A DNA stretch of 64,000 nt, taken from NCBI RefSeq assembly GCF_001661595.2, contig NZ_LYPF02000028.1:1-64000 (forward strand). The letters run 5' to 3'. Each line of letters opens with the position of its first letter. Position 1 is the stretch's first letter. A program made the position numbers and the translations under genes. This DNA comes from Crocinitomix algicola (lineage in GTDB: Bacteria; Bacteroidota; Bacteroidia; Flavobacteriales_D; Crocinitomicaceae). Below the pieces are notes generated by a model. That model did not search any database. It saw only the letters and a list, made by a program, of their open reading frames with translations, and was not told the DNA's origin. This document shows positions 1-64,000 of this stretch, one piece after another.

Positions 1-1
1 A

Positions 2-1393
2 CCTCTTGGAAATCCTGATTCAGATGGTGATGGAATTGTTGATTCAAAAGACTTAGATTCTGATAATGATGGTATTTATGACATTGTCGAAGATGGTGGA
101 ATTGATGAAAACAACGATGGTATTGTAGACGATTGGACTGATTCTGATGGTGATGGCATTCCTGATTACGCAGACGCAGATGCTACTGGAGGACCCGATG
201 TTGATGGTGATGGAATAGATGATACATTACAAATAGGTGAAGATTCTGACGGGGATGGTATTTCGGATGATTTTGACGAAGACGTTGATGGAAACGGTTG
301 GGACGACGATGACAAAACGGATGGTCAAGAAGATACCGACAATGATGGTGTTACAGATCGAGTAGATTTAGACTCTGACAATGACGGAACACCAGATATA
401 ATCGAAGATGGAGGATCTGATTCAAATGGTGATGGAAAGGTGGATGATTTCACTGACGAGAATGGTGATGGTGCTGATGATACTAATATGACAGATGGGC
501 TGGACGATATTGATGGAGATGGAATACCGGATCATGAAGATGTAGATGCTGACAACGACGGTATAACTGACGCAGAAGAAAATGGCGTTCCTGATGAGAA
601 CGGTGATGGTAGAGTGGATGATTTCACCGATGAAGATGGTGATGGTTGGGATGATAACAATCAGACAACTGAACAAACAGATACTGATGATGATGGTACA
701 CCTGATGATAATGACTTGGACAGCGATAACGACGGAATCGACGATATTATAGAAGGAGGCGGTACAGATATCAACGGTGATGGTGTAATTGATGATTTCA
801 ACGATGAGAATGGAGATGGTCTAGATGATAACGATGGTGTTCAACCGCCTGATTCTGACGGAGACGGAATTGACGACTATCAAGATATTGATTCGGATAA
901 CGATGAAATTCTGGATGAAGTTGAAAATGATCCTAATGGAGATGGTAATGGACCAGACGATTCGGATAATGACGGAATTCCGGATTATCAAGACAATGAT
1001 GATGACAATGACGGAATTCTTTCCATTGATGAAGGAGATGAAGATGGAGATGGCGTTTTAGATGATTGTGATGAAGATGGAACACCTGATTATTTAGATA
1101 TTGATGCCTGTTCCGTATTTATTCCAACAGGTTTCTCTCCAAATAACGATGGTTTAAATGACTTTTTTGTCATCAACGGAGTTTCTCCAAATCAAACTGT
1201 TAGCATAACAATTTTTAATAGATGGGGAAGTAAAGTTTATGAATCAAGTGCATATGAAAATGATTGGGATGGTACAAATCAATTTGGAATGACTGCTGGT
1301 TCAAGAGAACTGCCAGCGGGAACATATTTCTATGTGATTGATTTAGGCGATGGAAGTGAAATCATCAAAAATTATTTACAGTTAGAACGATAA
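2..1393 (+). CDS. Asp-rich TSP3-repeat surface protein, T9SS type B sorting domain (5' partial)
   Basis: The frame is open from the first bases of the window, so this is the C-terminal part (about 463 codons) of a larger exported protein. Residues 1 to about 370 are thrombospondin type 3-like calcium-binding repeats (DxDxDGxxD), extremely rich in Asp, Asn and Gly. The last 90 or so residues form a gliding-motility-associated C-terminal domain (CHU_C), with the motifs PTGFSPNNDGLND, FNRWG and LPAGTYFYVIDLGDG. In Bacteroidota this domain directs export through the T9SS and attachment at the cell surface (known of the family). The PorP/SprF and OmpA genes that follow are the usual partners of such cargo. 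The upstream end and total size cannot be seen. Confidence 0.9.
   Translation, partial: PLGNPDSDGDGIVDSKDLDSDNDGIYDIVEDGGIDENNDGIVDDWTDSDGDGIPDYADADATGGPDVDGDGIDDTLQIGEDSDGDGISDDFDEDVDGNGWDDDDKTDGQEDTDNDGVTDRVDLDSDNDGTPDIIEDGGSDSNGDGKVDDFTDENGDGADDTNMTDGLDDIDGDGIPDHEDVDADNDGITDAEENGVPDENGDGRVDDFTDEDGDGWDDNNQTTEQTDTDDDGTPDDNDLDSDNDGIDDIIEGGGTDINGDGVIDDFNDENGDGLDDNDGVQPPDSDGDGIDDYQDIDSDNDEILDEVENDPNGDGNGPDDSDNDGIPDYQDNDDDNDGILSIDEGDEDGDGVLDDCDEDGTPDYLDIDACSVFIPTGFSPNNDGLNDFFVINGVSPNQTVSITIFNRWGSKVYESSAYENDWDGTNQFGMTAGSRELPAGTYFYVIDLGDGSEIIKNYLQLER
371..1060 (+). repeat. In-frame tandem repeats encoding TSP3 Ca-binding units
   Basis: Codons for the DSDNDG-type core recur at 371, 545, 719 and 890. 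The spacing is 174, 174 and 171 bases, so the unit is about 58 codons. Each unit carries NGDGxVDDFxDENGDGxDD followed by DxDxDGxPD. An earlier core lies at 56. The repetition is coding and in frame, and is typical of expandable adhesin stalks. Confidence 0.75.
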
Positions 1394-1404
1394 TATTCAA
1401 TAAA

Positions 1405-1428
1405 CAGACCGGTCTCGTTGCCGGTCTG
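1405..1428 (+). terminator. Hairpin between surface-protein gene and porP/sprF
   Basis: A perfect 8-bp stem (CAGACCGG at 1405-1412, CCGGTCTG at 1421-1428) with an 8-base loop follows the stop codon. There is no T-run, so it may be a weak terminator or an mRNA-stabilising end that sets expression between adhesin and PorP/SprF. Confidence 0.4.
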
Positions 1429-1452
1429 CTTAAGAACATCAAAATAAAACCG

Positions 1453-2382
1453 ATGAAAAAGAAAGTATTAATAATTGTAATGGCTTTACTCGGACTTCCC
1501 GCGTTTAGTCAACAGGACGCTATGTTTACTCACTACTCTTTTAACACCTTAGCTGTAAATGCTGGTTATGCTGGAAGTAGAGATGCCTTAACAGTAACTG
1601 GCTTACACCGATCACAATGGATTAGTTTTCCCGGAGCACCAATTACACAAACAATTACAGCACATGCGCCTATTTTGGAACAAAAAATGGGAATTGGTTT
1701 CTCGCTGCTAAATGATAAAATTGGACCAACAAATATGACAGGCTTTAACATCGATTTAGCTTATAAAATACAAGTTGGCGCAACAGGAAAATTAGCTTTT
1801 GGCTTAAAAGGAGGTTTAAATATGAGAAGTAGCGATTTAGCTTCTGAAGTTCAAGTAAATGATCCTGGAGATCAAGCGTTCGGAAGCGATGTACGCACAG
1901 ACTTACTCCCAAATTTTGGATTTGGATTGTATTATTCGAACCCCAAAATGTATGTCGGAATTTCAACCCCAAGATTACTTGAAAATGACCTAAATTCTAA
2001 TTTGGTTTCTACAGCTTCAGAATTGAAGAGACATTATTTCTTAATTGCAGGTACAATTTTCAACCTGAATAAAACAGGAACTATTAAATTAAAACCAACC
2101 ACTTTTTTCAAAGTTACTGAAGCTGCTCCCGTTGAGTTAGATTTGACCGCTCTTGTTTATGTTAAAGATAAATATTGGGTTGGACCAATGTGGAGATCAA
2201 CTGATGCGCTTGGTGTATTGGCAGGAATTAACATAACTGATCAATTTGGTCTAGGTTATTCTTTCGACTGGTCTTACGCTAATATTACTGGTGCATACAA
2301 CGCCGGTTCACATGAGCTCATGTTACGATACGATTTTGTATTTAAAAACAAAGGAAATATTTACTCACCTCGTTATTTTTAA
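1453..2382 (+). CDS. PorP/SprF family type IX secretion protein
   Basis: A 309-residue outer-membrane protein of the PorP/SprF family. It has a signal peptide (about residues 1-19, ending AFSQ), followed by the family hallmark start QDAMFTHYSFNTLAVNAGYAGS and LHRSQWISFPGAP. The rest is predicted beta-strand, ending in the barrel-like LMLRYDFVF. PorP/SprF proteins are linked to secretion or surface attachment of T9SS substrates. Members encoded beside giant CHU_C proteins are thought to serve that particular cargo. It lies between the Asp-rich adhesin and an OmpA protein, so the three probably form one unit. The ATG at 1453 gives a normal signal peptide. Confidence 0.93.
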   Translation: MKKKVLIIVMALLGLPAFSQQDAMFTHYSFNTLAVNAGYAGSRDALTVTGLHRSQWISFPGAPITQTITAHAPILEQKMGIGFSLLNDKIGPTNMTGFNIDLAYKIQVGATGKLAFGLKGGLNMRSSDLASEVQVNDPGDQAFGSDVRTDLLPNFGFGLYYSNPKMYVGISTPRLLENDLNSNLVSTASELKRHYFLIAGTIFNLNKTGTIKLKPTTFFKVTEAAPVELDLTALVYVKDKYWVGPMWRSTDALGVLAGINITDQFGLGYSFDWSYANITGAYNAGSHELMLRYDFVFKNKGNIYSPRYF

Positions 2383-2391
2383 TTGATAATT

Positions 2392-4662
2392 ATGAAAAGG
2401 ATATTATTACCTATTTATACCCTGTTTTTCTTTTCTGTAGGATTTGCGCAAGAAATAAGTGGTGGAAAATTAAAAAAAGCTGAAACCAATTACGAACAAT
2501 TTTCTTATGACCGTGCAATAGGACGATATGAAGATCTGCAAAGCTCATCCATTGAAGCGAAAAGAAATTTAGCAATGAGCTACTGGAAATCAAATAATCT
2601 TGAAAAAGCCGATTCTGTTTTCGCAATCATCGTTAAAATGAATGAGCATAACGCTCAAGACGAATACAACTATGGTCAAATCCTAAAGGAAGAAGAAAAA
2701 TATGACAAGGCAAATATTTGGCTTGAAAAATTTGCAACTGCTCACCCAAATGAATTGAGAAGTGTAGAGTTTCAATCAAAAAGAAGTACCCTCGGAGATT
2801 TGAGAAAAAATAATCCTCAATTTGCTGTTAAAAATCTTGAAATAAATTCTAAACACCAAGACTTTGGTGCGGCGATTTATAAAGATCAAATTGTTTTTGC
2901 ATCCAGTCGTGAGAAGGACAAACCGATTATCCGTCGTTGGAACTGGAATCAACTCCCTTTTCTAGATATCTATACGGCTGACCGTACGAACACAAATGAG
3001 CTCGAAAATGTCAGTCTACTCAACAAACAAATCAATAAAAAATTTCACGAAGGACCTGTTGCTTTTAATTTTGACGGAACAAAAATGATTTTTACACGCA
3101 ATAATTATTCTGAAAAAGCATCTGATAAAAAAATTAGACTGAAATTGTTTAGCGTTGAAAAAGATTCAAGTAGTGGTGAATGGATAAATTTAAAATCGCT
3201 TCCTTTCAACTCCCCAGAACACTCAGTTGGTCAACCCAGCATTAGTAAAGATGGAAAATGGCTCTATTTTGCATCTGACATGCCAGGAGGAATTGGCGGA
3301 GTTGATTTATATAAAGCAGAAATAAAAGCTGATGGCACCTATGGGCCGGCAATAAACCTTGGCGATGCAATTAACACTGAGGGTGATGAAATGTTCCCCT
3401 TTATACATAATTCGAACGAACTGTTTGTGTATGCCTCAAATGGTAAGTTTGGTTTAGGTGGTTTAGATGTTTTCGTCACTCAAATAAACAAAGATGGTAC
3501 TTTCGGAAAAACTATTAATCCCGGAGCTCCAATAAATTCGAACCGTGATGACTTCTCTTTTATTCTCAACGAAGATCAAACAGAAGGGTATTTTGCTTCG
3601 AATAGAGCTGGTGGAAAAGGGAGTGATGATATCTATTCATTCACAATGAATGCTCCTTTCGTCTTTGGAAAAACTATGAAAGGAATCTTTGTTGACAAAG
3701 AAGGTAATGTGATTAACGAGTTTTCTTTTAAAGTAATTGGGCCTGATGGATCAGTTGTATTAGAAGGAATTACGAGTGACGACCTTCCTTTTAATATGAG
3801 TATTTTAGACAATACAGAATATGATGTTAAAGCAACGAAAGAAGGTTATTTTGATGTGGTTGCTAAGTTTGATGATTCGATATCAGAAGAGAATGAAATT
3901 GAAGTTGAGTTTCTTGCTGTTAAAGATCCAGGTATCTCACTTTATACACTCATAAAAGATAAATCAACGGAAAACCCTATTGAGGGTGCTCAAATTTTCT
4001 TAACCGATAATTTGAATGGTGAAATCGTAAAATTTGAAACGAAAGAAAGTGGAGACTTCCTCTACCCATTAACCGAAAAAAGGTTAGGTGACAAAGGGGA
4101 TTATGCCATAACCATTAACAAATCAGGATACCTTTCAAAGTCGGGAACATTTAAAATGAGTTTTGATAAAGAGGGACAATATAATGTATCTCAATATTTA
4201 GATTTAGCAATGGAGCCCATCGAGGTTGGTGGAGATCTCTCCAAAATTATTGACATTAACCCTATCTATTTTGACCTGGGGAAATATGCAATTCGTCCTG
4301 ATGCCGCAATTGAACTTGATAAAATTGTAAAAGTAATGAATGAAAACCCAGAAATGGTTATTGAGCTCGGTTCACATACTGATTCGAGAGGTAGTGAATC
4401 CTCGAATGCTTCCCTATCAGCTAAACGAGCCAAAGCCTCTGCTGCATATATTGCTGAGCGAATTACTAATCCCGAGCGTATTTACGGAAAAGGATATGGG
4501 GAATCAAAACCAAATACTGTGGATGCAACGGCAGACGGAGGTGATGCTGAACAAGTATTGACAGAAGATTTTATCAATGCATTCAAAGGAAAAAACAAAT
4601 CATTATTCGATAAATATCATCAATATAATCGTAGAACTGAATTTATCATTATTAAGATGTAA
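2392..4662 (+). CDS. OmpA-family protein with PD40-like repeats
   Basis: About 756 residues. The signal peptide is MKRILLPIYTLFFFSVGFAQ. A TPR-like stretch follows (about residues 20-135), then a beta-propeller region with WD40-like PD40 repeats (GQPSISKDGKWLYFASD, GYFASNRAGGKGSDDIY) to about 430, two carboxypeptidase-regulatory-like beta domains, and a C-terminal OmpA peptidoglycan-binding domain (YFDLGKYAIRPDAAIELD, GSHTDSRGS, NRRTEF). It probably anchors the PorP/SprF-adhesin assembly to the cell wall. The ATG at 2392 was chosen over an in-frame TTG at 2383 because it starts the signal peptide cleanly. The gap to porP/sprF is 9 bases, so an operon is likely. Confidence 0.9.
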   Translation: MKRILLPIYTLFFFSVGFAQEISGGKLKKAETNYEQFSYDRAIGRYEDLQSSSIEAKRNLAMSYWKSNNLEKADSVFAIIVKMNEHNAQDEYNYGQILKEEEKYDKANIWLEKFATAHPNELRSVEFQSKRSTLGDLRKNNPQFAVKNLEINSKHQDFGAAIYKDQIVFASSREKDKPIIRRWNWNQLPFLDIYTADRTNTNELENVSLLNKQINKKFHEGPVAFNFDGTKMIFTRNNYSEKASDKKIRLKLFSVEKDSSSGEWINLKSLPFNSPEHSVGQPSISKDGKWLYFASDMPGGIGGVDLYKAEIKADGTYGPAINLGDAINTEGDEMFPFIHNSNELFVYASNGKFGLGGLDVFVTQINKDGTFGKTINPGAPINSNRDDFSFILNEDQTEGYFASNRAGGKGSDDIYSFTMNAPFVFGKTMKGIFVDKEGNVINEFSFKVIGPDGSVVLEGITSDDLPFNMSILDNTEYDVKATKEGYFDVVAKFDDSISEENEIEVEFLAVKDPGISLYTLIKDKSTENPIEGAQIFLTDNLNGEIVKFETKESGDFLYPLTEKRLGDKGDYAITINKSGYLSKSGTFKMSFDKEGQYNVSQYLDLAMEPIEVGGDLSKIIDINPIYFDLGKYAIRPDAAIELDKIVKVMNENPEMVIELGSHTDSRGSESSNASLSAKRAKASAAYIAERITNPERIYGKGYGESKPNTVDATADGGDAEQVLTEDFINAFKGKNKSLFDKYHQYNRRTEFIIIKM

Positions 4663-4683
4663 AGTCCTTATGTTCTAAACCTT

Positions 4684-4717
4684 AAAACTCCAGTAGAATT
4701 TACTACTGGAGTTTTTT
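4684..4717 (+). terminator. Rho-independent terminator after the OmpA gene
   Basis: A perfect 10-bp stem (ACTCCAGTAG at 4687-4696, CTACTGGAGT at 4703-4712), loop AATTTA, with an A-run before and a T-run after. It sits between convergent genes and could act in both directions. Confidence 0.85.
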
Positions 4718-4733
4718 ATTTTATACCGGAACT

Positions 4734-5099
4734 TTATTGTTTTAAGCCTAATTTATACTGAAAAATTAAGGCAATATTTTCAGCTTTTGAAAGCGCTTCA
4801 TCTGCTTTATCTCCCTCAAAATTATCCGCTAAAGTTTTTTCAAATAATTGTAACCAACGATTAAAATGGTTTTCGGTTAAAGGAAGCTTTTCATGTACTT
4901 GATATGGACTTCCTTTAAATCCTCCGCTAGCAAATAATAACGTCTCCCAAAATTGATACATCCGCTCTAAATGAGTCGACCAATTATTACCGATAATTTG
5001 ATTAAAGATCGGGCCGATTGACTGGTCTTTTCGAACAGCCGAATAAAACAAATCGACCAAATCTTTAATCTCATCCCGACTCTTAATTACCCGTTTCAT
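4734..5099 (-). CDS. Group III truncated haemoglobin
   Basis: A 121-residue 2-over-2 globin. Family features seen: the N-terminal helix with LVDLFYSAVRKDQSIGPIF, the WETLLFASGGFKGSPYQVHEKLPL segment whose His is the expected proximal haem ligand, and HFNRWLQLF. Group III truncated haemoglobins are small cytoplasmic haem proteins linked to oxygen and nitric-oxide handling. The start codon overlaps the stop of the upstream membrane-protein gene by 4 bases, so the two are translationally coupled. An Fe-S-type Rrf2 regulator is encoded just upstream on the same strand, which suggests NO or redox control. Confidence 0.88.
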   Translation of the reverse strand: MKRVIKSRDEIKDLVDLFYSAVRKDQSIGPIFNQIIGNNWSTHLERMYQFWETLLFASGGFKGSPYQVHEKLPLTENHFNRWLQLFEKTLADNFEGDKADEALSKAENIALIFQYKLGLKQ

Positions 5100-5380
5100 G
5101 CTGCCAGTAATTCAAACATTATAATGGCGATATTAAGAATTAATGATCCGTAAAACACTTTTAAGGTAATTTTGATGTCTGCTTGGGCAATACATAAAGC
5201 GTTCGTTACCATGGCTGCCGCAGCAGTTAGACTTAGTAACAGAATGTTTTCAGAATATTTTAACACGTGCATTGCCGCAATTGAAGCAATACAACTTCCA
5301 AAAACCAATATGAATGCCTGTGTTGCATAAGCATATTTCGTCATAAAATTTTGATTCTCCATTTTTACTTGATTTTCCAT
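5096..5380 (-). CDS. Small integral membrane protein in the haemoglobin operon
   Basis: 94 residues with about three hydrophobic segments (roughly 17-40, 45-65 and 72-93). I do not recognise a named family. It is coupled to the truncated haemoglobin gene by a 4-base overlap (ATGA) and lies directly downstream of the Rrf2 regulator. A role in handling nitric oxide or respiratory stress is inferred from position only. A second Met at codon 7 is an alternative start. Confidence 0.7.
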   Translation of the reverse strand: MENQVKMENQNFMTKYAYATQAFILVFGSCIASIAAMHVLKYSENILLLSLTAAAAMVTNALCIAQADIKITLKVFYGSLILNIAIIMFELLAA

Positions 5381-5382
5381 AA

Positions 5383-5394
5383 TTAATATATTAA
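5383..5394. promoter_or_regulatory. Palindrome before the membrane protein-haemoglobin pair
   Basis: TTAATATATTAA is a perfect 12-base palindrome three bases before the start codon. A candidate Rrf2 operator. AT-rich palindromes also arise by chance in this DNA. Confidence 0.3.
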
Positions 5395-5426
5395 GACCTT
5401 TTTATCTTTTAATTGTTTAAATTTTT

Positions 5427-5864
5427 TTACACCTTTAAAAAAGTAGCCCCGTCCTTCATCCCAATCGCCAAATCATGCACCGTAGTTTCACGTAACATCT
5501 TCACCAAATTCGTTCGAATATCTTTGAATTGATGATGGATTGGACAAGGTTTTTCGGGATTACATGCCTTCAAGCCCAATCCGCATTCTTCCATCAACTC
5601 CTCTCCGTCAATTGCTTTTACGATTTGATACAATCTCAAATTTTCCATGTTTACAATAGGAATTTCAAATCCCCCTCGTGGCCCTTTAATTGATGAAACA
5701 ATTTTATTACGCGATAATGTTTGCAAAATCTTTGCTGTGAATGCTTCTGGTGATGCTATCTCTTTAGCAATCACCTTCAATCCGACACGTTCGCCGTTCA
5801 ACGAATGTTGCGCAATTAAAACTGTCGCACGAATACCATATTCACAAGCTTTTGAAAAAATCAT
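5427..5864 (-). CDS. Rrf2-family Fe-S transcriptional regulator (NsrR/IscR-like)
   Basis: 145 residues. The N-terminal winged helix starts MIFSKACEYGIRATVLIAQ and carries the recognition region EAFTAKILQTLSRNKIVSS followed by GPRGGF. Three cysteines in CGLGLKACNPEKPC (spacing C-x6-C-x5-C) are placed like the cluster ligands of IscR and NsrR, so a [2Fe-2S] or [4Fe-4S] cluster is expected. NsrR proteins sense nitric oxide and repress haemoglobin genes. The downstream membrane protein and truncated haemoglobin fit that role, but the sequence alone does not separate NsrR from IscR. The gap to the next gene is 46 bases and holds a palindrome. Confidence 0.85.
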   Translation of the reverse strand: MIFSKACEYGIRATVLIAQHSLNGERVGLKVIAKEIASPEAFTAKILQTLSRNKIVSSIKGPRGGFEIPIVNMENLRLYQIVKAIDGEELMEECGLGLKACNPEKPCPIHHQFKDIRTNLVKMLRETTVHDLAIGMKDGATFLKV

Positions 5865-5880
5865 TTCAACTTTCTTGCTA

Positions 5881-5888
5881 CAAATATA
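5881..5888 (-). promoter_or_regulatory. Bacteroidota -7 box of the Rrf2 gene
   Basis: On the minus strand this reads TATATTTG, matching TAnnTTTG, about 16 bases before the start codon at 5864. No clear -33 TTTG was seen. Confidence 0.55.
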
Positions 5889-5931
5889 ATGGAAATATTA
5901 AATAAAGGACATTTTTATCCGAAATAAAAAT

Positions 5932-5939
5932 TATCTTTG
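5932..5939 (+). promoter_or_regulatory. Bacteroidota -7 box of the 5-formyl-THF cyclo-ligase gene
   Basis: TATCTTTG matches TAnnTTTG and lies 15 bases before the ATG at 5955. The in-frame TTG at 5937 is inside this box, so it cannot be the start if the promoter is real. Confidence 0.55.
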
Positions 5940-5954
5940 AAAAAAAAACTCATC

Positions 5955-6503
5955 ATGGATATTGTTAAAGCTAAATCATTACTTCGAAAAGAAATGCAAA
6001 CGCAACGAGATCACCTCAACCATAATGAAAAATCGTCTTACGATCAAAAGATTTGTGAGGCGCTGATTAAACTCGTTGAGAATCGTGAATGTAAAGTGGT
6101 GCATGTCTATATCCCAATGGGATCTGAAATTAACATTATCCCTTTTATTCAGTATTTACTTAACAATAACATTAAAGTAATAGCCCCTAAAACGTTAGCA
6201 AAGCCTATACTTGAAAATCGTGTGCTTAGTTCATTAAACGATTTAGAAAAAGGTGTTTTTGGAACAGTTCATCCAAAAAATTCAACACCTTATACAGGAT
6301 CCATTGATCTTGTTGTAATACCCGGTTTGGCGATTGATAAAAATGCTTATCGCTTAGGATATGGTGGCGGCTATTATGACACATTTTTAGCGAAATATCC
6401 GAACGCTTTTAAAGTTGGAATTTATTATCCATTTCAATGTGTTGAACAGGTACCAACAGAACCTCATGATATTCCGCTTGACGTAGTGGTAATCCATGAT
6501 TAA
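5955..6503 (+). CDS. 5-formyltetrahydrofolate cyclo-ligase
   Basis: 182 residues. The enzyme uses ATP to convert 5-formyl-THF to 5,10-methenyl-THF in cytoplasmic one-carbon metabolism. It shows the family C-terminal signature RLGYGGGYYDTFLAKYP, the preceding VIPGLAIDKN, and an N-terminal basic helix KAKSLLRKEMQTQRD. Length is normal. The ATG at 5955 is preferred because a promoter box covers the upstream TTG. It is divergent from the Rrf2 regulator with a gap of about 90 bases. A single-gene transcript is likely. Confidence 0.92.
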   Translation: MDIVKAKSLLRKEMQTQRDHLNHNEKSSYDQKICEALIKLVENRECKVVHVYIPMGSEINIIPFIQYLLNNNIKVIAPKTLAKPILENRVLSSLNDLEKGVFGTVHPKNSTPYTGSIDLVVIPGLAIDKNAYRLGYGGGYYDTFLAKYPNAFKVGIYYPFQCVEQVPTEPHDIPLDVVVIHD

Positions 6504-6600
6504 ACAACAAATTCTTGTTCTTCTTTAACGGATAATAAATTCGTTTCTTAAACCTTTTCCAATTATTGCTGTCTATTGGCGATTAATGTAGTATTGAACT

Positions 6601-7842
6601 ATGAAGTTTAGACCTGCACTCATACTCGTCACATTAATTTTATGGATATCCCATCCTAGCTTTAGTCAAAAATATTACAACACCGCATGTGATTCAATTT
6701 TGAACGATTCCATGCTTCAAATCATTCCTCTCGACGAACACCGGCTGGTACATACCTATGCAGAAAGAAGTTGGGTGTATTGCAGTCCTCACTTGAAAAG
6801 TGAAAAAGTTGGCCACTTACCATTTAACACCAAATTGAATTGTTTAGAAGATGTAACCGTTCTTTATACAGACTCAATTAAACAAGTGCTGAATAATAAA
6901 GTGAGTTATAGAGAATATAATCGACGAGTTGAATGGGTTAAGATATCTTATCAAACAAATTTTTCACAATTTGGATATGTTTTAAAAGCTGATTTAGCGG
7001 ATGAATATATTCCGGACATTCCAGCAGTTGCCAAATTATACCAAACAAGTCATGAAAGAACGTTTAATTTGAAACTTGTTTCTTCCAATCAAAAACAACT
7101 TGAATCAATTGACGAAATAAAACTACCCTATCTTCATGGAAAAAGGTTTACAATTAGAAAGGATCTAGCTTTAACCAATTGTTCTTCATTTTTAATTTAT
7201 GAGACCTTCAGAATGAGTTGCCCAGGCACCTTAAGTTTACACGTGATTGGTATTCATCAACACGGTTTTACGCCCATATCGAATTCCCATTCTTCAGGAG
7301 AAGCCAATTTGTTTGATAGTGAAACTAATTACCTCCCGGTAAAACTAAAAAACGGTGAAATTCAATTAGTTCCTGACGGGATGTTAATGCAGACCAAGAA
7401 TTTTGAAGACAAAGTAGGATATCCATATCCCGATAAAGTTGGAGTTCCCATATCAAATTTAATGATTAAAACCAGAACATACACAGAAGAGGTATTGGAT
7501 GCAAACGGCGAATTAATTGAAGATGATCACCACAATTATAAAGTGAATATAGTCGAAGAAGAACCTGAAATGTACTTTTGGAATAAAAATGAAATGAATA
7601 AACTTGGTCCTGTCCATTTCCTTAATTTAATTGAAAAATGTCACACTAAAAAAGATACCGTCATGCAGAAAGTTCTTGCTCCTTTGCAAGCGAAGGAAAA
7701 AAACAGAGATCAACAATCTGGAAGCACTGCTCTCGTCACGGATTCACCTTCTCAACAAAATTATCTATTGTTACTTTTATTCTTTTTACTCGGTACAGTT
7801 TTTTCTTTTTTAATCACTTTTGTTATTAAGAATAACGTCTAA
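6601..7842 (+). CDS. Hypothetical exported protein with C-terminal membrane anchor
   Basis: 413 residues with a signal peptide (ending PSFSQ) and one C-terminal transmembrane helix (about 388-409, YLLLLLFFLLGTVFSFLI) followed by the short basic tail KNNV. The region at about 50-135 (RSWVYCSPHLKSEKVGHLP, then VEWVKISY and FGYVLKADL) resembles a bacterial SH3-like fold as used for cell-wall or ligand binding. That is my inference from spacing, not a firm match. The middle contains several polar acidic stretches. I do not recognise the family. It stands alone, with about 100 bases on either side. Confidence 0.72.
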   Translation: MKFRPALILVTLILWISHPSFSQKYYNTACDSILNDSMLQIIPLDEHRLVHTYAERSWVYCSPHLKSEKVGHLPFNTKLNCLEDVTVLYTDSIKQVLNNKVSYREYNRRVEWVKISYQTNFSQFGYVLKADLADEYIPDIPAVAKLYQTSHERTFNLKLVSSNQKQLESIDEIKLPYLHGKRFTIRKDLALTNCSSFLIYETFRMSCPGTLSLHVIGIHQHGFTPISNSHSSGEANLFDSETNYLPVKLKNGEIQLVPDGMLMQTKNFEDKVGYPYPDKVGVPISNLMIKTRTYTEEVLDANGELIEDDHHNYKVNIVEEEPEMYFWNKNEMNKLGPVHFLNLIEKCHTKKDTVMQKVLAPLQAKEKNRDQQSGSTALVTDSPSQQNYLLLLLFFLLGTVFSFLITFVIKNNV

Positions 7843-7952
7843 TTTTACATTACTTTTAAATACTTTTCGATAAAAAACTTGAAATATTAGATGTTTTTTG
7901 TTAAATTAAGGCAAGAATGCGTTATTATTTATAATCCTACAAATTGTTATTT

Positions 7953-8273
7953 ATGGCTCCCTCTGCACAAAAAACATTATCAGAACTAATTAATGAATTA
8001 GCTTACGCTGGATTCAACGAGAGTTTTATTGCAAAAGAAAAATATTTTCAGGGCATCTACACTAAAAAATCCTACCGCCCTGAAAATTTAAAAATTCTTG
8101 GCACCTATCGTTTTGAAGGTGATACAAATCCTGCCGATCAAGCCACTTTATTTGCTATAGAGGCTGAAAACGGAACAAAAGGAACACTGGTAATGAACTA
8201 CAGCTACGCGAAAAATCAAAATGATGAATTAATTAAGCAACTCAAAGAGCGATCGCGGGCTGAGTTGCTCTAA
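7953..8273 (+). CDS. Small conserved Bacteroidota protein of unknown function
   Basis: 106 residues from the ATG at 7953; an in-frame TTG at 7944 adds only three residues. The motif GTYRFEGDTNPADQATLFAI with a following GTKGTLVMNYSYAKN is shared, from memory, by a small family often labelled phosphoribosylpyrophosphate synthetase in databases. It is far too short for that enzyme and the label should not be trusted. It lies 17 bases before the next gene, which suggests a two-gene unit. Confidence 0.7.
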   Translation: MAPSAQKTLSELINELAYAGFNESFIAKEKYFQGIYTKKSYRPENLKILGTYRFEGDTNPADQATLFAIEAENGTKGTLVMNYSYAKNQNDELIKQLKERSRAELL

Positions 8274-8290
8274 CCTACTAAAAACCTACA

Positions 8291-8728
8291 ATGAGTGAAA
8301 AGCGAATCGTGTTAAATTGTGCTACGGTTGAAAATCTTTCACAAGGCTTTATTCGAATTATTTATAACAAACATGAGATGATTAACCTCGAGGATGTTAA
8401 AGAGGTAGAGAAAGCCTATATCGAATTATCAGAAGGAGAACCAATTTATAGCATTATGCTGACGACCGGAAGAAGTCTTAAATTTTCGGATGAAGCACAA
8501 AAATTTTTAGCAAATGAAGCAGAAATAACCGAGCGAATGCATGGCTCGGCTATTGTTCTTGACAACCTAGCCATACGTTTATTAACGAACTTTTTTATTA
8601 AAGTATTCAAACCAAAATTCCCTACAAAAATGTTCAAATCTGAAACAGCCGCTTTAGCTTGGCTTGAAATGTTGAAAGAAAATTATGAAGTTAGCCTTTT
8701 GTTAAAAAATGACAAGAAGGAAAAATAA
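8291..8728 (+). CDS. Hypothetical cytoplasmic protein, STAS/SpoIIAA-like
   Basis: 145 residues, soluble, no signal peptide. The alternation of short strands and helices (EMINLEDVKEVEKAYIELSEGEPIY, then GSAIVLDNLAIRLLTNFFIK, then SETAALAWLEML) resembles the SpoIIAA-like proteins of Bacteroidota, whose function is unknown. The match is from general pattern only. It follows the small conserved gene by 17 bases and precedes an ArsR regulator that has its own promoter. Confidence 0.65.
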   Translation: MSEKRIVLNCATVENLSQGFIRIIYNKHEMINLEDVKEVEKAYIELSEGEPIYSIMLTTGRSLKFSDEAQKFLANEAEITERMHGSAIVLDNLAIRLLTNFFIKVFKPKFPTKMFKSETAALAWLEMLKENYEVSLLLKNDKKEK

Positions 8729-8732
8729 TTAA

Positions 8733-8764
8733 TACATTTGCATGTATCAATGTATTTTCATGCA
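8733..8764 (+). promoter_or_regulatory. Promoter and candidate operator of the ArsR gene
   Basis: TACATTTG at 8733-8740 matches the -7 consensus. It overlaps nested inverted repeats: ATACAT/ATGTAT (8732-8737, 8742-8747) and TGCATG/CATGCA (8739-8744, 8759-8764). The element ATGTATCAATGTATTT (8742-8757) recurs, split and inverted, before the monooxygenase gene. This is the expected layout of an autorepressor site. Confidence 0.5.
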
Positions 8765-9033
8765 TGAATTTAAAGCAAATTGAGAAAATATCGAAAGCGC
8801 TTGGTGATGTAAATCGATTGAAAATTTTGCGTTATATGCAAAAGCATAACGGTAAGGTGGAATGCACACAGGCCTGTAAATTATTAACGCTTGCTCAACC
8901 ATCAATAAGTCATCACATCAAAAAATTAGTAGAGGCTGATTTAATCTTACAGCATAAAGTTGGCCGGAATTATAACTATTCGCTCAATCAAAAGGTTTGG
9001 GATAAATACCAAAAATCACTGACCGAACTATAG
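8764..9033 (+). CDS. ArsR-family winged-helix regulator
   Basis: 89 residues, nearly all HTH_ArsR domain: SKALGDVNRLKILRYMQ opens it, and the recognition helix is LAQPSISHHIKKLVEADLI, followed by the wing HKVGRNYNYSL. Two cysteines in VECTQACKLL (C-x3-C) lie near the helix that binds metals in ArsR/SmtB, so thiol or metal sensing is possible, although the classic ELCVCDL motif is absent. The likely target is the monooxygenase gene downstream, because both genes share a candidate operator. Confidence 0.88.
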   Translation: MNLKQIEKISKALGDVNRLKILRYMQKHNGKVECTQACKLLTLAQPSISHHIKKLVEADLILQHKVGRNYNYSLNQKVWDKYQKSLTEL

Positions 9034-9046
9034 CTTTTTTTTACCT

Positions 9047-9088
9047 AAATACATTGAAAGTTTTAAATATATAAATGAATTGATACAT
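9047..9088 (+). promoter_or_regulatory. Candidate ArsR sites before the monooxygenase gene
   Basis: AAATACATT (9047-9055) and ATTGATACAT (9079-9088) are the reverse complements of the two halves of the element at 8742-8757. The second overlaps the ATG at 9087, so bound repressor would block expression. Confidence 0.4.
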
Positions 9089-10097
9089 GAAAAAAGATAT
9101 TTCCTACTCGGTTTTAGAACTAGCTATTATCGGAGAAAATAAATCATTAGCAAGTACCTTAGCTCATACTGTCGAACTTGCGAAATCAGCTGAAAAAGCT
9201 GGCTACAAACGCTTTTGGTTGGCAGAACATCACAATTCCAAAGCAATTGGAAGTAGCGCTACATCGATATTAATTGGAAAAGTGGCAGACCATACGAAAA
9301 CCATTCGTGTAGGCTCCGGTGGAATAATGCTCCCCAATCATTCTCCATTGATAATTGCTGAGCAATTTGGAACATTGGGCACACTTTACCCCAATAGAAT
9401 CGATTTAGGTTTAGGCAGAGCACCTGGAACAGATCAGGAAACTGCTCGCGCAATAAAATCCGATTTCTATCAAGCCGCAATGTCTTTCCCTCAAGAAGTA
9501 GAAAAAATCGAACACTACTTTGCTCCGCAAATGGACAATGTGAAAGTTCGGGCCAATGTTGCAGAGGGCGTGAATGTACCGATTTATATTCTTGGTTCGA
9601 GCTTGGATAGCGCACATTTGGCCGCTAAAAAAGGTTTACCCTACGCTTTTGCAAGTCATTTTGCGACACAACATTTAATGAATGCCATGGAGACCTATCA
9701 CCGAGAATTTCAACCATCGAAAATCTTATCAGCTCCTTATACTTTAGCGGGTGTAAATATCATTGTTGCCGATACCGATGAAGAAGCCGAAAGAATTTCT
9801 ACTACTTTATACAAAATGATTATCAGCCTCTTAACAGGAAAGAGAGGTTTTATGGAACCCGCAGCAGAAATGACTCCTCAACTCCGGGAGATGAAGAATC
9901 ACCCTTCGGTTCAAAACATGCTTAAATATTCATTTATCGGAAGTAAAACTACCGTTAAACGAGAAATTAAAGAGTTTCTAAATACAACACAGGTTAATGA
10001 ACTTATTGCCGTTACAAACACCTATGATTACAACGACCGTATAAAATCATATAATTATTTTGCGGAAATCATGAAAGAAATAAACGAGGAGGATTGA
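9087..10097 (+). CDS. LLM-class flavin-dependent oxidoreductase
   Basis: 336 residues of the bacterial luciferase-like superfamily, nearest in pattern to the YhbW-type group. Seen: the N-terminal strand SVLELAIIGENKS, the loop FWLAEHHNS, VGSGGIMLPNHSPL, and RIDLGLGRAPGTDQ. These are typical flavin- and phosphate-binding positions. The substrate is unknown; members use reduced FMN and oxygen on diverse compounds. It probably responds to the ArsR regulator upstream. Its last 276 bases are present again at 10741-11016. The gene abuts the convergent gene that follows without any gap. Confidence 0.9.
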   Translation: MKKDISYSVLELAIIGENKSLASTLAHTVELAKSAEKAGYKRFWLAEHHNSKAIGSSATSILIGKVADHTKTIRVGSGGIMLPNHSPLIIAEQFGTLGTLYPNRIDLGLGRAPGTDQETARAIKSDFYQAAMSFPQEVEKIEHYFAPQMDNVKVRANVAEGVNVPIYILGSSLDSAHLAAKKGLPYAFASHFATQHLMNAMETYHREFQPSKILSAPYTLAGVNIIVADTDEEAERISTTLYKMIISLLTGKRGFMEPAAEMTPQLREMKNHPSVQNMLKYSFIGSKTTVKREIKEFLNTTQVNELIAVTNTYDYNDRIKSYNYFAEIMKEINEED

Positions 10098-10577
10098 TTA
10101 TGCACTTAACATTGAAATAAGCCGATTGATATGGGGATAGTAAATGCTACCCCACATTGGTTTTTTTTCAAATTTAAATGTCTGAGATGAACCTGCGTCA
10201 TGAACAATCGGAATTGAAAATCCAGCCCATTTTTTTCCAGATTTTAACTTTAAACAATATGTTTTAGCTTCTTCTGTAACGTTAGTGGATATTAATACAA
10301 GTATAACTGCTAATCCAGATTGCAAGCCTCTAGGCCAACCAGTGTAGTGCTTTTCAGCATATTTAAATGAACGCTTTAAATAAGACTCGAGCATCGGAAC
10401 ATTTACCTCCTGATTGTCCAAGTCCACCGCTACAATAAACGTATTTAGCTGAGTAGCCATCCAAGACCATTTAAATTTCTTTTCATATCCAACAATAGCA
10501 TTATAATCATCTAATAAAACCTCAGCATGATAAATTCCTGCTTCTTTGAGATTCTTTTTGATTTTATCTATCTCCAT
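10098..10577 (-). CDS. Hypothetical protein inserted between duplicated flanks
   Basis: 159 residues, no signal peptide, one hydrophobic stretch (about 86-99, LQSGLAVILVLIST). Aromatic and basic residues are frequent. I do not recognise the family. Its stop codon directly follows the monooxygenase stop on the other strand. Upstream lies a 3' fragment of the 80-residue membrane-protein gene. It therefore occupies the slot that a different gene (11075-11749) occupies in the second copy of the duplication. Confidence 0.65.
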   Translation of the reverse strand: MEIDKIKKNLKEAGIYHAEVLLDDYNAIVGYEKKFKWSWMATQLNTFIVAVDLDNQEVNVPMLESYLKRSFKYAEKHYTGWPRGLQSGLAVILVLISTNVTEEAKTYCLKLKSGKKWAGFSIPIVHDAGSSQTFKFEKKPMWGSIYYPHINRLISMLSA

Positions 10578-10598
10578 AGTACTAAATTTTTTATTTTG

Positions 10599-10741
10599 TT
10601 AATGACGCCGCTCCATTTCAGTTTGTAACACTTTTGTTTGACTCTGGTCCCGCGTTAGTTTAAATATTAGAATTAAAGGAATAAGCGTTACCAAACCCCA
10701 TGTATTAGCAATTACACTGTAAATAATTATACCAATCATAA
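10599..10741 (-). pseudogene. 3' fragment of the 80-aa membrane-protein gene
   Basis: Bases 10599-10741 repeat 11824-11966 with about two mismatches by eye. This keeps the last 47 or so codons and the stop, but no start. The copy ends abruptly at 10741, where monooxygenase-derived sequence begins. It is a remnant of a tandem duplication. Confidence 0.88.
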
Positions 10742-11016
10742 TCAGTCTCTTAACGGGAAAGAGAGGTTTTATGGAACCCGCAGCAGAAATGACTCCTGAA
10801 CTCCGAGAGATGATGAATCACCCTTCGGTTCAAAACATGCTTAAATATTCATTTATCGGAAGTAAAGCTACCGTTAAACGGGAAATTAAAGAGTTTCTAT
10901 ATACAACACAGGTTAATGAACTTATTGCCGTTACAAACACCTCTGATTACAACGACCGTATAAAATCATATAATTATTTTGCGGAAATCATGAAAGAAAT
11001 AAACGAGGAGGATTGA
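10741..11016 (+). pseudogene. 3' fragment of the monooxygenase gene
   Basis: Bases 10741-11016 repeat 9822-10097 with about nine mismatches and no gaps by eye. The fragment holds the last 91 codons. A Met at 10771 could open an 81-residue reading frame, but it would lack the flavin-binding N-terminal two-thirds. Five of the differences change amino acids (Q/E, K/M, T/A, N/Y, Y/S), which fits relaxed selection. Confidence 0.88.
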
Positions 11017-11074
11017 TTAGTTTCTACTCTTTGTTAAAGAATAAAGGAGAGTACAATCCCCCTTTTGTAATTCT

Positions 11075-11749
11075 TTATTTTTTTTCAATTTTCTTTTCAA
11101 GCTCTTCCACTTCCTGTTTTTGCTGATTTAGCATTTCGCGCATTTTTTTAACTTTCTCTTCCGCCATTTTTATATTGTCATTCTTTACCTTCTCGTCTTG
11201 TGTCGAAAGTTCACCATTTTCTTTTTGCCTTTTCAGTTTTTCTTTTGCTTGTTTTATTTTTTCTTCAGAATCCTTGATCTTTTTTTCTTGCTCTTTAATT
11301 TGAGCTTCTGCTTCACGTTTTTTTTCAGCAGCTTGTTCTTTTGCCTGTGCTGCCCTATCATGACCGAATTCCTTCCCACTTAAATCACCCTTATTCTTTC
11401 CATATGCGTTACCTTTACCGTTATTCGATTTGTTATTTTTTACTTTTTTACTTGAATTATTATCTTTTTCTAATTCAACCTCCTCCTCTTTATCTTTCTT
11501 GATTACTTTCACTCCGGTTTCAGTACTTTCTTTTTTTTCATTTTTACTATTCTTGATAACCCTCCCTTTATCCTCATCTTTTTCAGCACCATCTTCTTTG
11601 TCATTCTTAATGACTCTCCCCTTCTTTGATGTTGGATTTTCCTGTTTTTGATTCTGTTCAACTTTTCCTTTTATCTTGCCTTTTTCCTGTGCATTCGAAA
11701 TAGTTGCAACAAGTAAAAAAGGAAGAATTAAAAACAATATACTTTTCAT
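11075..11749 (-). CDS. Secreted Lys/Glu-rich coiled-coil protein
   Basis: 224 residues with a signal peptide ending SNAQ. The first half is low-complexity and charged, with a repeated GRVIKN motif (twice, plus GVKVIKK). A central segment KGNAYGKNKGDLSGKEFG is the only ordered-looking part. The second half (about 130-224) is a long coiled coil rich in Lys, Glu and Gln. No family is assigned. It could be a periplasmic structural or cation-binding protein. It occupies the same slot, in the second duplication copy, as the 159-residue gene does in the first. Confidence 0.7.
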   Translation of the reverse strand: MKSILFLILPFLLVATISNAQEKGKIKGKVEQNQKQENPTSKKGRVIKNDKEDGAEKDEDKGRVIKNSKNEKKESTETGVKVIKKDKEEEVELEKDNNSSKKVKNNKSNNGKGNAYGKNKGDLSGKEFGHDRAAQAKEQAAEKKREAEAQIKEQEKKIKDSEEKIKQAKEKLKRQKENGELSTQDEKVKNDNIKMAEEKVKKMREMLNQQKQEVEELEKKIEKK

Positions 11750-11823
11750 CTTGTGTCTTTTTTTGTTTGTTAAATTGTATTAGAAAAATACTCCTTTTTT
11801 TTTAATAAAGCTAATTTATTCGA

Positions 11824-12066
11824 TTAACGACGCCGCTCCATTTCAGCTTGTAACACTTTTGTTTGACTCTGGTCCCGCGTTAGTTTAAATATTAGAATTA
11901 AAGGAATAAGCGTTACCAAACCCCATGTATTAGCAATTACACTGTAAATAATTATACCAATCATAAATCCTACAATAAGCGCTTGCAAAACATCCACTTT
12001 TTTAGATCGTTTCAATTCTAATTCAAGTTCACTGTCAGTCAGCTCTTTTAATTCTTGTTCTTTCAT
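11824..12066 (-). CDS. Small two-helix membrane protein
   Basis: 80 residues. An acidic N-terminal helix (KEQELKELTDSELELELKRS), two transmembrane segments (about 29-46 and 48-61) and a basic C-terminus ending MERRR. Function unknown. Its start overlaps the stop of the YcxB-like C-terminal gene by 4 bases (ATGA). The three genes esterase, YcxB-like and this one are probably one operon. The 3' end of this gene is duplicated at 10599-10741. Confidence 0.68.
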   Translation of the reverse strand: MKEQELKELTDSELELELKRSKKVDVLQALIVGFMIGIIIYSVIANTWGLVTLIPLILIFKLTRDQSQTKVLQAEMERRR

Positions 12067-12353
12067 TCAAATCTATCTTTTTTGTTAGTTAAGATCTTAT
12101 CTAATTCGATTAGCTCATCAACAACTTTCTCCTTCGGGATTATTATTGCGCTTAAATTGGTGTTGTATAAAAAATAATAACCCTCTGTTTCTACAATCTT
12201 TTCAAGACCTTCCCAGCTCATTTTAGATTCACTCGCCTCAAGTCTTTGAACAATACCATCCTCACTAAACTCAATTAAATGATTTCCCAGGAGATTTTTA
12301 TTTTTTCCTTCTTCCATCATTTTTTTTACCTTTTTCAACGTTAGTTTCATCAT
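12063..12353 (-). CDS. YcxB-like protein, C-terminal part (frameshifted)
   Basis: 96 residues as read from the first ATG. It carries the YcxB-like C-terminal domain: HLIEFSEDGIVQRLEASES, KMSWEGLEKIVETEGYYFLY, IIIPKE. Normal YcxB proteins have two transmembrane helices before this domain; here those are encoded just upstream in another frame (12358-12591). Dropping one base from the T7 run (minus strand of 12365-12371) joins the two as LFYPKRMMKLTLKKV without a stop. The most likely reading is one gene with a frameshift mutation or sequencing error. Confidence 0.7.
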   Translation of the reverse strand: MMKLTLKKVKKMMEEGKNKNLLGNHLIEFSEDGIVQRLEASESKMSWEGLEKIVETEGYYFLYNTNLSAIIIPKEKVVDELIELDKILTNKKDRFE

Positions 12354-12357
12354 CCTT

Positions 12358-12591
12358 TTAGGGTAAAAAAAGCACCCATAAAATCGAAAAAATTATTCCG
12401 AAACTAATCCCAAACACTGTTAGTCTACCGTTCAAAAAGTCAATTCCAAAAATGACTAAAAAGAAAATTGGCATCATCCATGTCACCAATAGTTTGGTTC
12501 TTTTAAAGGACTTGGAATGCTCCAAAAAAGAGCGCTGAAAAGCCAACCAATCCTTAATTTCAAACTTAAAATTTAATTCTAAATCCTTCAA
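12358..12591 (-). CDS. YcxB-like protein, N-terminal membrane part (frameshifted)
   Basis: The frame gives LNFKFEIKDWLAFQRSFLEH, then two transmembrane helices, and stops at LWVLFLP where YcxB proteins would continue. The TTG at 12591 overlaps the esterase stop (TTGA), which makes it the best start. The longer frame up to 12660 would lie inside the esterase gene. It belongs with 12063-12353. Confidence 0.6.
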   Translation of the reverse strand: MKDLELNFKFEIKDWLAFQRSFLEHSKSFKRTKLLVTWMMPIFFLVIFGIDFLNGRLTVFGISFGIIFSILWVLFLP

Positions 12592-13475
12592 CTGTTTAAC
12601 GCTTTTATGATTCGGACCATGGCTTGCTTTGCCTCTTTCATTACTGGTAAAATGGGCCAAATATGAGGCATATTTTCCTCCTCAATTAAAACCAGCTTTA
12701 CCTTTGCCGCCTTCATTTTTTCCATGGCAATATACTCATCTGGAGCCATAATATCCCTACCTCCTATAAATAAAATTACTGATGGAAAACTTTGAAAACT
12801 ACCATAAATGGGTGATATCATGGGGTCTGTTAGCGAAATATCTCCGGCACACATCCTTTTAGCACTTAAAATTCCTGCTATTGCCAGCATAGGGTCTCTT
12901 TTTTCGCGTTCCTTGATTTCTGGATTTCTTAAGCTTGCATCCATGACTGGCGAGATTAAAACTAGCTTTTTAGGCAAGGGTTTTCCATGCTTAATTAATC
13001 GCTGTGTTAATGCGATTAACAAGGTGGCCCCAACCGAATCTCCTAAAAAAATAATATTTCCAGCATCAAAACCTTCTAAAGCTTTATTATAAATAGCATC
13101 AATATTGGCCGAAATTTCTTCGATTTGCGACGCTGGCGCTTTCGGATAATTACATAACCAAATACGGCAAGATGTTTCTTCAGCTATGGTTTCAACTGCG
13201 TCCCAATGGTGTTGAGCCGGACCAGAAATAAAAGCGCCCCCATGCACAAAAATAACAAGCTTTTTGGACGCTTTGTGCATCGCTACTTCATGAATTGTAC
13301 TTCCTAATACCTCAAATTTTTTAGTTCCATATTCTTTAAAAAATTTCCCCTTAGGAACGATTACATCGTCCTTACGAATGCGCTTGTAATCTACTGGATC
13401 TCTTGAAAAATTCTTTTTAATCCCTTTCATACGAATCACCAAAAGGGTTAAATAATACGATAAGCTCTGTTTCAT
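12588..13475 (-). CDS. Alpha/beta-hydrolase esterase (HSL-like)
   Basis: 295 residues of the hormone-sensitive-lipase-like family. Visible: the oxyanion motif HGGAFISG, the nucleophile elbow GDSVGATLL (catalytic Ser), a probable catalytic Asp in GGRDIMAPDE, and His in NMPHIWPILP. It probably hydrolyses short-chain carboxylic esters in the cytoplasm. The first 25 residues are hydrophobic and basic but not a clear signal peptide. It is the first gene of a likely operon with the YcxB-like and 80-residue membrane proteins. Confidence 0.85.
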   Translation of the reverse strand: MKQSLSYYLTLLVIRMKGIKKNFSRDPVDYKRIRKDDVIVPKGKFFKEYGTKKFEVLGSTIHEVAMHKASKKLVIFVHGGAFISGPAQHHWDAVETIAEETSCRIWLCNYPKAPASQIEEISANIDAIYNKALEGFDAGNIIFLGDSVGATLLIALTQRLIKHGKPLPKKLVLISPVMDASLRNPEIKEREKRDPMLAIAGILSAKRMCAGDISLTDPMISPIYGSFQSFPSVILFIGGRDIMAPDEYIAMEKMKAAKVKLVLIEEENMPHIWPILPVMKEAKQAMVRIIKALNS

Positions 13476-13526
13476 TGGTTAATTTATTTATCCTAATGTA
13501 CAGAAATTTAGCGGGATAATAATGTT

Positions 13527-13871
13527 CTATTTTTTTGTATTATCGATTGCTACACGATGTTTAAGTCCAATAATTAAGGTGTGATTGTTTTCTATTTGCT
13601 TTTCATTCAGCACTAAAAATTGATTTAAATAGCCAGTAGTAAAAATAAAATTTTGAGAAATTCGAAACTCCATCCCAAAATAACCTCTATTCTGGTTAAA
13701 AAACCTATTGTTCACTACCTTTCCGAAATTTAAAAAAACAGTATTTGAACAGGATATAGAAAAATAATTGTTGAGCGGTCGTTTAATAGAAAACTTTAAT
13801 CGCATTCGATTTGTAATAACGGATTTCGCGCTATTGTTTACCAAAATAAAATTCAAATGGCTTAATCTCAA
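13527..13871 (-). pseudogene. DUF2490 C-terminal remnant
   Basis: 114 residues resembling the last half of DUF2490 outer-membrane proteins (RMRLKFSIKRPL, NTVFLNFG, FFNQNRGYFGMEFRISQN, TTGYLNQFL, NNHTLIIGL). The family normally has about 220 residues with a signal peptide. Neither the N-terminal half nor a signal peptide is present, and nothing similar appears upstream. It is probably a truncated leftover. Assignment to DUF2490 is from remembered family pattern. Confidence 0.55.
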
Positions 13872-13929
13872 AAGGGTTTTTAATTATTTTCGTTATTTAC
13901 TGCATGAATACTTCAAAACCAATTAATAA

Positions 13930-14511
13930 GTGAACTTAGAAGAAATTTTAGATAAAATTGAGCAGTCTTATTGTCCGATTAACAAAGCATGCCGACAAGA
14001 ATTTATTGAGAGTTCAGCAATAAAAACATTTGAAAAAGGAGAAATTGTCGTTCGGGAAGGACAATTCTCTAAAAAAGCTTTTCTGATTATAAAAGGATGT
14101 TCACGAGCGTATTACATCAAAGATGGAAAAGACATATCTGATTGGTTTACTTTTGAACATCAATTTATGGCTTCTATAATTAGCTTTTTTAGCAATGAGC
14201 CTAGCCCTCATTATGTCGAGTTTATTGAAGACGCTGTCGCAATTGAGTTTTCTAAAGATACCGTAAATCGCCTTTCCGAAAAATATCACGATTTCGAACG
14301 CCTCATTGGAAAGGTGGTTACCGAAACAATGTTGGGACTTTGTGAACGACTGCATATTATTCAATTCTCCAAAGCTGAGGAACGTTATTTACACTTGCTG
14401 CGCATTCATCCTGACATCACTCAAAGAATGCCTTTAACCCATATCGCTTCTTATTTGGGTATAACGTTAGAGACGTTAAGTCGAATTCGTAGTAAGACAA
14501 TGCGAATTTGA
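13930..14511 (+). CDS. Crp/Fnr-family transcriptional regulator
   Basis: 193 residues. Cyclic-nucleotide-binding-like beta-roll at about 25-115 (EKGEIVVREGQFSKKAFLIIKGCSRAYY), then a long dimer helix, then a winged helix with LTHIASYLGITLETLSRIRS. Fnr-type Fe-S cysteines are absent, so the effector is unknown. The frame starts at GTG (13930); no ATG is near. It stands before a small membrane protein (11-base gap) and a flavoprotein, which it may regulate. Confidence 0.85.
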   Translation: MNLEEILDKIEQSYCPINKACRQEFIESSAIKTFEKGEIVVREGQFSKKAFLIIKGCSRAYYIKDGKDISDWFTFEHQFMASIISFFSNEPSPHYVEFIEDAVAIEFSKDTVNRLSEKYHDFERLIGKVVTETMLGLCERLHIIQFSKAEERYLHLLRIHPDITQRMPLTHIASYLGITLETLSRIRSKTMRI

Positions 14512-14521
14512 TTTAAATCAA

Positions 14522-14893
14522 ATGAATCCACTTCCATTAGACCAAACTTTGTCAAAAAATAATCTTATGGAAGTTAAACATACTAAGCGACAATCAATTT
14601 GGGGCAAACATTGGGCATCCTTCAGAAAATGGTTCTACCCGACCTGGTTTTGTTATGAAACAACAATTCGTTTTTACGACTATTCTAATCCGGTGTATGA
14701 CTATTTTATAAGTCAAGGGGATAATTTAGGGATTCATTGGGCTTTAATTTTAGCCATTTTACTGAGTTGTTTAACTTTTATCATTTGTTTTTTCTTCTTA
14801 ACTGTTCCGGGTTCAATAGCCTTATTCAGGTATTTTAAAAACCACACTCTTGAATCTAACACCTTTGAACAAAAACTTAAAACCTTTTTCTAA
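14522..14893 (+). CDS. Small membrane protein of unknown function
   Basis: 123 residues with one clear transmembrane region (about 75-100, WALILAILLSCLTFIICFFFL). The N-terminal half is rich in Trp, Tyr and basic residues. A second Met at codon 16 (14567) is an alternative start. It lies 11 bases after the Crp/Fnr gene and 4 bases before the flavoprotein gene, so a three-gene unit is likely. Confidence 0.6.
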   Translation: MNPLPLDQTLSKNNLMEVKHTKRQSIWGKHWASFRKWFYPTWFCYETTIRFYDYSNPVYDYFISQGDNLGIHWALILAILLSCLTFIICFFFLTVPGSIALFRYFKNHTLESNTFEQKLKTFF

Positions 14894-14897
14894 CACC

Positions 14898-15476
14898 ATG
14901 AAAAATATCTTAATCATTAACGGTCATCCCGATAAAGAAAGTTTTAACGCGGCCCTTTCTAAAGCCTATTTAAAAGGAGTTAAAAAAACTAAGTCCGAAA
15001 TAAAAACAATCGATATTCGCGATTTAAATTTTAATCCAAACCTCGAATTTGGTTATCGGAAAAGAACTGAATTAGAACCCGATTTACTAAAGGCACAAGA
15101 GTTCTTAAAATGGGCCGATCATATTGTGTGGGTCTACCCTGTTTGGTGGGGATCAATTCCTGCGATTATGAAAGGATTTCTAGATCGGGTTTTATTACCG
15201 GGTTTCGCATTTGCAAAACGCAAGGACTCTCTTTGGTGGGATAAACTTTTCAAGTACAAAACTTCAAGAATTATTTGCACAATGGACCAGCCTACCTGGT
15301 ATTATAGGTGGTTTTATGGTAGACCAAGTCATAAAGCCATGAAAAAATTAACCTTGAATTTTATAGGAATTAAATCTGTCAAAATCACCGCTATTGGACC
15401 GGTGCGTTTGTCGAAGGATGAATTTAGAGCCAAATGGTTAAAAAAAATTGAAAAATTAGGTGCCTTTCAAAAATAA
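14898..15476 (+). CDS. NAD(P)H dehydrogenase (quinone)-like flavoprotein
   Basis: 192 residues with the flavodoxin-like fold of the NQO1/KefF/MdaB group: ILIINGHPDKESFNAAL at the start, WADHIVWVYPVWWGSIPAIM forming the flavin-contact loop, and FLDRVLLPGFAF. It probably reduces quinones or other electrophiles using NAD(P)H and FMN or FAD. The ATG at 14898 gives the conserved N-terminus. It ends 2 bases before the end of the convergent outer-membrane gene. Confidence 0.88.
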   Translation: MKNILIINGHPDKESFNAALSKAYLKGVKKTKSEIKTIDIRDLNFNPNLEFGYRKRTELEPDLLKAQEFLKWADHIVWVYPVWWGSIPAIMKGFLDRVLLPGFAFAKRKDSLWWDKLFKYKTSRIICTMDQPTWYYRWFYGRPSHKAMKKLTLNFIGIKSVKITAIGPVRLSKDEFRAKWLKKIEKLGAFQK

Positions 15477-15478
15477 AA

Positions 15479-17218
15479 TTAAATGCTGAAGTTTAAGTTC
15501 AAAAATAAGTTAAACTCATTGATATTGGATTCACCCGCTTGTATTGCAAAACGTTGCAAATAATTGGCGTTTGCAGAGAAAGTGGCTTTGCCTTTTTTTG
15601 AATTCTTGGATTTTGGATTTAGCGTGAAGCCAATACGGTGATTTAAAATATTTGATTGAATACTGCCGTTTGAAAATTGCCTATTATACGTCGTTCCAAT
15701 GCTCAAGTTTGCAAGTTTATTCCATAAAGCTTTTTGAAGACTTAGGGTTGGCCCAAAGAAACGCATAAGTTGATCGTTAAAAATGGTTTGATTCAGGTTT
15801 CCGGCAATTGTCATTCCAGCTTTCATCGGTATGAACTGGCAAGCATAGGAAAGATTGGTGATCTGCGTTTTTGTCGGCACTTTTTCTCCTCCAAAAGATA
15901 AATTTGTGCCAAAGGCTCCTGCGGTTTCTATAGCCCCAGTAAGATTTGTTGCAACCTGATAGGTATAAAGCCCTTGTAAACCATGTCTTATACTATCTGT
16001 TCCGAAATTATATGAAATCATTCCTGACGCAGTTTGAGCAACCTGATAAAAATTCATTGTGTCCGCACCGACAAAATAGAATGGATCAGTTGTTGGACGA
16101 TTTTTAGTAAATGTGCTGAAATTAGAATAGTTACCATTCACTACTACGTTTTGATTTGGTGTAAAACTTCCATTAATACTACCCACCCATCTTTTAGTAG
16201 TTCCTGCCTTGTCATTAGATAAATTATTTAACTGATATCCTGTATTTAAAGCTAAACTCAACTTTTTCTTAAATAAAGAAAAGCTTGGAGCAAAAGTATA
16301 GTTCTCTAAATCATTGTTGAAAAAATAACCTCCAAGTGTTTTATAACCTGGATCAATATGCTCAAATTGAAAAGCAAGGCTCATAAATGACAAATTGTAT
16401 TTCAATGAGGTTTTATAAGCGTTGAAATAACCAGTACTTTCATTTCCGTTAATCAAGGCATAAACAGGTTTTCTTGAGTCTTTTGTCAACTCGTTTTCAA
16501 GAAGCGTATTTTGAGTTAATCCAGAAATCGCATACTCACCTTCAAGGATTAATCCAGAGAACAATTCAGCTTTACCATCTAGACTAATAACTAAATTATC
16601 TTGAGGTTTAACTAGTGTATTAAGTGGAATGTAAGTTAATGATTTAGCTACATCATTCGCCTTGAAAAGTGTAACCGATCCACCAAATTTATTTTTTTGG
16701 TATCCTATTTTTAAACCATACCCAAATCGTTTATAAACAATCTCGTTGAGGTTATCTGATTCCACATCATAATCAATTGCTTTGTTCAATCTCCCCGACA
16801 TAATTTGAATCTTCCAATTACCAGGTGAAAGTTCAAGGCCAGCACCAGCGAATAGATGACCTGACAACGTGTAACGCGAAAAATTCATAGAAGTAATTCC
16901 TATGTAAGCTTTGGCCCATTTATAGGATGGATTAAAAGACGTTCGATTAAACGGTTGGGTAAATTTACCACCTTGATTAGAATACGTGTAAGTAAAAGGT
17001 AAAGAAACGTCCAAAATGGAAAGATTTACATTACCCGATGCATACCAGGTAAACGGTTCTCTACTTGGGTAAACCAGACCATTGTGGGCATAAGCAATGG
17101 AACTAAATGCTAACATCCCTGTGACTTTAACTTCTTCTCCTGACCCAATTTTATCAAAGTTTTGCGCCTGAATATAGAATGTTTGCGTTATTGCTATTAT
17201 GACAAGCCACCATTTCAT
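15479..17218 (-). CDS. Outer-membrane beta-barrel protein of the surface cluster
   Basis: 579 residues with a signal peptide (ending YIQAQ), then alternating amphipathic strands to a C-terminal aromatic strand NLFLNLNFSI, as in outer-membrane barrels. The N-terminal segment TGMLAFSSIAYAHNG, DVSLPFTYTYSNQGGKF and SFNPSYKWAKAYIGI appears, from memory, in Bacteroidota proteins encoded beside giant surface proteins. No function is established to my knowledge. The start overlaps the stop of the 1194-residue cargo gene (TGATG), so the two are made together and the barrel may receive or anchor that protein. Confidence 0.78.
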   Translation of the reverse strand: MKWWLVIIAITQTFYIQAQNFDKIGSGEEVKVTGMLAFSSIAYAHNGLVYPSREPFTWYASGNVNLSILDVSLPFTYTYSNQGGKFTQPFNRTSFNPSYKWAKAYIGITSMNFSRYTLSGHLFAGAGLELSPGNWKIQIMSGRLNKAIDYDVESDNLNEIVYKRFGYGLKIGYQKNKFGGSVTLFKANDVAKSLTYIPLNTLVKPQDNLVISLDGKAELFSGLILEGEYAISGLTQNTLLENELTKDSRKPVYALINGNESTGYFNAYKTSLKYNLSFMSLAFQFEHIDPGYKTLGGYFFNNDLENYTFAPSFSLFKKKLSLALNTGYQLNNLSNDKAGTTKRWVGSINGSFTPNQNVVVNGNYSNFSTFTKNRPTTDPFYFVGADTMNFYQVAQTASGMISYNFGTDSIRHGLQGLYTYQVATNLTGAIETAGAFGTNLSFGGEKVPTKTQITNLSYACQFIPMKAGMTIAGNLNQTIFNDQLMRFFGPTLSLQKALWNKLANLSIGTTYNRQFSNGSIQSNILNHRIGFTLNPKSKNSKKGKATFSANANYLQRFAIQAGESNINEFNLFLNLNFSI

Positions 17219-20200
17219 CAGCGACTTAAAACAAAGGTAATATAGGCGGCATCAAATTCTGCAACAATCCTTAAAACGTACGTACCATTAATAGCCGCCC
17301 CATCCATTTCAAAATCATCCTCTATTTCATCCACTTCTAAATAAGTTCGAGTTTCATAAATGTATCCAGTCATGTCTTGTATAGCGATTTGTACTCGTTG
17401 TTTTTTATGAAAATTAATGTTCGCTGTAAAATTACCCGTAGTAGGATTAGGATATAACTCCAAAGATTTAATTCCATTTTGGTTATTTAGATTTGCGAAT
17501 GTGGAATCAAATTCTGAGACAAAAATTTCCTTTGTAGAACTAACCAAGCAATCTCCATAATAACCATTCATAGTGATAAAAAAGCTTCCAGTTTCTGGTA
17601 ACTTAATTAAAGGGGAGCCATCGCTATCTCCTACCCATTCAAGCTCTTCTGAAAACACCCATTGAACGCTGTCTGTTGGAGGATTACTTATGTCAATTAC
17701 AATTACAGTATCCATCTCAAAATTATACGTGGAGAAAACGAATAAGGGCTCTGGAAGTTTACTTTTTTCGTCAATTACAGCATCAAATTCATAAAAACAA
17801 TTGAGCGAGTCTTTTACCCAAATATGATAAGTCCCAAATGCTAATTCGGAAAACGTGGGCTCAACTTGAAAACTTTCCCCATTATCAATAGAATATTCAA
17901 ATGGAAAAAATCCTGATTCAGGTGTAATCACAATGGAACCTCCTCCATTCTCTCCAGAACAAGGTCGAAAAGTCTCAATTTTAATCTCAGGAACTGGCGG
18001 TATATTTATAGCTAAGGTGTCAGTTCCATAGCAACCATCATCACCAAAGACCTCAACTATTGCAAACTCATCTACTCCGGCGGTAAAGAATGTTGAACCA
18101 TCTGTTGAACCATCGTTCCATAAATACGAAATACCAGAAATCTCTCCAACATAATTTGCAGTTAAATAAAGTAAATCGCCGTCACAAAGTACGGCATCAT
18201 CTCCGAGAGAGACATCAATAAAATTGGTTGCAATCACTTCCATACTATCCGTTTCTGAGCAACCATTTTCATTCTTAGTAACTGTCAAAAAATACCAGCC
18301 TGGTTCATTGACTACGATAGGATTTGGAGCGTCCACAAATTCCCCACCCGTCCAAGAAAGTAATGTATCTAAAAAAATTGTCCCACCTTCAAGTTTTAGG
18401 GAATCATAAGAACAATTTAGATTATTTACATCCGGTAAAATCACATTTGGTTTCGAAAAATCAGCAGCTATATTATAGCCTTTAAAATTCTTACATCCAT
18501 TTTCCGTATTCTCCGCCAAAACGTAATAATTACCTGATTCAGTAATATTTATGATATCCCCTATTGGTTCTGTACTATCCGCGTTTACCCAATTTAAAAT
18601 AGTTTCCAGAGTATCTGAATATGCCGTTAGGGTAAACGACCAATCGTAACAATTAAGCGTGTCAATCGGATAACCAATATCGGCCCCTGTATAGCCAAGA
18701 ACTTCAATATTTGGACTGGGTTGATTTAAATAGACCAAAATTGGGGAAGGTAAACTGTCTATACATTCATTTTCATTATTAATGGTATAAAAATTATATT
18801 GGCCAGGTAAGTCAACTTCTAGAGGATTGGTCATAGTATCATTCGTAGCTAATGCAACCCAAAAACTTGTCGTGTCTATTAAGTTATTACAAAACCCGGT
18901 ATAAGTTCTTGTTGAATCAGCACAAGTCAAATCAAAAGGGCCCTCAATTGGATCAAAATTTGGTCGAATTGTATCCATAAATACTGTGATAGAGTCAAAA
19001 TTCATACAGCCAATTTCATTTGTTACAGAAAGCACATAAGTATCAGCTGCCGTGATTGTAGTGTCTTGTCCTGCATGCATGTCTAATTCGGGAATTCCTC
19101 CTACTGGCATCCAAGAATATGTAACACCTAAAGTATCTGAATGACCGTGCAAAGTAGCCTCAGTTATGGAACAAGTTAGCGCAAAATCATCACCCGCAAC
19201 GGCATTAGGAAGGGGGTTGGAAGCAATAGAAATCGAAATGGATTTACCCAGTAACATATCTTCCTTTTCTATTCCAAATTCTCCACATGTAGCAAATGGT
19301 GTAACTATTAGTTCTCCTGGAGTAAAAGTTGGAGTTATTCGAATTTCGGTGGACCAAGCATTTCCTGTAAAATTCGATAAAGTATCAATCGTATTCTCTA
19401 CCAACCCAGTATTCCCTATATCAATTCCGGACCCTGTATATTCCCAAATATAACCATCCGCAAACTCTGCTTGTTCAACAGTAAAAGTGACTAATTCATT
19501 TTGACAAACCAATGTGTCAAATTCGGTAAACTCCTTCAAATCCATTGGCTCTAAACAATATGCCATTAACCCAATTCTTGACTCCCCTTCTGCTTCTGTT
19601 AGATTATCAAAAGAGGCAAACAAAATATTATTTGTGACAAACAAATGTTCTCTCCAATCCGTATTTAAACTAAAACTTGAATTAGACTCCCAATTTGACC
19701 CCAGTATTGGAACTCCATAAGGCCGCTTTTTAACAGAATAAATGTTATTTATCGGTGCCATTCTTGTTAACATTGAAAAAACATAATCTTTATACATAGC
19801 CAATTGATATGCAGTCTCCCCCTCACCTGTACCAGTGGGGCCAGGTGGCCTATAAAGAGAATGTTCAGGAAGATCTTCACCAGTGTTGATATCCGCTACT
19901 GCCATATAATTACCAATAGTTGATACACCTCCTCCACCAGGGAGTGAAAATAAATAAACAAGCAGCGAATCGTCAAATCCAATACAATTAAAATAATTTT
20001 GAGCTCCGCCATACACTATGGAAAAATCATGATCAAAATATCCATCAGATTTAAATTTTCCAATCCTACCTTTCATATCTTCATGATATGAGGTAACAAA
20101 CAAATCAGAATTATACAATTCGAGCTGACTAGCTTGAGGGAAAGACATTGATATCAATTCAACTGATTCACGCGGATAATTGTCATTTAAAAATTGATTA

Positions 20201-20802
20201 TGTGCATTATATGCAATAAGCCCCATACGGAAGGGATCCGGAAATTGGAAATCACCTCCAACCACTAAGGTATCTCCCTTTAATAAAATATCATACACGA
20301 TAGGAACTACGTGCTGAACGCTTTCCAATAATGGGTTCCACTCATTTAACAAATAAGGGGCAGTCAATACTGATTCGGAAAAATTTACATGATTAAGTTT
20401 AAAAATACCATTCTTTTCACTCCCATTCACAGTTGTAAATTCACCTCCAATAAATATATAGAAACGATATGACCAGCCAATATCCCAGCCCCAGACCGAA
20501 TCCTGATAAACTTCGATCGAATTAATTGCCCCATCAATTTCATCAATTACATTAAATAAATAGGAAGTGTTTACCGAAAAATCATTCCCGTTCACCACGG
20601 CAAAATTAGGGCATTCTACACCATTAAAGCTTGTAAAATCTCCGACGAAGTAATAAACATCATTGAATTTGTCATAGGCAATATCCCTTACCACTCCTCC
20701 GGGGTTTAAGTCGAAGTTGGCATTAATTAGTTTTTGAGCGTAACTCGATGATATTAAAAACAATAACGCACTTAAACTAAGATATTTTAGTATATTGGGC
20801 AT
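17218..20802 (-). CDS. Large surface protein with T9SS type A sorting domain
   Basis: 1194 residues. A signal peptide (ending SSSYAQ) is followed by a propeller-like region with delta-60-type repeats to about 440 (YYFVGDFTSFNGVECPN, IFIGGEFTTVNGSEKNG). Repeated Ig/PKD-like modules (about 520-930) follow, with DTYVLSVTNEIGC-like endings, then a SprB-type module (GSIVITPESGFFPFEYSID). The C-terminal type A sorting domain begins SLELYPNPTTGNF. This marks it as T9SS cargo. It is first in a two-gene operon with the barrel protein and is divergent, 29 bases away, from a second surface pair. Confidence 0.87.
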   Translation of the reverse strand: MPNILKYLSLSALLFLISSSYAQKLINANFDLNPGGVVRDIAYDKFNDVYYFVGDFTSFNGVECPNFAVVNGNDFSVNTSYLFNVIDEIDGAINSIEVYQDSVWGWDIGWSYRFYIFIGGEFTTVNGSEKNGIFKLNHVNFSESVLTAPYLLNEWNPLLESVQHVVPIVYDILLKGDTLVVGGDFQFPDPFRMGLIAYNAHNQFLNDNYPRESVELISMSFPQASQLELYNSDLFVTSYHEDMKGRIGKFKSDGYFDHDFSIVYGGAQNYFNCIGFDDSLLVYLFSLPGGGGVSTIGNYMAVADINTGEDLPEHSLYRPPGPTGTGEGETAYQLAMYKDYVFSMLTRMAPINNIYSVKKRPYGVPILGSNWESNSSFSLNTDWREHLFVTNNILFASFDNLTEAEGESRIGLMAYCLEPMDLKEFTEFDTLVCQNELVTFTVEQAEFADGYIWEYTGSGIDIGNTGLVENTIDTLSNFTGNAWSTEIRITPTFTPGELIVTPFATCGEFGIEKEDMLLGKSISISIASNPLPNAVAGDDFALTCSITEATLHGHSDTLGVTYSWMPVGGIPELDMHAGQDTTITAADTYVLSVTNEIGCMNFDSITVFMDTIRPNFDPIEGPFDLTCADSTRTYTGFCNNLIDTTSFWVALATNDTMTNPLEVDLPGQYNFYTINNENECIDSLPSPILVYLNQPSPNIEVLGYTGADIGYPIDTLNCYDWSFTLTAYSDTLETILNWVNADSTEPIGDIINITESGNYYVLAENTENGCKNFKGYNIAADFSKPNVILPDVNNLNCSYDSLKLEGGTIFLDTLLSWTGGEFVDAPNPIVVNEPGWYFLTVTKNENGCSETDSMEVIATNFIDVSLGDDAVLCDGDLLYLTANYVGEISGISYLWNDGSTDGSTFFTAGVDEFAIVEVFGDDGCYGTDTLAINIPPVPEIKIETFRPCSGENGGGSIVITPESGFFPFEYSIDNGESFQVEPTFSELAFGTYHIWVKDSLNCFYEFDAVIDEKSKLPEPLFVFSTYNFEMDTVIVIDISNPPTDSVQWVFSEELEWVGDSDGSPLIKLPETGSFFITMNGYYGDCLVSSTKEIFVSEFDSTFANLNNQNGIKSLELYPNPTTGNFTANINFHKKQRVQIAIQDMTGYIYETRTYLEVDEIEDDFEMDGAAINGTYVLRIVAEFDAAYITFVLSR

Positions 20803-20831
20803 CCCAAAATGTCTTAAAAAGATAAATACTT

Positions 20832-23675
20832 ATGAAAGGGTTAATCAATACACAAATATTGGTAAAATTTTTCGTTCTGCAATTTTTTATGCCGATTTTT
20901 TTTACTCATTCCCAGTTAGATACGCTAGGAAACACCACTTACCAAAAGGTTATCGCTATAACTTCGGCCGTTGAAGATCCGGATAAACAAGTCGGTGAAT
21001 TTAATCCAGAAAGTAGTCCTAATTTACCGATAGGATTGGTCAAAGAAATAGGTGGAAATAAATATATAATTGCAATTGATAGTGCTTATTGGCTGAATGA
21101 TGCAGCATATTTTTCAGCTTATATGGCCATAGAGTTTCCACAATCTGATAAAAAAATTGCTTTTGCTGCCAAGAACATTAAATTCAACCCCAAAGGAGTA
21201 CTTGGCGGCGATCAAGCCAGACTAATGTTGGTCAGTACTCACCAAATTAGAATAGGACCACACATCACAATGGAGTTAAGGGGAGATGGCAGTAACTACG
21301 TTAATTGGAATTGCAATGGATTTCAGTCAGTCAATTTAAAAGGCAACTTTACTTTTGATGAAGAATTAATTATACCTGCTGATTATCGAGAAAAAGTTGA
21401 AGCTTCATTTGAAGTTAATGTAGCGGATTTGAATAACATGATGACCGTTGTAGACTTTTCTCCATTTAAAATCAAGGGTTTAAATGATTTCGAAGTAAAT
21501 GTATCTTCTGCGTTTGTAGATCTAAGTGATTATATCAACCCTCCAAGCGCTCCTATGCCTGAAGTCTATCATTCATTATATCCAGAAAATATTTCACTAT
21601 GGAGAGGATTTTATTTAAAAAACTTCACCATAAAATTACCTGAAAAAATTAGTTCAGAAGGAGAGCGTTCAAAAATCTATGCGCAAAATATGTTTATTGA
21701 TGATGCCGGAGTGACCGGACTTTTTGGCGCAACAAATGTACTTTCTATAGGCGCGGGGAAAACAGATGGCAACTGGGGATTATCCGTAGATTTAATTGAA
21801 ATTGGACTTGTAACAAACAACCTAAATTCTGGTGAAATGAGTGGTAAGATTGAAGTTCCTTTTTTTGACAATCAAGCAATACAGTATGGCGCAATCATTT
21901 CAAAAGGGAATAATCGTAATGACGCAAATTATTTATTTACGCTAAATCCTTCACGACCTATCAACGCTCCTAGTTTCTTTTCTGAATTAACGTTATATCC
22001 CACTACCACAATTGGAATGAGTATTGAAGAAAAAAAATTCAAACCGTCAATAAATTTAAACGGAAAATGGAAGGTTAAACATGATAAAGCTAAGTTTTCT
22101 GGAGTTGAATTCCAAAATGTAAATCTCCATACCACATCCCCATATATTAGTTCAGGTATTTTTTCACTCAATCCGAGCAGCAGTGGACAAGCCGCCTTAT
22201 TTCCCATTTCCATTGACCATATAGGTTTAGGAAGTATGGATGATAAACCAACTATTCAAACACAAATGAGCCTAAACTTTGGTAAATCGGATAATCCCAA
22301 TAATATCTCCGTTTCGGGCAAATTCAGTTTTCTTTCAGAAGTCGAACGAAATCCAATATCGGATAAACTACAATGGGAATTTGACCGATTTAGCATGCAT
22401 CGTATAGATATTGATGTAAGTGTAAGTTCTTTCAGTTTAGAAGGGTTTGTTGACTTTAGAGAGGATGATCCTATTTATGGAGATGGATTTTCAGGAAGAC
22501 TTGCGCTTGAAGTTGGAACTTTTCTTCCAAAAACAACCATGTTTGGTATGTTTGGGAAAATGCCTTCCTATAAATATTGGGCTATTGATGCTACTGTACC
22601 TGTTTCAATTCCTGTTGTTGGAAATATTGCGATTGATCAATTATCTGGTGGTATTTCTTATCACGTGGAAAACACGCTTTCAACTGAGGATATACTAGCT
22701 GACGCTAGTGAGATAGGCAGTACTTCAGAAACCATGTCTACAGCTTATGTTCCTAACCAAAGCGTAGGTTTTGGTTTGAGAGCAGGAGTTGGTTATAAAA
22801 TGACTCCCGAAACATTGCTTAATGGAGAGTTGATGCTCGCACTCGAATTCAATGAACACGGGGGCCTACGCGATATACTTTTTGCTGGTTCAGCCTATAT
22901 GCTCACAAGTCGTTCAAACAGAGAAAGCGCAACGAGTTATGCTCGTGGATTAGTCGCTATGTCATTTGATAATGTGAATAAAATATTTGATGCACGATTC
23001 GATTTAGAAGCTAGTTTTAAACAAGCATTCACCGCAAATATATGGTCTCAAATCTACATAAGTCCAGACCTCTGGTACACGCATTTAGGTCATCCTGATA
23101 ACAGATGCTCTGCTAACTTATATAATTTTGCGACTGCAAGCGCCTATTTTATGTTTGGCCAAAATTTACCTCCAATGCCTCCTCCGCCTCCTCAAGTGTC
23201 GGAAGAACTAGGTGCAGTTAGTGACGGAAGGGACACTGAATCCATAGCTTCAGGTAATGGCATCGCAACTGGAATGAATTTACACATCGGATTTGACGAA
23301 TCTATTGGGTTTAAAAAATTTTCAATTTATGGTGCAGGTTACTTAGGAGCTGGCTTTGATATGACCCTCTATAAATATTCACCATCCGCCTATTGTTCCG
23401 AATCTGGTGACGGTTTTGGAGCAAATTATTGGTACCTAAATGGACAATTATACGCCTACGGCGGTTTAAGTGTAGGAGTAACTGGTACCTTAAGTGGTAA
23501 AGATTTTGATTTTCCTTTTATCGATGCTTCAATGGCCATGTTACTGCAAGGAAAACTACCAAAACCAACTTATGTATACGGCGGAATCAATGTAAGCGCT
23601 AGAGTATTAGGAATGCTTACCGTTAATGAAACTTTCGAATTCGAAGTTGGTGATAATTGCACAATTTTAGACTAA
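20832..23675 (+). CDS. Large exported beta-rich protein, unknown family
   Basis: 947 residues with a signal-peptide-like N-terminus (about 1-28, ending THSQ). The body looks almost wholly beta-structured with repeated amphipathic strands (LWRGFYLKNFTIKLPEKIS, SGEMSGKIEVPFF, SFSLEGFVDFREDD). A proline stretch PPMPPPPPQ sits at about 779-787. No sorting domain, lipobox or enzyme motif was seen. I do not recognise the family. The stop and the next start share one base (TAATG), so it is translated together with the fibronectin-type protein. Confidence 0.75.
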   Translation: MKGLINTQILVKFFVLQFFMPIFFTHSQLDTLGNTTYQKVIAITSAVEDPDKQVGEFNPESSPNLPIGLVKEIGGNKYIIAIDSAYWLNDAAYFSAYMAIEFPQSDKKIAFAAKNIKFNPKGVLGGDQARLMLVSTHQIRIGPHITMELRGDGSNYVNWNCNGFQSVNLKGNFTFDEELIIPADYREKVEASFEVNVADLNNMMTVVDFSPFKIKGLNDFEVNVSSAFVDLSDYINPPSAPMPEVYHSLYPENISLWRGFYLKNFTIKLPEKISSEGERSKIYAQNMFIDDAGVTGLFGATNVLSIGAGKTDGNWGLSVDLIEIGLVTNNLNSGEMSGKIEVPFFDNQAIQYGAIISKGNNRNDANYLFTLNPSRPINAPSFFSELTLYPTTTIGMSIEEKKFKPSINLNGKWKVKHDKAKFSGVEFQNVNLHTTSPYISSGIFSLNPSSSGQAALFPISIDHIGLGSMDDKPTIQTQMSLNFGKSDNPNNISVSGKFSFLSEVERNPISDKLQWEFDRFSMHRIDIDVSVSSFSLEGFVDFREDDPIYGDGFSGRLALEVGTFLPKTTMFGMFGKMPSYKYWAIDATVPVSIPVVGNIAIDQLSGGISYHVENTLSTEDILADASEIGSTSETMSTAYVPNQSVGFGLRAGVGYKMTPETLLNGELMLALEFNEHGGLRDILFAGSAYMLTSRSNRESATSYARGLVAMSFDNVNKIFDARFDLEASFKQAFTANIWSQIYISPDLWYTHLGHPDNRCSANLYNFATASAYFMFGQNLPPMPPPPPQVSEELGAVSDGRDTESIASGNGIATGMNLHIGFDESIGFKKFSIYGAGYLGAGFDMTLYKYSPSAYCSESGDGFGANYWYLNGQLYAYGGLSVGVTGTLSGKDFDFPFIDASMAMLLQGKLPKPTYVYGGINVSARVLGMLTVNETFEFEVGDNCTILD

Positions 23676-25660
23676 TGAAGATTATTTTTTTTCTATCCAT
23701 ATTACTTTCAAGTACCTTATCCTTAACTCAAGGCAATGATATTATACTTAAATCTTTTGTCAAAAAAGATCTCATTCAATTAAGATGGGCAAGTACAAAT
23801 CCTGACTTGTTTATTCAAGGTTTAAACAATGGTTATCAAATTACGAGAATTGAAAACAAAACAGGAACTAAAAAAATTATCGATATTCCTCCATTCCAAA
23901 ATCGAAAACACCTTTATGCTTCATCCAAAGACAGCAGTATCTTGCTAATGTTGGACTTTTTAACTGAATATTCCAAAAATAGTTTTGAAAATAATTTACA
24001 GAAATCCTTGCCTTTTTTTGGCCTAGTTTTGGCCGCTGGTAGCAATAAAGAACTTGCCAATTTATGTGGCCTTTATGCTGAGGACACAACTATAATTAAA
24101 ACCGAATTAACTTATGAGTTGAGAATTAATGGAATAAATAAAGTTCAAGATCAAATTGTAGTCAATCCCAAAAAAAAAGACAGCAACCCTCCTTGTTCGA
24201 ACCTAACAGGTATCTCTCGAATCGATTTGAAAGAGGCCTATTTAAGTTGGGAAGCAATTAGTCAAATAAATGACTACAGCGCTTATTGGATACTAAAATC
24301 CACTGATAAAATCAATTTTAGTCGTTTAAATAGAACTCCAGTTTATTATTTGACATCTGAATATGAACCGAATAAAAGAATAGTTGATTATGTCGATACC
24401 GCTGTAGTTGAAGGAGGAACATATTATTATCAGATACAACCCATCAATCATTTTGGAGAGCTAGGGTCTGTTTCTAATATAGCTGAAGTTTATATCCAAA
24501 AACGATTATCAGGTATTTGCAAAATTGACACCATTTATCGAGCAGAATATAAAAGAATTATACAAGGAGAATACATCAGTCTAAATAACGATGAAATAAA
24601 ATCATTTCTTCTATTTCGTTCAAGCGACGTTGACAAAGGGTTTGAATTAATTGATGAATTTAAAACGACCAATTGGAATTATCAATTTGAATACACTTCT
24701 GATGTAAAAACTGGTGATCGACAATACTTTAAAGTCGGTGCTCTTTCAGTAGATGAAGACACTGTATTTTCTTTTGCTGCCTATCATTTTTCTTATGACC
24801 AAGAACCTCCAGGTGTTCCAACAGAATTGAATGGTTTTATTACTGATAGCGGTTTCGTTAAGCTAAATTGGAATCCTCCATCAGATGACGATATTAAAGG
24901 CTACCGACTTTATCGGCAAAACAGTTTAGAAGAAGAGTATAAAGAAGTGACAACTAGACTAGCTGAAAATCCATTTTATATAGATACCTTAAGACTAGAC
25001 AATTTAAGTTCTAACATCTATTATAGTATTCGGTCTGTAGACCAAAACCACAATAACTCTCCAATAAGTGAGCCTGTTCTTTTGCTAAAACCTGATACTA
25101 TTTCTCCTGTCCCACCCGTATTCAAGTCATATAAAATCCAGACAAATGGTATATTTTTAAAATGGTCTAATTCATTAAGTTCGGATATCAATGAACAAGG
25201 TTTACTCAGGTCAAATAAAAATAGAATCGATACATTATTAATGGTGCAAAATCAAGATTCTACTTTTATCGATACTACTGCAATAAATGGAAAAACTTAT
25301 ACTTATATGCTCTATGCTTCTGACAAGTCCAAGAATACATCAACTTCAAACACTTTAAAACTTACTTTTGAAAACGGTGTTAGAAAAAGTGTTAAAGGAC
25401 TAAGCGGTATTGCCAATCGAGTCGATAAAACAATTGAATTGAGCTGGAAATTAGATGAAAGAGAATCCATTTATTCTATAAATATTTATCGTGCTAAAAA
25501 TGAAAGCGAACTTAAGCTCCATACAACAATCTTTAACCCCACAGACATGTACATCGATAATCAATTATCACCCAACAACACCTATACCTACAAAATTCAA
25601 ATCAAGTATCAGTCGGGTCATTCGTCGGTTTTAAGCGAGGGGGTGGTAGTGCAGTATTAG
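23675..25660 (+). CDS. Fibronectin type III-domain exported protein
   Basis: 661 residues from the ATG at 23675; an in-frame TTG at 23657 lies inside the upstream gene. Signal peptide MKIIFFLSILLSSTLSLTQG. At least three or four Fn3-like modules: about 175-270, 380-475 (PGVPTELNGF to IYYSIRSVDQNHN), 480-570, and 575-661 ending in TYKIQIKYQSGH. Repeated phrases such as YYYQIQPIN and FVKLNWNPPSDDDIKGYRLY are typical Fn3 strands. There is no T9SS sorting domain, so it may act in the periplasm or on the surface bound to the 947-residue partner. Confidence 0.83.
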   Translation: MKIIFFLSILLSSTLSLTQGNDIILKSFVKKDLIQLRWASTNPDLFIQGLNNGYQITRIENKTGTKKIIDIPPFQNRKHLYASSKDSSILLMLDFLTEYSKNSFENNLQKSLPFFGLVLAAGSNKELANLCGLYAEDTTIIKTELTYELRINGINKVQDQIVVNPKKKDSNPPCSNLTGISRIDLKEAYLSWEAISQINDYSAYWILKSTDKINFSRLNRTPVYYLTSEYEPNKRIVDYVDTAVVEGGTYYYQIQPINHFGELGSVSNIAEVYIQKRLSGICKIDTIYRAEYKRIIQGEYISLNNDEIKSFLLFRSSDVDKGFELIDEFKTTNWNYQFEYTSDVKTGDRQYFKVGALSVDEDTVFSFAAYHFSYDQEPPGVPTELNGFITDSGFVKLNWNPPSDDDIKGYRLYRQNSLEEEYKEVTTRLAENPFYIDTLRLDNLSSNIYYSIRSVDQNHNNSPISEPVLLLKPDTISPVPPVFKSYKIQTNGIFLKWSNSLSSDINEQGLLRSNKNRIDTLLMVQNQDSTFIDTTAINGKTYTYMLYASDKSKNTSTSNTLKLTFENGVRKSVKGLSGIANRVDKTIELSWKLDERESIYSINIYRAKNESELKLHTTIFNPTDMYIDNQLSPNNTYTYKIQIKYQSGHSSVLSEGVVVQY

Positions 25661-25683
25661 GGAGGGAGTTGTAATTGTTCCAT

Positions 25684-25716
25684 AAAAAAACCCTCTCCTT
25701 GGTAGCTGAGAGGGTT
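25684..25716 (-). terminator. Terminator of the OmpA lipoprotein gene
   Basis: On the minus strand AACCCTCTC (25708-25716) pairs with GAGAGGGTT (25689-25697) and is followed by a run of T (25684-25690). A second small hairpin (GACTC/GAGTC) lies at 25719-25731. Confidence 0.8.
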
Positions 25717-25813
25717 GCGACTCGCGGAGTCATTTTGGTTTGTTGTTGTTTTGCCCTAGGGCAGAGATGTTCGGAATTGATTAACGGTATTTAAAGCCCT
25801 TATTCAATAAATA

Positions 25814-26779
25814 CTATTCGTCATTTGAAATCAATTCGAACAATTCGCTTAAATCTGGTGTGATAATAATTTCAATTCTTCTGTTTTTGGCTTTATCGTG
25901 CGGATCAACAGGTTGGTATTCTGATCGTCCGGAAGCCGATATGTGCAGGGGATTCATTTCGCTATTGCCCAGCATTATTTTTACCACAGATGTTGCACGC
26001 AATACGCTGAGTTCCCAATTGTCTTTTGGATGCACAGCACTGCGCAAGGCGTCGCTATCGGTATGCCCTTCAACTAAAATATCAATGTCTTCTTGAGCTT
26101 CTAATACCGCGGCTAAATCTATGATGGCTTTTTTACCTTGTGGATTAACTGCTGTGCTTCCAGAAGGAAACAATAATTGGGCTTCCATGCTTACATAAAT
26201 TTTCCCATCGCGTTCTTCAACAGAAATTCCTTTATCCGTAAATCCGCGTAAAGCAGAGGCAATTTTTTCTTTCAATAATTTTGAGGCTTCGTCTTTATTG
26301 CGGAGCATGCTTTCTAATTCTTTAATGCGTGCTTCTTTTTGTGACAAGGCGCGCTCGCGGGTGTTGAGCTCTTTTTCCAATTTGTTTAACCGGTCTTCTT
26401 TGGCTTGTAATTCAATTCGGGTTGCTTCTAAATCTTGCAAAAGTGAGGCATTAGAGGCCGAACCTGATTTGAGCAATTTGGCATATTTATCTTCTAAAAC
26501 TTTATTGAGTTCTTTGGTTTTATAAAGGTCAACGGCCAGTTGACGGTATTCATCTCCTAACCGAGCGGTATCGGCTTGTAAGGTTTCAAAGCCTTTGCGC
26601 ATGACTTCAGTTTGGACATTTAATTCCTTTAACTGATTTTCAAAATCAATTGCTCGCGATTTATAGGATGCTTGTTCTTCTTGACATTGTGCATATTTTG
26701 CCTCCAGGTCTTTGTACTTTTTAATGGGTACACAACCTAACAAACCTCCCAAAACTATGAATATTACTAGCTGCTTCAT
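25814..26779 (-). CDS. OmpA-family lipoprotein with coiled coil
   Basis: 321 residues. Lipobox LLGC puts the lipidated Cys at residue 16. Residues about 20-180 form a long coiled coil rich in Glu, Lys and Leu. The C-terminal OmpA domain holds QLLFPSGSTAVNPQGKKAI, EGHTDSDAL, and NRRIEIIITP, which bind peptidoglycan. It is probably an outer-membrane lipoprotein that tethers the membrane to the cell wall. It is a single gene with its own terminator. The architecture resembles motility or secretion scaffold proteins, but no specific partner can be named. Confidence 0.87.
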   Translation of the reverse strand: MKQLVIFIVLGGLLGCVPIKKYKDLEAKYAQCQEEQASYKSRAIDFENQLKELNVQTEVMRKGFETLQADTARLGDEYRQLAVDLYKTKELNKVLEDKYAKLLKSGSASNASLLQDLEATRIELQAKEDRLNKLEKELNTRERALSQKEARIKELESMLRNKDEASKLLKEKIASALRGFTDKGISVEERDGKIYVSMEAQLLFPSGSTAVNPQGKKAIIDLAAVLEAQEDIDILVEGHTDSDALRSAVHPKDNWELSVLRATSVVKIMLGNSEMNPLHISASGRSEYQPVDPHDKAKNRRIEIIITPDLSELFELISNDE

Positions 26780-26877
26780 TTATGCAAATTTCAATACTTA
26801 CAAAGATGCTTAAAATACCGCCTTAATTTAAAGGGGTCAATTTGGAGTTATGAACAGTAAACTTTTGATTTCCAAAA

Positions 26878-28215
26878 TTAATTGGCTTTTACAAATTTCC
26901 CCGACTCTAGAAGGTCGTTAAATTCGTCTAAAATGACATAAATATAAGTGCCTGCAGCAAGGTCAAGTGGGATGTTTACAAAGTTTTTATAATTGGCTTG
27001 GTCGTAGATAATTTTTCCGTCAATTGTGGTGACAGAGAAGGATAAATCTTTATCCCCTAAATGCGTTCGTGGTACTAAAATACTTTTTTCATTGATGAAA
27101 GGCGTAGAAGAAACATAGGTTTTTTGGTTCGCCGAATTGAGGGTTTCAATAGGAAATGAAAATAAGTATAACCCATTTTGTCGATCAGAGATAAGGATTT
27201 GATCTTTTTCGGGGAAAACATAAACCCCCCATGCACCGTTCAAGCGATACTTGGTTTCTTGTTCAAACGTATCGTAATGTCCAATTTCTTTGAAAGGCCC
27301 GCGGGAAATATCGTAAATTCTTAAGCCCAAATTATAGTAGGATACAAAAGCGAGGTTATCCAAAAGTATGATATTGTGTGGCACATAATCTTGATAACCT
27401 TTCGACGTGCAATAGCCAACAATTGAAATGGTGCTTAAATCACCGGTCCAACGGCAAATTTTTATACGAGTTCCTTTTGTTTCATCAATAAAAGCATAGG
27501 TTCTTCCATCAGGCGAAAGCCATCCACTGTGATTGTATCCCTGTGCCGGATAAAAATCTAAAATTCCTAATTGTTTAGGGGTATCATCGCTAAAATCATA
27601 AACATGTAAACCGTCAAACGCACAATTTAAATAAGCCGTATCATTTCTCACATAAGCATCGTGTACGTATGTTTTCTCCGTAAAAGTATAATCAAGTACA
27701 GGCAGTGTTGGGTTGGCAATATTTAGAATTTGCATGCCCGTATTATTTGCTCCACAGGCGTATAATTTTGCTTGCAAGGTATCGATATAAATATTGTGAC
27801 AGATTTGAAAAAAATGAGGTTCGTCATACACTTTATGGACCGAATCAGGCAAATAACTCAAGTCAAAAATTTGCAAGCTGCTGGTTCCTTCATCACATAC
27901 GCCGTATAAAAAGTTTTTATAGATTTTATAATCGCGATGTACGACATAAGGGCTTTGAAAGGCGCCGGGTTCAAAATGCAATTCCACCAATTGGTTTTTT
28001 ACAATCTCAAAAAAATGGGTTCCCATATTAGAACCAATAACACAATACTGTCTACCGTTTTGATAAAACCCCCATACATCATTATATATGGCATCCTCAG
28101 ACCCCATAGGTAAGGTCTTGTCCGTCCAGTGATCCAATAGCGTTACATTTCGTTGATCCTGAGCGAAAACTCCATTAAAATGAAGCATAAAAAGAAAGAG
28201 GGTTAAATACTTCAA
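26878..28215 (-). CDS. LVIVD/choice-of-anchor B-like exported protein
   Basis: About 445 residues. I chose the TTG at 28215 (MKYLTLFLFMLHFNGVFAQ). It gives a proper signal peptide, and a promoter box at 28231-28238 would leave the longer frame to 28275 untranscribed. The body has repeated beta-propeller blades (LQIFDLSYL, MQILNIANPTLP, LRIYDISRGPF, GLYLFSFPIE), the LVIVD-repeat pattern of choice-of-anchor B proteins. The last 85 residues (VTTIDGKIIYDQ, LAAGTYIYVI) resemble a divergent type A T9SS sorting domain. No enzymatic role is evident. Confidence 0.75.
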   Translation of the reverse strand: MKYLTLFLFMLHFNGVFAQDQRNVTLLDHWTDKTLPMGSEDAIYNDVWGFYQNGRQYCVIGSNMGTHFFEIVKNQLVELHFEPGAFQSPYVVHRDYKIYKNFLYGVCDEGTSSLQIFDLSYLPDSVHKVYDEPHFFQICHNIYIDTLQAKLYACGANNTGMQILNIANPTLPVLDYTFTEKTYVHDAYVRNDTAYLNCAFDGLHVYDFSDDTPKQLGILDFYPAQGYNHSGWLSPDGRTYAFIDETKGTRIKICRWTGDLSTISIVGYCTSKGYQDYVPHNIILLDNLAFVSYYNLGLRIYDISRGPFKEIGHYDTFEQETKYRLNGAWGVYVFPEKDQILISDRQNGLYLFSFPIETLNSANQKTYVSSTPFINEKSILVPRTHLGDKDLSFSVTTIDGKIIYDQANYKNFVNIPLDLAAGTYIYVILDEFNDLLESGKFVKAN

Positions 28216-28230
28216 AATTTTTATTTCTTG

Positions 28231-28238
28231 CAAAATTA
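28231..28238 (-). promoter_or_regulatory. -7 box of the LVIVD-type gene
   Basis: TAATTTTG on the minus strand matches TAnnTTTG and supports a TTG start at 28215. Confidence 0.5.
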
Positions 28239-28297
28239 AGGCCTTTTTTAATATGGAAACATACCGTTTATCCAAATTCCTTGAGTTTTAGAAAATA

Positions 28298-28341
28298 TTA
28301 ACGAATGAATTGCCGTTAAATTGCATTCACATATTCGTTAA
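28298..28341. promoter_or_regulatory. Inverted repeat in a divergent promoter region
   Basis: TTAACGAAT (28298-28306) and ATTCGTTAA (28333-28341) form a perfect 9-base inverted repeat between two divergent genes. A TAnnTTTG-like box (TATCTTAG, 28388-28395) for the mannosyltransferase lies downstream. A candidate operator, without other support. Confidence 0.3.
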
Positions 28342-28412
28342 AAAACTACTAAATTAGTCCCCTAATAAACGATTAATAAAAATAACTTATCTTAGCAAAC
28401 CTGTAAGAAATT

Positions 28413-29120
28413 TTGAAGAACCTAGTAATCATACCAACCTACAACGAGAAGGAGAACATTGAAAAGATGATTCGCAAGGTATTCTCGTTAGAGGAAAAAT
28501 TTCATCTCTTAATTGTTGACGACGGATCGCCTGACGGAACAGCAGCTATTGTAAAGGAGCTTCAGCAAGAATTTCCTGAAAGATTACATATTGAAGAGCG
28601 CGCTGGAAAATTAGGTTTAGGCACTGCATATTTACATGGTTTTAATTGGGGATTGGCGCGTGACTATGAGTATTTCATAGAAATGGATGCAGATTTTTCA
28701 CACAATCCAGATGACTTAGAACGACTTTTGGCCGCTTGCAAAAAAGGGGCGGATCTCGCCATTGGTTCGCGTTATGTCAAGGGAGGAAAAGTGGCAAACT
28801 GGGATAAAAAACGGTTATTACTTTCCTATTTTGCTTCATGGTACGTTCGCACAATTTTATGGATTAAAATCAAAGACACTACTGCAGGGTTCAAATGTTA
28901 TCATCGCAGTGTTTTGGAAAAAATAAATTTTGATGCTGTTACATTCAAGGGCTATGCATTTCAAATTTGCATGAAATATGCGGCATTAAAACACGGTTTC
29001 AAAGTTGTTGAAGTTCCCATTACATTTATTGATCGAGAGTTTGGAACGTCAAAAATGAGTACAGGTATCTTCAAAGAAGCAATTTTTGGTGTTTGGAAAA
29101 TGCGAGGATTGAAACTCTAA
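28413..29120 (+). CDS. Polyprenol monophosphomannose synthase (GT2)
   Basis: 235 residues. Family 2 glycosyltransferase of the dolichyl/polyprenyl-phosphate mannose synthase type. Seen: VIIPTYNEKENIEKM, LLIVDDGSPDGTAAIV, MDADFSHNP (DxD-like metal site), GSRYVKGG and TTAGFKCYHRSVLEKI. It transfers mannose from GDP-mannose to polyprenyl phosphate at the inner face of the membrane, for lipoprotein or protein glycosylation. The start is a TTG giving KNLVIIPTYNE; no ATG is available. There are no C-terminal membrane helices, which is usual for the bacterial short form. Confidence 0.88.
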   Translation: MKNLVIIPTYNEKENIEKMIRKVFSLEEKFHLLIVDDGSPDGTAAIVKELQQEFPERLHIEERAGKLGLGTAYLHGFNWGLARDYEYFIEMDADFSHNPDDLERLLAACKKGADLAIGSRYVKGGKVANWDKKRLLLSYFASWYVRTILWIKIKDTTAGFKCYHRSVLEKINFDAVTFKGYAFQICMKYAALKHGFKVVEVPITFIDREFGTSKMSTGIFKEAIFGVWKMRGLKL

Positions 29121-29166
29121 TTCACATTTTCATTTCAACTTCTTCTTCTTACGGATTTATAATCCT

Positions 29167-29174
29167 TAAATTTG
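29167..29174 (+). promoter_or_regulatory. -7 box of the dihydroorotase gene
   Basis: TAAATTTG, an exact TAnnTTTG match, 17 bases before the ATG at 29192. Confidence 0.6.
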
Positions 29175-29191
29175 CTTGAAAAATTGCAAAA

Positions 29192-30526
29192 ATGGGGAAA
29201 TATCTACTAAAAAACGCACGCATAGTTAACGAAGGAAAAACAATTGAGGCAGACCTACTAATTGACGGAGAACGCATTAGTAAGATTGCGACAGCAATTA
29301 GTGATTCAACCGCAGAGGTTATTGATCTTGCTGGAAAATTATTGCTTCCTGGTATGATTGACGATCAAGTGCATTTTAGAGAGCCAGGTCTTACGCACAA
29401 GGGAAATATTTATTCTGAATCACGTGCTGCAGTTGCGGGAGGTATTACTTCATTTATGGAGATGCCAAATACAAAGCCTAATGCATTAACGCAAGAACTG
29501 CTTCAAGACAAATATGATATTGCCGCAAAGAATTCAATTGCCAATTATTCATTTTTTATGGGTGCTTCAAATGATAATATTGAAGAGGTGTTAAAAACCG
29601 ACCCTAAAAATGTATGTGGTGTAAAAGTATTTATGGGATCTTCAACTGGAAATATGTTAGTTGATAATGAAAAAACCTTAACCGGAATTTTTTCACAATG
29701 CCCAATGCTTATTGCCACGCATTGTGAAGATGAAGCAACCGTAAGAAAAAACTTAGCTACTTACCAAGAGAAATATGGTGAGGATATGCCGGTAAAATAT
29801 CATCCTGAAATTAGAAGTGAAGAAGCTTGTTACCTTTCTTCTTCAATGGCGGTTGAATTGGCGAAAAAATACGATACGAGACTCCATATATTGCACATTT
29901 CAACAGGAAAGGAAACCCATTTATTCAGAAATGATATTCCATTGTCAGAGAAAAGAATCACTGCTGAAGCTTGTGTTCACCACCTATGGTTTTCTGACAA
30001 GGATTATGATGAAAAAGGGACATTTATAAAGTGGAACCCTGCTGTAAAAACGCAAGCAGATCAAGATGAAATTTGGCGGGCTGTAAACGACGATAGAATA
30101 GACATTTTAGCAACCGACCACGCCCCACATACCATAGCGGAAAAATCGAATAATTATTTTAATGCTCCATCGGGTGGCCCACTGGTTCAACATGCAGTTC
30201 TCGCAATCCTAGAGCAAGCCTCTAAAGGCAAAATTAGTCTCGAGAAAGCCGTTGAAAAAATGAGTCATTCGCCGGCAATTTGTTTCAATGTGGAGGAAAG
30301 AGGATTCATTCGTGAAGGTTATTTTGCCGATTTGATTATTGTTGATGAAAAAGAAGGCTTAACCGTTAATAAGTCGAATATTTTAGCCAAGTGCGGATGG
30401 TCTCCATTTGAAGGACATCAATTTAAACACCGCATTGATACCACATTTGTAAACGGTCAAATTGTTTATCAAAATAATCAAGTCATTGAAGGCAACATTG
30501 GTCAAAGAATGACGTTTTCAAACTAA
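29192..30526 (+). CDS. pyrC: Dihydroorotase
   Basis: 444 residues, amidohydrolase fold, class I size. It interconverts carbamoyl-aspartate and dihydroorotate in pyrimidine synthesis. Seen: GMIDDQVHFREPGLTHKGN, EMPNTKPN (substrate loop), the expected carboxylated Lys in GVKVFMGSSTGN, metal His in THCEDE and LHILHIST, and the catalytic Asp in ATDHAPH. The first His of the usual HxH pair is Gln here (DQVHF). I recall this in other Bacteroidota pyrC proteins. A lipoprotein gene follows, with a 37-base gap to its first ATG. Confidence 0.9.
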   Translation: MGKYLLKNARIVNEGKTIEADLLIDGERISKIATAISDSTAEVIDLAGKLLLPGMIDDQVHFREPGLTHKGNIYSESRAAVAGGITSFMEMPNTKPNALTQELLQDKYDIAAKNSIANYSFFMGASNDNIEEVLKTDPKNVCGVKVFMGSSTGNMLVDNEKTLTGIFSQCPMLIATHCEDEATVRKNLATYQEKYGEDMPVKYHPEIRSEEACYLSSSMAVELAKKYDTRLHILHISTGKETHLFRNDIPLSEKRITAEACVHHLWFSDKDYDEKGTFIKWNPAVKTQADQDEIWRAVNDDRIDILATDHAPHTIAEKSNNYFNAPSGGPLVQHAVLAILEQASKGKISLEKAVEKMSHSPAICFNVEERGFIREGYFADLIIVDEKEGLTVNKSNILAKCGWSPFEGHQFKHRIDTTFVNGQIVYQNNQVIEGNIGQRMTFSN

Positions 30527-30563
30527 ATTTAACTTCATTTATAAAATTGCCTACATAGCATTA

Positions 30564-30878
30564 ATGGGTTTATTGGTTGGATGTTCCGCCAATAAAACAG
30601 AGGAAAAACCAGCAACCATTCTTCCCAAAGAAAAGGTGATTTCGGTACTGATTGATTTACAAGTGTTGGAATCGCACTTTCAACGTACTTTTAAACGACA
30701 GGAACTATATAGAGATGCCCTCGATTCTTCTTCTCAATCCATTTTTGAATCGCATCAGATTAGTAAGGTTCAGTTCGATTCAGCTTTTAACTATTACGCT
30801 GGAAATCCGGACACCCTTTATTTAATTTATGAAGCTGCATTGGACTCTATCAATTACCAAATAGACGGAGGCCAATAA
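30564..30878 (+). CDS. DUF4296-like small lipoprotein
   Basis: 104 residues from the first ATG. Cys in LLVGCSAN is a lipobox. The body (ILPKEKVISVLIDLQVLES, then KVQFDSAFNYYAGNPDTLYLIYEAALDSI) matches the DUF4296 pattern of Bacteroidota. The ATG leaves only six residues before the Cys, too short for a lipoprotein signal. The upstream frame continues as YKIAYIALMGLLVGC without ATG, GTG or TTG, so initiation may use a rare ATT or ATA codon near 30540-30555. Function unknown. Confidence 0.7.
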   Translation: MGLLVGCSANKTEEKPATILPKEKVISVLIDLQVLESHFQRTFKRQELYRDALDSSSQSIFESHQISKVQFDSAFNYYAGNPDTLYLIYEAALDSINYQIDGGQ

Positions 30879-30923
30879 TTCTATCACTAAAACAATTTAA
30901 TTTGCACTTTATTTTTAGTCAAC

Positions 30924-30954
30924 AAAAAAGGCTGCCTTAAGGGGCAGCCTTTTT
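30924..30954 (+). terminator. Bidirectional terminator between lipoprotein gene and gcvP
   Basis: AGGCTGCC (30929-30936) pairs with GGCAGCCT (30943-30950), loop TTAAGG. An A-run before and a T-run after allow termination on both strands of this convergent pair. Confidence 0.88.
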
Positions 30955-30972
30955 AGAGAATAAGTTTAATAA

Positions 30973-33846
30973 TTAAGCTTCTACATAAGCATCAATTGGC
31001 AGACAGCTACAAACTAAATTTCTGTCTCCATAGGCATTATCGACTCTTCTAACCGGAGCAAAGTATTTGGATGATTGCAAATACGATGCAGGGTAAGCGG
31101 CTTCTTGTCTAGAATAAGGATAATCCCAATTATCCGCTATCAAACAAGCAGCTGTATGCGGAGCGTTGTGCAATAAATTATTCGATTGATCTAATCCTAA
31201 TGTTTCAATATTCTCGATTTCTTTTCGGATAGCGATCATCGCTTCTACAAAACGATCCAATTCCGCTTTATCTTCACTTTCAGTTGGCTCAATCATTAAC
31301 GTTCCAGCCACCGGAAAAGATACTGTAGGGGCATGGAATCCGTAATCGATTAAACGTTTTGCGATGTCAGCTACTTCTACTCCGGCAGTTTTCTTAAATT
31401 CGCGGCAATCTGCAATCATTTCGTGGGCAACAGTTCCATTTTGTCCTGTGTAAAGAATTGGATAATGATCTGATAATTTTACACGTAAATAATTAGCGTT
31501 TAAAATCGCTGTTTCTGTTGCGTCTTTCAACCCTTCAGCACCGAGCATTTTAATATAACCGTAAGAGATTAATGACACAAGTGCACTTCCATACTTTGCC
31601 GCTGAAATCGATTTAATTTCTTTAGCAGCATCAGCAGGATTTGCATTTGGGTTACCCGGTAAAAACGGAACAAGATGCGCTGCCACACCAATTGGTCCCA
31701 TACCTGGTCCACCACCTCCATGAGGAATGGCAAAGGTTTTATGTAAATTCAAGTGACAAACATCTGCACCAATATTACCTGGATTAGTTAATCCAACTTG
31801 GGCATTCATATTTGCTCCGTCCATATAAACCTGTCCACCATTTTCATGGATTATTGAAGTTATTTCGATAATCGATTCTTCGTAAACACCATGTGTTGAT
31901 GGGTAGGTAACCATTAAAGCAGATAAATTTTCTTTATGCTTTTCGGCTTTAGCGCGTAAATCCTCTACATCAATATTTCCATTCTCGTCGCATTTGGTAA
32001 CCACCACCTTCATTCCTGCCATTACAGCAGAAGCAGGATTTGTTCCATGTGCGGATGAAGGAATCAAACAAATATTTCTTTGGTGATCTCCATTTGCTTC
32101 GTGATAGGCGCGAATAACCATTAAGCCAGCATATTCACCTTGAGCACCAGAATTTGGCTGCATGGACATGCCTGCAAAACCAGTTATCTCACAAAGGTCA
32201 GATGCTAACTCCGATAAAATTGCATCATAACCTGCAGTTTGAGCTTGAGGAGCGTGCGGGTGAATATTGGCAAATTCTGGCCAAGACAACGGAATCAACT
32301 CAGAAGCTGCATTTAGTTTCATCGTACAAGATCCTAAAGAAATCATAGAATGAACTAAGGAAACATCTTTGTTTTCAAGTCCTTTAATATAGCGCATCAT
32401 TTTTGTTTCAGAGTGATACGATTGGAAAACAGGAAAATCTAATATTTTATCTGAGCGATGAAGATTTGCCGCTAAAGGACATTTTTCTTTCTGCCATTCC
32501 GAAGTAATTTGCTTGGCCTCTTTACCACTTACCTCAGCAAATATCGCCACTAAATTTGATAATGCTGCCTCGTCAATTGTTTCATCAATTGAAATTGTCA
32601 ATTCTTTTTCATCGATATAGCGCAGATTAACTCCTTTACTTTCCGCTACCGAACGGATTTTGGTAGTGGATACCCCATCTGGCATTTGAATGTGTAGCGT
32701 ATCAAAATACGAATCATTCAATGAAGCATAACCTAATTCTTTTAATTTACCTTCAATATGCACCGCTTTCAAGTGCATATCAATTGCAATTTTTTTCAAA
32801 TGTTTTGGACCATGATAAACGGCATACATACTTGCCATAATCGCCAACAACGCTTGTGCTGTACAAATATTAGATGTCGCTTTATCACGCTTAATGTGTT
32901 GCTCTCTCGTTTGCAATGCCATTCTCAATGCTTGATTACCATCCGCATCAACTGAAATTCCAATAATTCGACCTGGAATTTGACGTTTATACTCTTCGCG
33001 AGTTGCGAAATAAGCAGCGTGTGGTCCTCCATAACCCATGGGTACACCAAATCGTTGCGTATTACCGAAAACGGCATCAGCACCCCACTCACCTGGTGCT
33101 TGAAGAACAACAAGTGACATGATATCTGCTGCAACACCTACCTTTATATCCATAGCATGAGCTGATTCAATAAAACCAGACAAATCTTTCACCTTACCAT
33201 TGGCGTCTGGGTATTGAACAATTGCTCCAAAATAATCAGCACTTGCTGTAAAATTTGAAGGGTCATCCAAAACGACTTCAATCCCCATTCCTTCGGCACG
33301 GCCTAAAACAACATCAATGGTTTGCGCATACGCATTTTTAGACAAGAAAAACTTATTTACATCCGCTTTCTTCTGATCTCGCGACCTGAGGTTGTAAAAC
33401 ATAATCATTGCCTCTGCTGCCGCAGTTCCTTCATCCAATAAAGATGCATTGGCTAAATCCATTTTGGTTAAATCAGCCACCATTGTTTGGAAATTCAATA
33501 AAGCCTCTAAACGCCCTTGAGCAATTTCAGCCTGATAGGGAGTATAAGCAGTATACCATCCTGGATTCTCAAAAATATTTCGAAGGTTAACACTTGGTAC
33601 AATTGTCCCATAATAACCTTGACCAATAAAATTTGTGAAAACCTTATTTTCAGCACCTTTTGATTTCATGTGTGCCAAATATTCATTCTCAGACATTGCC
33701 GGTTTTAAATCCAATGGCGCCTTTAAACGAATTTGATTTGGAACTGTTTTTTCTACCAATTCATCAATAGAATTAACTCCAATAGCCGCTAACATTTCTT
33801 TTTTCTCAGAAGCATTAGGACCAACATGTCTGTCTTGAAATATCAT
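30973..33846 (-). CDS. gcvP: Glycine dehydrogenase (decarboxylating), P-protein
   Basis: 957 residues, the fused single-chain form of the glycine cleavage P-protein. It decarboxylates glycine and passes the aminomethyl group to the H-protein lipoyl arm in one-carbon metabolism. Seen: RHVGPNASEKKEMLAAIG at the start, LLDEGTAAAEAMIM, and the PLP lysine in HLNLHKTFAIPHGGGGPG. SLGSCTMKLNAASEL in the second half is also typical. The C-terminus is intact. It forms a single-gene transcript with its own -7 box; the T and H proteins are not in the window. Confidence 0.97.
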   Translation of the reverse strand: MIFQDRHVGPNASEKKEMLAAIGVNSIDELVEKTVPNQIRLKAPLDLKPAMSENEYLAHMKSKGAENKVFTNFIGQGYYGTIVPSVNLRNIFENPGWYTAYTPYQAEIAQGRLEALLNFQTMVADLTKMDLANASLLDEGTAAAEAMIMFYNLRSRDQKKADVNKFFLSKNAYAQTIDVVLGRAEGMGIEVVLDDPSNFTASADYFGAIVQYPDANGKVKDLSGFIESAHAMDIKVGVAADIMSLVVLQAPGEWGADAVFGNTQRFGVPMGYGGPHAAYFATREEYKRQIPGRIIGISVDADGNQALRMALQTREQHIKRDKATSNICTAQALLAIMASMYAVYHGPKHLKKIAIDMHLKAVHIEGKLKELGYASLNDSYFDTLHIQMPDGVSTTKIRSVAESKGVNLRYIDEKELTISIDETIDEAALSNLVAIFAEVSGKEAKQITSEWQKEKCPLAANLHRSDKILDFPVFQSYHSETKMMRYIKGLENKDVSLVHSMISLGSCTMKLNAASELIPLSWPEFANIHPHAPQAQTAGYDAILSELASDLCEITGFAGMSMQPNSGAQGEYAGLMVIRAYHEANGDHQRNICLIPSSAHGTNPASAVMAGMKVVVTKCDENGNIDVEDLRAKAEKHKENLSALMVTYPSTHGVYEESIIEITSIIHENGGQVYMDGANMNAQVGLTNPGNIGADVCHLNLHKTFAIPHGGGGPGMGPIGVAAHLVPFLPGNPNANPADAAKEIKSISAAKYGSALVSLISYGYIKMLGAEGLKDATETAILNANYLRVKLSDHYPILYTGQNGTVAHEMIADCREFKKTAGVEVADIAKRLIDYGFHAPTVSFPVAGTLMIEPTESEDKAELDRFVEAMIAIRKEIENIETLGLDQSNNLLHNAPHTAACLIADNWDYPYSRQEAAYPASYLQSSKYFAPVRRVDNAYGDRNLVCSCLPIDAYVEA

Positions 33847-33886
33847 GTGTTTCTAGTTTTAAAAATAAAGCCCAAAAAAGGCGGTA

Positions 33887-33894
33887 CAAATATA
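33887..33894 (-). promoter_or_regulatory. -7 box of gcvP
   Basis: TATATTTG on the minus strand matches TAnnTTTG, giving a leader of about 35 bases. I saw no glycine-riboswitch-like structure in so short a leader. Confidence 0.55.
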
Positions 33895-34063
33895 ACCATA
33901 TCGGATTGATTTTGTTTTAATTTTAGGTTGATAATGCAAGGGATAATTTATTTAGCATGTCGTCTACTATATTGCTCACAAAAATGCGCATCCTTGTTAA
34001 TAAATTCACTCATGGGATTTAAACAGTATTACTAACCTTAGAGATAAATTCAGAACTTTAGAC

Positions 34064-34071
34064 TAAATTTG
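34064..34071 (+). promoter_or_regulatory. -7 box of the 229-aa exported protein gene
   Basis: TAAATTTG is an exact TAnnTTTG match, 22 bases before the ATG at 34094. Confidence 0.55.
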
Positions 34072-34093
34072 AATAAAATCAATATTTGTCCTC

Positions 34094-34783
34094 ATGAAAG
34101 TTTTTTTAACCACTTTTCTTTTTACTGTTTTAGTATTCAATGCCTATTCACAAGAGCAAGATTCGTTGATTTTACTCAATGGTAAAGTGATTCGCGGTGA
34201 AATAAAAGGTGCAGACGTCGACTTTATCAACCTGAAAGAGCTTGATAAAAAGGGGCGCGTATACGATACTAAAATCGAAAAATACCGTGTTTTTTCATAC
34301 ACACAAGGCGGAATGGAAACAGTGGTCTATCAACAGAATGATGAATTCAACAATTTCCTCACTGTAAAAGAAGCAAAGCATGTCAGTTTAGGAAGCTATG
34401 ATGCCAGACAAAACTTTAAACCACATTTCGTTTTTTGGTCGAGTTTTGCATTGGGCTTAACAGCGAGTATTTGGGACACTTATTTACTACAAAAATCAAT
34501 CGATAATGAGGCATACATCGGTCCTCATACATCTGGTGGCTTTTTTAAATCTAAACCCAGTCTATTCCCAGTGCTTGCTCCGGTAATACTCTCTGTAGGT
34601 TGGTCTTTTCCAAGCTTTAAGGTAAAAGAAAAGGACATGATTCAAAAACACCTACTAAATGATGTTGATTATTATCGCGGTTTTCATCGTATCGCAAAAC
34701 AAAAAAGAATGTTGGGTGCACTTAAAGGTAGTGTGTTAGGTATTGCTGCAGGCATGGTAACTTACGCCGTTTTTAAACCGTAA
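34094..34783 (+). CDS. Exported or membrane protein of unknown function
   Basis: 229 residues with a signal peptide (ending NAYSQ). The region at about 25-95 (DSLILLNGKVIRGEIKGAD to KIEKYRVFSYTQGG) looks like a small beta-barrel domain seen in Bacteroidota envelope proteins. Two or three hydrophobic segments follow (about 113-128, 155-172 and 208-225). No enzyme motif. It is 4 bases upstream of a UbiA-like membrane protein gene, so the two are probably co-transcribed. Confidence 0.7.
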   Translation: MKVFLTTFLFTVLVFNAYSQEQDSLILLNGKVIRGEIKGADVDFINLKELDKKGRVYDTKIEKYRVFSYTQGGMETVVYQQNDEFNNFLTVKEAKHVSLGSYDARQNFKPHFVFWSSFALGLTASIWDTYLLQKSIDNEAYIGPHTSGGFFKSKPSLFPVLAPVILSVGWSFPSFKVKEKDMIQKHLLNDVDYYRGFHRIAKQKRMLGALKGSVLGIAAGMVTYAVFKP

Positions 34784-34787
34784 CGAC

Positions 34788-35624
34788 TTGCGATCACTCC
34801 AACAATTCATACAATTTCTAGTTTATTCAAATTTATGGATTGGATTTGGGTCGGCATGTTTTTCGTGGCAATTCTACCTTATCTACGAGCTAAAACCAAA
34901 CTTAAATATCATTCTATTCGCTTTTTTCGGTACAATTCTTACCTACACTTTTCAGCGCTCTGTAAAAATAATTCAACAAACTAAGCTCAATAACAATCGC
35001 CTAATTTGGATGCAATCTCATCCAACAACCGTGAAAATTATCATCATTAGCTCAGCAATTGGATTAATCATTACTGCCCTAAACGTTCAACCATCCACCT
35101 ACCTACTTTTAATCTTTGCAGGCCTAATTTCAGTTTTCTATATTGTAAAATTACCTGGTAAAACGAATACGAACCTTAGAGATGTTCCTGGAATTAAAAT
35201 ATTTTTAATTGGATTAGTTTGGGTAAGCATTACAACGGTACTGCCTTATTTAAATCTTAATTCCTCAACATTAAAATTTCCTGAGACCCTATTTTTCGCA
35301 AACCTTTTGTATGTCATCGGAATTACAATTCCCTTTGACATACGGGACATTCAATTAGACGAAACGAATAAAAAAACCATTCCTCAATTAATCGGAATTA
35401 AACCTGCGATTGGACTTGCAATTCTACTGGTTTTATTCAACCTTCTCCTGCTTCTATCTGTCACCAACCATTCTATTTGGTTATTGGGCATTAACAGTAT
35501 CATGGCAACGATTTTGCTAATTGGCAGTATCAAACCACGAAAAGACCTTTATTTTTCATTTTTGATAGACGGTTTACTTATCCTACAACCGCTCTTGTTA
35601 TACTTGGCGCTTTACGGTTTATAG
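34788..35624 (+). CDS. UbiA-like polytopic membrane protein
   Basis: 278 residues, about eight transmembrane helices. The second Asp-rich motif DIRDIQLDETNKKTIPQLIG matches the UbiA prenyltransferase pattern. The first motif (NxxxD) is not clear, so catalytic activity is uncertain. UbiA enzymes attach prenyl chains to aromatic acceptors. The start is a TTG, 4 bases after the previous gene. Its last 13 bases overlap the end of the convergent hemL gene. Confidence 0.68.
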   Translation: MRSLQQFIQFLVYSNLWIGFGSACFSWQFYLIYELKPNLNIILFAFFGTILTYTFQRSVKIIQQTKLNNNRLIWMQSHPTTVKIIIISSAIGLIITALNVQPSTYLLLIFAGLISVFYIVKLPGKTNTNLRDVPGIKIFLIGLVWVSITTVLPYLNLNSSTLKFPETLFFANLLYVIGITIPFDIRDIQLDETNKKTIPQLIGIKPAIGLAILLVLFNLLLLLSVTNHSIWLLGINSIMATILLIGSIKPRKDLYFSFLIDGLLILQPLLLYLALYGL

Positions 35625-36910
35625 ACCTGATCTAAAACAGCACAGAAAATTGACGCCGCCTGTTTTAAATCATCCATTGTATGAGCTTTTGAAACAAATC
35701 CAACTTCATAACCGCTCGGTCCGATATAAACCCCATTATCCAACAATAAACTATGGATTGTTTTAAAATCAACCATGGTCGCAGGATCTATTTGATCCGC
35801 CTTTCTTATCGCATCATGTTCACCAAAAGTCAACCAAAAAATTGATCCAATAGAAACAAGCTCGAAAGGATAATCATTTGATTTAGCATAATCGTTAATT
35901 GTACCCGTAAAATATTTGGTGCGCTCTTCTTGATCTTCGTAAAAACCATCTGCCAAACAAGCTTTAATTTGAGCTATTCCGGCCGCCATTGCTACTGGAT
36001 TACCACTCAAGGTTCCAGCTTGATAAACATCTCCTAACGGAGAAACATGTCCCATAATTTTATTAGAAGCTGCATAGGCCCCTACCGGTAAACCTCCTCC
36101 TATAATTTTTCCATACGTCATAATATCAGGTTGAATCCCATAATATTCTGCCGCACCCGCAAATGCTACTCTAAATCCACTTATTACTTCATCAAAAAAC
36201 AACAAAATATCATGCGCTGTGCAGATTGAACGAAGAAATTTCAAAAACGATTTCTCTTGAAGTAGCAAACCGTTGTTAGCAGGTATTGGTTCTATGATAA
36301 TACACGCAATATCTTTACCATGTTCCGCAATGCAATTCTTAACTGCTTCCTCATCATTAAGTGGCAATACAATAGTTTCTTGTGAAAAACTTTCCGGTAC
36401 ACCCGCCGAAGAAGATGTGCCAAAAGTTACAAGGCCCGAACCGGCTTTAACCAGCATCGAATCAACATGTCCATGATAGCAACCTTCAAATTTTACAACT
36501 TTATCTCTCCCCGTATAGCCACGCGCTAAACGAATCCCAGACATTACTGCTTCTGTTCCTGAACTTACAAATCTAATTTTATCGATAAATGGGTTATTAT
36601 CAATGATCAATTTACCCAATTCATTCTCCAATACAGTTGGCGCTCCAAAAGAAGTCCCGTTCTGTAAAACCTCCTCTATTTTAGTTCGAACAGCCGAATT
36701 ATTATGACCCAAAATTAAAGGTCCCCAACTGCAACAAAAATCGATAAATTCATTGTCATCCTCATCCCAAATTCTACAGCCATCTCCTTTTTTAATGAAT
36801 AATGGAGCGCCGTCTACCGACTTAAAAGCACGAACAGGAGAATTTACACCACCTGGGAAAAGTTCTTTTGCATTTTCGAATAGTTGTTCAGATTTGTTAC
36901 GAGATATCAT
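35612..36910 (-). CDS. hemL: Glutamate-1-semialdehyde 2,1-aminomutase
   Basis: 432 residues from the ATG at 36910; the longer frame to 36985 adds an uncharacteristic hydrophobic leader and overlaps the kynU start. It makes 5-aminolevulinate, the first committed haem precursor in the C5 pathway. Seen: LFPGGVNSPVRAFKSV at the start, RFVSSGTEAVMSGIRLARG, FEGCYHGH, and the PLP Lys in DIMTYGKIIGGGLPVGA. It is divergent from kynU over a 61-base gap whose two promoters overlap. Confidence 0.96.
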   Translation of the reverse strand: MISRNKSEQLFENAKELFPGGVNSPVRAFKSVDGAPLFIKKGDGCRIWDEDDNEFIDFCCSWGPLILGHNNSAVRTKIEEVLQNGTSFGAPTVLENELGKLIIDNNPFIDKIRFVSSGTEAVMSGIRLARGYTGRDKVVKFEGCYHGHVDSMLVKAGSGLVTFGTSSSAGVPESFSQETIVLPLNDEEAVKNCIAEHGKDIACIIIEPIPANNGLLLQEKSFLKFLRSICTAHDILLFFDEVISGFRVAFAGAAEYYGIQPDIMTYGKIIGGGLPVGAYAASNKIMGHVSPLGDVYQAGTLSGNPVAMAAGIAQIKACLADGFYEDQEERTKYFTGTINDYAKSNDYPFELVSIGSIFWLTFGEHDAIRKADQIDPATMVDFKTIHSLLLDNGVYIGPSGYEVGFVSKAHTMDDLKQAASIFCAVLDQVYKP

Positions 36911-36931
36911 AGCCTTTTTTATCAATGTTAG

Positions 36932-36962
36932 TATCTTTGAATAAATTGCAATTGCAAAACTA
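36932..36962. promoter_or_regulatory. Facing hemL and kynU promoters around a palindrome
   Basis: TATCTTTG (36932-36939, plus strand) is the kynU -7 box, and TAGTTTTG (36955-36962, minus strand) is the hemL -7 box. They face each other, so predicted start sites lie in between and the two transcripts would overlap at the 5' end. TTGCAATTGCAA (36946-36957) is a perfect palindrome between them and covers the likely start sites, so it is a candidate shared operator. Confidence 0.5.
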
Positions 36963-36971
36963 GTACAAACA

Positions 36972-38255
36972 ATGGTAGCATACAAAAATTCGCTAGAATT
37001 CGCGAAAGAAAAAGATAAAAAAGACCCTTTAAATCCTTATCGTTCTAAATTTCATATTCCAGTAATTAACGGAATAGAAACTATTTACTTCACTGGAAAC
37101 TCTTTAGGACTACAACCTAAATCTACGAAAGAATATATTGATAAAGAATTAGAAGCATGGAAAAACTGGGGTGTTGAAGGACATTTCGAAGCTGAGAAAC
37201 CTTGGTTTTCTTATCACGAATTTTTGACCGAAAAGGCTGCGAAAATTGTTGGTGCTCAACCTTTAGAAGTTGTTATTACACATAGTTTGACCACAAATTT
37301 GCATTTATTAATGGCTTCGTTTTATCAACCTACGGAGACACGATACAAAATCATTTGTGAGAAAAAAGCCTTTCCTTCGGATCAATACGCGTTAGAATCT
37401 CAAGCAAAATTTCACGGACGCAAACCTGAAGAAGCCATCATTGAAGTAGGACCAAGAGAAGGGGAGCACCTTATTCATGAAGAGGATATTATCGCGGCAA
37501 TTAATGAGGCTGGCGAAAGTCTTGCTATGGTAATGATTGGTGGTGTAAATTATTATACGGGCCAATTATTTGACATGGAGAAAATTACGAAAGCCGGGCA
37601 TAATGTTGGCGCTTTTGTAGGATTTGACTTGGCTCATGCAGCTGGTAATGTAAAGTTAGAGCTCCACAAATGGGGTGTTGATTTTGCAGCATGGTGCTCT
37701 TATAAATACCTAAACTCAAGCCCTGGTGGTGTTTCTGGCTTATTTGTTCACGAAAAACATGCTCATAATAAAGAACTACCGCGATTTGCAGGTTGGTGGG
37801 GACACGATAAAGAAACTCGATTTTTGATGGAACCTGGCTTCCAACCTATTCCTGGTGCAGAAGGTTGGCAATTAAGTAATGCTCCCGTTCTTGGAATGGC
37901 TGCACATTTGGCTTCACTTGATATTTTTGATGAAGTTGGAATGGATGCATTAATTGAAAAAAGAAAAGACCTCACCAATTATCTCGAATTTTTAATCAAT
38001 GATATATCTGATCGATTAGGTGATGCCTGTACGTTTGAAATTATCACACCAAAAAACGAAACTCAACGCGGAGCACAGCTCTCTATTTTAGCACATGGCA
38101 TGGGTAAACCCTTGTTTGATGCCATTACCAAAATGGGGGTTATTGCAGATTGGCGTGAACCAAATGTAATTCGTATTGCCCCTGTACCACTTTACAATTC
38201 ATTTGAAGATGTTTATCGTTTTTCCGAATGTTTAGAAAAAGCAATAAACCAATAA
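36972..38255 (+). CDS. kynU: Kynureninase
   Basis: 427 residues, PLP fold-type I. It cleaves kynurenine or 3-hydroxykynurenine to anthranilate or 3-hydroxyanthranilate plus alanine. Seen: [17 protein letters not shown], the [20 protein letters not shown] segment with the PLP-ring Asp, and the PLP Lys in [29 protein letters not shown] is also typical. Length is normal. It is followed by a small membrane protein gene and kmo on the same strand, with gaps of 1 and 6 bases, so a kynurenine operon is likely. Confidence 0.96.
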
Positions 38256-38256
38256 T

Positions 38257-38565
38257 TTGAGATTAAAAATTAAACATATCGCTGTTTTCTTTGTTTTAGG
38301 AGGGATGTCAAATAGTTTTGCAATTGAACTGGACACCTTAGCGCAAGAAAATTTGTCTTATGATCCCGAAGTAATTCGCCAATACTTAAGTGGAACAGCT
38401 AGTGAAGCAATGCCAATGATGAAGCTCATGATGCAAGTTGTTGCTATACTTTTTGTAGGAATTTTTTTATGGCGAATTAGCGCAGTCTTTAGTCGTAGAA
38501 ATGTAAGTAAACGACAAGACATGTTTAGTGATTCACGTTTTCAAAAGCATTGGAGAAAAAAATAA
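38257..38565 (+). CDS. Small membrane protein in the kynurenine operon
   Basis: 102 residues with a signal-like N-terminus (ending NSFAIE) and one transmembrane helix (about 62-80, MMQVVAILFVGIFLWRISAV) followed by a basic tail ending KHWRKK. It starts with TTG one base after the kynU stop. No family is recognised. It sits between two kynurenine-pathway genes, though a role in that pathway is not shown. Confidence 0.6.
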   Translation: MRLKIKHIAVFFVLGGMSNSFAIELDTLAQENLSYDPEVIRQYLSGTASEAMPMMKLMMQVVAILFVGIFLWRISAVFSRRNVSKRQDMFSDSRFQKHWRKK

Positions 38566-38571
38566 AAACGC

Positions 38572-39927
38572 ATGGAAAAAAATGCCATTATTGTTGGAGC
38601 AGGTTTAGTAGGTTCACTTTGGGCTGTATACCTTGCAAAAGCAGGTTATAAAATAAGAATATACGAACGCCGTTCAGACATACGAAAAGCTGAGATATCA
38701 GCAGGAAAGTCGATTAATTTAGCCTTATCTGTTCGCGGTTGGACCGCTTTAAAAGGAGCAGGTATTGAAGATGCAGTCGATGAAATTGCTATTCCTATGT
38801 CTGGTCGTATTATGCACGCAGTTGATGGTGACACTACTTATCAGCCCTATGGAAAAGAGGACCAAGCCATTTATTCAGTCTCTCGAGGTGGATTAAACGC
38901 TCGAATGATGGATATTGCTGAAGAAAAAGGGAACACCAAAATTCAATACAACGCCAAGTGTATTGGTGCTGATTTAGCGGCCGGTATTGTATACCTTGAA
39001 AACACAGAAACAGGTGAAAAATTTCAAGATCAAGCTGATGTTGTATTCGCCTGTGACGGAGCATTTTCGGCCGTTCGTTACCAAGCCATGCAAAAAACCG
39101 ATCGCTTTGACTATAGTCAAGATTTTATTGATGATGGTTATAAAGAGTTACTGTTGCCAGCCAACGAAGATGGCACCTATAAATTAGAAAAAAATGCATT
39201 GCACATCTGGCCTAGAGGTCGATTTATGCTAATAGCGCTACCAAACGAAGACGGTAGTTTTACCTGTACACTTTTTATGCCATTTGAGGGCGAAAAATCA
39301 TTTGAAACATTAACAAACGACGAAGCAGTAATTGACTTTTTCAAAGAAACTTTTCCCGATTTCTATGAACTCTGCCCCAACTTATTAGAAAGCTGGCATC
39401 AAAATCCACTATCTTCTTTATCAATAGTAAGGTGTTACCCATGGACAAAAGGAAAATTTGCCTTGATGGGGGATGCCGCTCATGGAACAGTACCTTTCTA
39501 TGGACAAGGTATGAACGGAGGATTCGAAGATTGCACGGTGATGAATCAGCTCATGGAAAAACACCAAAAAGATGGTCAAATTGACTGGCCTCTTGTTTTT
39601 AAAGAATATCAAATAAACCGTAAACCAGATGGGGATGCGCTTCAAGAATTATCAAAACATAATTACTACGTTATGCGAGATTATGTCGCCGACCCACTCT
39701 TTTTATTGCAGAAAAAAATTGAAGCTCGTTTCAGTCAATTGTACCCAAACAAATGGATGCCGTTATACAGCCAAGTTTCCTTTTCAAACATCCGTTATTC
39801 GGATGCTTGGAATGCTGGTGTCAAACAAGATGAAATCATGAAAAAAGTCATGAATAGAGCAGATATCAATGAGGTTTGGGACAGTCAAGAAATTGAAAAT
39901 GCAATATTAAACCTAATCGATGCCTAA
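38572..39927 (+). CDS. kmo: Kynurenine 3-monooxygenase
   Basis: 451 residues, FAD-dependent aromatic hydroxylase. It converts kynurenine to 3-hydroxykynurenine with NADPH and oxygen. Seen: the N-terminal FAD Rossmann motif GAGLVGSLWAVYLAKAGY with RIYERR, and GDAAHGTVPFYGQGMNGGFE, which contacts flavin. CYPWTKGKFALMGDAAH is the typical lead-in. The C-terminal hydrophobic segments of the mitochondrial form are not evident. It is third in a unit with kynU. Confidence 0.96.
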   Translation: MEKNAIIVGAGLVGSLWAVYLAKAGYKIRIYERRSDIRKAEISAGKSINLALSVRGWTALKGAGIEDAVDEIAIPMSGRIMHAVDGDTTYQPYGKEDQAIYSVSRGGLNARMMDIAEEKGNTKIQYNAKCIGADLAAGIVYLENTETGEKFQDQADVVFACDGAFSAVRYQAMQKTDRFDYSQDFIDDGYKELLLPANEDGTYKLEKNALHIWPRGRFMLIALPNEDGSFTCTLFMPFEGEKSFETLTNDEAVIDFFKETFPDFYELCPNLLESWHQNPLSSLSIVRCYPWTKGKFALMGDAAHGTVPFYGQGMNGGFEDCTVMNQLMEKHQKDGQIDWPLVFKEYQINRKPDGDALQELSKHNYYVMRDYVADPLFLLQKKIEARFSQLYPNKWMPLYSQVSFSNIRYSDAWNAGVKQDEIMKKVMNRADINEVWDSQEIENAILNLIDA

Positions 39928-39928
39928 C

Positions 39929-40765
39929 ATGAAAAGTCTTTATTTACTTTTAGCAATACTCTGTTCCGCCCCTACCTTCAGTCAAATAGGCGGAGGTATT
40001 GAAAAGAGACATAAAGAAAGAAATAGCGGCAACCAGTGGAGCGCCAACCGACAAGACGCTATTTACAGTCATAGCAATAGTCATTACCGACCAATTGGTT
40101 GGCACGTTAACGCTGGAGTTACCTACATGATCGGTAATAACCCGAACGATAAAGACCAACTTTATGATTTAACACCTACAGGATTACCCGGTTATTATCT
40201 CGAAGGTGGAATGGAACATTTGTTTCGTAAAATAAGAAAAGCAGCTCATTACGTTGATTGGGGTATTGGTATTAAGCATTTCGGGGGGCAAGAAAAGTTC
40301 AACCTAGACCCTATCGTCGATCGTGGCAGTTTTAATTTCGGTTCAGTTTTCGTTCGAGGTGGCATTCATAACGTTTGGCAATTGTCAAAATGGAATTTTA
40401 TTGATCAATCCATCGGTATTAATCTAGACTATCGAATCTATGGTGGTAAAGACCATCAGGCAACCGGTAAATACTTATCCCCCTTACCTTCGGATAATCA
40501 AAGTAAACTCGTTGGGCAACTGCACTACACCTTTGGTTTTGGTTTTAAAGTAAAAGACGGATTGTTTTTTGTGCCAACCATCCAAACCCCAATTTTAACT
40601 GTACTGGAGTTTAATGATTTTAATCCATCTCATAAGTGGTTTAACAGTCGCTACCAACCGTTAATTGTTTCTTTAAAAATGGCATGGTTGTGGCCAAAAT
40701 CAGGTTGCCCTAAAGTGTTTAGCGTTGACGGTCAAAGGCAATCAGATCAGTTTCAAATGGAATAA
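39929..40765 (+). CDS. Exported outer-membrane protein of unknown function
   Basis: About 278 residues from the ATG at 39929 (an earlier ATG at 39920 overlaps the kmo stop). Signal peptide MKSLYLLLAILCSAPTFSQ. The rest is rich in aromatic beta-strand segments (VNAGVTYMIGNN, NFGSVFVRGGIHNVWQLSKW, LHYTFGFGFKVKDG), as in outer-membrane barrels, but no known family was recognised. It is 1 base after kmo and may be read through from the kynurenine unit. Confidence 0.7.
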   Translation: MKSLYLLLAILCSAPTFSQIGGGIEKRHKERNSGNQWSANRQDAIYSHSNSHYRPIGWHVNAGVTYMIGNNPNDKDQLYDLTPTGLPGYYLEGGMEHLFRKIRKAAHYVDWGIGIKHFGGQEKFNLDPIVDRGSFNFGSVFVRGGIHNVWQLSKWNFIDQSIGINLDYRIYGGKDHQATGKYLSPLPSDNQSKLVGQLHYTFGFGFKVKDGLFFVPTIQTPILTVLEFNDFNPSHKWFNSRYQPLIVSLKMAWLWPKSGCPKVFSVDGQRQSDQFQME

Positions 40766-40782
40766 GTCTTTTTATTCTTTAT

Positions 40783-40896
40783 GGGCGTTCCGTTTTTGCA
40801 CCGATAACGGATGCAAAAATCGGCGAGCTTTCCGCTCATAGTCCTCAACGTCTGCAACGTTTGCGGGCTATCCACTCCAATCTCTAACGCAGGATT
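40783..40896. repeat. Probable interspersed repeat in a gene-free stretch (40766-41110)
   Basis: The 345-base gap has no gene. Its first part begins GGGCGTTCCGTTTTTGCACC and ends TCCACTCCAATCTCTAACGC, with a higher GC content than the surroundings and a hairpin (TTTTTGCA/TGCAAAAA, 40793-40800 and 40812-40819). From memory this wording resembles degenerate repeats dispersed in many Bacteroidota genomes. A second copy is not present here. The remainder (about 40900-41110) shows only AT-rich sequence. Confidence 0.45.
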
Positions 40897-41110
40897 TAAT
40901 AGCGAGCTACGGTAATTTAAACGTCTTATTCATTCATACCTAATCTCAATTTTCAACACTTTTAATTTCATGTAAAAATGGAATTGCCTTAGCATTCACC
41001 CTTACTGATGTCATGAGCAAATTTTACTTCTATCGAAACGAATAATAGATAATACCCTTTCCTGATACATACATGTATTAATGCTATAAAAATGCTGTTT
41101 AAATTGCAAT

Positions 41111-41491
41111 ATGAAACGTACTATATTGTATTGCTGTTTTCAAGTCTTATACTTTAATTTTAGCTATAGTCAATGGCCAGCCAACACCAACATGTTCAAT
41201 AAGAATTATGCTAGTATTATTGCTAGTCAGGACACTTTGACTTCTGGAAACATTTTAACACTATCCCATAACACTATTTACGAATGCATTCATTTAACTG
41301 ACTCAATGAATAATATCCATTTAATTGATATAAGGGAAATAGGTTCTCCTGGATATTGTATTCTTTATGAGGATCAGGAAACTGCGGTGCTATTCAAATA
41401 CCGTGGATCAGGATCTGAAAATCCCGTTTTCTACCTTTCCGTGAGTAAAACCAACCGCGAACTAAAGTGGATAACAGAAGTAGAACCTTAG
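41111..41491 (+). CDS. Small secreted protein of unknown function
   Basis: 126 residues with a signal peptide (ending NFSYSQ). Predicted beta-rich, with paired Cys residues (TIYECIHL, GSPGYCILY). No family is recognised. It stands alone on its strand between a gap of 345 bases and the terminator of a convergent giant gene. Confidence 0.6.
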   Translation: MKRTILYCCFQVLYFNFSYSQWPANTNMFNKNYASIIASQDTLTSGNILTLSHNTIYECIHLTDSMNNIHLIDIREIGSPGYCILYEDQETAVLFKYRGSGSENPVFYLSVSKTNRELKWITEVEP

Positions 41492-41612
41492 GACATTACT
41501 CGTCTCAACAAATGTTACTTTGCTCAGTCAACGTTCGTAGTTAAGGCATCCTTATTTATACACTTCACTAAAACGAAATACTACTTCTTACCACCATTTA
41601 AAGAAAATTAGC

Positions 41613-41651
41613 ACAAAAAAAGGACTGTCCATTTAGTAATGAACAGCCCTT
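41613..41651 (-). terminator. Terminator of the 1124-aa surface protein gene
   Basis: A 14-bp stem on the minus strand (41638-41651 with 41620-41633, two G-U pairs), loop of four, followed by a run of seven T. Confidence 0.85.
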
Positions 41652-41673
41652 AATTATTTGTTTATAGGTTTCT

Positions 41674-44600
41674 TTATTCTTCGGTTCCTACAATGTGTAA
41701 GTTACCTTGTCCGGCAAACTCTTCACCGTTATCTGTTACTGCAGAATATGAATAGAAGTAAACACCATTTTTACAAGGTGACCCTGATTTATCAGTTCCA
41801 TCCCATCCATCGTTTATATTTGTAATTCGACCAACTTCTACACCCCATCTGTTCACAATCACACATTCAAAAGATGAAATAGATGCAGAATTAAATGAGA
41901 AGGTAAACACGTCGTTTATACCGTCACCATTCGGTGAGAATGTATTAACATCCACAAATCTTATTGGCTCAAATACTTCGATAATCTTACACGTCGTATC
42001 TGAACATCCATTTTTATTTTGTGCAACTAAACAAACATCTACTAAATAAGACTCTCCTCTTGCTTCATAAGTCGTATCCATAATTTCGAAATAATTATGT
42101 GACAAATACCAACCTGAACCCGGTGTATCCAATGACCAGAAGAATGTTGTATCTGCTAAAGGATTCAAAGGATTCGCGAAATACAATGACTTGTTTTCAA
42201 ATGAAACTTCAACTGGTGCTGTTCCTTTTAAATCCGCATTTAATTGATCAGAAATTACGTCAAAATCAGCAATTGGATTCAATGAATCAACTGTAATGGT
42301 TCTTGTAATTACACATCCATTATTATCAGTTGCTGTAATAATATAATCACCAGGATTTCGTCCACCCCATGTCGTTCCAGTAGAAGTATTCCCTGTTTCA
42401 ACTTCAGTCCATAAGTAATCATAATCAGGTGTCCCACCAGAAGCAGAAGCAAAAACTTGCCCATTTCCATTTTGGTAACCGTATACTCTACAGTAAGCAG
42501 GGTCATAACCTGTATCACTATTGAAGTATAACGAATCCGGCTCATTCATTGTTATGTCAATTACATTTGAACATCCTCTTGAATCATTAATGGTTAATAC
42601 ATAATCACCTGCTGGAATATTCACTGTATCTGCATCAGGTCCGTTCACAACGTCTGCCTCAGGTGCCCAGAAATAATACATTGGATTATTAATGTCTTCA
42701 CCTTTTACAGAGTCAATAACAACGTGACCTAATTCACCAAAACACAACGGCTCTACAATTCGGTAAAACGCCTCTAATTGAGGAGGATCATTAAGTACAA
42801 TAGTAGCTGAAGCTGAACAACCAGAACCATCCATTACCTCGATAAAATATACTCCTGATTCTAGAGTATTCGCTGTTGTTGAACCTTCTTCGTTTAACAC
42901 TGTTCCGTCAGCATCTTTAATTTCGATATCGAATGTTCCACTTCCTCCAGCGATAAATGCTGTGATTGAACCATCGCTAAATCCAAAGCAACTTGGCTCA
43001 TTAAATATCACGTCCAAAATCGGTTCAGTATAAATGATGATTTCTTTTGTAAATGTACTTGTACAACCTTCATCTGTTGTTACCGTCAAGGTTATCGTAT
43101 ACTCACCAACTTCTGAATATAAATGTGAAGGATTTTCGGCAGCAGAAGTAGAACCATCACCAAAATCCCATGAGTAATCATCTATAGCACCAGCAGGGAT
43201 AGTAGAGAAGTTTACAAAATCAACCTCATTAATGATACATGTACTACCCAATCCTTCAGCGGATGAAATACCATCAACTTCATACTCAAAATTAGCTTCA
43301 GGTTGCGGATATACTTCAACAATAAACGTGGCAAAATCATCAGGACATTCACCTGTACCAAGCACTGTATAGGTAAATTCATACACGCCAGCTAATCCAG
43401 TCACGTCAAATACGCCTGTTGCTTCATTAAATTGCCCTGAGAAAGTCTCTTCTTCAAAACTTCCTAATGGGTTAGCACCAGGTGTAATTAAATCATGTAA
43501 ATCAATTAAGGTTCCATCTGTACCACAAAGTGAGATCGCAGTGTCATTTCCAGCAGCGCCTAATCCTCCGAAGTCAATTTCTAAAAGGACAGCATCAAAA
43601 CAACCTCCAGCAGTATCACCAATCATCAACCAAACTTCATCATCTGGTCCCATTAAAGGGCCTTCAAAGATTGGTTCAGTTTGTTTCGCACTATCCGGCA
43701 TTTCAGAGAAGAAATAAGTCACCGTATTATCAATGCCATTAATATCCTCAAAAACTAAATCATTAATATCGAACTCTTCACAGAATGATCCTGGATCCTC
43801 TATTTCAATCTGCGGTCCTTCTGTAAACTCCACAATAATTGTTTTTGTAATCGACTCAGTCAAACAATCTGAAATAGGTGTACCAACAACAGTATACGCT
43901 GTCGTTTCATTTGGCGTAACAACCACCGTATGCCCTTCTGTCTCTAAATCTGGATCAAACGGATCAGAAGACCATTCCCATTCATAATCATCTGCATTTG
44001 GACCATCTACAGTTAAAGTTACTGGATTACCTTGACAAGACTGAGCCGTATCCACCACGGGGTTACATTGGCTGATAACACCACCTCCAACTCCACCTGC
44101 AGATTCATAGTCAATATAATATAAACTCGAGAAAGCTCCTTCTACAGCATCTCCACTCAGTACAATTGCATAGGTGAAATTAACTGTATCATTATCAGGA
44201 ATATCCGTTTTGTATGCAATAGAAATCGCTCTATCTCCCACATCAACTGCTCCTACTGCTCCCTCTAAAATACCGGCTGCGTTCCATATATCAGAACCGC
44301 TTCTGTTCGCAAATCCTTTATGCGAAACTCTAAATTTATCGCCTAAAGCACCAAATCCTAAATAACTATCGTGCGGCGTGAATTGCTCTGCAGAAACTAA
44401 TGATTTTTGACAATCACCACTTGGCTGAGAAACAATCGTATTTGTAGTTACGAAAGTACCTCCAATTGATTGGTTGTTATCCGGGTCAACATTTCGATAA
44501 TAATAAACATCTGTTAAATCACTCCCTGATCCGTTGTACATTGTAATTTCTGTGGTATAAAACAATTCATGTTTAACCAAATGATACTTTACATTGACAA

Positions 44601-45048
44601 CAACACCAGCAACTTCACCTTGCCACTCTACCGACATACAATCACCTTCTTCACTATAAAGCGGATAACCTGCATGTGGCACAATATCATCATCAGCACC
44701 GCCTGCATTGTTATTATAATTTACCCCATCAATCTCTACTCCATACCCATTCTCTGGAGAACCCGGTGTAAAGAAGTCCCCATCATGTAAAGCCGGATCC
44801 CAACCTGTATCACCCGGATCCGATACGAATCCACATGGGGTACCAGGAGCACCACCTCTATAGTGGAATCCACCTCCAGTGGCCGTTCCTTCTTTACCTT
44901 TTGCTCCATCGATTGCAATATTTACATAATCTCCAATGATGTAAGCATTTCCTCCAATAACCTGACCGTGAGAAGCAAAACCAAACATTAGTCCAACCCC
45001 CAAAGTGATTATGGATTTTAACTTATTTGCTAAAAACATATTCCTCAT
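41674..45048 (-). CDS. Giant PKD/SprB-type surface protein, T9SS type B sorting
   Basis: 1124 residues. Signal peptide about 1-29. An N-terminal module of about 320 residues (GGFHYRGGAPGTPCGFVSD to the YYYRNVDPDNNQSIGG region) has a mixed beta pattern and no family I recognise. A PKD domain follows at about 625-695 (YSWDFGDGSTSAAENPSHLY), and SprB-type repeats (GFSDGSITAFIAGGSG) at about 700-960. The last 90 residues are a CHU_C domain (NTFSPNGDGINDVFTF, CVIVNRWG, CKNGVYFYSY). It is T9SS cargo. A small secreted protein gene lies 9 bases upstream on the same strand. It carries its own terminator. Confidence 0.9.
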   Translation of the reverse strand: MRNMFLANKLKSIITLGVGLMFGFASHGQVIGGNAYIIGDYVNIAIDGAKGKEGTATGGGFHYRGGAPGTPCGFVSDPGDTGWDPALHDGDFFTPGSPENGYGVEIDGVNYNNNAGGADDDIVPHAGYPLYSEEGDCMSVEWQGEVAGVVVNVKYHLVKHELFYTTEITMYNGSGSDLTDVYYYRNVDPDNNQSIGGTFVTTNTIVSQPSGDCQKSLVSAEQFTPHDSYLGFGALGDKFRVSHKGFANRSGSDIWNAAGILEGAVGAVDVGDRAISIAYKTDIPDNDTVNFTYAIVLSGDAVEGAFSSLYYIDYESAGGVGGGVISQCNPVVDTAQSCQGNPVTLTVDGPNADDYEWEWSSDPFDPDLETEGHTVVVTPNETTAYTVVGTPISDCLTESITKTIIVEFTEGPQIEIEDPGSFCEEFDINDLVFEDINGIDNTVTYFFSEMPDSAKQTEPIFEGPLMGPDDEVWLMIGDTAGGCFDAVLLEIDFGGLGAAGNDTAISLCGTDGTLIDLHDLITPGANPLGSFEEETFSGQFNEATGVFDVTGLAGVYEFTYTVLGTGECPDDFATFIVEVYPQPEANFEYEVDGISSAEGLGSTCIINEVDFVNFSTIPAGAIDDYSWDFGDGSTSAAENPSHLYSEVGEYTITLTVTTDEGCTSTFTKEIIIYTEPILDVIFNEPSCFGFSDGSITAFIAGGSGTFDIEIKDADGTVLNEEGSTTANTLESGVYFIEVMDGSGCSASATIVLNDPPQLEAFYRIVEPLCFGELGHVVIDSVKGEDINNPMYYFWAPEADVVNGPDADTVNIPAGDYVLTINDSRGCSNVIDITMNEPDSLYFNSDTGYDPAYCRVYGYQNGNGQVFASASGGTPDYDYLWTEVETGNTSTGTTWGGRNPGDYIITATDNNGCVITRTITVDSLNPIADFDVISDQLNADLKGTAPVEVSFENKSLYFANPLNPLADTTFFWSLDTPGSGWYLSHNYFEIMDTTYEARGESYLVDVCLVAQNKNGCSDTTCKIIEVFEPIRFVDVNTFSPNGDGINDVFTFSFNSASISSFECVIVNRWGVEVGRITNINDGWDGTDKSGSPCKNGVYFYSYSAVTDNGEEFAGQGNLHIVGTEE

Positions 45049-45057
45049 TTTTTAAGA

Positions 45058-45408
45058 TTATTTACAGATTGATTGAAGATACTCGTTCCACCAAGTAACA
45101 TCGTATGCCGCAGCTGCTCGATCTGCATGAATTTGAATTAAAACCAAACCATTATCGAAATCTGGTGTTAATGTCACTAAATTGTTAGAATGGTATCCAC
45201 AATGTTTGCGAGCATCAACTGCCGACGTCCATCCAAAAACAGAAGCATCTGCACTGTAAAACTCTTTTAAATCAATTGAGCTATCTAATTCGATACAATA
45301 CGATTCATTAATTGTCGCGGAAGCATATTCAACATCAGAAGACTGACTAAATGAAAATGAAGCCACTCCAAGCGTCAGAACTAGGAAGATTTTTTTCAAA
45401 TTATTCAT
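45058..45408 (-). CDS. Small secreted protein preceding the 1124-aa surface protein
   Basis: 116 residues from the ATG at 45408 (MNNLKKIFLVLTLGVASFSFSQ, signal peptide). The longer frame to 45498 was rejected. The mature part (about 95 residues) has three Cys residues (YCIELD, KHCGYHS, SICK). No family is recognised. It lies 9 bases from the giant gene, so they are probably co-transcribed. A hairpin is in its leader. Confidence 0.65.
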   Translation of the reverse strand: MNNLKKIFLVLTLGVASFSFSQSSDVEYASATINESYCIELDSSIDLKEFYSADASVFGWTSAVDARKHCGYHSNNLVTLTPDFDNGLVLIQIHADRAAAAYDVTWWNEYLQSICK

Positions 45409-45428
45409 TGTTTTTATTTTATTATCTC

Positions 45429-45465
45429 CTTCGCATTCCAACGAATCCATGTTTACAATGCGAAG
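45429..45465 (-). promoter_or_regulatory. Leader hairpin upstream of the small secreted protein
   Basis: A perfect 9-bp stem (CTTCGCATT at 45429-45437, AATGCGAAG at 45457-45465) encloses a 19-base loop within the 307-base gap 45409-45715. On the minus strand the stem's second arm is joined to AGGAGATAA, a possible ribosome-binding region, so it could control translation. The remainder of the gap holds AT-rich sequence and the tonB terminator. Confidence 0.4.
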
Positions 45466-45656
45466 AGAATTTACGTTATTCATAAGGTTAGACTGCATAC
45501 TACAACCAAAAGTTGCTTGAATGTAAAAAAATTCTTAAATCTATATTTTCTCCTACTTTATAAATCGTAAAATTAATGTATAACAGTTGAAAACAAAGCG
45601 TTTCAAGATTTGCGAACAAAAGTTTGGTAAACTGTTGAATTTTTAACGTGGTAAAA

Positions 45657-45686
45657 CAAAAAAACCCCCTGCATTGCGCAGAAGGT
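45657..45686 (-). terminator. Terminator of the tonB gene
   Basis: A 10-bp stem with two G-U pairs (45677-45686 and 45662-45671), followed on the minus strand by a T-run. Confidence 0.82.
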
Positions 45687-45715
45687 TACACCTTTTCAGT
45701 GGGTGTTCTAGGTTA

Positions 45716-46402
45716 TTATCTGAATCTAATACGAATCGGGACTGTAAATCTCACACGAACTGGTTTACCCGCATTTTTACCAGGCTTCCATTTCGGCATT
45801 TTCTTTACTACATCGGTAGCAGCAGCATCCAATTCATCATTCACACTCCCTTCAACCACCACTTGTTCAATCGAACCATCTCTATTGACAACAAAGCCCA
45901 CATACACGGTGCCTTCTTCATACTGCGCATATTCGGGAATATCAATATTGTCGCGAATAAAATGTGCCATTGCGGCATCCCCTCCTGGAAATTCTGGTGG
46001 ATCTTGAGATATTGGTAAAATTTCATTTGAAGGAACGACATAAGTAAAGCCTTCTTCTACCTCTCCCTCGCCTTCTCCATCACCTATCACAATAGTCTCA
46101 TTTGTAACAGTTATTTGTTGGCCATCAACAGGGTCTTTATCAACAAGTATAAGTTCATCGTCCGGAGTAATTATACTTGATCGTTTCTCTTGTTTGGGTT
46201 GATGGAATACAGGCTCATATAATGGTTCATCTAAATAAAGCACTTCAGGCTCATCCAATCGTTTTACCTGCTTCTGGTCTGGAGTTATAGTCGAGTATTC
46301 GAATGCTGCTAAACATAACGAACCTGATACGATAAGTCCAATTTGAAAAAAAGCGAACCGTTTTCTTTCCAAGTCCACTTTACGATTTTTTTTTGCGATC
46401 AT
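45716..46402 (-). CDS. Energy transducer TonB-family protein
   Basis: 228 residues. One N-terminal transmembrane helix (about 20-36), then a Pro- and acid-rich periplasmic spacer (about 45-120), then the TonB C-terminal domain (PPEFPGGDAAMAHFIRDNI, YVGFVVNRDGSIEQV, PKWKPGKNAGKPVRVRFTVP). It carries proton-motive energy to outer-membrane receptors. It forms a single gene with its own terminator. The ExbB/ExbD genes are not in the window. Confidence 0.93.
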   Translation of the reverse strand: MIAKKNRKVDLERKRFAFFQIGLIVSGSLCLAAFEYSTITPDQKQVKRLDEPEVLYLDEPLYEPVFHQPKQEKRSSIITPDDELILVDKDPVDGQQITVTNETIVIGDGEGEGEVEEGFTYVVPSNEILPISQDPPEFPGGDAAMAHFIRDNIDIPEYAQYEEGTVYVGFVVNRDGSIEQVVVEGSVNDELDAAATDVVKKMPKWKPGKNAGKPVRVRFTVPIRIRFR

Positions 46403-46528
46403 TTCAATACGTTTTTAATTAAACATATTGCAGTGATTGCAAGACTTATGCCAAAACTTTAACCTGCTGTTATACTACTACTTACAACAGTTGTATTCGT
46501 TAAATATTTGTTAAACCTTTAAGCGCAA

Positions 46529-46984
46529 TTAAACCTTTTCTTTCGGACTTTGAAAAAATAAAGATAAAATATTACCCACCAGAATGATAGCCCCCATTGC
46601 AATCCATAAATAACCCCACTGACTAAAATCAAAATCTTCGGGATGCCACAATGTGAGTAATGAGATTACGAGAATTATAGCAATTGCCAACACTGTTCCG
46701 ATAGCAATATTTTTACCTGCCCTGTGCTTAATTTGTCGTAAAACAATTAATTCGAAAACCAAAATAATTAGTGTGATAGGGAGACTGAACAACGCAGCTG
46801 AAAAGTTCAATTGAGGAATAATTTCCGCATCATAATAATGAATGTTATCCATGTCATTTAGGTAGTCAATTATGTCATTTGTTTTCGCATTGTGAATACT
46901 TGCTCCAAAATAAGCTGCAATGAGTATGAGCAAAAAAGCGATAATTGCGATTATCAAATGTTTTGGTCTTAAATTCGTGGTCAT
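46529..46984 (-). CDS. Polytopic membrane protein of unknown function
   Basis: 151 residues with four hydrophobic segments (about 9-28, 62-82, 92-112 and 124-144). No family is recognised and no catalytic motif is seen. It has its own transcription region facing RidA, 123 bases away. Confidence 0.65.
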   Translation of the reverse strand: MTTNLRPKHLIIAIIAFLLILIAAYFGASIHNAKTNDIIDYLNDMDNIHYYDAEIIPQLNFSAALFSLPITLIILVFELIVLRQIKHRAGKNIAIGTVLAIAIILVISLLTLWHPEDFDFSQWGYLWIAMGAIILVGNILSLFFQSPKEKV

Positions 46985-47084
46985 AACCCCTATTTTTAAT
47001 TATTCAAGCTGCTTTCTTCGTGCCGCTGAACGTAAAATTAAAAGAAAAACAATTAGTGAGTCCTTACAACTTTTAGTAAATCGA

Positions 47085-47092
47085 TATATTTG
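47085..47092 (+). promoter_or_regulatory. -7 box of the RidA gene
   Basis: TATATTTG, an exact TAnnTTTG match, 15 bases before the ATG at 47108. Confidence 0.55.
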
Positions 47093-47107
47093 TAGCAAAT
47101 TTTAGTT

Positions 47108-47536
47108 ATGTCAGAAAAAATTAGTGCTTCTAATGCACCCAAACCTGTTGGCCTTTACCCTCATGCGCGAAAAGTAGGAAACTTATTATTTTTGTCTGGA
47201 GTTGGACCACGTGTTGCTGGTTCAAATGCTAATGATTCGGCCGTGCCAGGTTTAGAACTTGATCACAACGGAAATTTTAAAGCTTTTGATTTTGAAGCAC
47301 AATGTCGTTCTGTTTTTGACAATGTAAGAACGATATTAGAAGCATCGGGGTCATCGTGGGAGAACCTTGTTGATGTAACAGTATTTCTAGTAAATATGAA
47401 TAGAGATTTTCACGTTTACAATAAGGTGTATGCAGAATATTTTAAAGACAATCAACCTTGTCGTACTACTGTCGAAATCAACAAACTGCCGACTCCTATT
47501 GCTATTGAATTAAAATGTATTGCTACCATCGATTAA
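47108..47536 (+). CDS. RidA-family protein (possible 2-aminomuconate deaminase)
   Basis: 142 residues, RidA/YjgF fold. Seen: GLYPHARKVGNLLFLSGVGPR, and CRTTVEINKLP with the conserved Arg, then IAIELKCIATI. Most members hydrolyse reactive enamine/imine intermediates. The subgroup with this N-terminus and length resembles aminomuconate deaminases of kynurenine degradation, and kynU and kmo lie about 7 kb away, but that assignment is inference. Followed by a TPR-like gene after 10 bases. Confidence 0.88.
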   Translation: MSEKISASNAPKPVGLYPHARKVGNLLFLSGVGPRVAGSNANDSAVPGLELDHNGNFKAFDFEAQCRSVFDNVRTILEASGSSWENLVDVTVFLVNMNRDFHVYNKVYAEYFKDNQPCRTTVEINKLPTPIAIELKCIATID

Positions 47537-47546
47537 ATAAAAAAAC

Positions 47547-48122
47547 ATGATTGGATTAATTCTAAAATCAATATTAACACTTTCTTCTCTTTTCTTTACA
47601 ATCTTCTTATTCTATGATGGTTCATGGGGATGGGGAATAGTATTCATTTTTGTTACCGCTTTAATTGGCTTGTTCATCTTCAGGAATGAAAACCTCATTC
47701 TTGCTGCTCTTCAAATGCGTCAACAAAACATGGAAAAAGCGCAAAAATATTTGGGAAGAATTAAGCATCCTCAGTTTTTGCTAAAGGGACAACGAGCCTA
47801 TTTTTATTATTTAACGGCAATAGCGGGATCAACATCAACCTCGATGGGTCAAGTGGAATCACTTTTTAGAAAAGCCTTAAGTATTGGCCTTAAAAAAGAG
47901 CATGACCAAGCCATGGCAAAAATGAATATTGGTGCAATATGCCTTCAAACTGGGCGAAGAAGAGAAGCTGATGTATTGCTAAAGGAAGCTAAAAAACTAG
48001 ACTCAAAAGGCATGCTAACAGAACACATTAAAAGTCTCCGAAAACAAATGGGGCGAGCTACATCTCAAAACCAAATGCGCATGGCTCAAATGAGCAAAGG
48101 CAGACGTGGTAAAATGCGCTAA
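47547..48122 (+). CDS. Membrane protein with TPR-like helices
   Basis: 191 residues. Two N-terminal transmembrane helices (about 7-23 and 29-45), then helical repeats with TPR-like pattern (LFRKALSIGLKKEHDQAMAKMNIGAICLQTGRRREADVLLKEA). A basic C-terminal tail ends KGRRGKMR. No named family. It ends one base before the convergent peptidase gene. Confidence 0.7.
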   Translation: MIGLILKSILTLSSLFFTIFLFYDGSWGWGIVFIFVTALIGLFIFRNENLILAALQMRQQNMEKAQKYLGRIKHPQFLLKGQRAYFYYLTAIAGSTSTSMGQVESLFRKALSIGLKKEHDQAMAKMNIGAICLQTGRRREADVLLKEAKKLDSKGMLTEHIKSLRKQMGRATSQNQMRMAQMSKGRRGKMR

Positions 48123-48123
48123 T

Positions 48124-51100
48124 CTATAAAAACCTTCCTAGTAATTGATCTGTAGAAAGTTGATTGAGTTTCAAGGTAAACCTTATTTTATCGGCATAAT
48201 CTACACCAGCAGGAAAGATATCTTTGAGTGATTGAGATTCGTAAAGCGGAAAATAAATACTAAAAACCTCTCCTAATCGAAGACCTAAACCTGCATCATA
48301 AACACTTTCATAGTTAGTTGACTCAGCGGGAAACATCCCGTAATCGGCATAAGCTACTACAAATGGTAGAACTGGTAGATCGACAATCATATTTGCTGTA
48401 AACAGTGATTGATTTGCCACTTGAATTGCATTTGTTTTAAAGCCTCCCTGATTCTCAATTCGTTGATTTGACCAAATTCCAGACGAGCGATTTCGTCCAA
48501 ACATATACTGTTCATAATGCGCATCTTGTGTGCCTGTTTGACCTCCCAACGCAAAACCATAACGACTTGATTCTACTCCATTACTGAATAAATTTTGTCC
48601 ATAAAATAATCTCAAGGCTATTTGTTTACGCTTTTTCTTTAAATAGGTAAACCCGTATTGTCCTTCTACACTTGCATTAAGAACTTCAGACGTAGATACC
48701 GCCCAATTATAACCGTTTTCAGCATTAAAATAATCTGTCCTCACCTGAAAAGATGCGGCGTGTCGTTCTTTCGCATAACTAAGTCCGTACGTAGCGAAAC
48801 CGGCAAACATTTCATTACTTATTCCATTCCCTTGTTCCGAAATATATCCACCTGAAACACTAACTTTTTGGCGGTAGGGTTTTTTAACAATTGGTTTGCC
48901 GATCATCAAGTCAATAAAAGGTTGAATGGCATAATAAGTTGTAGGTTTTGTTATTGCCTCTGTCGATAGTGCATTTAATCCATTTCCAAAAGTTTTTCCC
49001 CTTACACCGACACTGATCATTTTAAAATGCTTCTTTGGAACCCAAGAATATTTAATATTTGCGAATCCGGCCAAATCATTCCTCCCAAAAGAATACATTG
49101 GTGCAAGTGCATATTCCAATTTATTTTTTGGAATGGTCGTATTATGAAACATTAATCCAATCATGAAATCATCATAAACATTACCACCTAAAATGGGCAA
49201 CCAATAACTATTCCATCGATTCGGTTCATTATCTCCCCCTAAAAACTCCATTTTTAAAGGCTCAACTCGCTTGAACAGACCTTTTCTTGACCAATAATTA
49301 TTATTACGGTTTAAATCAGGAATTTGCTGGTTATAATCAATCACAATCTGATCATAATCAGTTGCATCAAAAACCGCTTCCTTCATTTTATCTCCGGGCT
49401 CAAGCCATACACTATCCACAATTTCGTTTTGACGCAGAGCGTCCACTCGTATTGGGCCATTAACTTGACCTGTATTTCGTACCTTTACAATTGATTTGCC
49501 CCCTTTTCGCTTAACCGATTGTATTTTATAATCAATTTGGTGAGTCGTTTCAATTAAATCGTGGAACAACCAATGTAAATCTTTACCCGAAACCTCTTCA
49601 AGCACTTGTTTTATATCCTCTGGTTGCGGATGCTTGTAATGCCATTTATCATAATAAGTTTGCATGGCCTGGTCGTATAATTCATCCCCCAAATAATCTT
49701 TTAGATAAGTAAACACCAGTCCTGTTTTTGAATAGACAATTGCGCCATAATTAAGCGAAGTAAAATCCGCGGAGTGCAATTCAATCGGTTGATCTAATCC
49801 GTATCCTGCCGTAAATTGATAAGTTAAATCTGCCATGTCATGGTGGTTTAGGTGATCAAAGTGTAATTTGGCGACAATCCCATTAGCCATGTCAGACATC
49901 CTTTTATTATTCGGGTACTTAGTTTGCATATAACGAATCTCATTCATGGTATTCAATCCTTCATCCATCCATGCATGATCTCTTTCATTCGAACCCAGTA
50001 AACCATAAAACCAGTTATGTCCAACTTCATGAACGATAACCACTTCCAATTCCATTTTTGATGATGTATTGCCAATTACTGTAACATTTGGATACTCCAT
50101 CCCACCACCAGCACTAATCGTTCCATCAACTGCTGTAACCTGATTATAAGGGTAATTACCGTTCCATTTAGAATAATAATAAATTGCATCGTTCAAATAT
50201 TCAATCGAATTTTCCCACAATTCAGCGTGATGCGGCACAAACATTGACCAAGATGTAACTTTTCGATTCGAATTGGGTAATTGAACCTCTCCTTTTAAAA
50301 CTTCGAACCGTTTATCAGCAAACCAGCCAAAGTCATGCACATTATCTTGCGTATAGCGGATCGTTTTCAATGTATCGCTAGAAGGTGGAAACTTTGTTGA
50401 TCTTTTACCACTATTCGCACTGATAGAGGCATCTGCATATTTTTCCTCAGTAAGCTTCGCTTTAGCATTAAGAAAGTCTATTTCTGAAGCTGTTTGTAAA
50501 TCACCAGTTGCTCCAACAACATAATTTTTTGGTAGTGTAATTTTCACATCAAACGAACCATATTCGGAATAGAATTCACCTTGGGTTAAATAAGGCATTT
50601 GGTGCCAACCATCCTGATCGAACACCGCTGGCTTAGGATACCATTGAGTAATTTGATAGGACTCTTCAACAAATCCCAATCGAGAGATACTACCTGATGG
50701 TATTTTTACGCGAAATGGTGTTTCTACTAACATAGATTCTCCGGGTTTCAAGGGTTTGGGTAAAATTAATTTACAAATATCGATGTGAACAGAGTCATAT
50801 TCCCAATTTACCGCAATGCCATTCACTTTGAAATCGAGCGAATCTATAAAACCAATTTCTTCTGAACTCGCTTCGGCTAAATTTTTATTCCCCATACTTT
50901 TTAATTGCTTCGCCAACGCTGTTTCATTATTTTTATAAGCATTAGGCCATAAATGCACGTAAATAAAATCAAGTTCTTCTGGAGAATTATTTGTGTATTT
51001 AAATGCCTCAAATCCACGAAGCATATTCTCTTCATCAAATAATTGCACAGCAATATTATAATCAACACGTTGCTGAAAATAAGACTGTGCTTTTAAAGGT

Positions 51101-51141
51101 AAAACAAGAACTAAAAACAAGAATACTACTAAATACTTCAT
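48124..51141 (-). CDS. M1-family metallopeptidase with outer-membrane C-terminal region
   Basis: 1005 residues with a signal peptide (ending PLKAQ). The peptidase core shows the substrate-binding GGGMEYPNV (GAMEN-like) and the zinc site HEVGHNWF at about 370, with the third ligand Glu in DHAWMDEGLNT about 20 residues on. The C-terminal third (about 670-1005) lacks further catalytic motifs and has many aromatic strands (ALRLFYGQNLFSNG, IRFTLKLNQLST), like a barrel-type region. It is probably an exported peptidase at the outer membrane. It is divergent from the DUF255 gene, with an inverted repeat between them. Confidence 0.9.
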   Translation of the reverse strand: MKYLVVFLFLVLVLPLKAQSYFQQRVDYNIAVQLFDEENMLRGFEAFKYTNNSPEELDFIYVHLWPNAYKNNETALAKQLKSMGNKNLAEASSEEIGFIDSLDFKVNGIAVNWEYDSVHIDICKLILPKPLKPGESMLVETPFRVKIPSGSISRLGFVEESYQITQWYPKPAVFDQDGWHQMPYLTQGEFYSEYGSFDVKITLPKNYVVGATGDLQTASEIDFLNAKAKLTEEKYADASISANSGKRSTKFPPSSDTLKTIRYTQDNVHDFGWFADKRFEVLKGEVQLPNSNRKVTSWSMFVPHHAELWENSIEYLNDAIYYYSKWNGNYPYNQVTAVDGTISAGGGMEYPNVTVIGNTSSKMELEVVIVHEVGHNWFYGLLGSNERDHAWMDEGLNTMNEIRYMQTKYPNNKRMSDMANGIVAKLHFDHLNHHDMADLTYQFTAGYGLDQPIELHSADFTSLNYGAIVYSKTGLVFTYLKDYLGDELYDQAMQTYYDKWHYKHPQPEDIKQVLEEVSGKDLHWLFHDLIETTHQIDYKIQSVKRKGGKSIVKVRNTGQVNGPIRVDALRQNEIVDSVWLEPGDKMKEAVFDATDYDQIVIDYNQQIPDLNRNNNYWSRKGLFKRVEPLKMEFLGGDNEPNRWNSYWLPILGGNVYDDFMIGLMFHNTTIPKNKLEYALAPMYSFGRNDLAGFANIKYSWVPKKHFKMISVGVRGKTFGNGLNALSTEAITKPTTYYAIQPFIDLMIGKPIVKKPYRQKVSVSGGYISEQGNGISNEMFAGFATYGLSYAKERHAASFQVRTDYFNAENGYNWAVSTSEVLNASVEGQYGFTYLKKKRKQIALRLFYGQNLFSNGVESSRYGFALGGQTGTQDAHYEQYMFGRNRSSGIWSNQRIENQGGFKTNAIQVANQSLFTANMIVDLPVLPFVVAYADYGMFPAESTNYESVYDAGLGLRLGEVFSIYFPLYESQSLKDIFPAGVDYADKIRFTLKLNQLSTDQLLGRFL

Positions 51142-51161
51142 ATGGCTTTTTGGATAAATGA

Positions 51162-51194
51162 TGAATAGGAACCCTTAAATTTATATCCTATTCA
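51162..51194. promoter_or_regulatory. Inverted repeat between M1 peptidase and DUF255 genes
   Basis: TGAATAGGA (51162-51170) and TCCTATTCA (51186-51194) form a perfect 9-base inverted repeat with a 15-base spacer, in the middle of a 97-base divergent region. Confidence 0.35.
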
Positions 51195-51238
51195 GCTCGA
51201 AGATAGTTATATTTACTCAAAATATTTTCTACTTTTTT

Positions 51239-53374
51239 ATGACCGGTAAATTCATCTTCAAGCAAATTTCATTTATAACGCTTCTTCTTATCCTCTGTTG
51301 TCATACTTCTAGTTGTTCAAGTAACGGAGGAGGTAAGTCAGAACTGAATGCTAACGATACAGCGAAACACACCAACGGCCTTATTAATGAAACCAGCCCA
51401 TACTTATTGCAACATGCTCACAACCCGGTAAATTGGTTGCCTTGGAGTGAAGAGGTCTTTGAAATTGCAAAAAAAGAGAATAAACTCGTGCTAATTAGTG
51501 TTGGTTATTCGTCATGTCATTGGTGTCATGTTATGGAGCATGAAAGTTTTGAAGATGAGGAAGTTGCTTCAATTATGAATGAAAACTTCATTTGTGTAAA
51601 AGTAGACCGAGAAGAACGACCTGATGTTGATCAAGTTTACATGGACGCCGTTCAGTTTATGACTAATGGTAATGGTGGATGGCCACTAAATTGTTTTACT
51701 TTACCCGACGGTCGTCCGATTAAAGGAGGGACATATTTTGAAAAAGAACAATGGATCGAATTATTAAATAATTTAACTTATAACTATAAAAAATCCCCGC
51801 GACGTTTTGAACAATATGCAGACAATGTTATGCATAGAATTGAACAAAACGAATTAATCGAAATTGCAGACACGGACATGAATTTCGAAGAAAATGTATT
51901 GGATAGTTTAATTCGAAACTGGACTCCTTTTTTCGATACAATATTTGGCGGAGATCTCCGCACCAATAAATTTCCATTACCAAATAACCTTGATTTCTTG
52001 ATGCAATACGCTTATCACAATAATGACACGGTTGTGATGAATCATGTTGACCTCACCTTGAAACACATGGCTTTAGGCGGAATTTTTGATCAAGTTGGAG
52101 GTGGCTTTTCGCGCTATTCGACAGATCCACAATGGCGTGTACCGCATTTTGAGAAAATGCTATATGACAATGCCCAACTGATTTCCCTTTACAGTAAGGC
52201 GTATCAAAGAACTAAAAACGAAACTTATAAAAAGGTAGTTTATCGCACTATCGAATGGGCTTATCGGGAAATGATGCATTCTAACGGAGCTTTTTATGCT
52301 GCCCTAGATGCCGATACTGAAGGCGAAGAAGGTAAATTTTATGTTTGGAAAGAAGAAGAACTAAAAACAGTTTTGGAAGAAGAAGAATTTCAACTGGTTA
52401 AAAATTATTATCAAATCAATAAGCAATCGCTTTGGGAGGGCAAACACATTTTAACGAGAGCTGAGTCAGACCAAGAATTTGCTATGAAAAATGGTTATAC
52501 AAATGAGGAATTAACCAAAACAATATCAAAAATCAATCGCAAATTACTTCAAGATAGAAACCAGAGAATAAAACCAGGGTTAGACGACAAAGCTTTAACA
52601 TCTTGGAATGCATTAATGCAAATCGGTCTATTAGATGCCTACCAAGTTTTTAAGGAACCTCTATTTTTAAGAGCTGCAGAACAAAATGCGAATTGGCTAT
52701 TCAAGCAACAAATTAAAGAAGATGGTGGTTTATGGCATACTTTTAAAGATGGCCAATCGACTATAAATGGATTTTTAGAAGATTATTGTTTTACGATAGA
52801 AGCCTGTATTAAATTATACGAAGTGAGTTTTGACGAAAGTTATTTATCAAAAGCAGATCAACTTGCATCCTATGCAATAGCTCATTTTTATAACGAAAAA
52901 CATGGCATGTTCTACTTTTCATCAGATGAATCAGAATTATTAACGCGAAAAATGGAAATAACGGACCAAGTTATTCCAAGTTCTAATTCAACCATGGCTA
53001 GCGTTTTATTTGATTTAGGAATTTTACTGGATAACCGTTCCTATAAAGAGAAGGCAAAGCAGATGTTAGCCAATGTATACAAAGACATTCCTCATTTCCT
53101 TGGGAATTATAGTAATTGGGGAATTTTAGCACTGAATATGACCCATCCGTACTATGAAGTTGCTATTACGGGAAAAACCTGGAAAAATCTTCAAGAAGAT
53201 TTAAATGAGTTTTATATTCCTAATCGTTTATATATGGGAGCAGATACTACGAGTAACTTGGCCATATTAGAAGGTAAATTTTTAGCTCAACCGACGATCT
53301 TCGTCTGTATTGAAGGCGCATGTAAAATGCCAACTGAATCTGCCAAAGATGCCATTGAACAAATGCAAGAGTAG
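51239..53374 (+). CDS. DUF255 thioredoxin-domain protein (YyaL/SPATA20-like)
   Basis: 711 residues. The N-terminus is a signal or lipobox region with several Cys ([14 protein letters not shown]). A thioredoxin-like domain at about 45-170 holds the redox motif CHWC in [16 protein letters not shown], then [12 protein letters not shown]. The remainder is an alpha/alpha barrel like the glycosidase-type region of the family ([29 protein letters not shown]). The family function is unsettled. Exported forms occur in Bacteroidota. Confidence 0.9.
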
Positions 53375-53466
53375 CGAATTCAATGAATATACCTTGCACT
53401 CGAAAAATTAACAGTTTCTTATTAATATCAAATTAAATAGTGAGCCAATAATCCTTCAATAAATAG

Positions 53467-53474
53467 TATATTTG
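53467..53474 (+). promoter_or_regulatory. -7 box of the DUF4290 gene
   Basis: TATATTTG, exact TAnnTTTG match, ends only 6 bases before the ATG at 53481. The transcript would have almost no leader. The in-frame TTG at 53472 lies inside the box. Confidence 0.5.
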
Positions 53475-53480
53475 GAGCAT

Positions 53481-54146
53481 ATGGCAGAATTAGAATCATT
53501 AGAGTACAATACTGGCCGACCAAAAATGCAAATTCCTGAATACGGTCGTAATGTACAGAAGATGGTTGATCATGCAGTTTCATTATCAACCAAAGAGGAG
53601 CGGAATAAAGTCGCGCAAGCAATTATTAAAGTAATGGGTGAATTAAAGCCCGAATTACGTGATGCAGAAGAATACAAGCCTAAACTTTGGACACATTTGT
53701 TCATCATGTCTGATTTTAAGCTCGACGTTGATTCGCCCTATCCATTGCCTGATCGTGAAGTTTTGAAAGAAAAACCAAAAAAAGTCGATTATCCTCAATC
53801 TAGAATTAAAATTGGACACTACGGTAAAAGTGTTGAAAAACTTATTGCCAAAGCTTGTGAAATGGAAGAAGGTGAAGAACGCCAAGCCTTAATTAAAACC
53901 ATTGCCTCATTAATGAAGCAGTTCTACTTGACGTTTAACTCGACATCAATTGAAGATGATATGATTGGTGAACATTTGAGAAAACTGTCGAACGGTAAAA
54001 TTATCATTGACGATTTATCTTTTTTACCTTCAACCAGTTCGATTATTAAAACACACGGCTTAAACACAAATTCGAACAACAACAACAATAAGAAGCAGAA
54101 CAAGAATCGAAATAAAAACCGAAATAAAAACCGTAAACGCTATTAA
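53481..54146 (+). CDS. DUF4290 family protein
   Basis: 221 residues. The N-terminal two-thirds follow the DUF4290 pattern (LEYNTGRPKMQIPEYGRNVQ, LWTHLFIMSDF, SRIKIGHYGKSVEKLI). The C-terminal 30 residues are low complexity, made of Asn, Lys and Arg repeats, as in nucleic-acid-binding tails. Function unknown. It lies 5 bases upstream of murA, an arrangement common in Bacteroidota, which suggests a cell-envelope or growth-linked role. Confidence 0.88.
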   Translation: MAELESLEYNTGRPKMQIPEYGRNVQKMVDHAVSLSTKEERNKVAQAIIKVMGELKPELRDAEEYKPKLWTHLFIMSDFKLDVDSPYPLPDREVLKEKPKKVDYPQSRIKIGHYGKSVEKLIAKACEMEEGEERQALIKTIASLMKQFYLTFNSTSIEDDMIGEHLRKLSNGKIIIDDLSFLPSTSSIIKTHGLNTNSNNNNNKKQNKNRNKNRNKNRKRY

Positions 54147-54151
54147 TTAAC

Positions 54152-55459
54152 ATGGGGGCATTTGAAATTCACGGTGGAAAACCGCTAAAAGGGGAATTAA
54201 TTCCGCAAGGTGCAAAAAATGAAGCTTTACAAGTACTATGTGCTGTTTTAATGACGAGTGAAAAAGTAACTATTAGTAATATTCCTGATATTATTGATGT
54301 GAATAAACTCATCAACTTACTACAAGCAATGGGTGTAAAAGTTGAAAAAATTGAAAAAGGCACTTATAATTTCAAAGCCGCTAAGATTGATTTGGAATAC
54401 CTTAAAACTGAGGATTTCACAAAAAGGGCGTCCGGTTTAAGAGGTTCAATCATGATTATTGGACCACTTTTGGCGAGATTTGGAAAAGCGTATATGCCTA
54501 AACCAGGTGGTGATAAAATTGGCCGACGACGCTTAGACACCCACTTCGAAGGCTTTACTTATTTAGGTGCAAAATTTAATTTTGACCCTAAAACTTATTT
54601 CTATACGGTAGAAGCAAAAAAACTGGTTGGAACTTATATTCACCTCGATGAAGCATCAGTAACCGGTACTGCAAATATCGTTATGGCGGCTGTTCTCGCG
54701 AAAGGTGAAACTACCATTTATAATGCGGCATGCGAACCGTACTTACAACAATTGTGTAAGATGCTAAATAGCATGGGAGCAAAAATTACAGGTATTGGCT
54801 CTAATATGCTAAAAATAAAAGGCGTAAAAGAACTAGGAGGATGCTACCATCGCATTTTACCTGACATGATTGAAATCGGATCTTTTATTGGATTAGCTGC
54901 AATGACACGGTCAGAAATCACAATAAAAGATGTGAGTTACCCTGATTTAGGAATCATCCCAAGCATTTTCCGAAAGTTAGGAATTAAAATGGAACTCAAA
55001 GGGGACGATTTGTATATTCCAGCTCAAGATTCGTACGAAATTGAAAAATTCATCGATGGATCAATTTTAAACGTTTCTGATGCTCCATGGCCTGGTTTTA
55101 CACCTGATTTATTAAGTATTGTTTTAGTAACCGCCATTCAAGCAAAAGGTTCTGTACTCATTCACCAAAAAATGTTTGAGTCGCGTTTATTTTTTACGGA
55201 TAAATTGATTGATATGGGGGCACAAATAATTCTTTGTGATCCGCATAGAGCTGTTGTAATTGGAATGAATCATGAACACCGATTGAGAGGAATTAGCATG
55301 ACCTCACCTGATATTAGAGCCGGTGTTTCGTTATTAATTGCTGCACTTTCCGCTGAAGGAAAAAGTACAATACATAATATTGAACAAATTGACAGAGGTT
55401 ACGAAAACATTGATGTAAGGCTTAATAATTTGGGTGCCGATATTAGAAGAATAGGTTAA
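54152..55459 (+). CDS. murA: UDP-N-acetylglucosamine 1-carboxyvinyltransferase
   Basis: 435 residues. The first committed step of peptidoglycan synthesis: enolpyruvyl transfer from PEP to UDP-GlcNAc in the cytoplasm. Seen: GAKNEALQVLCAVLMT with the conserved Lys, RASGLRGSIMIIGPLLARFG, and SDAPWPGFTPDLLS with the conserved Asp. The catalytic loop reads KPGGDKIGRRRLDTHF: the residue that is Cys115 in E. coli is Asp here (about residue 121). That change is known in other bacteria to keep activity and give natural resistance to fosfomycin. Confidence 0.96.
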   Translation: MGAFEIHGGKPLKGELIPQGAKNEALQVLCAVLMTSEKVTISNIPDIIDVNKLINLLQAMGVKVEKIEKGTYNFKAAKIDLEYLKTEDFTKRASGLRGSIMIIGPLLARFGKAYMPKPGGDKIGRRRLDTHFEGFTYLGAKFNFDPKTYFYTVEAKKLVGTYIHLDEASVTGTANIVMAAVLAKGETTIYNAACEPYLQQLCKMLNSMGAKITGIGSNMLKIKGVKELGGCYHRILPDMIEIGSFIGLAAMTRSEITIKDVSYPDLGIIPSIFRKLGIKMELKGDDLYIPAQDSYEIEKFIDGSILNVSDAPWPGFTPDLLSIVLVTAIQAKGSVLIHQKMFESRLFFTDKLIDMGAQIILCDPHRAVVIGMNHEHRLRGISMTSPDIRAGVSLLIAALSAEGKSTIHNIEQIDRGYENIDVRLNNLGADIRRIG

Positions 55460-55626
55460 TCATATACATATTAATCCAATTTCCTGCTAACAACTTGTGC
55501 TAATATTAGACTTTATAATCTAGCAAACAAACACACGTTCTTAAAACGCGTATTTAATGCCGTTGAAACATTGATGGGTAATAAACGCGAAAGAAGATTT
55601 CTCGTTTAATAATAAGCAAGAGCAAT

Positions 55627-56190
55627 CTATTTATTATTCCAAAAATTCATCGTACGTTCAATACCTATAGTCACAAAGCTCTTAATAAATTCTTTGCAAA
55701 CCTCTAGTCTTTCAGCCATGGCGCTTTTTTCATCTTCAGACCACTCTCCAAGCACATAATCAACTTGACGTCCTTTCGAAAAGTCGCTACCAACACCAAA
55801 TCGAAGACGCGGATACTCTTTTGAGTTTAAAACTGCAATAATGTCTTTCAAACCATTGTGTCCACCATCACTACCTTTTCCCTTCATTCTTAATTTTCCA
55901 AAAGGTAAGGCAATATCATCCGTAATAATTAATATTCGGTCAACGGGAATTTTTTCTTGCTGCATCCAATAGTTAACCGCTTTCCCACTTAGGTTCATAA
56001 AAGTATTGGGTTTAAGTAACAATACTGTTCGCCCTTTATGTTTCACAGTAGCTAACTCCCCTAATCGTTCCGTTGAGAACGAAGCATCATATTCTTTTGC
56101 CAATGCTTCCACAACTTTAAATCCAATATTGTGGCGCGTTTCTTCATATTTATATCCAGGATTTCCCAATCCAACAACGAGGTATTTCAT
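55627..56190 (-). CDS. pth: Peptidyl-tRNA hydrolase
   Basis: 187 residues. It releases tRNA from peptidyl-tRNA dropped off ribosomes. Seen: GLGNPGYKYEETRHNIGFKV with the catalytic His, LLLKPNTFMNLSGKAV, DDIALPFGKLRMKGKGSDGGHNGLKDII and FGVGSD. Full length. It is downstream of rplY and its terminator on the same strand; rplY-pth order is conserved in many bacteria. Confidence 0.96.
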   Translation of the reverse strand: MKYLVVGLGNPGYKYEETRHNIGFKVVEALAKEYDASFSTERLGELATVKHKGRTVLLLKPNTFMNLSGKAVNYWMQQEKIPVDRILIITDDIALPFGKLRMKGKGSDGGHNGLKDIIAVLNSKEYPRLRFGVGSDFSKGRQVDYVLGEWSEDEKSAMAERLEVCKEFIKSFVTIGIERTMNFWNNK

Positions 56191-56217
56191 CTTAAAATAA
56201 CTGTAAATATAACCAAT

Positions 56218-56256
56218 AAAAAAAGGTTGCTCTAACCGAAATTAGAACAACCCTTT
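56218..56256 (-). terminator. Terminator between rplY and pth
   Basis: A 14-bp stem with one bulged G, loop of about six, followed by seven T on the minus strand. Some readthrough into pth, 28 bases on, is possible. Confidence 0.75.
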
Positions 56257-56277
56257 AAATTTATAATTGTGATTTGA

Positions 56278-56892
56278 CTATCCTTCTGCTCCTTCAGCAG
56301 CTTCAGTAGCTTCTTCAGCTTCATCTTCCTCTTCATCAGTATTAACAGCACCTCTTGCCATTTTAACTGAACAAATAACCGCACTTGCAGCATTCTGAAT
56401 GTTTAATTCATCTGTATTTACGTCTCTTACACGAATCGCTTGTCCAATTCTTAATTTTGAGATATCTACTTCAATTGAATCTGGTAAATCCCCTGGTAAA
56501 GCATACACTTTTAATCTTCTAAAGATTTGTTGCAATTTACCACCGTTCAATACACCTGGTGCACGGCCAACTAAGTTAACTGGAATGTTAACCTTAATTT
56601 TCTTGTCATCTTGTAATTCAATAAAATCAACGTGAATAATTTTATCAGTTACTGGGTGAAATTGAATGTCTTGAATGATTGACTTAATTGTTTTCCCTTC
56701 AACTTCAACATTAATGATGTAGACATTTGGAGTATAAATCAATTTCTCCATATCAACGTGTGAAACGCTGAAGTGAGTTTGCGAACCTGTTCCATATACT
56801 ACGCAAGGTACTTGACCTGCATTTCTAATTTGCTTCGCATCTTTTTTCCCTACGTTCGACCTAAGCGAACCGCTCAATGATACTTCTTTCAT
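56278..56892 (-). CDS. rplY: 50S ribosomal protein L25/general stress protein Ctc
   Basis: 204 residues. Two-domain form: N-terminal L25 RNA-binding domain (LRSNVGKKDAKQIRNAGQVP, CVVYGTG) to about 90, then the TL5/Ctc-type C-terminal domain (KVNIPVNLVGRAPGVLNGG, QIFRRLKVYALPGDLPDSI), then an acidic tail rich in Glu and Ala. It binds 5S rRNA. It is 44 bases downstream of prs on the same strand. Confidence 0.94.
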   Translation of the reverse strand: MKEVSLSGSLRSNVGKKDAKQIRNAGQVPCVVYGTGSQTHFSVSHVDMEKLIYTPNVYIINVEVEGKTIKSIIQDIQFHPVTDKIIHVDFIELQDDKKIKVNIPVNLVGRAPGVLNGGKLQQIFRRLKVYALPGDLPDSIEVDISKLRIGQAIRVRDVNTDELNIQNAASAVICSVKMARGAVNTDEEEDEAEEATEAAEGAEG

Positions 56893-56908
56893 TATATATT
56901 TAATTTAT

Positions 56909-56929
56909 GCGTGTGTTATTTTTACACGC
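56909..56929 (-). other. Hairpin between prs and rplY
   Basis: A 6-bp GC-rich stem GCGTGT/ACACGC (56909-56914, 56924-56929), loop of nine, in the 44-base gap. No T-run. Possibly an mRNA-processing or translational control structure. Confidence 0.35.
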
Positions 56930-56936
56930 GGTTTAT

Positions 56937-57869
56937 TTACACATTAAAATGTTTACTAATCGACTCTTGACTAATTAAACTTTTCATTACAGCAGCATAT
57001 AATTCTGCTACAGTTAACACTTTAATTTTATCTGATTCTTGTTTAAGTGGTATAGTGTCTGTAACCACCAATTCCGTTAAACCTGAATTTTCAATTCGTT
57101 CGAAAGCTGGACCCGATAATACAGCATGTGTACAAATTGCCCGTACTGATTTCGCTCCTTTTGACAAAAACAAATCAGCTGCTTTTGTTAGTGTGCCTGC
57201 CGTATCAACCATATCATCAACAAGAATTACGTCTTTTCCAGCAACATCACCAATTACGGTCATTTCAGCTACTTGATTCGCCACTTTTCTTTGTTTATGA
57301 CATATCGCTAAACCTAAATCCAATTTTTTCGAGTAAGAATTAGCACGTTTTGCTCCTCCGGCATCAGGAGCAGCAATAATCAAATTACCCGTGTCAATTG
57401 ATTGAATATATGGTAAAAAAATTGTGGATGCATAAAGGTGATCTACTGGTTTTTCAAAAAAACCTTGAATTTGATCTGCGTGCAAATCCATTGTCATAAT
57501 TCTATCTACACCAGTAGTTTCAAGCATCGCTGCCACCATTTTCGAACCAATTGCAACACGAGGTTTATCCTTACGATCTTGTCTTGCAAATCCAAAATAA
57601 GGAATTACAGCTACGATTGAACGCGCAGATGCGCGCTTTGCGGCGTCAATCATCAGTAGAAGTTCAAATAAATTCTCAGTAGGCGGCATTGTAGACTGAA
57701 TCAAAAACACATCTTGTCCACGCACAGTTTCTTCAAATGAAGGTTGAAATTCACCATCGCTAAACTCAGTAACAATGACGTTTCCAAGGCTAGTACCGAA
57801 TTGATCTGCAATTTTATTTGCAAGTCCCTTAGTTGCTCTACCAGAAAATATTTTTACCCCTTTTGACAT
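56937..57869 (-). CDS. prs: Ribose-phosphate pyrophosphokinase
   Basis: 310 residues from the ATG at 57869, giving the typical N-terminus SKGVKIFSGRATKGLANKI. The in-frame ATG at 57893 lies within a promoter box and is rejected. It makes PRPP from ribose-5-phosphate and ATP for nucleotide, His and NAD synthesis. Seen: the PRPP signature DVILVDDMVDTAGT, the metal-binding DLHADQIQGFF, and PYFGFARQDRKDKPR (ATP loop). Confidence 0.96.
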   Translation of the reverse strand: MSKGVKIFSGRATKGLANKIADQFGTSLGNVIVTEFSDGEFQPSFEETVRGQDVFLIQSTMPPTENLFELLLMIDAAKRASARSIVAVIPYFGFARQDRKDKPRVAIGSKMVAAMLETTGVDRIMTMDLHADQIQGFFEKPVDHLYASTIFLPYIQSIDTGNLIIAAPDAGGAKRANSYSKKLDLGLAICHKQRKVANQVAEMTVIGDVAGKDVILVDDMVDTAGTLTKAADLFLSKGAKSVRAICTHAVLSGPAFERIENSGLTELVVTDTIPLKQESDKIKVLTVAELYAAVMKSLISQESISKHFNV

Positions 57870-57890
57870 GATTCTCCAATTTTGGAAGCG

Positions 57891-57898
57891 CAAATTTA
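57891..57898 (-). promoter_or_regulatory. -7 box of the prs-rplY unit
   Basis: On the minus strand TAAATTTG, exact TAnnTTTG match, 21 bases before the start at 57869. Confidence 0.6.
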
Positions 57899-58085
57899 AT
57901 CACAAAACTTGAAAAAGCCCAGTTTTTCATTGAAATACCTACCTATTTTTTTAATAAAAAACATGTTATAGATTTTCATCAACCTATGATTGTACCCATT
58001 CCTCACCTTTTTACGGTATTTTTCTTGATGTATTTCTGCTAAGCAATTTAAAGTTTTTACCTTTATGGACTTATATTATTACGAT

Positions 58086-59378
58086 ATGAAATACGAAAAA
58101 ATAAATAATTCGCTCTTTATAAAAAATCGAGCAAAATTTACAGCTGCAATGGAGCCAAAATCTGTTGCAATTTTTAACTCAAATGACATCTATCCTGTAA
58201 GTGCGGATAGTACAATGCCATTTAATCAGCATCGTGATATCTTTTATTTATCAGGAGTTGATCAAGAAGAGAGTATATTAGTCCTATTCCCTGATGCATT
58301 TAATGAAGAACATAGAGAAATGTTATTCGTTCGCGAAACAAACGAACATATTGCAATCTGGGAAGGAGAAAAATTGACAAAAGAAGCCGCGTTTGAAACT
58401 TCAGGTATTAAAAATGTATATTGGTTAGATCAGTTTGATAGTATCATGAAAATTATCACTGCTCAGGCCGAAAACCTTTACATTAACACAAATGAACACA
58501 CGCGAGCAGACACGACAGTTGAAACACGAGAAGATCGATTCATAAAAACTCTCAAGGTTAAGTATCCCGCTCATAATGTAAAGAAAAGTGCTCCAATCCT
58601 ACACCGAATTCGTGCAGTAAAAGAAACGACGGAAATAGAGCTGATGCAAAAAGCCTGCAACATTACCGAAAAAGGAATTCGTAGAATACTTTCGTTTATT
58701 GAGCCTGGAGTTATGGAGTATGAAATTGAGGCTGAATTAATGCATGAATTTTTATGGAATCGCTCAAAAGGCTTTGCGTATACGCCAATTGTAGCATCTG
58801 GTAAAAACGCTTGTGTACTTCATTATATACAAAACAATAACCGTTGTAATGATGGTGATGTAATTCTTTTAGATGTAGGAGCTGAATATGCAAACTACGC
58901 TTCAGATTTATCACGATCTTTACCTGTTAACGGTCGCTTTACCGATCGACAAAAACAAGTGTACAATGCTGTTTTACGAGTTAAAAAAGCATCTGAACAA
59001 TTGTTAGTCCCGGGAACATTTTTAGGAGAATACCACAAAGAGGTTGGTAAACTCATGGAATCAGAATTGATTGGTTTAGGGTTACTCGATAAGACAGATA
59101 TTAAAAATCAAGATCCTAATTGGCCAGCCTATAAAAAATACTTCATGCACGGTACTTCGCACTTTATTGGTTTAGATACTCATGATGTAGGTTTATGGAC
59201 AGAGCCTTTGAAACCAGGCATGGTATTCACTTGTGAGCCGGGAATCTATATCCAAGAAGAAGGCTTAGGAATACGATTGGAAGACGATTTGGTTGTTCAA
59301 GCAAGTGGAAAACCATTCAACCTTATGGGCAACATTCCTATCGAAGCTGACGAAATTGAAGGATTAATGAATGCTTAA
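58086..59378 (+). CDS. Aminopeptidase P-family (Xaa-Pro) metallopeptidase
   Basis: 430 residues from the ATG at 58086 (KYEKINNSLFIKNRAKF); the upstream ATG at 58065 overlaps a TAnnTTT-like box at 58059-58066. M24B fold. Metal ligands seen: Asp in ILLDVGAEY and ASDLSRSLPV, His in MHGTSHFIGLDTHDVG, Glu in CEPGIYIQEEGLGIRLEDD. N-terminal creatinase-type domain at about 10-150. It removes N-terminal residues preceding Pro. The next gene overlaps its stop by one base. Confidence 0.92.
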   Translation: MKYEKINNSLFIKNRAKFTAAMEPKSVAIFNSNDIYPVSADSTMPFNQHRDIFYLSGVDQEESILVLFPDAFNEEHREMLFVRETNEHIAIWEGEKLTKEAAFETSGIKNVYWLDQFDSIMKIITAQAENLYINTNEHTRADTTVETREDRFIKTLKVKYPAHNVKKSAPILHRIRAVKETTEIELMQKACNITEKGIRRILSFIEPGVMEYEIEAELMHEFLWNRSKGFAYTPIVASGKNACVLHYIQNNNRCNDGDVILLDVGAEYANYASDLSRSLPVNGRFTDRQKQVYNAVLRVKKASEQLLVPGTFLGEYHKEVGKLMESELIGLGLLDKTDIKNQDPNWPAYKKYFMHGTSHFIGLDTHDVGLWTEPLKPGMVFTCEPGIYIQEEGLGIRLEDDLVVQASGKPFNLMGNIPIEADEIEGLMNA

Positions 59379-60154
59379 TGATTGCATTCAAATCTAACGA
59401 CATCAATCTATATTTCAGGGTTTCTGGCAAAGGAAACCCTGTTTTTTTCCTACACGGCTTTCTTGAAGATCATTCGATGTGGGACACCCTATACCCACAC
59501 ATAGAAGAACTAGGGTTAAAAACATATTGCTTTGATTTGCCATGTCATGGTTTAAGTCGATTTTATGATCGTCAATGTTCTATGGAGCAAGTTGCTCAAC
59601 TCTTATTTGATTTTATCCAAGAAAAAAAATTAAGTAATGTTACAGTAATTGGCCATTCAATGGGTGGGTATATAGGGCTGGAGCTCGCAAAGTTGATTCC
59701 TATAGATTTGATACTTCTTCACTCTAATTTTTGGGAAGATTCGAACCAAAAGAAAAAAGATAGAAATCGGGTTATTGAAATTGTAAAAACTAATAAGAAC
59801 AAATTACTCCTCGAAGCTATTCCCAACTTATTCGCTCCAACCAATAAAGAAAAATGTTATAAAACAATAGATCACCTTATAAAAAAAGCGAGTAAAATCC
59901 CACAACAAGAAATTATTGCAACCACTATAGGCTTAAGGGATAGAAAGGGAAATCATGCCATTTTAGAAAAAATACCCGTGACTGTAATTCATGGTGAATT
60001 TGACCCAATTATTCCCACCAAAAAACTAATTGACGAATTAAGCACTATCAACCGAAAAACCCCATTACATATCATCAAGAACGCTGGACATATGAGTATT
60101 TGGGAACAGCCTCATCAACTAATTAATTTGCTCAAAATGATTCTAATTAAATAA
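59378..60154 (+). CDS. Alpha/beta-hydrolase
   Basis: 258 residues. Seen: FFLHGFLEDHSMWDTL, nucleophile elbow GHSMGGYIGLELAKL (catalytic Ser), Asp in HGEFDPIIPTKKL, and His in NAGHMSIWEQP. Closest in pattern to cytoplasmic esterase-type hydrolases; the substrate is unknown. The start shares one base with the stop of the aminopeptidase gene (TAATG), so the pair is probably translated together. Confidence 0.88.
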   Translation: MIAFKSNDINLYFRVSGKGNPVFFLHGFLEDHSMWDTLYPHIEELGLKTYCFDLPCHGLSRFYDRQCSMEQVAQLLFDFIQEKKLSNVTVIGHSMGGYIGLELAKLIPIDLILLHSNFWEDSNQKKKDRNRVIEIVKTNKNKLLLEAIPNLFAPTNKEKCYKTIDHLIKKASKIPQQEIIATTIGLRDRKGNHAILEKIPVTVIHGEFDPIIPTKKLIDELSTINRKTPLHIIKNAGHMSIWEQPHQLINLLKMILIK

Positions 60155-60161
60155 AATAAAA

Positions 60162-60169
60162 TATTTTTG
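60162..60169 (+). promoter_or_regulatory. -7 box of the PorW/SprE gene
   Basis: TATTTTTG, exact TAnnTTTG match, in the 52-base gap, 38 bases before the ATG at 60207. A second, weaker TAAATTTA lies at 60197-60204. Confidence 0.45.
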
Positions 60170-60206
60170 CCCTTTTTCAGTTATACTAAGTCGAACTAAA
60201 TTTAAC

Positions 60207-62915
60207 ATGTCCAAAAGCACATTCAAATACTTGCTGTACTCGCTAGTTATTGGCCTGGGGATTATCAGCTCCTGTTCGACTGAGAAAGATGCTCTGCTAA
60301 ATGTAGGGTATCATAATATGACGGCTAGATATAATGGCTACTACAATGCCGGGGTAATTATAGATGAAGCTCTTTTCAATTTTAGAGACGGTTATCAAGA
60401 AGATTACACTCAAATTTTACCGCTGGATTTATACCCGAATGAGGAAGAAGTTGCTGGAATGGTGCCTGCATTAGAAGATGCTATAGAGCGTTGTTCCAAA
60501 GTTGTTGTTCGACATAGCATGCCAAATCCTCAAACGGTAAAAAATAAAAAAAACGAAAATTGCAGGTGGATTGATGATAATTGGTTAGTAATTGGTCAAG
60601 CCTATTATATTAAAAGAGATTATAAAGAAGCTAAGCAAAAATTAAAACACGTGTCCGAATCAGAAATGTTCCGAGATGAGGAGTCGATTTTTGAAGCGAG
60701 GATATGGTTAGCCAAAACCCATATTGCCCTTAAAGAATTTTCAGAAGCCAAACGAATTTTAACAAATGTTGAACAATCCGTAAAGCGTGCTGAGGCTGAC
60801 CAAGAGAAAGACAAAAAGAAACGTCCAAAAAGCAAATATCAACGAAAAAAAGCTCGAAAAGCGGCGAAAGAAGAGAAAAACAGTAAAGCCGCAGAGTTTC
60901 CTAAAAAACTAAAAGAAGATTTTGAGCTGGTTTACGCAGAGTTATACATTGCACAAAAGGAATATAAAAAAGCCATTGAACATTTAGAAAAAGGTATAGA
61001 ACTTTGTAAAAAAAGAAAAAAACGTTCGCGTTATCAATTTGTGCTTGCACAGCTTTATGAAAGAGAAGGTAACCTTGATAAAGCAGGTCTTTTATTTGAC
61101 AAAGTAGCAAGTTCTAACGCGCCTTATGAAATGCGTTTTAAGGCAAAGATTAAAACTGCTTTAGCTGCTACAGGAGGAACGGAAGATATCGTAAAAGAGC
61201 TTCAGAAAATGTTAAAAGACGGCAAAAATCTGGAGTATAAAGATCAAATTTATTATGCATTAGCAGAAATTGATGTAAAGAAAGATGATATTCCAAATGC
61301 CAAAATAAACTATACAGAATCGGTGCTATGGTCAATTAGTAATGATCTTCAAAAAGGAATTTCTTATCTCGCGCTTGCGGATATACATTTTGAAGAACGG
61401 GATTATCTGAGTGCCCAAAAGTATTATGACAGTTGTGTACAAGTCCTTCCAAAAGAACACCCGGATTATGAAATGTTGCAAAATAAGGCATTAGGTTTAG
61501 CTGATTTAGTTTTTCATTATGAGACAGTGACATTCCAAGACAGTGTTCAAACAATAAGTAGAATGTCCGATAAAGAACGGCAAAAATTTCTTGAAAAAAC
61601 CTCAAAACAATTGATTGCTGAAAGAGAGAAAAAAAAGATTGAAGCCGAGCAACGATTATTGCAACAACAAGATCGAATTAATCAGCAGCAACAACAGCAA
61701 CAAGGTAATGGTCAAAAAGGAAAAGGCTATTTTGCAAATCCAAAACAAGTTGCTTCTGGTTTTAATGATTTCAGAGGTTTATGGGGTCAGCGACCTTTAG
61801 AAGATAACTGGCGAAGAGCAAATAAATCATCCTTTGAAGAAATTGTAGATGAAAACGGTGAAGCTGTAGATAGCCTAAAACAAGATGAATACGATGTGGA
61901 ACTATTACTCCAAGATATCCCACTAACACCTGAAGCAATTGACTCTTCCAACAATAAAATAATGAACTCTTTATATAATTTAGGCATGATTTATAAGGAG
62001 CAGCTAAAAGAAGAAAAGGAAGCAGTTGTATATTTTGGTGAAGTTGTAGAACGAAATATTGAACACGAAAAAGTACTTCCTTCACTCTACCAACTATACC
62101 TTATTAATAATAAAAAGGGGAATGGTCAGGCGAACACATACAAATCAAAAATTTTAAGCGATTATCCAGATTCTGAAATTGCTCAAATCATCAAAGACCC
62201 TGAATACCTTAAGAAAAAAGAATTAAAAGATCGCGAAGAATTAAATGCCTATTCTAATGTACTAAGAACATATAGAAGAAGAAGTTATGGAGTAGTTATT
62301 ACAGCCTGTAACGAAGTCATTACAAATGAGCCCGACAATCAATTCCTACTAAAATATTATCTGCTCAAAGCTTTTTCTCTTAGTAAAATTACTCCCGGTA
62401 ATGTGGAAGCTATTTCAGAACCGCTTAAAACTGTTTACGAGAAATCACCAGATTCCGAAGAAGGAATTCAAGCTAAAACGTACTTAGGTCTTCTCGAACA
62501 AGGTGAAAACATCGTTGAACCTGATCAAGATGTTGCACAGCCCGAGTCACCTTATGAGTTTAAAGAAGAAGGGAAGCATTTCTTTATAGTTGCAATTCCA
62601 GCAGACAAAGGAAACGCTGGGTCTGCCAAAATTAGTGTGTCCAACTTCAACAGTGAGTTCTATCGAAATGATCGTTTAGCACTTCAAAATGCTCCTTTAG
62701 GAAATGCCATTACATTAATTGTTGTGCGATCGTTTGAAAGTTTAGAAGATGCAAAAAAATACCGAACAGCCTTTCAATCAAATCAAGCGAAAAAAACATT
62801 AGGTAAAGTATCATCTGATTATCAACACGCAATTATTTCAACAACTAATTTCACAACGTTGTTCCGTTTAAAAGATTTTGCGCAGTATTACGATTTTTAC
62901 AAATTGAATTACTAA
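60207..62915 (+). CDS. Type IX secretion lipoprotein PorW/SprE
   Basis: 902 residues. Lipobox IISSC makes Cys23 the lipidated residue. The early segment NVGYHNMTARYNGYYNAGVI is the signature of the PorW/SprE group, followed by TPR helices (about 110-450: IGQAYYIKRDYKEAKQKLKH, YIAQKEYKKAIEHLEKGIEL), a Gln-rich linker at about 480-505, more TPRs (about 580-760) and a C-terminal domain (about 785-902). PorW links the outer-membrane translocon with the motor in T9SS, and SprE is needed for gliding in Flavobacterium. Confidence 0.92.
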   Translation: MSKSTFKYLLYSLVIGLGIISSCSTEKDALLNVGYHNMTARYNGYYNAGVIIDEALFNFRDGYQEDYTQILPLDLYPNEEEVAGMVPALEDAIERCSKVVVRHSMPNPQTVKNKKNENCRWIDDNWLVIGQAYYIKRDYKEAKQKLKHVSESEMFRDEESIFEARIWLAKTHIALKEFSEAKRILTNVEQSVKRAEADQEKDKKKRPKSKYQRKKARKAAKEEKNSKAAEFPKKLKEDFELVYAELYIAQKEYKKAIEHLEKGIELCKKRKKRSRYQFVLAQLYEREGNLDKAGLLFDKVASSNAPYEMRFKAKIKTALAATGGTEDIVKELQKMLKDGKNLEYKDQIYYALAEIDVKKDDIPNAKINYTESVLWSISNDLQKGISYLALADIHFEERDYLSAQKYYDSCVQVLPKEHPDYEMLQNKALGLADLVFHYETVTFQDSVQTISRMSDKERQKFLEKTSKQLIAEREKKKIEAEQRLLQQQDRINQQQQQQQGNGQKGKGYFANPKQVASGFNDFRGLWGQRPLEDNWRRANKSSFEEIVDENGEAVDSLKQDEYDVELLLQDIPLTPEAIDSSNNKIMNSLYNLGMIYKEQLKEEKEAVVYFGEVVERNIEHEKVLPSLYQLYLINNKKGNGQANTYKSKILSDYPDSEIAQIIKDPEYLKKKELKDREELNAYSNVLRTYRRRSYGVVITACNEVITNEPDNQFLLKYYLLKAFSLSKITPGNVEAISEPLKTVYEKSPDSEEGIQAKTYLGLLEQGENIVEPDQDVAQPESPYEFKEEGKHFFIVAIPADKGNAGSAKISVSNFNSEFYRNDRLALQNAPLGNAITLIVVRSFESLEDAKKYRTAFQSNQAKKTLGKVSSDYQHAIISTTNFTTLFRLKDFAQYYDFYKLNY

Positions 62916-62940
62916 TTCACAGCAATTTAGGTTGCAACTT

Positions 62941-63015
62941 TTTTGAAGTTTCATGCGTCTATTTTCTGAACAGTCAATAGACTGATTTCACAAGCCTTAA
63001 TTAGAAACTTCAAAA
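62941..63015. promoter_or_regulatory. Nested inverted repeats before the window-edge gene
   Basis: Perfect 12-base arms TTTTGAAGTTTC (62941-62952) and GAAACTTCAAAA (63004-63015) enclose a second 7-base pair GTCTATT (62957-62963) and AATAGAC (62976-62982). No T-run follows. It lies in the 111-base gap before the gene at 63027 and could be a regulatory leader or the 3' end structure of the PorW mRNA. Confidence 0.45.
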
Positions 63016-63026
63016 CTGATCAATCA

Positions 63027-64000
63027 ATGAAACTTACACTTGCTTTACTCTTCTCGTTTCTCTCTCTCACTATTGCTTTTTCTCAATCCGTTCCTCCGTA
63101 CACCGGCATTGATTATGCCACAGATTATACAAATCCATCTGAAGGTGGGCCATGTGGAGATATTACTAACATTAACCTAGCTTTAGGGGATGCCGATTTT
63201 GAACATGGTACTGCTGAGGTACCTCTTGGCTGGTCTTTTTCAGGAACTTGGAATAGTGGAACGACCTATTTCGACGGACCAGGAGATGAAGTTTTATTGG
63301 TATCATTACATACCTATACTGAGTCATGGCATGTAGCTCTTCGGTTGTCGGATGGGACAACTACTGACTTTCAAGATTACGACTTAACCCTTGTAACATC
63401 CGACGGAACAGGTCCCTTATCCACTTGTTGGGCTCCAGGTGGTGGATCAATTACATATGAAAGACCTTCTCAATTACTCGATTTCGCAGATTATACAATA
63501 CCCGCTGGTGTTGGTGTTATAGGAATTGTCTTTGAGCCATATGCGGATGGTGCCGCTAACCCTGATCCTCACGGTGTGCTAATACTAGAAGGCACCCCTT
63601 TTGAGGATCCCTGTGAGGCGGATGAAACACCCACTTCATATTTTGAATTCGTAATTGGTGAAGATTCATCAGAGGACGGGATCACAGGTAGTTGTTATAT
63701 CAACGAAGTTCAATTTAACAGCCTAGCAGAGGATCCAATTTCTGGAGTAATCACGGAATGGAATTGGAGTTTTGGAGATGGTTCAACTTCTACAGATGAA
63801 AACCCAACCCATACCTATGGTGCACCTGGAACCTATACGGTAACTTTAACTGTTACAACAGGCGCAGGTTGTACAGCCACTTACACCATGGATATTATAA
63901 TGACTGAAGGTTTATCTCTTGATTTTATAATTAACGACCCTTCTTGTTATGGTTTTTCTGATGGTTCGATTACGGTAAACGTAGAGGGAGCTGGTGGAGA
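63027..64000 (+). CDS. PKD/SprB-type surface protein (3' partial)
   Basis: Open to the end of the window (324 codons seen). Signal peptide MKLTLALLFSFLSLTIAFSQ. Residues about 30-205 form a beta-rich module (DADFEHGTAEVPLGWSFSG, GDEVLLVSLHTY), followed by a PKD domain (WNWSFGDGSTSTDENPTHTY) and the start of a SprB-type repeat (CYGFSDGSITVNVEGAG). The PKD-SprB stretch closely parallels that in the protein at 41674-45048. It is probably T9SS cargo, but the C-terminal sorting domain lies outside the window. Confidence 0.85.
   Translation, partial: MKLTLALLFSFLSLTIAFSQSVPPYTGIDYATDYTNPSEGGPCGDITNINLALGDADFEHGTAEVPLGWSFSGTWNSGTTYFDGPGDEVLLVSLHTYTESWHVALRLSDGTTTDFQDYDLTLVTSDGTGPLSTCWAPGGGSITYERPSQLLDFADYTIPAGVGVIGIVFEPYADGAANPDPHGVLILEGTPFEDPCEADETPTSYFEFVIGEDSSEDGITGSCYINEVQFNSLAEDPISGVITEWNWSFGDGSTSTDENPTHTYGAPGTYTVTLTVTTGAGCTATYTMDIIMTEGLSLDFIINDPSCYGFSDGSITVNVEGAGG

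Follow-up and report, generated by a model that had tools for sequence, protein, structure and literature searches.

The 64,000-nucleotide stretch of Crocinitomix algicola DNA analysed here (the window) contains what looks like a gene-exchange event frozen at a recurrent site beside a luciferase-like monooxygenase gene (mono), since the slot behind this gene is doubled with different genes in its two copies and related bacteria have other genes there. We suggest that a single exchangeable slot has probably been doubled here as a heterozygous tandem duplication (merodiploid), in which an allele of the form A-X-D has joined a resident A-Y-D allele. Here A is the mono 3′ end, D is the 3′ part of a gene of 80 codons, and X and Y are the genes enclosed by these flanks (Table 1).

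Table 1. Positions of the genes, repeats and joint of the doubled slot in the window.
Feature	Position	Strand	Basis or remark
mono, full-length luciferase-like monooxygenase gene, 336 aa	9087..10097	+	Pfam and NCBIfam profile matches
Repeat A, mono codon 246 to stop	9822..10097	+	267/276 identical to 10741-11016
Gene X, 159 aa, rare family	10098..10577	-	ORF listing
Repeat D, truncated 3′ part of 80-aa gene, 5′ part absent	10599..10741	-	141/143 identical to 11824-11966
Novel joint D/A′	10741..10741	no strand	1 nt common to both
Repeat A′, orphan mono 3′ end	10741..11016	+	Contains 81-aa ORF at 10771-11016
Gene Y, 224 aa, Lys/Glu-rich	11075..11749	-	ORF listing
Repeat D′, 3′ part of intact 80-aa gene	11824..11966	-	Alignment to D
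80-aa gene, intact	11824..12066	-	Overlaps upstream YcxB-like gene by 4 nt
YcxB-like gene, flank, upstream of 80-aa gene	12063..12353	-	PF14317, E=2.3e-12

Repeat search and alignment give the order mono/A - X - D followed directly by A′ - Y - D′, with mono assigned to PF00296 by the Pfam scan (E=2.8e-35) and to TIGR03558, the MsnO8 family, by the NCBIfam scan (E=4.5e-118). The copies lie head-to-tail with repeat spacings of 919 (A pair) and 1225 (D pair), and base 10741 is part of both repeats, so that the junction shares 1 nt. One side of the duplication is thus homologous over 276 nt at mono, whereas the other joint has only this single nucleotide. Counted in the alignment between the boundaries given in a preliminary description of this DNA, A and A′ differ at 9 of 276 positions (3.3%) and D and D′ at 2 of 143 (1.4%). 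The repeat search extends the A pair to 286 nt (9815-10100 and 10734-11019, 96%) and the D pair to 152 nt (10590-10741 and 11815-11966, 97%); these are two of the three direct-repeat families of at least 40 nt, within 6 kb, reported for the whole window. Homology stops at the stop codons of mono (10095-10097) and of the 80-aa gene (11824-11826), and the stop codon of X (10098-10100) abuts that of mono. The X and Y spacers have only short, chance-level matches to each other (best E 0.17) and hence hold unrelated cargo. When the host genome (3.72 Mb, 44 contigs) was scanned with 9700-12100, a single locus matched among the 40 of 91 candidates that were scored. The preliminary description had reported both repeats, their direct junction at 10741 with about one shared base and the different genes between matching flanks; alignment bears out all of these, and the identities of the repeat pairs, which it left to be computed, are those in Table 1.

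In the allele-joining history that we favour, conspecific strains would have carried either the A-X-D or the A-Y-D allele, and DNA of the X allele would have entered a cell with the Y allele; transformation as the route is a guess. Homologous pairing would have taken place at the mono end of the incoming DNA, and a junction lacking homology would have linked its opposite end, which lay within the 80-aa gene, to codon 246 of mono. The same product could arise from a 919-bp A-X-D circle integrating through a single crossover in A, or through unequal joining on sister chromosomes. By any of these routes X would be gained and Y kept, with the orphan mono end and the truncated 80-aa gene left behind; recombination between A and A′ would restore the Y allele, and between D and D′ the X allele. 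Movement may have relied on host homologous recombination through the mono-end arms. Inspection by eye of the ORF lists at the window and the relatives' loci, with selected ORFs scanned against Pfam, revealed no integrase or recombinase, and neither X nor Y has a recombinase match in Pfam or NCBIfam. Between A and A′ lie only X and the D fragment, with Y behind. DprA was found in 5/5 genomes tested; it was also frequent in control genomes (11/14), and its presence is therefore no proof of competence.

The cargo genes themselves are poorly characterized. X has no match in Pfam, NCBIfam or PADLOC, and Y has none in PADLOC; the N-terminus of Y resembles a signal peptide by eye. A single-sequence structure model of X was of moderate quality (pLDDT 66.7) and retrieved nothing at E<=0.001 in Foldseek. 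In VIA-align the top match was the N-terminal domain of YqgP (Z 7.4), followed by EndoMS (6.7) and, lower, other nucleases, all within the tool's stated background. EndoMS and these lower-scoring nucleases are of the PD-(D/E)XK type; the matches of the predicted model are suggestive at most. Carriage of X by phages, plasmids or viruses was considered and set aside: no phage matched, no match in viral contigs was confirmed, and the one plasmid match, in Flammeovirga, was partial (53.9% identity over 58% of X). Co-movement of X with a neighbouring 314-aa gene was likewise dropped as uninformative, the relatives of that gene in this genome lying on another contig at 39-41% identity.

A duplication-first history appears unlikely beside allele joining. 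Here an ancestor with the order mono-X-Y-80aa would have been copied in tandem with the 1-nt joint at 10741, and Y would then have disappeared from the first copy and X from the second. With the genes ordered A, X, Y, D, one deletion per copy would suffice, the 1-nt joint is consistent with such an origin, and the divergences of the two repeat pairs are compatible with each other (9/276 vs 2/143, Fisher P=0.35). Of the 11 differences between copies, 7 are nonsynonymous (P=0.012 at dN/dS 0.1; P=0.14 at dN/dS 0.2), a share that is high for two functional alleles, which counts against allele joining, and that could reflect drift of functionless copies after duplication. However, three events are needed, both deletions would have to stop precisely at the ends of genes, and the distribution of the cargo in relatives also speaks against this history. 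Homologues of X occur in 3/8 same-genus relatives at a locus other than the mono slot, where they lie near parAB-like genes; the corresponding place in the window's genome is without X. Relatives of Y occur in 10/58 other genomes (E 4.7e-21 to 5.9e-4), and G013, alone among the 58 in combining a full mono with a relative of Y, has the two on different contigs. X and Y were never found together in the relatives examined, and homologues of the 80-aa gene were present in 6/58 other genomes. Furthermore, three apparently derived amino-acid states, read by eye, lie in the intact mono end (codons 265, 270 and 288) and not in the orphan, which has two of its own (299 and 313); on this inspection the intact end seems no better conserved than the orphan. 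Along the alignment, the derived-looking states at the nine A/A′ differences belong to copy one at the first six sites and to copy two at the last three. A crossover inside A predicts such an order; this mosaic test was discounted because several sites are ambiguous and all nine changes would be needed in one parental lineage. Both histories had been put forward in the preliminary description. We favour allele joining over loss in each copy, without settling the choice, because it demands a smaller number of exact events, because the three relatives of the genus that have X have it at another place and because the intact mono end does not look the better preserved one.

Relatives were compared as one genome per species, all of other species than that of the window. 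In a sister genus (g2), each genome's own mono 3′ end is repeated downstream of the gene in 7/9 mono-bearing genomes (copies of 66-99 nt, 88-94% identical), so that direct repeats flank the inserts there as the 276-nt repeats flank X-D in the window. The cargo between mono and copy consists of genes for the YhcG nuclease (G009, by Pfam; G465 and G454, by near-identical DNA), KilA-N (G475, by Pfam; remnants in G031 and G490) or a split RhuM (G497, by Pfam). In one g2 genome, G511, mono has no copy; at this empty site mono is followed by 22 nt and then HipA genes, which in G031 come after the copy and an additional gene. Over 1386 aligned nt the YhcG slot of G465 matches that of G009 at 99.9% and that of G454 at 99.7% identity, whereas the mono genes of these two pairs are only 89.3% and 89.6% identical, respectively. 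Identity in this tract climbs at the mono stop and drops within and beyond the mono-end copy. G009 and G465 have the cargo in common and differ in the region behind the copy, and G465 and G475 have that region in common and differ in cargo. G009 and G454 remain 96-100% identical beyond the copy, so this pair shows no tract end there, and the KilA-N slot does not stand out between G475 and G490 (slot 85.9%, mono 88.8%). On the evidence of these alignments, slot contents are shown to have moved between species in the sister genus. The suspicion of a gene-exchange site raised in the preliminary description is supported, since mono and its 3′-end copy enclose other genes in a related genus and these slot contents have crossed species. 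The comparison with relatives that it had proposed yielded this other cargo; among the relatives compared, all of other species and from a collection that may omit very near ones, no strain allele with X or Y as single cargo was found.

Copied mono ends extend to a third genus, where G519 has a 237-nt copy starting at most 5 nt from the breakpoint in the window (281 and 276 nt, respectively, counted to the last base of the stop codon). Five other genera of the family have mono, and no copied mono end was seen in them. Within the window's genus just one further genome has a full mono (G007; protein 68% identical), followed there by other genes; a repeat at that locus (L027) was rejected as a mono-end copy because it lies between genes and bears no relation to the coding sequence of mono. 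Across 119 loci, copied 3′ ends were found for 8/105 mono ORFs vs 1/1044 other genes. The g2 cases probably share ancestry, and the independent events at mono therefore number three with the window counted (one-sided Fisher P=0.003) and two when it is left aside (P=0.023). As a separate observation, the same control test applied to copied 5′ ends was positive for two genes (L079 and L119).

Replacement between homologous flanks, as the sister genus displays it, could also account for both flanks being kept in both copies of the window: a slot with one cargo would have been duplicated, and ordinary homologous recombination, with A′ and D′ as flanks, would then have replaced the cargo of one copy. 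We consider this rather doubtful, as it takes two events, not one, and a doubled slot with identical cargo was absent from the 119 loci (all of other species). Site-specific integration by an unseen recombinase, with its core at mono codon 246 and an element restoring the gene end, is improbable. The closeness of the window and G519 breakpoints in two genera (by our estimate a chance of about 1% per pair in a 1-kb gene) would fit it, and an incoming end that restores its target gene is typical of site-specific integrative elements. However, the ORF lists of the loci, inspected by eye and with selected ORFs scanned against Pfam, showed nothing recombinase-like; the g2 copies begin near codon 303, not 246; and the second joint falls within another gene and has a shared core of only 1 nt. 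Concatenation of two strains' alleles during assembly is the least credible origin. It would fit a draft in 44 contigs, yet the genome has a completeness of 99.94% and a contamination of 0.01, and a 1-nt overlap is presumably impossible for overlap or k-mer assembly without crossing reads.

The proposed allele-joining event can be set beside several known systems. For the T6SS immunity arrays of Vibrio cholerae, homology-facilitated illegitimate recombination has been put forward (Kirchberger 2017, PMC5361080). Both cases pair one homologous anchor with one illegitimate joint, and both gain cargo without losing the old, in one V. cholerae case behind a shifted gene 3′ end; there, however, a toxin-immunity module at a secretion cluster is concerned, and here a mono 3′ end, cargo without assigned function and a truncated second flank D. 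Natural transformation forms merodiploids in Streptococcus pneumoniae (Johnston 2013, PMC3784515), where unequally joined sister chromatids likewise yield a tandem duplication able to hold two alleles, though through chromosomal repeats and over about 100-900 kb rather than the 0.9 kb with a 1-nt joint seen here. Dimorphic microdiversity loci, for which homology-assisted illegitimate recombination is offered as a cause (Touzain 2010, PMC2884548), also have two unrelated segments for one chromosomal slot; there these are in separate strains, whereas here both stand in tandem in one chromosome. Finally, restriction-modification genes insert with long target duplication (Nobusato 2000, via PMC1643837 and PMC3874152), and the g2 inserts are similarly flanked by target copies of about 100 bp; unlike in those insertions, one target gene end recurs across genera here and the cargo is swapped between copies. 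A narrow priority search found no paper on a hotspot at a monooxygenase end.

Small differences in gene content between strains are often located between conserved genes, in slots without a visible mobile element, and here the joint of one such slot event can be read to the base. In the sister genus the same slot is refilled with candidate anti-phage genes (YhcG and KilA-N being candidates for phage defence), one of them near-identical across species in a tract ending at the target-end copies. It is possible, and we put it forward tentatively, that in several Bacteroidota genera the mono 3′ end acts as a standing port of exchange, at which single-gene cassettes bring with them or pick up a mono-end copy, use it as a homology arm and rely on host recombination alone, with no integrase of their own. 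If so, cassettes carrying YhcG, KilA-N, RhuM, X or Y would come, go and displace one another across species, and the window would be the port caught with two cassettes at once. The homology arms, if they act in this way, would provide a testable recombinase-free route for the movement of single genes.

The two repeat pairs that the preliminary description reported beside a monooxygenase gene are real and occupy the stated positions (see table). The 3′ end of this gene (A, 9822–10097) and its orphan copy (A′) differ at 9 of 276 positions, and the 3′ part of an 80-aa gene, present once truncated (D) and once within the intact gene (D′), at 2 of 143, base 10741 being common to both repeats. The resulting order is monooxygenase/A–X–D joined to A′–Y–D′, where X and Y are the cargo genes of copies one and two. 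The cargo-side limit of homology is set by the stop codons of both flanking genes, and the stop codons of X and the monooxygenase abut. The X and Y spacers show no relatedness. Genome-wide, with 40 of 91 candidates scored, this locus was the sole match. The A and D pairs make up two of the three direct-repeat families reported for the whole window (at least 40 nt, within 6 kb). Separately, an Asp/Asn/Gly codon-rich 85-nt repeat occurs four times at the left edge (88–835), three copies being 64–75% identical to the reference copy; we take it to resemble calcium-binding-type repeat proteins.

Features of the duplicated slot and their coordinates in the window
Feature	Coordinates	Second copy
Monooxygenase gene (MsnO8-family luciferase-like)	9087–10097	
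Monooxygenase codons 246 to stop (A′ the second copy)		10741–11016
80-aa gene, 3′ part (D′; second copy D)	11824–11966	10599–10741

X (159 aa) had no match in Pfam, NCBIfam or PADLOC. Homologues were found in three of eight same-genus relatives (54, 39 and 37% identity), in none of 50 further relatives, and in two others of a class-wide draw of 395 genomes including this one (one clear, one at E=9e-4). In the three genus relatives X occupies one conserved place beside a 147-aa gene, with ParA/ParB-like genes (named by eye) at a distance of two or three genes. Here that place (G000:C11; locus L214, 7002–7015) is without X and its 314-aa neighbour, the flanking genes lying 12 bp apart; thus in this lineage X is found in the monooxygenase slot instead. 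Relatives of the Lys/Glu-rich Y (224 aa) occur in 10 of 58 other genomes, only one of which (G013) also has a full monooxygenase gene, on a separate contig.

The divergence rates of A and D would allow a single age for both pairs (Fisher P=0.35). Seven of the 11 differences change an amino acid (P=0.012 at a dN/dS of 0.1, 0.14 at 0.2 and 0.67 at 0.5), a pattern that would fit either allele divergence or later drift and does not separate the two. Judged by eye against eight outgroups, derived-looking amino-acid states occur in the intact gene (codons 265, 270 and 288) and in the orphan A′ (codons 299 and 313). Since both copies are affected, a simple model with decay confined to the orphan is not supported. 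Two histories had been proposed, an ancestor holding both X and Y with one loss per copy, or the joining of two alleles with different cargo; we lean towards joined alleles.

The monooxygenase was sought in 59 close genomes and then in 200 sampled from the family, its flanks were retrieved, and 74 loci (two of which stop within the gene or at its end; L046 and L154, being one contig, counted once) were scanned for a downstream copy of its own 3′ end. Such copies (66–99 nt, 88–94% identity, 0.4–1.6 kb from the stop codon) are present in seven of nine genomes of the sister genus (G009, G031, G454, G465, G475, G490 and G497), with the slot gene convergent to the monooxygenase in all seven. The gene is frameshifted in G031, whose copy measured 34 nt in the loci scan and the full 90 nt by self-comparison. 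The cargo is a YhcG/DUF1016 nuclease in G009 (Pfam) and, from near-identical DNA, in G465 and G454; KilA-N in G475 (Pfam), with remnants in G031 and G490; and a split RhuM in G497 (Pfam). G511 and G524 lack the copy; G511 has an empty form, with HipA genes starting 22 nt 3′ of the monooxygenase. In a third genus, G519 carries a 237-nt copy, 89% identical and interrupted by the contig end; measured back from the end of the stop codon it starts at 281 nt, compared with 276 nt in the window. Three further genomes of that genus whose downstream flank reaches 2.4 kb or more (G478, G486 and G458) have none, the remainder having a shortened contig or gene or an unfetched flank. No copy was seen in 17 genomes of five other genera (g6, g7, g11, g13 and g19), nor in 37 named loci besides L046, the named loci being the best 80 of at least 597.

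Three side observations concern the same region. In G454 a 128-aa piece, by eye a second YhcG-type gene, lies beside the full YhcG gene (L156, 2152–2538), so stacked cargo may not be confined to the window. In G007 a 159-nt intergenic direct repeat (91%; L027, 6286–6444 and 7999–8153) directly follows the monooxygenase and encloses a small-gene pair, toxin-antitoxin-like by eye, plus another gene. In G017 the monooxygenase breaks off after about 113 codons and runs into unrelated DNA (L161, 5862–6206).

As a control we scored 1149 ORFs of at least 120 aa in 119 loci, asking whether at least 50 of the final 150 nt of each recurred within 6 kb at an identity of 80% or higher. Copied 3′ ends were found for 8 of 105 monooxygenase ORFs versus 1 of 1044 others (55 nt, in L027); the ATG rule yielded no monooxygenase ORF in 15 loci, and G031, whose ORF is broken, was left out. 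Copied 5′ ends occurred in two genes (L079 and L119). The sister-genus cases probably descend from one ancestral duplication, and the monooxygenase cases therefore reduce to three events (window, sister genus and G519), or two without the window; the enrichment by events has a one-sided P of 0.003 and 0.023, respectively.

Within the sister genus, the YhcG slot of G465 is 99.9% identical to that of G009 and 99.7% to that of G454 over 1386 aligned nt (the G454 slot being about 218 nt longer), while its monooxygenase gene is 89.3% and 89.6% identical. In 50-nt bins identity rises to 100% at the monooxygenase stop and, in the G465 comparisons, is 88–94% in the copy and at background level past it. 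G009 and G454 show no tract end at the copy, 96–100% identity continuing behind it (monooxygenase 94.1%, slot 99.9%). Behind the copy G465 matches G475 but not G009, whereas its cargo is that of G009 and not that of G475. Such a pattern is the signature of exchange between species with ends at the monooxygenase copies. The KilA-N slots (monooxygenase in brackets), at 94.7% (90.7%), 94.4% (89.5%) and 85.9% (88.8%), are less telling. The relatives support the suggestion of gene exchange at this slot, and do so more strongly than the window could by itself.

PADLOC assigned three genes to candidate families: the YhcG of G009 (PDC-S02), the KilA-N of G475 (PDC-S22) and, in G031, a RhuM gene located upstream of the monooxygenase (PDC-S05), the slot RhuM of G497 lying outside the scan. 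PDC stands for phage defence candidate. An AT-rich motif of 33–47 nt lies directly 5′ of unrelated gene types, for the most part named by eye (YhcG/DUF1016-like, RhuM-like and KilA-N-like). It recurs at many sites in the sister genus and in some genomes of the third genus, including L028 7168–7214, L149 4312–4358, L026 8850–8894 and 10348–10393, and sites in L204, L205, L209, L211 and L212; weaker matches (L194, L195 and L196) adjoin other genes. A 161-nt query found no match in the window's genome at E<=0.01. The motif may be a shared promoter, an operator or a mobile-cassette end.

At the window's slot one side, the monooxygenase end, is homologous, and the other is joined through 1 nt. This arrangement, whose joint and gene order are directly visible, is the product expected from homology-facilitated illegitimate recombination or from unequal joining during transformation. 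Its donor, route and single-event origin we infer. Kirchberger et al. (PMC5361080) propose homology-facilitated illegitimate recombination for Vibrio immunity arrays, as do Touzain et al. (PMC2884548) for two-form slots in E. coli; merodiploids made by transformation are reported by Johnston et al. (PMC3784515). DprA is found in the window's genome, which is no proof of competence. The two-cargo slot belongs to an already known kind of arrangement; its unusual feature is that 3′-end copies of one gene lie next to changing cargo in three genera.
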